A stretch of DNA of 21,347 nt, taken from positions 1 to 21,347 of the IMG/VR virus record IMGVR_UViG_3300049425_000014; one strand, 5' to 3'. This document shows positions 1 to 21,347 of the stretch, one piece after another (positions within the stretch are counted from its first letter, which is position 1; every line of letters begins with the position of its first letter). The stretch is from a virus. Made by a program: the position numbers and the translations under genes. The notes beneath the pieces are model-generated. The model was given only the letters and a program-made list of their open reading frames with translations, was not told the DNA's origin and ran no database searches.

Positions 1-2143
1 CGCTGAACAGCATCACGTCATGCTTGCCATCGGTCAGCGCAGCGCCAATCAGGTAGTCGCCGTCATCCAGATTGACCGCAATGATGCCGCCTTTGCGGGG
101 GTTATTGAACTCGTCCAGCGCGGTCTTTTTGACCGTGCCCATGGAGGTGCCCATGAACACGTATTGGTCCGCTGGAAAGCTGCGCTTGTCGCCAGTGAGC
201 GGCAACACCACGTTGATTTTTTCGCCTTCTTGCAGCGGGAACATGTTGACGATGGGGCGACCGCGCGAACCGCGAGAGCCTTGCGGTACTTCCCATACCT
301 TGAGCCAGTACAAGCGGCCCCGGTTGCTAAAACACAAGATGTAATCGTGTGTGTTGGCAATAAAGAGTTGGTCGACCCAGTCGTCTTCTTTGGTGGCGGT
401 GGCTTGTTTGCCACGCCCGCCGCGTTTTTGTGCCCGGTACTCACTCAAAGGCTGGCTCTTGATATAGCCGCTGTGCGAGAGGGTGACGACCATGTCGGTG
501 GGCGTGATCAAGTCTTCGGTGCTCAGGTCGTATGAACTGTGCTCCACCAAGCTGCGGCGAGCGCCAAGTTTGGTTTGGCCGAACTCGGTTTTGATGGCGG
601 TGAGTTCTTCGGTGATGATGATGGAGACGCGCTCAGGCTTGGACAGAATATCAAGCAAGTCTTCAATCTCGCCCATGACTTCTTTGTATTCGGCCACAAT
701 TTTGTCTTGTTCCAGGCCCGTGAGGCGCTGCAGGCGCATCTGCAAAATTTCTTGCGCTTGGGTCTCAGACAATCGGTACAGGCCGTCGGCGCCCATGCCA
801 TAGGTTTTCTCTAAACCGTCTGGGCGGTAATCGTCTGCATTGACTGAACCACCATCAGCGCGCACACGGGTGAGCATTTCGCGCACCAGTTTGCTGTCCC
901 AAGGCTTGGACATCAGCTCTACGCGAGCCACCGGCGGTGTGGGGGCGCTGCGGATGATGGCAATAAATTCATCAATATTGGCCAAAGCAACCGCCAAGCC
1001 TTCCAGCACATGGCCGCGTTCGCGCGCTTTGCGCAAGTTAAACACGGTGCGGCGCGTGACCACCTCGCGGCGGTGCTGCAAGAAGACTTCAATCAGGTCT
1101 TTCAGGTTGCACAGTTTGGGTTGGCCGTTGATCAGGGCCACCATGTTCATACCAAACGTGTCTTGCAACTGCGTTTGTTTGTACAGGTTGTTGAGCACCA
1201 CTTCAGGCACTTCACCGCGTTTGAGTTCAATCACCAAGCGCATGCCCGACTTGTCGGACTCGTCCTGAATGTGGCTGATGCCCTCAATCTTCTTTTCATG
1301 GACCAACTCGGCCATACGCTCCTGAAGCGTCTTTTTGTTAACCTGGTAGGGCAGTTCGTCAACGATGATGGATTGACGCTGGCCTTTGTCAATGTCTTCG
1401 AAGTGGCATTTGGCGCGCATGACCACCTTGCCACGCCCGGTGCGGTAGCCGTCCTTGACACCATTGATGCCATAAATAATGCCGGCCGTGGGGAAGTCAG
1501 GGGCGGGAATGATCTCCATCAACTCATCGATAGAGGCCAGCGGGTTGCGCAGCAAATACATACAGGCATCCACCACTTCATTCAAGTTATGGGGGGGGAT
1601 GTTGGTCGCCATACCGACCGCAATGCCGCCAGAGCCATTAATGAGTAGGTTGGGCAAGCGTGTGGGCATGACCAAGGGCTCTTTTTCGGAGCCATCGTAG
1701 TTGGGCCCGAAATCGACCGTTTCTTTATCCAGATCAGCCAGCAACTCGTGCGCAATTTTGGATAAGCGGATTTCGGTGTACCGCATGGCCGCAGCGTTGT
1801 CGCCGTCAACTGAGCCGAAATTGCCTTGGCCGTCTACCAACATGTGGCGCATGGAGAAGTCCTGCGCCATCCGAACAATCGTGTCGTAAACCGACTGGTC
1901 GCCGTGCGGGTGGTACTTACCGATGACATCGCCCACAATACGTGCCGACTTTTTATAGGGGCGATTCCAGTCATTGCTAAGCTCGTGCATCGCAAACAAC
2001 ACCCTGCGGTGCACGGGCTTGAGGCCATCCCGAGCATCAGGCAGGGCGCGGCCCACGATAACGCTCATGGCGTAATCGAGGTAGCTCCGGCGCATTTCCT
2101 CTTCAAGACTAATGGGCAGGGTTTCTTTGGCGAACTGAGTCAT
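1..2143 (-). CDS. gyrA: DNA gyrase subunit A (3' end outside window)
   Basis: This is the A subunit of DNA gyrase, the type II topoisomerase that introduces negative supercoils using ATP hydrolysed by GyrB. Translating the minus strand from the ATG at 2143 gives [20 protein letters not shown], followed by typical GyrA sequence. The catalytic tyrosine is Tyr122 in [11 protein letters not shown], and the region around residues 78-90 reads [13 protein letters not shown]. The GyrA box is present as QKRGGRG at bases 410-430, and DNA-wrapping beta-pinwheel blades follow to the window edge. About 714 codons are visible, whereas the family usually has about 850-900, so the C-terminus is cut off by the window and the gene is not broken. 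It is transcribed away from the OmpA-family gene; the 247 bases between them must hold both promoters. Odd point: Gln occupies the quinolone-contacting position 83. The identification is very secure. Confidence 0.97.
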
Positions 2144-2390
2144 GGTGCGGTCGTGTCTGGCGGTGTCAAAAGCAACCCTATATTCTAAGGGCCTGCCCTG
2201 TGTCTTCTTAGCGACGGTCAAATGCAAATTATTGTTGTTTTCTACTGAGAAAGCGCAAAAGCACTTGTTTCTGCGTCAGCCGGTAAAAAGCCTGTGGCAC
2301 AATGTCTGGAACGTTTTGGGTGATAGGCATCCACGGCGTGTCAAAAATCAATCGCAGCGCTGCTGCGGCTTTTCCCCCAGAAGGAGAACT

Positions 2391-3056
2391 ATGAAAACTT
2401 TAAACAAAGTGGCAATGATTATTGCTACCGCAGCACTTGCAACCGTTGCTGGCGCCCAATCTGTTGACAACTGGCGCAATGCCTCAGGCGATACTTGGAA
2501 AAACTCAACCGGTCTTTGCTGGCGCGATGCCACCTGGACACCTGCAACCGCTGCTGTTGGTTGTGATGGCGCTATTGTTGCTCCAGCACCCGTAGTTGTT
2601 CCTCCTGCTCCTCCTCCTGCGCCAGTAGCTGCACCAGCGCCTGTCGTGCCAAAAGCTGCTCCAGCACCCGCACCAGCGCCTGCGCCTCAGCCACCAGCAG
2701 CTACCAAAGTTACTTACGCTGCTGATGCGTTCTTTGACTTTGACAAATCGGTTCTCAAAGCCGAAGGCAAAGCCAAGCTCGACGATTTGGTTGGCAAAGT
2801 TAAAGGCATCAACCTTGAAGTCATCATTGCCGTGGGTCACACCGACTCAGTGGGCGTTGATGCCTACAACCAAAAGTTGTCGGTTAAGCGTTCAGAAGCT
2901 GTGAAGGCTTACTTGGTTACCAAAGGGATCGAGAAAAACCGCGTTTACACTGAAGGTAAGGGCGAGAAGCAACCCGTTGCTGACAACAAAACCTCTGAAG
3001 GCCGTGCGAAGAATCGCCGTGTTGAAATTGAAGTGGTTGGTACCCGCGCTAACTAA
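2391..3056 (+). CDS. OmpA-family outer-membrane / peptidoglycan-binding protein
   Basis: This is a 221-residue exported protein that probably anchors the outer membrane to peptidoglycan. An AAGGAG ribosome site at 2381-2386 fixes the ATG at 2391; an open frame extends further upstream but is not the gene. Residues 1-22 are a classic Sec signal peptide ending in VAGA. A short mature N-terminal segment with two cysteines (43 and 58) follows, then an Ala/Pro-rich linker at about 61-104, then a C-terminal OmpA domain (about 107-216). In the family this domain binds diaminopimelate of peptidoglycan through an Asp and an Arg 15 residues apart, here Asp152 (GHTDSVG) and Arg167. The eight-stranded barrel of enteric OmpA has no room, so this is the short form common in betaproteobacteria. 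It is monocistronic and followed by a strong hairpin terminator. Confidence 0.93.
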   Translation: MKTLNKVAMIIATAALATVAGAQSVDNWRNASGDTWKNSTGLCWRDATWTPATAAVGCDGAIVAPAPVVVPPAPPPAPVAAPAPVVPKAAPAPAPAPAPQPPAATKVTYAADAFFDFDKSVLKAEGKAKLDDLVGKVKGINLEVIIAVGHTDSVGVDAYNQKLSVKRSEAVKAYLVTKGIEKNRVYTEGKGEKQPVADNKTSEGRAKNRRVEIEVVGTRAN

Positions 3057-3077
3057 TAGCCTCGGTCATTACAAGTC

Positions 3078-3096
3078 GTCAGCCAACTAGGCTGAC
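3078..3096 (+). other. Inverted repeat in ompA 3' UTR
   Basis: A perfect 7-bp stem, GTCAGCC (3078-3084) and GGCTGAC (3090-3096) with a 5-base loop, lies between the OmpA-family stop codon and the main terminator. It runs straight into the A-tract of that terminator. It may stabilise the mRNA end or form a tandem hairpin with it. Only the structure is visible; no function is claimed. Confidence 0.5.
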
Positions 3097-3097
3097 T

Positions 3098-3127
3098 AAA
3101 AAAAACCCCGCCTTCGCGGGGTTTTTT
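3098..3127 (+). terminator. Rho-independent terminator after the OmpA-family gene
   Basis: The stem is CCCCGC (3106-3111), CTTC tetraloop, GCGGGG (3116-3121), flanked by eight A on the left and six T on the right. It could work in both directions. It also argues against the upstream TTG at 3130 as the ubiG start, because ubiG transcription must begin beyond this hairpin. Confidence 0.92.
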
Positions 3128-3192
3128 GTTTGAGCACGTTTTTGTATCACTCAAGCCAATCAGGTGCTTTGTATTTTGCAGATAATCGTTAC

Positions 3193-3915
3193 ATGACTAC
3201 AAAACTAAATGCTGATCCTGCCGAGTTGGCCAAATTCTCTGACCTGGCCCATCGCTGGTGGGATCTGGAAGGCGAGTTTCGGCCTTTGCATCAAATCAAT
3301 CCTCTACGTCTGGCGTGGATCAAGTCCCTTTGTCCATTGGATAACTTGACGGTACTGGATGTAGGCTGTGGTGGTGGTGTTTTGTCAGATGCAATGGCTC
3401 GATCTGGAGCCAAAGTAACCGGCATAGATTTGGCTGCCAAAGCGCTGAGAGTTGCCCAGTTGCACGCACTCGAGGCCCAAACCCCCAACGTTGATTACCG
3501 CGAAGTGAGTGCCGAAGCATTGGCGCAAGAACAAGCGGGTGCGTTTGATGTTGTAACCTGCATGGAAATGCTGGAGCACGTGCCGGACCCTGCCTCCATT
3601 GTGCGCGCATGCGCAGAGTTGGTGAAGCCGGGTGGTTGGGTGTTTTTCTCAACACTGAACCGAAATCCCAAATCGTTTTTATTTGCGATTGTGGGCGCCG
3701 AGTACGTTTTAAATCTTTTGCCAAAGGGCACTCATGAATATGCCAAGATGATTCGTCCCAGCGAGCTGGCGACCTACTGCCGCTCTGCAGAGCTTGACTT
3801 GAAGCATACCCGTGGCATGGAATACAACCCCCTCACAAAGCGCTACTGGATGAGCGATAACACCAGTGTCAACTATTTGTTTGCAACTCAAAAACCAATG
3901 GGCGCCGCGCTGTGA
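3193..3915 (+). CDS. ubiG: Ubiquinone biosynthesis O-methyltransferase UbiG
   Basis: UbiG is a SAM-dependent methyltransferase that carries out the two O-methylations of ubiquinone synthesis (known for the family). The 240-residue product has the diagnostic N-terminal segment around LAHRWWDLEGEFRPLHQINP (residues 18-37). The SAM-binding glycine motif VLDVGCGGG is at 54-62 with the acidic residue of GIDL after it, and the later motifs TCMEMLEHVPDP and KPGGWVFFSTLNRN are present. I chose the ATG at 3193 because homologues begin near MTTKLNADP; the upstream TTG at 3130 abuts the preceding terminator. The ribosome site before the ATG is weak. The stop overlaps the gph start in a GTGA, so the two genes are translationally coupled, the usual ubiG-gph pair of Burkholderiales. 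Confidence 0.96.
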   Translation: MTTKLNADPAELAKFSDLAHRWWDLEGEFRPLHQINPLRLAWIKSLCPLDNLTVLDVGCGGGVLSDAMARSGAKVTGIDLAAKALRVAQLHALEAQTPNVDYREVSAEALAQEQAGAFDVVTCMEMLEHVPDPASIVRACAELVKPGGWVFFSTLNRNPKSFLFAIVGAEYVLNLLPKGTHEYAKMIRPSELATYCRSAELDLKHTRGMEYNPLTKRYWMSDNTSVNYLFATQKPMGAAL

Positions 3916-4595
3916 CCGCCACTCAAGGTACATTCCACGGTATCCGAGCAGTCCTCTTTGATTTGGACGGTACTTTAATTGACAGCGCGCCCGACTTGGG
4001 CGCAGCGGCAGACAAAATGAGGCTTGATCGAGGCATGAGCTCACTCCCTCAGGCTAGCTACCGCCCGATGGCAGGTGCTGGTGCGCGCGGAATGATTGGC
4101 GTGGCTTTTGGCATGGCCCCCGATCACGCGGATTTCGCATCTATGCGGGAAGAGTTTTTTCAGAACTACGAACGCCGCATGACTCAAAGCACCTACGTCT
4201 TTGAAGGTGTCACCGAAATGATTGCGCATTTGGAAGCGCAAAATTTGCTTTGGGGAGTAGTGACTAACAAGTCAGCCCGGTTTACAGATCCCTTGACGCA
4301 GTCAATGCCCTTGTTTGCCTCAGCCAAGGCCGTGGTGAGTGGCGATACAACGCCTCACTCAAAACCGCATCCGGAGCCGCTTTTTGAGGCGGCCAGAAGA
4401 CTAGCCATCCACCCAAGCCAGTGCATGTATGTGGGTGATGATGAGCGAGATATTGTGGCTGGGCTAGCAGCAGGTATGGTGACTGTAGCTGCAACCTATG
4501 GCTACTTGGGTGAAAAAGCAGACCCCAATTTGTGGGGAGCACACTCCATAATTAATTCTCCCAAATCATTGTTAGAACTGCTGGTCAAGGCTTAA
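3912..4595 (+). CDS. gph: Phosphoglycolate phosphatase, HAD family
   Basis: This 227-residue haloacid dehalogenase-type phosphatase hydrolyses 2-phosphoglycolate, a metabolite formed during DNA repair or photorespiration in the family. The nucleophile and acid/base aspartates are Asp17 and Asp19 in LFDLDGT. Motif II is TNK (118-120), the motif III lysine is Lys151, and motif IV is GDDERD (175-180). The cap domain lies between about residues 25 and 90. It starts with GTG at 3912, overlapping the ubiG stop (GTGA), and has normal family length. Related HAD phosphatases act on other small phosphoesters, so substrate specificity is inferred from similarity and from the ubiG neighbour. The 3' end of the gene contains the likely promoter of ssrA. 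Confidence 0.93.
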   Translation: MTATQGTFHGIRAVLFDLDGTLIDSAPDLGAAADKMRLDRGMSSLPQASYRPMAGAGARGMIGVAFGMAPDHADFASMREEFFQNYERRMTQSTYVFEGVTEMIAHLEAQNLLWGVVTNKSARFTDPLTQSMPLFASAKAVVSGDTTPHSKPHPEPLFEAARRLAIHPSQCMYVGDDERDIVAGLAAGMVTVAATYGYLGEKADPNLWGAHSIINSPKSLLELLVKA

Positions 4596-4598
4596 AAT
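4569..4598 (+). promoter_or_regulatory. Candidate sigma70 promoter of ssrA
   Basis: TTGTTA (4569-4574) and TAAAAT (4593-4598) are 18 bases apart and lie 9 bases upstream of the mature tmRNA 5' end, inside the last codons of gph. This fits a separate ssrA promoter whose transcript would need only short 5' trimming. The -35 matches 4 of 6 consensus bases. It was found by eye. Confidence 0.5.
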
Positions 4599-4607
4599 AC
4601 CAACCTT

Positions 4608-4994
4608 GGGGCTGCATTGGTTTCGACGTGGGTTCGGACGCGGTGTGGTGCATGTAGAGCTGAATGTGCTCTTAAATCAGATTCAAACAAACTAACTGCA
4701 AACGACGAACGTTTCGCACTCGCTGCTTAATTGCCAGTGAGCTTTACAACAGCAGGCCGATGGGCTGGGCAAGGGGTTTCTAAAGCAATTTAGGCGCTCC
4801 CGGCTGTAAAGATAATTTCATCGGCTGGCTCTGGGCTGGGTACCTTAACCCGGGGCAAGACAATAGGGTACTGGCGTCTTGTATAGCGTGTGGCTGCGCG
4901 ATACAAGTGGCGAGACTCAAATCAGACCACTAAACATGTAGATCTGCCCGAACAAGGCTTGCGGACGGGGGTTCAATTCCCCCCAGCTCCACCA
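4608..4994 (+). ncRNA. ssrA: tmRNA (ssrA)
   Basis: Transfer-messenger RNA rescues stalled ribosomes and tags the nascent peptide for proteolysis. The 5' end GGGGCTGCATTGG pairs with the 3' acceptor strand CAGCTCC ahead of the encoded CCA (4992-4994). The T-arm carries GGTTCAATTCC. The mRNA-like part starts with the resume codon GCA at 4698 and encodes ANDERFALAA, ending with TAA at 4728-4730; this is a betaproteobacterial-type tag. Pseudoknot-forming GC blocks follow. It is in one piece, not the permuted two-piece form of some other bacteria. Its 3' end is a common integration site for mobile elements, and foreign-looking genes begin after the terminator. The antisense frames over the 3' end (GGIEPPSAS-type peptides) are well-known false ORFs. 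Confidence 0.97.
4698..4730 (+). other. tmRNA proteolysis-tag reading frame
   Basis: The resume codon GCA is followed by codons for NDERFALAA and TAA. The hydrophobic ALAA end is the ClpXP/ClpAP recognition signal known from other tmRNAs. Confidence 0.93.
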
Positions 4995-5006
4995 ATAAAG
5001 GAAAAA

Positions 5007-5033
5007 CCAACCCTTCGGGGTTGGCTTTTTTTT
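5007..5033 (+). terminator. Rho-independent terminator after ssrA
   Basis: The stem is CCAACCC (5007-5013), TTCG loop, GGGTTGG (5018-5024), then C and eight T. It ends tmRNA transcription and marks the last clearly core-chromosome feature before the island. Confidence 0.93.
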
Positions 5034-5053
5034 GCCTACTACCGCGTGTTTGC

Positions 5054-5070
5054 GCGGGTTCCTGCGGGTT
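5054..5070 (+). repeat. 17-bp direct repeat, left copy
   Basis: GCGGGTTCCTGCGGGTT occurs here and identically at 12528-12544. Internally it is two GCGGGTT units ten bases apart, about one helical turn. It lies 20 bases after the ssrA terminator. The two copies flank the defence genes and the recombinase operon, so it is a candidate attachment or resolution site, but that role is inference. Confidence 0.6.
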
Positions 5071-5274
5071 CTTGCGTACTGCGGAGAGAGGCATTTTTGC
5101 CAGCAACCGGCAGGTTTTACTCTCTGTTTGCACATTCTCTCCCCGACCCTTCCCACCCGTTGCAGGCCGAAGTCCGGAAGGCGTGCCCGTCACCCCTATA
5201 TAAATCAACGGGTTACGCGCGGACGAATCAATCGGTTTTTTTGTCGCATTGGTAGGGGACAGAGACGCACATCT

Positions 5275-5313
5275 TGTTCATCGGCCATTAGTTCGCGGGA
5301 TAGCGAATGAACA
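5275..5313. repeat. Nested inverted repeat
   Basis: Outer arms TGTTCAT (5275-5281) and ATGAACA (5307-5313) enclose inner arms TTCGC (5292-5296) and GCGAA (5303-5307), with ten unpaired bases on the left only. It could be a regulatory hairpin, an old element end, or chance. No function can be assigned. Confidence 0.35.
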
Positions 5314-5457
5314 GATCATTATTTCTATGAGCTTGGCTAAATAGATGTGACAGCCGGTTCGAGTGCCTTTCGTGAAGCGCATTTTTTTGCGCCGGGAGTG
5401 GGTCGACCTACGTTAAGCTAAGGGGCGTACAAAACTTGGCGCAACCGGAGTATTCAT

Positions 5458-6564
5458 ATGCCACTAGATGATGAAATTGCCTTAGCAAGACGTGAAATAG
5501 TGTCGGATGGCTACGATATGTCTATAGGTGAGTTGATCAATTTGTATAAAGACAATGAGATAAGAATTCACCCCGAATTTCAAAGACTTTTTCGTTGGGA
5601 TCCGACTCGCAAGACGCGGTTCATCGAGTCGATACTCCTTGGCCTTCCCTTGCCTCCCATTTTCGTATATCAAGATGCGGATGGCATCTGGGAGCTAATT
5701 GATGGCCTTCAAAGACTGTCAACAATCTTTGAATTTGTTGGAGTGCTCCAGAACGACGCTGGCGCACTACGACCCCCGACTGCGCTCGAAGGCACACGCT
5801 TTCTTCCCAGCTTAGCTAATAAAAAATGGGCTTCCATATCTGACGAAGCTGGCGACGGAATCGGAAGTTCGCAGCAGTTGCAAATTAAACGTGCGCGCAT
5901 GCGGGTTGAAATTCTTAAACAAGAGAGTGATCCGCAAGCTAAGTATGAACTGTTTCAACGATTGAATACTGGTGGTGACAATCTCTCAGAGCAAGAAATC
6001 AGGAATTGTGTTGGCGTGATGCTCAACTCGCCTTTCCAAAAATGGCTTGTCGAGTTGTCCGATGTGCCCGAATTCCGACGTACCATCAGCCAGACAGACG
6101 TTGCAATTGAGCGTCAAGTTCAAGTTGAGCTAGTTCTACGTTTTTTCGCATTTAGGCACGTCGCCTATAAATCCGGCCTTGATGTACATGAATATCTTGA
6201 TGATGCATTAATAAAAATTGCAACCAGCAAGGAATTTAATTCCAAGGCAGAAAAGGATATTTTTCTCAGAACATTTGTTCTTCTTAGTGATGCGATGGGT
6301 GAATCTGCTTTCAAACGATGGAACGGTAATGAATTTGGGGGTAAGTTCCTGATGAGCGTCTTTGAGGTGGTTGCAAACGGTGTGTCACAGAACATTAATG
6401 CCATTACTGAACTTGGCGACACCAAGGCTCAGGAGTTTGTACGTTCGAAGTGTATTTCGCTGTGGGAAAACGAGATCTTTGCACGGTTTTCAGGCTCTGG
6501 CGTTCGTGGTACGAGCAGGTTACCAAACTTGCTGCCGTTGGCGGGGCCATTTTTTCAACCGTGA
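5458..6564 (+). CDS. DUF262 (GmrS-like, ParB-fold) protein
   Basis: This 368-residue protein carries the DUF262 fold, the nucleotide-dependent ParB/sulfiredoxin-like domain of the GmrSD type IV restriction enzyme and related defence proteins. Visible signatures are FQRLFRW (41-47), FIESILLGLPLPPIFVYQ (55-72), the catalytic-type IDGLQRLSTI (81-90) and FQRLNTGGDNLSEQEIRN (166-183). The remaining half is helical and lacks the HNH-containing DUF1524 domain that pairs with DUF262 in full GmrSD, so a nuclease partner may be encoded separately. GGAG at 5447-5450, seven bases before the ATG, supports the start. The stop overlaps the next gene's GTG (GTGA). DUF262 genes next to HEPN genes are a known arrangement of predicted conflict systems; an anti-phage or toxin-antitoxin role is inferred. 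Base composition is visibly more AT-rich than the genes to the right. Confidence 0.85.
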   Translation: MPLDDEIALARREIVSDGYDMSIGELINLYKDNEIRIHPEFQRLFRWDPTRKTRFIESILLGLPLPPIFVYQDADGIWELIDGLQRLSTIFEFVGVLQNDAGALRPPTALEGTRFLPSLANKKWASISDEAGDGIGSSQQLQIKRARMRVEILKQESDPQAKYELFQRLNTGGDNLSEQEIRNCVGVMLNSPFQKWLVELSDVPEFRRTISQTDVAIERQVQVELVLRFFAFRHVAYKSGLDVHEYLDDALIKIATSKEFNSKAEKDIFLRTFVLLSDAMGESAFKRWNGNEFGGKFLMSVFEVVANGVSQNINAITELGDTKAQEFVRSKCISLWENEIFARFSGSGVRGTSRLPNLLPLAGPFFQP

Positions 6565-7247
6565 GCAAAATACGATCACTCACTCAGCTTCAAGATAGCT
6601 TGGACAAGGGCTATGGCTGGAGGTTGAAAGAGATTGCTGATTTAAAAACCACAGTCAAGGGGAGGTCCTTCCTTGGCCAGTCTACGATAATTCGAGCCGG
6701 GGTACCACTCTTGTACGCGCATTGGGAGGGTTTCATAAAGCAAACATCACAAGACTATTTGAATTATGTATCTTGTCAACGAATGACTTATGGCGACCTA
6801 GCGAGTTGTTTTGTTGTATTCGGTGCAAAGAAGCATCTAGGAAGCATAACGGGATCAAAAAAAGCAATAATTAATATTGAGGCCGTTGATTTTTTTAGAC
6901 GGTGCGCTTTTGAACGAGCAGACCTTATGCTTTCCAGTGCGATTGATACTAAATCAAACCTCAATTCTGAAATCTTTGAGAATATAGCGCTTTCAATTGG
7001 TGTTCCGGTTGGTTCGTACGATGCGTATTACAACTTGATTGATGAGTCGCTTCTGGCGCGCCGCAACAAGATCGCTCATGGTGAATACCTAGATTTAGAT
7101 GCAGATGACTTTAGAGGACTAGCAGATGAAATCCTTAAATTGTTGCGTATGTTCAAAACTGATATCGAGAATTTGGCGTCGATGAGTGCATTCAAAGCTG
7201 TGAGGAAACCAGTGCCGTTTGACTCAATTAGAGATAGCCCTTTGTGA
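6561..7247 (+). CDS. HEPN-domain protein, MAE_28990-like
   Basis: This 228-residue all-helical protein looks like the MAE_28990/MAE_18760 branch of HEPN proteins, which are metal-independent RNases in many toxin and abortive-infection systems. The key motif is Arg168-NKIA-His173 (Rx4H) in LLARRNKIAHGEY, and the N-terminal helix pair carries LYAHWEGFIKQT (51-62), also typical. I start it at the GTG of the GTGA overlap with the DUF262 stop (6561); longer open frames run into the upstream gene. The C-terminus overlaps the next gene in the same way. In family terms DUF262 and HEPN partners form a two-component defence module. The HEPN protein would be the RNA-cleaving effector and DUF262 the sensor or regulator, which is inference. 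Catalytic residues appear intact. Confidence 0.8.
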   Translation: MSKIRSLTQLQDSLDKGYGWRLKEIADLKTTVKGRSFLGQSTIIRAGVPLLYAHWEGFIKQTSQDYLNYVSCQRMTYGDLASCFVVFGAKKHLGSITGSKKAIINIEAVDFFRRCAFERADLMLSSAIDTKSNLNSEIFENIALSIGVPVGSYDAYYNLIDESLLARRNKIAHGEYLDLDADDFRGLADEILKLLRMFKTDIENLASMSAFKAVRKPVPFDSIRDSPL

Positions 7248-7876
7248 AAACCGCAGCCGAACTTGAACCCTTATTCAAAAGCTCTCTCGAATTGAGGGAC
7301 TGGATCGCGCGCCATCAGAATGGTCTTGAAATCAACTCTGAAAATTCAGTTAGGGTGCCTGGCGCTTTGTTTGACTTGGCCATCGAGTATCAAGTCGGCA
7401 TCGTACATCTGTCTTTAGCAAGGATCTACGGGCCTGCATTCGCATTGATTCGCGCACAGTTTGAGGCCTTTGTCAGGGGCACCTGGTTGCGGCTTTGTGC
7501 GACACCGGAGGAACTCGAAAAATTCATTGACTCCGACAAGATAGAACCAAAGATGTGGCAACTGTTGCTGGCTATTGAGTCACACCCCGACTTCTCAGAC
7601 AAAGTGCTCTCTTCTTTGCATAACAACGTCTGGAAATCCATGAATAGTTACACGCACGCTGGCATGCTTCAAGTGGCTCGACGAATGAAGCCCAGATCCA
7701 TTGAGCCCAATTACGATTCGGCAGAGGTGGCCGAGGTCATCCGTGCTTCTGGCTATTTCGCACTTTTGGCGTTGAATCAAATCGCACAGATGGCCGATTC
7801 ACATGAGGTGGTTACAAAAATTCACGACCTCTTGGACGGTACTGCGAAAGTTCTGTCGGAATCACACAAACCCTGA
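7244..7876 (+). CDS. DUF6988-like helical protein
   Basis: This 210-residue, mostly helical cytoplasmic protein resembles the uncharacterised DUF6988 family by its pattern of conserved residues: AFALIRAQFEAFVRGTWL (65-82), with Arg70, Glu74 and Arg78 on one helical face; EKFIDSDKIEPKMW (92-105); NSYTHAG with His138 (134-140); and IEPNY (153-157). The spacing of an Arg-rich helix and a later His-containing helix recalls HEPN/DUF5677 proteins, so a second HEPN-type subunit or an antitoxin-like partner is possible; this is speculative. It starts at GTG 7244 in a GTGA overlap with the HEPN gene, making a three-gene translationally coupled operon. The function of the family is not known to me. Confidence 0.65.
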   Translation: MKTAAELEPLFKSSLELRDWIARHQNGLEINSENSVRVPGALFDLAIEYQVGIVHLSLARIYGPAFALIRAQFEAFVRGTWLRLCATPEELEKFIDSDKIEPKMWQLLLAIESHPDFSDKVLSSLHNNVWKSMNSYTHAGMLQVARRMKPRSIEPNYDSAEVAEVIRASGYFALLALNQIAQMADSHEVVTKIHDLLDGTAKVLSESHKP

Positions 7877-7889
7877 CCCCTATACAAGT

Positions 7890-8201
7890 ATGAACATCAT
7901 CCGAAGCAAAGAGTTTCACGGCTCCCGCCCTTGGGAAGCTCTTCACATCGCCACGCTCTCAGGTATCAGCGTTCGCCTGCACTGGACCGATAAGCCCTAC
8001 GTCTGGCACATCAATGATGGGCAAGAAGTCTTTGCTGTGATGGATGGCGTGGTGGACATGCACTACCGCATCGATGGCGTCGAGATGGTCGTTACGCTCG
8101 AAGCGGGAGACTTGTTCTATGCGGAGGTGGGGTGTGAGCATGTGGCACACCCTCGAGGGGCGTCGCGAATTCTGGTGATCGAGAAGGAAGGCAGCGTTTG
8201 A
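7890..8201 (+). CDS. Small cupin-fold protein
   Basis: This 103-residue single-domain cupin begins 13 bases after the DUF6988-like gene. Motif 1 is around YVWHINDGQEVFAVMDG (37-53), with His40 and Glu46 as possible metal ligands. Motif 2 is around GDLFYAEVGCEHVAHP (73-88), with His84 and His87. Small cupins bind a metal and act as sugar isomerases, dioxygenases or sensors, and nothing here decides among these. I start it at ATG 7890, where cupin-like sequence begins; no strong ribosome site is visible, so it may depend on readthrough from the operon. It may be cargo rather than part of the defence module. It converges with thsA about 100 bases away. Confidence 0.75.
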   Translation: MNIIRSKEFHGSRPWEALHIATLSGISVRLHWTDKPYVWHINDGQEVFAVMDGVVDMHYRIDGVEMVVTLEAGDLFYAEVGCEHVAHPRGASRILVIEKEGSV

Positions 8202-8299
8202 CCTTCCGCGTAGCGGGAATCAATTACGCGTCAAGTAGGCAAACCTAATTGCAACGCTACGAATATCAGGGCCATTAGCAGTTATCGGCGATCCAACTG

Positions 8300-9178
8300 C
8301 TAGGCGTGAAGGCTCTGTCCTAGGTAGTCCCGGACTTGGAACAGATTTAGCGAGAACTTCGACGCGTCCTCGGGGCGCACGACGATAATCAATTTGTTGG
8401 AGAACGCGCGCTGGCTGCAGGCGTCGGTGAAGGACTGAGCGATGCGTTCGATCATCTTCTTCCGAGGATACGCGACACGTCCGCGTCCCGTGCCCATCAA
8501 CGGCATAACTATGTCACCGACTTCAGCCTTAGATGCAAGGTTGATCCACAGTTTTTCAAGCGCCTCGTCAATCATCTTCAAGTCTGACGAAGCGTTACCG
8601 TAATCGTCCATGTGCGCCATTGCCACAAGGTAAAAATTCTTGTTGTGCGCGCTCACTCGAGCGACAGTGCCAATAGGATATTCCTTCTTCTTGCCAGGGC
8701 GTTTGTCGTTGATGGTGAACTGTTCCCTCGAAAGCGAAGCTTCGATTTGACGATCAATCTCCGTTGTTTGACCGTTGAAGTAGTTGGTAGCCAACTGCCC
8801 CTGCAAGCTATTTACAGCGATTAGCCCCGACGACATGTCCGTATCAAAGGTTGAGTTTGTACTGATAATCACTTCGCCAGGGATCTTAAATAGGTCGCCA
8901 ATCAGGACTTCGACAGCAAAGTCCTTTTGAGGAATCTTATAACTGACACGTGAAAGGGGCCTGCGAGTAGACAGCACATAGATCAGCGCAAGCACGACCA
9001 AGATGATTAACCCGTAGTATCTGTACTGGTCCTTCTTGTAGATATTGAAGGCATCGGCTAAGTCGACGCAAAGGTACAAGATGCCCACTACAGCGAAGAA
9101 CTTACCAATCGCTTCGCCGGAGAACAGTGCGTAGCGCCAATAGGCTCGCGTCAAAATCGACTCGAAAAAGTACCTCAT
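8300..9178 (-). CDS. thsA: Thoeris effector ThsA, type II (two TM + Macro domain)
   Basis: This 292-residue protein combines two membrane helices (about 25-44 and 54-71) with a C-terminal Macro domain of the ThsA type. Key segments are VLIGDLFKIPGEVIISTNSTFDTD (split at about 91-114), a PIGTV strand (168-172), FYLVAMAHMDD (182-192) and the glycine-rich ligand loop PLMGTGRGRV (226-235). In type II Thoeris the Macro domain binds a TIR-made ADP-ribose derivative (histidine-ADPR) and the membrane part is thought to damage the membrane, killing the infected cell. There is no SIR2 or SLOG domain, so it is not type I. It starts at ATG 9178, overlapping the thsB stop (ATGA), so the two are co-translated from thsB. 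The domain call is confident; the type II assignment rests on architecture and pairing. Confidence 0.83.
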   Translation of the reverse strand: MRYFFESILTRAYWRYALFSGEAIGKFFAVVGILYLCVDLADAFNIYKKDQYRYYGLIILVVLALIYVLSTRRPLSRVSYKIPQKDFAVEVLIGDLFKIPGEVIISTNSTFDTDMSSGLIAVNSLQGQLATNYFNGQTTEIDRQIEASLSREQFTINDKRPGKKKEYPIGTVARVSAHNKNFYLVAMAHMDDYGNASSDLKMIDEALEKLWINLASKAEVGDIVMPLMGTGRGRVAYPRKKMIERIAQSFTDACSQRAFSNKLIIVVRPEDASKFSLNLFQVRDYLGQSLHA

Positions 9179-9675
9179 AGTCCGAGTTGCCTGTAGACAT
9201 CGTCGGTGTAGTGGCGGTCCCCAGTTGTGCCCGCGCTGCGTAGCCGGTGGAACTCGTCTGGCCAGTGCTCCATCGCATGTTCAATGATGTTGTGATTGAA
9301 CGAGGTGTACACCACCAGTTGATCCCGGATCGTCGGCGGGCAACGGTCATCCATCTGCCTGCTCCCGTTCAAGTTCACGCCGATGACGGGCAGACCAAGC
9401 CGCAAAGCCACCTCCAGTTCCCACTTCACGAACTTGGTCAAGTATCTAGTGCTTTCTCCGATAAGCACCACGAGCAATTTAGAGTTTGCAAAGCGTTCCC
9501 GAAGCTGGCGCTTTATGCTTTCTTCTTGGCTCGAATCCCGAGCCGTATTCTGGTCGTGAGCGTTGTGGAAATTTAGCGAAAAGCCGTCATGCGCCTTCCA
9601 AGCCGTCATAAGACGGTAGTAGTGCATGTCGTTATCGCCGTCGAAGGCGATGTAAGTCTTATTTCGGTATGCCAT
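9175..9675 (-). CDS. thsB: Thoeris TIR-like NADase ThsB (MTH538/DUF1863 type)
   Basis: This 166-residue protein is a stand-alone TIR-like domain of the MTH538/DUF1863 class, the sensor and signal-producing part of Thoeris. It begins with the conserved strand KTYIAFDGDND (6-16), has the loop SLNFHNAHD (33-41), then SQEESIKRQLRERFANSKLLVVLIGEST (49-76, split here at helix and strand). The catalytic glutamate is likely Glu86 in KFVKWELEVAL (Glu88 also lies on that helix). The enzyme is expected to sense phage and use NAD+ to make the small molecule that activates ThsA. It is the first gene of a two-gene leftward operon overlapping thsA by four bases. The ribosome site upstream of 9675 is not obvious. 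Alternative: another MTH538-type TIR protein outside Thoeris, which the Macro-domain partner makes unlikely. Confidence 0.85.
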   Translation of the reverse strand: MAYRNKTYIAFDGDNDMHYYRLMTAWKAHDGFSLNFHNAHDQNTARDSSQEESIKRQLRERFANSKLLVVLIGESTRYLTKFVKWELEVALRLGLPVIGVNLNGSRQMDDRCPPTIRDQLVVYTSFNHNIIEHAMEHWPDEFHRLRSAGTTGDRHYTDDVYRQLGL

Positions 9676-9904
9676 TGGACGCGTCTCACCCCCGGTTACC
9701 GAATTTTAGAGCTTGTGGAAGCGGAATTTACTGAGAGTGCGTGCACGCCTTCAGGTAAGCTTGTTTTTGGTCGAAGGAATCACTCAGAAAGAACGTCCAG
9801 TTTGGCGCATTTCCTTGCTTACCCCAGGCTCTCGGTCCATTTGCAAAAGTTTGAATCGACGACGTTTTCAGCTGCCAAGCGGTGAAGCGGTCGCCTTTAA
9901 ATGT
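9676..9904. other. Junction between Thoeris and recombinase operons
   Basis: These 229 bases must contain the thsB promoter and the end of the recombinase transcript. No clear terminator is seen. A short tandem repeat, AAGCGGT at 9877 and 9885, lies near the right edge. On the minus strand the frame of the neighbouring HTH gene stays open for 59 more codons past its stop, ending with TAA at 9728-9730. No start codon or family-like sequence makes that a convincing gene. This is also a plausible left boundary of the recombinase-bearing element. Confidence 0.5.
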
Positions 9905-10345
9905 TCACCAAACTCTTTCTCGCTGCTCCTCCCAAAGCGCAGGCGGATCCACCGCAATATCAAACAGCGTCAGGTGATCTGGCAGCGCATCCTCCAAAAT
10001 CGCCTCGACGATGTCAGGAGCCAGCGTGGTCAGGTTCACCATCCTGCTCACGTAGCTGTTGTCGACTCCCTCCAGCGCTGCAATTTCCGTCAGGTTCTTC
10101 ACCTTGCCGGACTCCAGCATGGCCAGCCACCGGTGGCCCCTGGCCAGCGCCAGTTGCAGCGGTGTGGCCGCCACGTCCCACGGCCGCAGCAGTTTGCCCG
10201 GCTGACCTGATTGCCCGTTAGGCAGGGTCATTTGTTTGCGTCCACTGCGGCGTTTGATCTGAATCGGCACCGACAGCGTGATCCGGCCGTCGCTGGATTG
10301 GACTACCTCCGTGGTGCCGGTGGTTCGGATTTGAATTTCGCTCAT
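9905..10345 (-). CDS. HTH (ParB/KorB-like) protein coupled to the serine recombinase
   Basis: This 146-residue protein has a basic N-terminal part (about 21-40, PIQIKRRSGRK) and a helix-turn-helix of the ParB/KorB kind at about 84-105, in NLTEIAALEGVDNSYVSRMV. It ends with LFDIAVDPPALWEEQRERVW. Proteins like this are commonly encoded directly after large serine recombinases in integrative elements of proteobacteria. They are probably DNA-binding accessory or directionality factors, though I know of no direct proof. It overlaps the recombinase stop by four bases (ATGA) and is last in the operon. The frame remains open beyond the stop, so a premature stop cannot be excluded, but the end WEEQR fits the usual length as I remember it. 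Confidence 0.75.
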   Translation of the reverse strand: MSEIQIRTTGTTEVVQSSDGRITLSVPIQIKRRSGRKQMTLPNGQSGQPGKLLRPWDVAATPLQLALARGHRWLAMLESGKVKNLTEIAALEGVDNSYVSRMVNLTTLAPDIVEAILEDALPDHLTLFDIAVDPPALWEEQRERVW

Positions 10346-11715
10346 ACCATGGCCTCCGCTTCCATCTCCGTTGCTGGCTCGGATTGCAGTTTCTTGTGAT
10401 GCAACTCAAGCACCAGTCGCTGGATACCTGTGGGATGCAAATCCATCGACATGTTGTTGGGCGAGACATTCACCTGGCGAACCAGCAAGCGCACAATCCG
10501 CATCTGCTCTGCAGGGAATAGTTGGTCCCATACATCGTCAAGCCGCTTCATGGCCACCGTGACGATGGCCTCGTCCAGGGTTGGGTCATATTTCTGGGCC
10601 TGCGGCAGAACTTCTCTGACCACATCCGGCGAGCGCAAATGGCCGCGCAGTTGCTCCAGCACCGCCGACTCCAGCTCAGCCGCAGGCATACGAGGCAGGC
10701 CCGAGGCACCGGCGTGCTCCTTGATGTCGCGCTGGGGCACGTAGTAACGGTAGCGGCGACCGTTTTGTTTGGCTGTTTGAAATGGCGACATCGCGCGGCC
10801 GTCGCTCCCAAAGACGATGCCTTTGAGCAGGTACTGCGTCTTGGCTCTGGTCGTTGTGGCCCGCACACGTCCATTGGTGCTGAGGATGGCGTGAGCATCA
10901 TCCCAAATGGATTTAGTGATGATCGGCGGGTGCTCCGCTTGATACCAAAGCTCCTTGTGACGCAACTCACCAAGGTAGGTGCGGTTGTTCAGGACCTTGT
11001 AAATCAGCCCCTTGTCGATCGGCTTGCCCTCCCGGACTCGTCCGTCCTGGGTGGTCCAGGCTTTGGATGTCACCCCGTCCAGCCGCAATTCCTTGACCAA
11101 CTTGGTGGTCGAGCCCAGTTCCACAAAGCGCTGAAAGATGTGCGCGATCGTCTTGGCCTCGGCCTCATTGGGAATCAGACGCCGGTTGGCAACGTCATAG
11201 CCAATCGGTGGAATGCCCCCCATCCACATCCCCTTGCGTTTGCTGGCTGCAATCTTGTCCCTGATGCGCTCGCCAGTCACCTCGCGCTCGAACTGGGCAA
11301 AGGACAGCAGCACGTTGAGCATCAAGCGCCCCATGCTTGTGGTGGTGTTGAATTGCTGGGTGACAGAGACAAAGGACACGCCTTGGCGCTCAAAGACTTC
11401 GACCATCTTGGAGAAGTCAGCCAAGCTACGGGTCAGCCGGTCGATCTTGTAGATCACGATCACGTCAATTTTCCCGGCCTCGATGTCGGCCATCAGACGC
11501 TTGAGTGCGGGCCGCTCCATGTTGCCGCCGGAGAACGCCGCGTCGTCGTAGTCGTCGGCGACTGCGATCCAGCCCTCGGCGCGCTGGCTGGCGATGTAGG
11601 CATGCCCGGCGTCGCGCTGGGCGTCAATCGAGTTGTATTCCTGGTCCAGTCCTTCTTCGCTGGATTTGCGCGTGTAGACCGCGCAGCGCATGCGGCGTTT
11701 CAATACTTCGCTCAT
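10342..11715 (-). CDS. Large serine recombinase (site-specific integrase)
   Basis: This 457-residue large serine recombinase would integrate and excise the surrounding element. The N-terminal resolvase domain (about 10-155) has Ser18 as nucleophile in YTRKSSEEG, FSGGNMERP (61-69) and KIDRLTRS (90-97) with its catalytic arginines. The long helix follows at TSMGRLMLNVLLSFAQFERE (126-145). The recombinase domain (about 165-260) opens with MGGIPPIGYDV. In the position of the zinc-ribbon domain (LLKGIVFGSDGRAMSP, 296-311) the usual cysteines are absent; Cys11 is the only cysteine in the protein. That appears to be a natural subgroup, since the fold-defining YRYYVPQ follows. It is at the short end of the family and has no long coiled-coil. 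An AGGTGG ribosome site precedes the ATG. Both ends overlap neighbours by ATGA. Confidence 0.93.
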   Translation of the reverse strand: MSEVLKRRMRCAVYTRKSSEEGLDQEYNSIDAQRDAGHAYIASQRAEGWIAVADDYDDAAFSGGNMERPALKRLMADIEAGKIDVIVIYKIDRLTRSLADFSKMVEVFERQGVSFVSVTQQFNTTTSMGRLMLNVLLSFAQFEREVTGERIRDKIAASKRKGMWMGGIPPIGYDVANRRLIPNEAEAKTIAHIFQRFVELGSTTKLVKELRLDGVTSKAWTTQDGRVREGKPIDKGLIYKVLNNRTYLGELRHKELWYQAEHPPIITKSIWDDAHAILSTNGRVRATTTRAKTQYLLKGIVFGSDGRAMSPFQTAKQNGRRYRYYVPQRDIKEHAGASGLPRMPAAELESAVLEQLRGHLRSPDVVREVLPQAQKYDPTLDEAIVTVAMKRLDDVWDQLFPAEQMRIVRLLVRQVNVSPNNMSMDLHPTGIQRLVLELHHKKLQSEPATEMEAEAMV

Positions 11716-12224
11716 TTGGATCCACCTTTCTTGGCGGAGGTTTTTGCGGCGTAGTCCTTGAGTCCAAAAAAGACAGGCCCGGACCAGCGGCTGCTGGTGA
11801 TCTCACGCGCAATCATCGATAGGCTTCGGTAGGGCTGACCGTTGTAGTTGTACTGACCATCGGCCATGGCGATCACCTGGTGCACTTTGCCGTGGTACTC
11901 GCGGGTGAACTGTGTGCCGGGCGTGGGGTGGAAATCCCGGTCACGCTTTCTGAGCTTGCCGGTGGCAATCAGCGAGGCGATCTTCTTGTTGTTGCGCTCC
12001 AGCAGACCCGGGTCGACCTTGCGGAATTCGATCTCCTGAAGTTTGTAGGCAAGCTGGCGCTCCAGAAACTGCCGGTTGTGGGTGGGCGTCTCGCCGCCGA
12101 ACAGTTTTCGCCACAGGGCTTTGATCTCGGGAAATGGCAGGTTGGGCAGTTCATGCACCTGGGCCACTGCAGTCCGGGGCGGGGTTGCGGGCGTTTTGCT
12201 GGTTTTCATGTGAACCTCGTTCAT
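11712..12224 (-). CDS. DUF2924 protein of the recombinase operon
   Basis: This 170-residue protein belongs to the DUF2924 family, which in many proteobacterial prophages and genomic islands is encoded immediately upstream of a large serine recombinase. Typical features are LPNLPFPEIKALWRKLFG (26-43), LAYKLQEIEFRKV (58-70) and a C-terminal domain with PGTQFTREYHGKVHQV, GQPYRSLSMIAREIT and RWSGPVFFGL. Its biochemical role is not known; constant coupling to the recombinase suggests a DNA-binding or regulatory partner. The start at 12224 forms an ATGA overlap with the small gene before it; a second possible ATG lies five codons in. The C-terminus is Lys-rich. Identification is secure; function is inferred only from neighbourhood. 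Confidence 0.87.
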   Translation of the reverse strand: MNEVHMKTSKTPATPPRTAVAQVHELPNLPFPEIKALWRKLFGGETPTHNRQFLERQLAYKLQEIEFRKVDPGLLERNNKKIASLIATGKLRKRDRDFHPTPGTQFTREYHGKVHQVIAMADGQYNYNGQPYRSLSMIAREITSSRWSGPVFFGLKDYAAKTSAKKGGSK

Positions 12225-12430
12225 TTGTTGATGAGGTCTGTATGAACGCTCTGGTCACCAGAGAAGCCAAGTAAAACTTTGCGCTCAGTGGCAGGTATCT
12301 GACGCTCGGTCTGGTTTGATTGGCGCAGCCGGACCAGGCCCTTTGCGAGGATGGCGGCGATCTCCAGCCGACGCTGATCAGGGGTCATGCGCTCTGGCGG
12401 GAGGTGGTTTATGCTGTTTTTTAGGCTCAT
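12221..12430 (-). CDS. Small hypothetical protein leading the recombinase operon
   Basis: This 69-residue protein is the first gene of the leftward recombinase operon. It contains LPPERMTPDQRRLEIAAILA (10-29) and a short basic amphipathic helix LVRLRQ, a segment I associate with small genes upstream of DUF2924 in similar elements. The stop overlaps the DUF2924 start (ATGA). No domain is recognised. It could be a small regulator of the recombinase. The reading frame is real, judged by the overlap chain and codon pattern; the C-terminal half is less conserved-looking. Confidence 0.7.
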   Translation of the reverse strand: MSLKNSINHLPPERMTPDQRRLEIAAILAKGLVRLRQSNQTERQIPATERKVLLGFSGDQSVHTDLINK

Positions 12431-12527
12431 TGGGTAGCGTTCCGTGTTGACAAACTTGTGTAGCCAAAATTGTCTTTAAGGGCTGCCTCCAAGGCCAGCA
12501 GGGAGTTGCGGGCGGTTGTGGGTTGGT

Positions 12528-12544
12528 GCGGGTTCCTGCGGGTT
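12528..12544 (+). repeat. 17-bp direct repeat, right copy
   Basis: GCGGGTTCCTGCGGGTT is identical to 5054-5070. It sits in the divergent region between the recombinase operon and the repressor gene, about 100 bases from the first recombinase-operon codon, where an attachment site of a serine recombinase could lie. Further loosely related GGGTT units precede it (12510-12527). Confidence 0.6.
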
Positions 12545-12557
12545 AACGCCTAAAATC

Positions 12558-12581
12558 ATCGCAAAAAAGGTTTTTTGCGAT
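12558..12581. promoter_or_regulatory. Perfect 24-bp palindrome in the divergent control region
   Basis: Arms ATCGCAAAAAA (12558-12568) and TTTTTTGCGAT (12571-12581) are separated by GG. The two-base centre is too tight for a good RNA hairpin, so a dimeric protein site is more likely. It lies just upstream of the repressor promoter and downstream of the divergent operon's control region, suited to coordinate both. A related A6/T6 palindrome lies at 15646-15663. Confidence 0.65.
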
Positions 12582-12597
12582 TGAAAACACAAGATCA

Positions 12598-12626
12598 TTG
12601 CAAAGTGAACGATCGTTCTCTACAAT
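12598..12626 (+). promoter_or_regulatory. Promoter of the S24 repressor operon
   Basis: TTGCAA (12598-12603) and TACAAT (12621-12626) are spaced by 17 bases, a good sigma70-type promoter. The predicted start of transcription falls at about 12632-12634, essentially on the GTG start codon at 12633, so the mRNA may be leaderless. Confidence 0.7.
12608..12619. promoter_or_regulatory. Operator-like palindrome GAACGATCGTTC
   Basis: This perfect 12-bp palindrome of form GAAC-N4-GTTC sits between the -35 and -10 of the repressor promoter. The form matches the LexA box known from Gram-positive bacteria rather than the CTGT-N8-ACAG of enterics. The position would block RNA polymerase, so autorepression by the adjacent LexA-like protein is the simplest reading. 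Confidence 0.65.
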
Positions 12627-12632
12627 GATTCC

Positions 12633-13220
12633 GTGAAGAAAACAATCAACGATCTCGAACACCTGGCCACCCTGCAGGACTATTACGCCCAGCACCGGGT
12701 GTTGCCCTCGTACACCCGGCTGATGTCGCTCCTGGGGTTCGCCTCCAAGTCCGGCATCAAAAAGGTGCTGGAGCGGCTGGAGGCTGCGGGCATGCTGGAG
12801 CGCACCTCGGATGGCGACTGGTCCCCGACCGATCGCTTCTTTGACCGCTCAATTGCCAACCTGCCGGTTGCCGCTGGCATGCCCTTGCCAACCGCAGACG
12901 AGGGTGGCGAGCAGATGACGCTGGACCGCTTTTTGATCGCTCGACCCGCCAACACGGTGCTGGTGCGGGTCAAAGGCGACTCAATGATCAATGCCGGTAT
13001 CCACAGCGGGGATCTGGCTGTGGTTGAGCGGCGCAGCCAGGCCAACCCCGGAGAGGTGGTGGTCGCGGTCATTGATGATGAATTCACACTAAAAACACTT
13101 GGACGAGACAAAGACGGATATCACCTGCTTCCCGCCAACCCGGATTTCCCCACCATCCGGCCCAGCGGCAAACTTGAGATTTTTGGGGTTTTGGTTGGCC
13201 TTGTGCGCAAATACACATGA
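12633..13220 (+). CDS. LexA/CI-like S24-peptidase repressor
   Basis: This 195-residue self-cleaving repressor has an N-terminal winged-helix DNA-binding region of LexA type (about 1-65, LPSYTRLMSLLGFASKSG) and a C-terminal S24 peptidase domain. The scissile pair is probably Ala81-Gly82 in PVAAGMP. The catalytic dyad is Ser117 (VKGDSMINAG) and Lys154 (EFTLKTLGR). It should keep the element silent and be cleaved after RecA activation by DNA damage. The start is a GTG at 12633 without a ribosome site, lying at the predicted transcription start. The promoter carries a GAAC-N4-GTTC palindrome. The product is probably an element-borne repressor rather than the host LexA, given its place among mobile-element genes. 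It is followed 12 bases later by two unknown genes. Confidence 0.9.
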   Translation: MKKTINDLEHLATLQDYYAQHRVLPSYTRLMSLLGFASKSGIKKVLERLEAAGMLERTSDGDWSPTDRFFDRSIANLPVAAGMPLPTADEGGEQMTLDRFLIARPANTVLVRVKGDSMINAGIHSGDLAVVERRSQANPGEVVVAVIDDEFTLKTLGRDKDGYHLLPANPDFPTIRPSGKLEIFGVLVGLVRKYT

Positions 13221-13232
13221 GGCAAACCAACA

Positions 13233-14474
13233 ATGAAAATATTCAATCCTGCACATTTCCTGCGTCACATTTCGATGCCAACTCTGCGCGAATTCACCGA
13301 AGCGCACACCCTGGGCCAAAGCCTGGTCATTGACTGGAGCCTGGCGCAGGAACTGCTGCCTACCGAGGTCAATGATGCGGTCGCGTTGCTTGACGCTTCC
13401 ATGCAGGGTGCCGAGATGACGCAAGCCGAGCGTGAGTTGGTTGAATACAAGTTGCACCTCTGGCACGACGACCTGCGCCGCGCACACCTGATGTCCAACG
13501 ATCTCTCCATCCAAGAGTTTCAGACCGCATGCGCCGGTGACCGCGAGGTGCAGGAAGCATTTGCCAGCCGAGATGCCCGCGAGCAGTCGCTGTGGATGCT
13601 GACCTTTCGGGACACCGCGTTTCGCAACGCTGAAATGCACATCGCCTTTCAGGCCAAGTCCAATGGCAAGTACTGGAAAAAGCATCGCATCCAGCCAGGG
13701 CTCGATCCGATGCAAGACCGCAGCAAACTCGATGCCTTTTGCCACGAGGTGGCTAAGCTTTACAAGAGCGTGGGCGGTGGCGACGGCACCCACATTGAGG
13801 TCAGCAAACGGGCCGCCGACGGCAGCGTTCAACTGACCATCTACATCGAAGGCCCAGTCACGGCGATCGCACATTTTTCTGAGAATAGTTTCAAGCGCAT
13901 CAACACCCGCATCGCGCTGGAGACCGCGTTGGTATACCAGCCGTCGACCGGCTTCATTGAAACCATCGTCAAGGGTGGAGCCAAGAATCATGGCGCAGTG
14001 CTGGAACTCTTTGGCAAGCACGTGGTGGAGACGGCCATCAAGCCTGAAGAAATTGAGAAGACCCGCTACAAACTCAACGCCTTGCGCGACGGCATGATGG
14101 AGCCGTTTGAGGACTGGTCACCTCACGGCGTCGAGAAGGTTCGCCTGCGCCGGGCACGCTTCACGCCCATGGGTCGAACCGGCATTTCGTTTCAGGTGGA
14201 AGCACCATCGGCTAAAGACCAGGACGATGCGATCCGGCTGGCGCTGACGGGACTCAAAGTGCATCACTCTTTTGAGTCGGAATACAACATGAGCAGTGCC
14301 TCGGTCATCGTCTACACACTGGCTACCGAAAGCCGCAAGGCCGGACATTTCAGCTTTGATATTTCTGCCACAGGGTCTTCGACCATCAAAAACTTGGCTG
14401 ATAAAAACCAGCCTACGGCACTTGCTGTATTGCGTTCGCTGAACGTGATCGAAGCAGAAGAGGTTGCGGCGTGA
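13233..14474 (+). CDS. Unrecognised 413-residue protein coupled to the repressor
   Basis: I do not recognise a family. The protein is 413 residues, soluble, with no signal peptide or membrane segment. It opens with MKIFNPAHFLRHISMPTLRE, has a charged helical region to about residue 150, then a mixed alpha/beta part with ITIY-like strands (SVQLTIYIEGPVTAIAHF, about 190-207) and a C-terminal alpha/beta segment (FEDWSPHGVEKVRLRRARFT onward). It starts 12 bases after the repressor stop and ends in a GTGA overlap with the next gene, so the three are one operon. Codon pattern matches the adjacent phage-like genes. The place between a lysogeny-type repressor and a terminator is where prophages carry lysogenic-conversion or superinfection-exclusion genes. 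A defence role is a guess from position only. Confidence 0.75.
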   Translation: MKIFNPAHFLRHISMPTLREFTEAHTLGQSLVIDWSLAQELLPTEVNDAVALLDASMQGAEMTQAERELVEYKLHLWHDDLRRAHLMSNDLSIQEFQTACAGDREVQEAFASRDAREQSLWMLTFRDTAFRNAEMHIAFQAKSNGKYWKKHRIQPGLDPMQDRSKLDAFCHEVAKLYKSVGGGDGTHIEVSKRAADGSVQLTIYIEGPVTAIAHFSENSFKRINTRIALETALVYQPSTGFIETIVKGGAKNHGAVLELFGKHVVETAIKPEEIEKTRYKLNALRDGMMEPFEDWSPHGVEKVRLRRARFTPMGRTGISFQVEAPSAKDQDDAIRLALTGLKVHHSFESEYNMSSASVIVYTLATESRKAGHFSFDISATGSSTIKNLADKNQPTALAVLRSLNVIEAEEVAA

Positions 14475-15436
14475 GTCTTGCGCAAATCAGTGCCACCGGC
14501 GTGTTGTGCCAACTCCTTGAGCGAGAAAAGCCCGAGGTCAACGGCATGACTCTGTTGGGTGGTGAATATGGGAACGCCGGACGAGATTTGTTGCGTGAAC
14601 GATTGCTTGTCGTTGGCGCGTCACTCTCTCACGTGACGTGCCCTGAGTGTGGTGTGGAATTGGCGCGCGTCGTTCGTGATCTAGCCCATGAAAACATCCT
14701 GCTCTACTGCGATGAATGCGGCGAAGTCACCAGCCCTCGGTCATTGCAAGAGACCTACAAGGTGAGCCTGCCCAAGTTCATCGACCGGCTCATGCTCGGG
14801 TTGGGGACCCAGCCCAGCGCGAAGAAAGAAGTTGCCACCGAGGTGGCCTGGCGCATCGGGGTCACGGAGCCTGTGCGCGGCAGGCCGCTGACCTGGTACT
14901 TTGCTCGCCACCTGCATGACCACAAGTCGGCGCAGCGGCTGGTGGAAACCATTCGGCAGGACCAGGCGCACAAGTCAGCGAAGGTGCTCACCAGCAGCGC
15001 CTTGCCCCTGCCCGAGGGCTCGCCCCTGAGTGACTTTGATGTGGTTCATCTCAGTGATATCGCCCGCATCTCGCAAAGCAAATTTGAGTTCTTCAATGAC
15101 CGTATGACCGTGCCCGTTGCCGCTCCGGTTGAAGACAGCCAGTTTCAAACTACCCTGCGCCAGGTACGCACGGAGGGCAAGGCGCGCGTGGATGGCGTTG
15201 ACTATGCGCTGGAGCCACGGCAGAAAGATTTATTGCTGGCGCTGATAGCCACCCGGCACCACGAACTGGAAAACGCACAGTTGCGCACGGCATGCGGATC
15301 ACAGGCTAATTCGTTCTCACCCACCAAAGTGTTCGATCGTAATCCCGTGGTCTACAAGCGGTTCATCAAGTACCAGCCCAGTGACGGTATTTACGCCTTG
15401 CAAATACCGGAGGAAGACCGTGACTGGCTGACCTGA
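14471..15436 (+). CDS. Unrecognised protein with a zinc ribbon and possible C-terminal winged helix
   Basis: This 321-residue protein has an evident zinc-binding site, CPEC (57-60) and CDEC (80-83). A helical middle region includes TWYFARHLHDHK. The C-terminal segment from about 233 (ARVDGVDYALEPRQKDLLLAL to SDGIYAL) looks like an OmpR-type winged helix by its strand-helix pattern. I know no family with this order. It would suit a DNA-binding or transcription role. It starts with GTG inside a GTGA overlap with the 413-residue gene and ends shortly before a hairpin terminator, closing the repressor operon. The two proteins probably act together. The zinc site is seen directly; the winged helix is inferred from sequence pattern. 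Confidence 0.75.
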   Translation: MSLAQISATGVLCQLLEREKPEVNGMTLLGGEYGNAGRDLLRERLLVVGASLSHVTCPECGVELARVVRDLAHENILLYCDECGEVTSPRSLQETYKVSLPKFIDRLMLGLGTQPSAKKEVATEVAWRIGVTEPVRGRPLTWYFARHLHDHKSAQRLVETIRQDQAHKSAKVLTSSALPLPEGSPLSDFDVVHLSDIARISQSKFEFFNDRMTVPVAAPVEDSQFQTTLRQVRTEGKARVDGVDYALEPRQKDLLLALIATRHHELENAQLRTACGSQANSFSPTKVFDRNPVVYKRFIKYQPSDGIYALQIPEEDRDWLT

Positions 15437-15494
15437 GTCACTGCAACCCTCTTAAACCTAAGCTTTAACCTGCACCAGCCCGCAGGTCCATCCC

Positions 15495-15530
15495 AAACCC
15501 GGCGCTCACCTGTACGAGCCCGGGTTTTTT
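15495..15530 (+). terminator. Rho-independent terminator closing the repressor operon
   Basis: AAACCCGG (15495-15502) pairs with CCGGGTTT (15520-15527) across a 17-base loop, and the T-run extends to 15530. It separates the repressor operon from the replication operon to the right. Confidence 0.75.
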
Positions 15531-15555
15531 GCATTTTGTCCGCACGAAACGCATT

Positions 15556-15593
15556 TGAGGAATGCCGCTGAGGAGTCTGAGGAACGGCTTGAG
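15556..15593 (+). repeat. Irregular TGAGGA repeats
   Basis: TGAGGAA (15556), TGAGGAG (15569), TGAGGAA (15578) and a partial TGAG (15590) are spaced 13, 9 and 12 bases. They lie in the control region ahead of the replication operon and could be binding sites; the spacing is too uneven to call iterons. Confidence 0.3.
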
Positions 15594-15645
15594 TAATCCC
15601 GATTGTTGAAATTCATCTCACTGGTTAGCGAGGCAAACGAGCTTC

Positions 15646-15663
15646 AAAAAACCGGGGTTTTTT
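15646..15663. promoter_or_regulatory. A6/T6 palindrome before the replication operon
   Basis: AAAAAACC (15646-15653) and GGTTTTTT (15656-15663) form a perfect palindrome around GG, just before the AAGGAG ribosome site of the AlpA-like gene. It resembles the core of the palindrome at 12558-12581, which suggests a shared regulator, although a terminator-like hairpin is also possible. Confidence 0.45.
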
Positions 15664-15682
15664 CAACACCAAGGAGATTCAA

Positions 15683-15901
15683 TTGCAATCCGCAGAAAAG
15701 GTCAAGCACCTCAACCAAACCCAGTTAGCAGAGCGCTGGGACGTCGCTGAAGCGACGCTAGAAAGATGGCGCAGCGACGGCATCGGTCCGGTCTTCATGA
15801 AGATCCAGGGCCGCGTGTTGTACCGCGTCGAAGACATCGAAGCATTCGAGTCCGACAGCTTGCGCCAAAGCACCTCAAGTGCAGTGGGAGGTGCAGCATG
15901 A
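15683..15901 (+). CDS. AlpA/excisionase-like helix-turn-helix protein
   Basis: This 72-residue protein has a MerR-type/AlpA-like winged helix: NQTQLAERWDVAEATLERWR (11-30), followed by the wing GPVFMKIQGRVLYRVEDIEAF (36-56, split at the Gly). Such proteins regulate prophage genes or direct excision. The start is TTG at 15683, supported by AAGGAG at 15671-15676 with a six-base spacer; no ATG fits. It is the first gene of the rightward replication operon, and its stop overlaps the next ATG (ATGA). The DNA-binding fold is confident. Whether it is an excision factor for the serine recombinase or a transcription activator is open. Confidence 0.82.
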   Translation: MQSAEKVKHLNQTQLAERWDVAEATLERWRSDGIGPVFMKIQGRVLYRVEDIEAFESDSLRQSTSSAVGGAA

Positions 15902-16383
15902 GCACGCTACCGCTTGATCATCCCGATCAAATTTTGTCCATTCCCGTGGGCACATTGGCTGAGCAGTCCGGCGAGTCGCTGTTCCAGCTTAAAAACAATG
16001 CGGCCGACTTTCTGGTGATGGCCAAAACCATCGTCGAGCACATCGACCGCGCGCTGGATTTGAAGTACTCAGCGCAGGCCCACCAACTGCGCCTGGCTGC
16101 AGGCAAAGACACCGGCGTTGTTCATTTCGATGACGGCCGCGTGCACATCACCGCTGACCTTCCTAAAAAGATCGAGTGGGACCAAGCCCGCCTCGCTGAC
16201 ATCACGCAGCGCATTGCCGCCAATGGCGACAACCCGGCCGAGTACGTCGAGATCAGCTACCGCGTCTCGGAAACCAAGTTCAACGCGTGGCCCGAATCGC
16301 TCAAGAGCTCGTTCTCTGCGGCCCGCACCCTCAAAACCGGCAAGCCGGGCTTTCGTCTCGCACTTCAAGGAGAAAACAAATGA
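15898..16383 (+). CDS. Phage-like hypothetical protein ahead of the Sak4-like ATPase
   Basis: This 161-residue protein starts at the ATG of an ATGA overlap. Upstream in-frame starts would intrude into the AlpA-like gene. It has a predicted helical N-terminal half (about 20-70) and a beta-rich stretch VVHFDDGRVHITADLPKKIE (74-93). A C-terminal segment with VEISYRVSETKFNAWP follows (about 118-133). Proteins of this type precede AAA_24/Sak4 ATPases in many phage recombination modules; I do not know a function. Overlap with the ATPase gene (ATGA at 16380) suggests matched expression and perhaps a physical partner in recombination. Confidence 0.72.
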   Translation: MSTLPLDHPDQILSIPVGTLAEQSGESLFQLKNNAADFLVMAKTIVEHIDRALDLKYSAQAHQLRLAAGKDTGVVHFDDGRVHITADLPKKIEWDQARLADITQRIAANGDNPAEYVEISYRVSETKFNAWPESLKSSFSAARTLKTGKPGFRLALQGENK

Positions 16384-17312
16384 GCCTTCCCATCATCACC
16401 GCTGACCAGCGGTTGGCCGAACGCCGTGGCGTCAAAGGCGTTCTCGTCGGCAAAAGCGGCATCGGCAAAACCTCGCAGCTGTGGACCCTCAAACCCAGCG
16501 CCACTTTGTTCTTTGACCTGGAAGCGGGCGACCTCGCAGTAGAAGGCTGGGCCGGTGACACGGTGCGCCCACGCACATGGCAGGAGTGCCGCGACTTTGC
16601 CGTCTTCATTGGCGGCCCCAACCCGGCGCTGCGAGATGACCAGCCCTATAGCCAGGCGCACTTTGATGCGGTGTGCCAGCGCTTTGGCCAGGCCTCGGCC
16701 ATGGACAAGTACGACACCGTATTCGTGGACTCGATCACCGTGGCTGGGCGTCTGTGCCTTCAGTGGTGCAAAGGTCAGCCCCAAGCCTTTTCAGAAAAAA
16801 CCGGCAAGCCCGATAGCCGGGGTGCTTACGGTTTGATGGGCCAGGAAATGATCGGCTGGCTCACCCACTTGCAGCACACCCGTCGCAAGAACGTGTGGTT
16901 CGTCGGCATCTTGAACGAAGCGCTGGACGACTTCAACCGCCGCGTTTTCTCTCTTCAGGTTGACGGTTCCAAAACCGGACTGGAATTGCCCGGCATCGTC
17001 GATGAGGTGGTCACGCTGACCGAACTCAAAAGTGATGACGGCAACAGCTACCGCGCCTTTGTATGCCACACCCTCAACAACTGGGGCTATCCGGCCAAAG
17101 ACCGTTCAGGTCGCCTTGACGCCATTGAGGAGCCCGACCTGGGCCGCCTCATGGAAAAGATTGCTGGTCCGGCCAAACCCGCACCAGAACGGCTTGACTT
17201 TGCGCGGCCCGCCAGCAGCGTTGCGCCTTTGTCAGAAGCCAGCACCTCAAGTGAAGACGTCACAGACACCAGTTTCGACCCCACTTCCTTCAACCCCACT
17301 CAGGAGTCCTGA
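16380..17312 (+). CDS. AAA_24 / Sak4-like recombination ATPase
   Basis: This 310-residue phage-type nucleotide-binding protein of the AAA_24 group is related to Sak4 single-strand annealing proteins with a RecA-like core. Walker A is GKSGIGKT (24-31); Walker B is TVFVDS (113-118, Asp117). The conserved GAYGLMGQEMIGWL follows at about 143-156. From about 270 the chain is a low-complexity Ser/Thr/Pro/acidic tail, like that of single-strand binding partners, ending in FNPTQES. It would promote annealing or strand exchange of element DNA with the SSB-like protein encoded two bases downstream. An open frame upstream exists, but the overlapping ATG at 16380 with AAGGAG nearby is the evident start. 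ATPase identity is sure; Sak4 subtype is likely. Confidence 0.83.
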   Translation: MSLPIITADQRLAERRGVKGVLVGKSGIGKTSQLWTLKPSATLFFDLEAGDLAVEGWAGDTVRPRTWQECRDFAVFIGGPNPALRDDQPYSQAHFDAVCQRFGQASAMDKYDTVFVDSITVAGRLCLQWCKGQPQAFSEKTGKPDSRGAYGLMGQEMIGWLTHLQHTRRKNVWFVGILNEALDDFNRRVFSLQVDGSKTGLELPGIVDEVVTLTELKSDDGNSYRAFVCHTLNNWGYPAKDRSGRLDAIEEPDLGRLMEKIAGPAKPAPERLDFARPASSVAPLSEASTSSEDVTDTSFDPTSFNPTQES

Positions 17313-17314
17313 AC

Positions 17315-17929
17315 ATGACTTACTTCGATTTTAATTCTGCGTCCGAGCAAACCTCTTTTGACCTGATCCCTAAAGCCACGCTGGTGCGTGTGCGCATGAC
17401 CATCAAACCCGGCGGCTTCGACGATGCCTCGCAAGGCTGGACTGGCGGCTACGCCACCCGAAGTACCAGCACCGGCTCGGTGTACCTCAACTGCGAATTC
17501 GTGGTGACCGATGGTGAGTTTGCACGCCGCAAGATGTGGTCACTCATTGGTTTGCACAGTCCCAAGGGACCTGAGTGGGCCAACATGGGCCGCACCATGG
17601 TGAAGGCCATCCTGAACTCGGCGCGCAACGTCCAGCCGGGTGACAACAGCCAAGCCGCCCAGAACGCCCGGCGTATCAGCGGCTTTGCGGATCTGGATGG
17701 CATTGAGTTCCTGGGCAGGGTGGACTGGGACAAAGACCAGAACGGCCAGGACAAGGCGGTCATCAAGGCGGCAGTGACGCCGGATCACAAGGACTACGCC
17801 GCTGCCATGGGTGCACCGCGAACAGCAGCGCCAGCGACTGCATCTGCCGGTGTTGCGCCCGCAGCCAATGCCTATGCCCAAGCCACAGGTCGTGCGCCGG
17901 TTCCCGGTCGTCCGAGCTGGGCACAGTAA
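17315..17929 (+). CDS. Probable ssDNA-binding partner (DUF669-like)
   Basis: This 204-residue protein is encoded directly after the Sak4-like ATPase, with AGGAG eight bases before the ATG. It has a beta-rich N-terminal part with strands ATLVRVRMTIKPGG (21-34) and VYLNCEFVVTDGEFARRKMW (57-76). A helical stretch NMGRTMVKAILNSA follows, and a flexible Ala/Pro-rich tail from about 168. The arrangement fits the phage DUF669-type proteins paired with AAA_24 ATPases, which are believed to bind single-stranded DNA; this function is inferred. It ends 15 bases before the helicase gene. Confidence 0.65.
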   Translation: MTYFDFNSASEQTSFDLIPKATLVRVRMTIKPGGFDDASQGWTGGYATRSTSTGSVYLNCEFVVTDGEFARRKMWSLIGLHSPKGPEWANMGRTMVKAILNSARNVQPGDNSQAAQNARRISGFADLDGIEFLGRVDWDKDQNGQDKAVIKAAVTPDHKDYAAAMGAPRTAAPATASAGVAPAANAYAQATGRAPVPGRPSWAQ

Positions 17930-17944
17930 GCGGGGATCACAGCC

Positions 17945-19639
17945 ATGATGCTTCGACCCCGCCAATCCCTGCTGGTCCAACGTACCCTGGACGCGCTCGC
18001 TCTGCATGGCAACACGCTGGCTGTCGCGCCCACCGGGTCTGGCAAGACCATCATGTTGTCGGCGGTGGTCGGCAAGATATTGTCTGAGCCGGATGCCAAG
18101 GCCTGCGTGCTGGCACACCGCACCGAACTGACCGGTCAGAACCGGGCCAAGTTCTCTCGCGTCAATCCTGGCTTGAGCACCTCGGTGTTTGATGCCCAGG
18201 AAAAGTCTTGGGCGGGTGATGCCACTTTTGCGATGGTGCAAACCCTCTCGCGGCCCATGAACCTTGCGCAGATGCCCACGCTTGATTTGCTGGTCATCGA
18301 TGAGGCGCACCACGCGTCCTCACCCAGCTACCGGGTGGTCATCGACCAGGTGTTGGCCAAGAATTCCAAGGCTGCTATCTGCGGCCTTACCGCCACTCCC
18401 AACCGGGGTGACGGCAAAGGCCTGCGCGAGGTGTTCTCCAACGTGGCCGATCAGATCAGTCTGGGCGAGATGATCGCAAGCGGCCATTTGGTCTCACCGC
18501 GAACCTTTGTGATTGATGTTGGCGCGCAGCAGGCACTGCAGAACGTGCGCCGCACAGCGATCGACTTCGACATGGAGCAGGTGGCCACGATTCTCAATAA
18601 ATCGCTGATCACTGAAGCGGTGATTGCGCACTGGAAGCAAAAAGCGGCTGACCGCAAGACCATTGTCTTTTGTTCCACCGTGGCACACGCGAAAAGTGTC
18701 TGCGAGGCGTTTGTGGCTGCCGGTGTGCAATCTGTGCTGATCCATGGCGAGTTGTCGCCGGTTGAACGCCAGACAAGGCTGCAAGCATTTGAGACCGGCA
18801 GCGCCCAGGTGGTGGTCAATGTGGCGGTGCTCACCGAGGGCTACGACTACACACCTACATCTTGTGTGGTGTTGCTGCGCCCGAGTTCCTACAAGTCCAC
18901 CTTCATTCAGATGGTTGGTCGTGGTCTTCGCACAGTGGACCCGCAGGAGTTTCCCGGCGTCATCAAGTCCGATTGCGTGGTGTTGGATTTCGGTACAGCC
19001 AGTCTGATGCATGGCGCGCTGGAGCAAGAGGTCAACCTTGATGGCCACACTCACGAGGGTGAAGCACCCACCAAAGAGTGTCCGGAGTGCGGCGCCACCG
19101 TGCCGCTGTCATGCATGGAGTGCCCGTTGTGCGGCCACATCTGGGAGCGCCAGCCAGAGGATACCGGCGCACTCTCGGATTTCATCATGAGTGAAATAGA
19201 TCTGCTCAAACGCTCGAATTTCCGGTGGTGCGATCTGTTTGGTTGTGACGACGCCTTGATGGCCACGGGCTTTACCGCCTGGGGCGGCGTGTTTTTCCTG
19301 AACGGCCGCTGGCATGCCATCGGTGGTGCCAAGTCGCAGCGTCCCGCTTTGCTTGCTGTGGGCGAGCGCACCGTGTGCATGGCGCGCGCTGATGACTGGC
19401 TCAACGACCATGAGTCGGCCGACTCGGCGCACAAGACCCGGCGCTGGCTCAACGAGCCGCCCACGGTCAAGCAACTGGTCTACCTGCCAGAGGCGATGCG
19501 AACAGATTTCGGCATGACCCGCTACCAGGCCTCCGCTTTGTTGTCGTTTCAGTTCAACCGCAAAGAGATTCAGCGCCTGGTCACCGCTGCCAATGACGCG
19601 CATCACAGCAGTCACTCCCAAGTTTTGGAGGCGGCTTGA
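17945..19639 (+). CDS. SF2 DEAD/DEAH-box helicase with C-terminal zinc ribbon
   Basis: This 564-residue superfamily 2 helicase of the UvrB/type III restriction-like group is common in phage replication modules. Motif I is APTGSGKT (28-35), motif II DEAH (119-122), motif III GLTATP (147-152) and motif VI QMVGRGLR (322-329). A zinc ribbon follows with CPEC (379-382) and CPLC (393-396). The C-terminal 150 residues are specific to this subgroup and end with HSQVLEAA. It would unwind DNA for replication or recombination of the element. It starts with a double Met at 17945; the stop overlaps the next gene's TTG start. All visible catalytic motifs look intact. Confidence 0.9.
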   Translation: MMLRPRQSLLVQRTLDALALHGNTLAVAPTGSGKTIMLSAVVGKILSEPDAKACVLAHRTELTGQNRAKFSRVNPGLSTSVFDAQEKSWAGDATFAMVQTLSRPMNLAQMPTLDLLVIDEAHHASSPSYRVVIDQVLAKNSKAAICGLTATPNRGDGKGLREVFSNVADQISLGEMIASGHLVSPRTFVIDVGAQQALQNVRRTAIDFDMEQVATILNKSLITEAVIAHWKQKAADRKTIVFCSTVAHAKSVCEAFVAAGVQSVLIHGELSPVERQTRLQAFETGSAQVVVNVAVLTEGYDYTPTSCVVLLRPSSYKSTFIQMVGRGLRTVDPQEFPGVIKSDCVVLDFGTASLMHGALEQEVNLDGHTHEGEAPTKECPECGATVPLSCMECPLCGHIWERQPEDTGALSDFIMSEIDLLKRSNFRWCDLFGCDDALMATGFTAWGGVFFLNGRWHAIGGAKSQRPALLAVGERTVCMARADDWLNDHESADSAHKTRRWLNEPPTVKQLVYLPEAMRTDFGMTRYQASALLSFQFNRKEIQRLVTAANDAHHSSHSQVLEAA

Positions 19640-20040
19640 AGTGCGCCGTCTGTGCCCGCCAGGCCAAAGGCTACGGCTGGTTTAACCCCAGCCTCAAACG
19701 CAGCGACCCCGCTCGCTACTCAGACCAATGGGTGTTTTGCTCGCGCCGCTGCCAAAACGCCTTCTCAACACTCATGAATAAAACGGAGGGACAAATGATT
19801 GATCCAAGTGAAATGGAAACAACGGCCATGTGCGCGTGCCTGCAGCCACTGGGCGAGTTCGTAGGCTCAATCGGCATGGATCGCCCGCTGGCCAGTTACA
19901 GCCGCATTGAGGTGCTGACACTGATTGACGTCGTGGTGACGGCTTACCAAGGCCAGATGACGGCTGAACACGAACGCATGGCTGCGCGCGACCGGGCGTT
20001 TTTGCAAGAGCGCCTGAGCTTGCAGAAGGGTCGTGTGTGA
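19636..20040 (+). CDS. Small cysteine-rich protein, DUF6511-like
   Basis: This 134-residue protein starts at a TTG (19636) in a TTGA overlap with the helicase stop, with a GGAGG-like site just upstream. Its N-terminal part has a treble-clef-like set of cysteines: CAVC (3-6) and CSRRC (35-39), and a further CAC at 66-68. The central region is hydrophobic and helical (IEVLTLIDVVVTAYQ). It resembles the small DUF6511 proteins of phage replication modules; its function is unknown to me. It overlaps the nuclease gene's ATG by one base. Confidence 0.7.
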   Translation: MKCAVCARQAKGYGWFNPSLKRSDPARYSDQWVFCSRRCQNAFSTLMNKTEGQMIDPSEMETTAMCACLQPLGEFVGSIGMDRPLASYSRIEVLTLIDVVVTAYQGQMTAEHERMAARDRAFLQERLSLQKGRV

Positions 20041-20795
20041 TGCTTGACTTCAATGCCCGCCCCAAAATTCAGGAACAGATCAGCCAGCTCATTGATGCAG
20101 CTTTAACTCGCGAGCGCGATGGCCAAACACCACGCGACTACCTGGGGGCATCGCGCTTGGGCGTCTCGTGCGAGCGCGCGCTGCAATATGAGTACACGCA
20201 CACACCAGTGGACGACGGCCGTGATTTCTCCGGCCGCTTGCTGCGCATCTTTGAGGTAGGCCACACGCTGGAAGACCTGGCCATCCGCTGGTTGCGCATG
20301 GCTGGGTTTGACCTGTACACGCGCAAAGTCCAGGGCGGTCAGTTCGGCTTTTCCGTGGCAGGTGGACGTATCCGGGGCCACGTCGACGGGATCCTGAATA
20401 CCGGACCTGCCGATCTGGGCGTGAGCTACCCGGCGCTGTGGGAGTTCAAGACCATGAACGACAAATCCTGGCGCGACACCGTCAAACACGGGGTGGCTAA
20501 GTCCAAGCCGGTCTATGCCGCACAGGTTGCGGTCTACCAGGCCTACATGGAAGCCAGCATTCCGGGCATATCTGCCAACCCGGCGCTTTTTACGGCCATC
20601 AACAAAGACACCCAGGAAATCTGGTTCGAGTTGCTGCCCTTTGACGGTGGGCTGGCGCAGCGCATGTCGGACCGCGCCGTGCGCGTGATCACCGCCACCA
20701 GCGCAAGCGAGGTCTTGCCGCGCTTTGCCACCACACCTACCCACATGGAGTGCAAGTTCTGCGCGTGGCAGGACCGCTGCTGGGGGACTCAATGA
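20040..20795 (+). CDS. Cas4-like PD-(D/E)XK nuclease with Fe-S cysteines
   Basis: This 251-residue nuclease is of the RecB/Cas4 type. PD-(D/E)XK residues are Asp116 (GHVDG) and Glu135-Phe-Lys137 (LWEFK), with the QxxxY-type motif at Gln162 and Tyr166. Four cysteines are placed as in Cas4/AddB iron-sulfur nucleases: Cys44 (GVSCERA), then Cys238, Cys241 and Cys247 (ECKFCAWQDRCW). It should process DNA ends and supply single strands for the Sak4-like protein. I use the ATG at 20040 (TGATG junction); a GTG one codon earlier is possible. No CRISPR array or other cas gene is seen, so this is a phage-type recombination nuclease rather than part of a CRISPR system. It overlaps the primase gene by ATGA. 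Confidence 0.88.
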   Translation: MLDFNARPKIQEQISQLIDAALTRERDGQTPRDYLGASRLGVSCERALQYEYTHTPVDDGRDFSGRLLRIFEVGHTLEDLAIRWLRMAGFDLYTRKVQGGQFGFSVAGGRIRGHVDGILNTGPADLGVSYPALWEFKTMNDKSWRDTVKHGVAKSKPVYAAQVAVYQAYMEASIPGISANPALFTAINKDTQEIWFELLPFDGGLAQRMSDRAVRVITATSASEVLPRFATTPTHMECKFCAWQDRCWGTQ

Positions 20796-21347
20796 CGGCT
20801 GGCAACATCGTCTGGCTGGACTACAACAACGCCCCCGAACAAAGGCTGGAAACAGCGGCTGACACGCAGGCGCTGCGGGATGGTCTGCTGGACCGGCTCG
20901 AGTCGGTGCTGCTGTACCTGTTTCCCAGTGGCCGCATTCGCGGCAACAAGTTCTATGTGGGCGACATTGATGGCGCACCGGGCAAGAGCCTGGTTGTCGA
21001 GCTTGATGGTCCCCGGCGCGGGCTGTGGAAGGATTTCGCCGATGACGATGGCGGCGATCTGATAGCAGCCTGGGCCAAGTCACGGGGTTTATCGACGCAG
21101 CAGGACTTTCCGCGCATCGCCGATGAAGTCCGGCAGTGGCTTGGCTTTGCCCCGCCCGTGGACCATGGGGCCAGACGCGACATGCGAACGGTCCCGATGG
21201 ATGAACTCGGTCCCTACACTGCCAAGTGGGACTACGTCGGGCTCGATGGCGAGCTGATTGCCTGCGTCTACCGCTACGACCCGCCATCGGGCAAGGAGTT
21301 CAGGCCGTGGGATGTGCGCGCGCGGATGTGGCGTGCCCCCGATCCAC
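20792..21347 (+). CDS. Probable phage primase/helicase, N-terminal part (cut by window end)
   Basis: This gene starts at the ATG at 20792, overlapping the nuclease stop, and stays open to the edge (about 185 codons). The segment VLLYLFPSGRIRGNKFYVGD (about 39-58), followed by GKSLVVELDGPRRGLWKDFADDDGGDLI (split over 64-91), is the pattern found at the N-terminus of phage and plasmid primase-helicases, where a degenerate zinc-finger-like primase domain precedes Toprim and helicase domains. The later WDYVGLDGELIACVYRYDPP suggests a further domain. The rest of the enzyme lies outside the window, so the activity cannot be confirmed. It continues the ATGA-coupled replication operon. Confidence 0.7.
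   Translation, partial: MTAGNIVWLDYNNAPEQRLETAADTQALRDGLLDRLESVLLYLFPSGRIRGNKFYVGDIDGAPGKSLVVELDGPRRGLWKDFADDDGGDLIAAWAKSRGLSTQQDFPRIADEVRQWLGFAPPVDHGARRDMRTVPMDELGPYTAKWDYVGLDGELIACVYRYDPPSGKEFRPWDVRARMWRAPDP

Follow-up and report, generated by a model that had tools for sequence, protein, structure and literature searches.

The 21,347-base window analysed here, which is an entire IMG/VR record, carries an operon encoding an S24-type repressor followed by two proteins of 413 and 321 residues (hereafter 413 and 321), and this operon on balance probably forms a damage-released relay running from the repressor through 413-321 to the early operon. 413 and 321 constitute a conserved module carried mostly by serine-recombinase prophages of Pseudomonadota, and 321 very probably binds, judging from its covariation with the DNA, a four-repeat array that precedes the early operon. 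The array is a new finding of this analysis. To the right of the tmRNA gene, where the junction between host and element is the probable attachment site, the element contains, in this order, defence-like cargo, a serine recombinase with small partners (minus strand), S24-413-321 (plus strand) and the early operon (plus strand). The coordinates of the features are listed in Table 1. The arrangement of the three genes given in the initial annotation agreed exactly with the ORF calls in gap and overlap, all three ORFs being on the plus strand, and the statement that neither protein belongs to a known family was upheld: 413 generated no hit in Pfam or NCBIfam and matched only PHROG 37634 (function unknown), and 321 generated only sub-threshold zinc ribbon hits.

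Table 1. Features of the window and of the 413 protein (positions are those of the window unless given as residues).
Feature	Position	Strand	Details
tmRNA gene	4608-4994	+	host genes end here; element to the right
Further defence-like cargo	5458-7876	+	DUF262-type protein (matches NsnA, PD-T4-2_A), unnamed 265-aa ORF, PDC-S52 match
Thoeris-like pair	8300-9675	-	macro-domain ThsA (PADLOC 2e-151) and TIR-like ThsB (8e-77); part of the cargo, flanked by the tmRNA gene and the serine recombinase
Direct repeats upstream of S24	12507-12544		three TGCGGGTT-like repeats in 10-bp steps
Inverted repeat upstream of S24	12558-12581		perfect, 11 bp, ATCGCAAAAAA/TTTTTTGCGAT
Promoter-like site of S24-413-321	12598-12626	+	TTGCAA, 17 bp, TACAAT; consensus scan
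LexA/SOS-like operator palindrome	12607-12618	n/a	GAACGATCGTTC, between -35 and -10 of the S24-413-321 promoter
S24 repressor gene	12633-13220	+	GTG start
413-aa gene	13233-14474	+	ATG start; 12-base gap after the S24 gene
321-aa gene	14471-15436	+	GTG start; GTGA overlap with the 413 gene
CPEC...CDEC codons of 321	14639-14719	+	residues 57-83, putative zinc ligands; homologue alignment
Winged-helix domain of 321	15143-15433	+	residues 225-321; AF2 model, structure matches
Asp289 codon of 321	15335-15337	+	covaries with repeat-unit bases 4-5
Terminator-like hairpin and T-run	15495-15530	+	AAACCCGG/CCGGGTTT; closes the S24-413-321 unit
Four-repeat array	15556-15597	+	TGAGGAAT (15556), TGAGGAGT (15569), TGAGGAAC (15578), TGAGTAAT (15590)
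Early-operon -35/-10 positions	15603-15630	+	conserved TTG (15603-15605), GGTTAGCG (15623-15630); alignment of 27 loci
Early operon	15683-20795	+	HTH_17/AlpA-like, phrog_2480, Sak4-like AAA_24, phrog_2300, helicase, DUF6511, Cas4-type exonuclease
RdgC/RexA/CENP-N-L fold, predicted	residues ~138-411 of 413		AF2 model and structure searches

Close homologues of 413 were found in 44 viral contigs and 21 genome loci, and homologues of 321 in 30 viral contigs. A sample of 398 Pseudomonadota genomes, searched with a broader profile, contained the 413 family in 29 cases (approximately 7%), and a 321-like gene was adjacent in nearly all of them. In a non-redundant set of 50 loci (413 proteins sharing < 85% identity, with downstream sequence present), the two genes were adjacent in 47. 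The others comprise one fusion into a single 724-aa protein (L180; 413 part 1e-37, 321 part 7e-15), one disrupted locus in which a 413 remnant is followed by apparent transposase genes, as read by eye (L171), and one locus with a truncated 413 (L154). The pair is obligate, as in no complete locus do 413 and 321 lie apart, the separation that the initial annotation had named as evidence against a joint system. Both genes are genuine, with conservation across a phylum at identities as low as approximately 20%, and replication genes accompany the pair in nearly all loci. In tblastn against named phage and plasmid records, 413 was matched in neither and 321 was unmatched in phages. PADLOC returned no defence-family match for the pair, the sole hit being a weak, partial PDC-S05 match of 321 (E 0.03), and sequence profiles searched against the PDB yielded nothing meaningful. 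Distant homologues of the pair in locus L128 (7451-9543, minus strand) lie directly upstream of a multiubiquitin-ThiF operon on the same strand and adjoin an integrase and a KfrA-like gene; the 321 homologue there has lost the cysteines of the putative zinc site.

Where 3 kb or more of upstream sequence was available (38 loci), the regulator neighbouring the pair was S24 in 16, ImmA/IrrE in 11 and WYL in 2, and at least one of the three was located within 5 kb in 29. The ImmA/IrrE peptidase was accompanied by an XRE-type regulator in the loci inspected. S24 genes run in the same direction as the pair, and ImmA/IrrE genes, where separate, mostly have the divergent orientation. The regulator beside the pair is exchangeable, and the S24 operon is one setting among several. 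The earlier description of the two proteins as locked into a repressor operon consequently holds for the clade of the window and not in general; of the S24-413-321 order, it is the 413-321 part that is conserved. Other SOS genes neighbour the pair in some loci (UmuC and RecA in L186, DinB in L176, UmuC in L079), those with RecA or UmuC being a minority, and in L178 (394-6518, minus strand) the pair occupies the middle of a prophage SOS cluster, S24-UmuC-413-321-XRE-RecA. In L073 (2833-5636), the genes after the pair of an S24-413-321 unit encode an S8 peptidase and an AAA ATPase, a second recombinase cassette flanks the unit, and array and early operon are absent.

The S24 protein generated a hit on Peptidase_S24 in Pfam (1e-26) and carries a LexA-like winged helix, the match to the LexA DNA-binding domain being slightly under the cut-off. 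Its cleavage site, Ala81-Gly82, as well as Ser117 and Lys154, were invariant among 44 aligned S24 sequences. The promoter-like site preceding the gene was the one match of the consensus scan, against 1.3 in shuffled sequences, and its support comes mainly from a conserved box within it. Of 40 distinct regions upstream of S24, 34 contain this box, GAACN4GTTC, without mismatch (shuffles: mean 0.2, maximum 2), and it is also kept upstream of S24 repressors merely 46-49% identical to that of the window. In two loci without S24 (L070 and L071), the box lies approximately 100 bp ahead of the 413 gene. S24 bound at the box should, from this arrangement, repress its own operon and release 413 and 321 once cleaved. 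As the window contains just one further GAACN4GTTC, at 6269 within a cargo gene, control of the early operon by S24 through the box is unlikely. TGCGGAA-like repeats recur upstream of S24 in relatives and do not obey the residue-289 code described below.

The model of 321 (AF2 pLDDT 89) comprises a Cys4 zinc-ribbon-like part, a central domain and a C-terminal winged helix of the OmpR/PhoB type. The CPEC and CDEC motifs reported previously are present, and the four cysteines (residues 57, 60, 80 and 83) are invariant in 62 close homologues; they are gone from many distant members, and the putative zinc ligands were therefore rejected as the defining mark of the family. The winged-helix-like C-terminus seen from the sequence was confirmed by the model, being assigned to the OmpR/PhoB type by Foldseek (E 0.05, prob 0.99) and aligning with YycF, CosR and ToxR at Z of approximately 7.7 (86-88 residues, rmsd 2.8-3.0). 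No receiver-domain match was obtained in Pfam. The maximum hydropathy of 1.06 gives 321 no membrane segment, so that it is predicted to be soluble, unlike RexB.

The terminator described as closing the unit was recovered as a terminator-like stem followed by a T-run; the scan is expected to give about four such matches by chance in the region, and a GC-rich stem with a T-run is found at the same place in most relatives. The array behind it consists of four 8-bp repeats spaced 13/9/12 bp, with a score of 39/48 against 21 at the next best place in the window. In relatives, the 13/9/12 geometry is exact, and the units vary between phages (TGAGGAA, TGGGGAA, TGTGGAA, TGCGGAA, TGCAGAA, TGCCGAA, TGCGTAA, TGTGTAA and TGAGTAA). 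The array is located 121-132 bp ahead of the first early gene even where several kilobases of cargo have been inserted after the 321 gene, and this constant distance indicates that it belongs to the early operon. In L078, L030 and L079, several kilobases of cargo lie exactly between the terminator end of the 321 gene and the array, which marks a cargo site. The alignment of 27 loci showed that the array abuts the conserved TTG and that GGTTRGCR follows at promoter distance, the -10 being poor, an arrangement that looks as at activator-dependent promoters. Several alphaproteobacterial relatives (L170, L173, L184, L188 and others) carry tandem arrays of other units in 9-12-bp steps at the same place, and many have none. 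Many distant relatives have no 13/9/12 array behind the 321 gene, and a tandem array above shuffles was found in only approximately 6 of 25. The AlpA-like protein was disfavoured as the reader of the array: some relatives with an array yielded no AlpA-like gene, so that the gene is dispensable for the array, and by eye its helix looks almost constant against a varying unit.

Residue 289 of 321 predicts bases 4-5 of the repeat unit in 25 of 25 non-redundant loci, where D or E occurs with GG, G or S with AG or CG, and Q, L or M with GT, the three unit classes having been defined after the residues had been seen. Among 1845 alignment columns taken from eight proteins encoded at the locus, no other is fully disjoint, and a disjoint column arose in none of 200 label shuffles, which ignore relatedness. 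The problem of shared descent is answered by two observations. On a tree from which 321 was left out, the class of the unit and that of the residue undergo seven changes each, in step. Furthermore, L037 and L040 share 93% identity in both 413 and Sak4, whereas their 321 proteins are 54% and 45% identical in two parts and their arrays differ; L040 shares its 321 type and array with L031, and 321 and array were, by these comparisons, swapped together. Residues 248 and 171 of 321 stood out in a first, smaller set and failed when seven more insert-bearing loci were included. For unit bases 3 and 8, disjoint columns were found only in S24, with few sequences, and were treated as chance. The residue-289 code would explain separate prophage switches within one cell.

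An array of four operator-like repeats would be just as compatible with repression or with the initiation of replication. In plasmid Rep/iteron systems, direct repeats are bound by a winged-helix protein, and by the same plan the array may represent replication-origin iterons, 321 being a winged-helix initiator, 413 a DNA-clamp helper, and induction still supplying 321. The distances between sites 1 and 3 (22 bp) and sites 2 and 4 (21 bp) are consistent with such an origin, as are the recombination and replication genes downstream, with which the pair travels in nearly all loci. We nevertheless regard an origin as unlikely, because the array stands after a terminator and directly before TTG/GGTTRGCR, at a constant distance from the early operon, where the promoter must be, and because the winged-helix matches of 321 are of the OmpR/PhoB type and not Rep, although a missing match does not exclude Rep. 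Activation is preferred to repression because the array is situated ahead of a weak promoter.

The model of 413 (AF2 pLDDT 82) had E. coli RdgC, CENP-N/Chl4 and CENP-L/Iml3 as its top PDB matches (Foldseek E 1.6e-5 to 1e-3, VIA Z 7.1-9.8). The match to RdgC reached Foldseek E 2.6e-5 (prob 1.0) and VIA Z 9.8 with rmsd 7.2 over 225 aligned residues, and those to the centromere proteins reached E 1.6e-5 (7pkn_N) and Z 9.1 with rmsd 3.0 over 113 residues (7bxt_M). The next unrelated family scored VIA Z 6.3, and no other family matched at comparable strength. Phage proteins annotated as RdgC were also among the best matches in BFVD, an independent library of viral models. By sequence, none of 56 homologues generated a hit in Pfam, and so none on RdgC PF04381, and hhalign against 25 RdgC sequences gave Prob 0.5%; likewise, 413 and its homologues did not match PHROG 12654 (RexA), and hhalign of 413 against RexA gave Prob 0.1%. 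Lambda RexA, which was assigned to the RdgC-fold group from its crystal structure (PMC11077077), is equally undetectable against RdgC by profile-profile comparison, so that these null results do not decide the relation. RexA was absent from the structure match lists of 413 (PDB and BFVD), an absence that carries no weight. The likeness of Iml3/Chl4 to RdgC has been remarked previously (PMC4080450). Taken together, 413 is predicted to be an RdgC-fold protein. A match to an ordinary structural or replication family, proposed earlier as an argument against a regulatory role, was found for neither protein by sequence, and the resemblance of 413 to RdgC, a recombination protein, is by structure only. 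The pair would add a second phage lineage with the RdgC/RexA/kinetochore fold beside an immunity repressor, which bears on the origin of the fold. For 413, we favour the role of a DNA-clamp partner; it may alternatively modulate RecA or have a RexA-like role.

In the RexA-like role, the pair would be a superinfection-exclusion system. This function, also suggested in the initial annotation, was not borne out and is kept in consideration by the fold of RexA and the place beside the repressor: lambda RexA has the RdgC fold in common with 413 and is likewise encoded directly behind the repressor gene (PMC11077077), RexA-type proteins function in prophage defence of P. putida (PMC12894663), and the L128 homologues neighbour a multiubiquitin-ThiF operon. 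Exclusion seems very unlikely, however, as 321 lacks a membrane segment and does not resemble RexB, the pair is oriented divergently to the repressor in ImmA/IrrE-type loci and stays with replication genes, and its specificity tracks the early-operon array, which is needless for exclusion. It is also quite improbable that 413 is an RdgC- or Hex-like RecA brake, targeted by 321 and limiting repressor cleavage or RecA activity in phage recombination, for although RdgC lowers RecA activities including LexA cleavage (PMC11077077), the Hex protein of phage 434, a product of the repressor mRNA, prevents repressor cleavage driven by RecA (PMC3564112), and SOS genes flank the pair in L178, L186, L176 and L079, this function leaves the array and the code unexplained, hosts carry their own RdgC, and RecA/UmuC neighbours are few.

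The relay that we prefer would operate as follows. In the lysogen, S24 would occupy GAACGATCGTTC between its own -35 and -10 and keep the S24-413-321 operon low. Upon DNA damage, active RecA would lead to self-cleavage of S24, and 413 and 321 would be made together. The winged helix of 321 would then dock on the array, with bases 4-5 of every repeat being read by residue 289, and 413, as an RdgC/RexA-fold DNA-binding partner, would ride with 321 or clamp the adjoining DNA. The 413:321 complex would finally switch on the early replication/recombination operon. The sequence basis for this relay is the conserved and once fused pair, the operator box in the shared promoter, the autocleavage residues of S24 and the covariation of 321 with the array, the last three of which also argue for a regulatory pair and for a damage-induced system, both proposed at the outset; RecA-driven cleavage, a physical 413:321 contact and activation in preference to repression are inferred. 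As the box is present only at the repressor's own promoter, bar the copy in the cargo gene, the relay is the simplest circuit and suggests how these temperate phages pass a DNA-damage signal to their replication genes. Against it, L073 keeps S24-413-321 without array or early operon. The relay would provide a function and a testable code for two gene families without a name in Pfam, NCBIfam or PADLOC. More broadly, and only tentatively, an RdgC/CENP-N-fold clamp (413) and a winged-helix reader (321) may form an obligate complex on the four-repeat array, a previously undescribed class of switch in which one residue sets the specificity, yielding private, non-cross-reacting switches, and whose common core is combined with sensors of the S24, ImmA/IrrE or WYL type in different members of the phylum.

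Among known systems, the PrtR-PrtN-P-box circuit of Pseudomonas pyocins has an autocleaving repressor that controls an activator, which acts at a conserved sequence of the main-operon promoter (PMC8609362). The operon in the window is similar in having a repressor box at the promoter of a candidate activator and putative activator sites at the target promoter, and differs in that two proteins (one with the RdgC fold, the other with an OmpR-type winged helix) would be released from one operon with the repressor and in that the target is the four-repeat array of a phage early operon. In the window and in S24-type loci, though not in ImmA-type loci, an RdgC-fold protein is predicted directly behind an autocleaving repressor, as in lambda cI-rexA-rexB (PMC11077077). 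Unlike RexA, 413 shows no detectable sequence relation and has an extra N-terminal helical part, and its partner is a soluble winged-helix protein in place of the membrane protein RexB; lambda rexA is made in the lysogen, whereas the promoter layout here implies that the repressor holds its operon down and does not activate it. RdgC (PF04381) is the best fold match of residues 138-411 of 413, without profile-profile similarity, and 413 differs from it in approximately 135 extra N-terminal residues, in its obligate partner and in residing in hosts that carry their own RdgC. CENP-N/Chl4 and CENP-L/Iml3 of the eukaryotic centromere have, in the structure comparison, the fold predicted for 413, and this likely reflects distant use of one DNA-binding fold by 413 and kinetochore proteins. 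PhoB binds direct repeats, namely two 11-bp repeats (PMC3978041). 321 resembles OmpR/PhoB-type factors in its predicted winged helix and in having direct repeats as putative target, and differs from them in lacking a receiver domain, in its N-terminal zinc-ribbon-like part and central domain, and in the number and 13/9/12 spacing of its four repeats.
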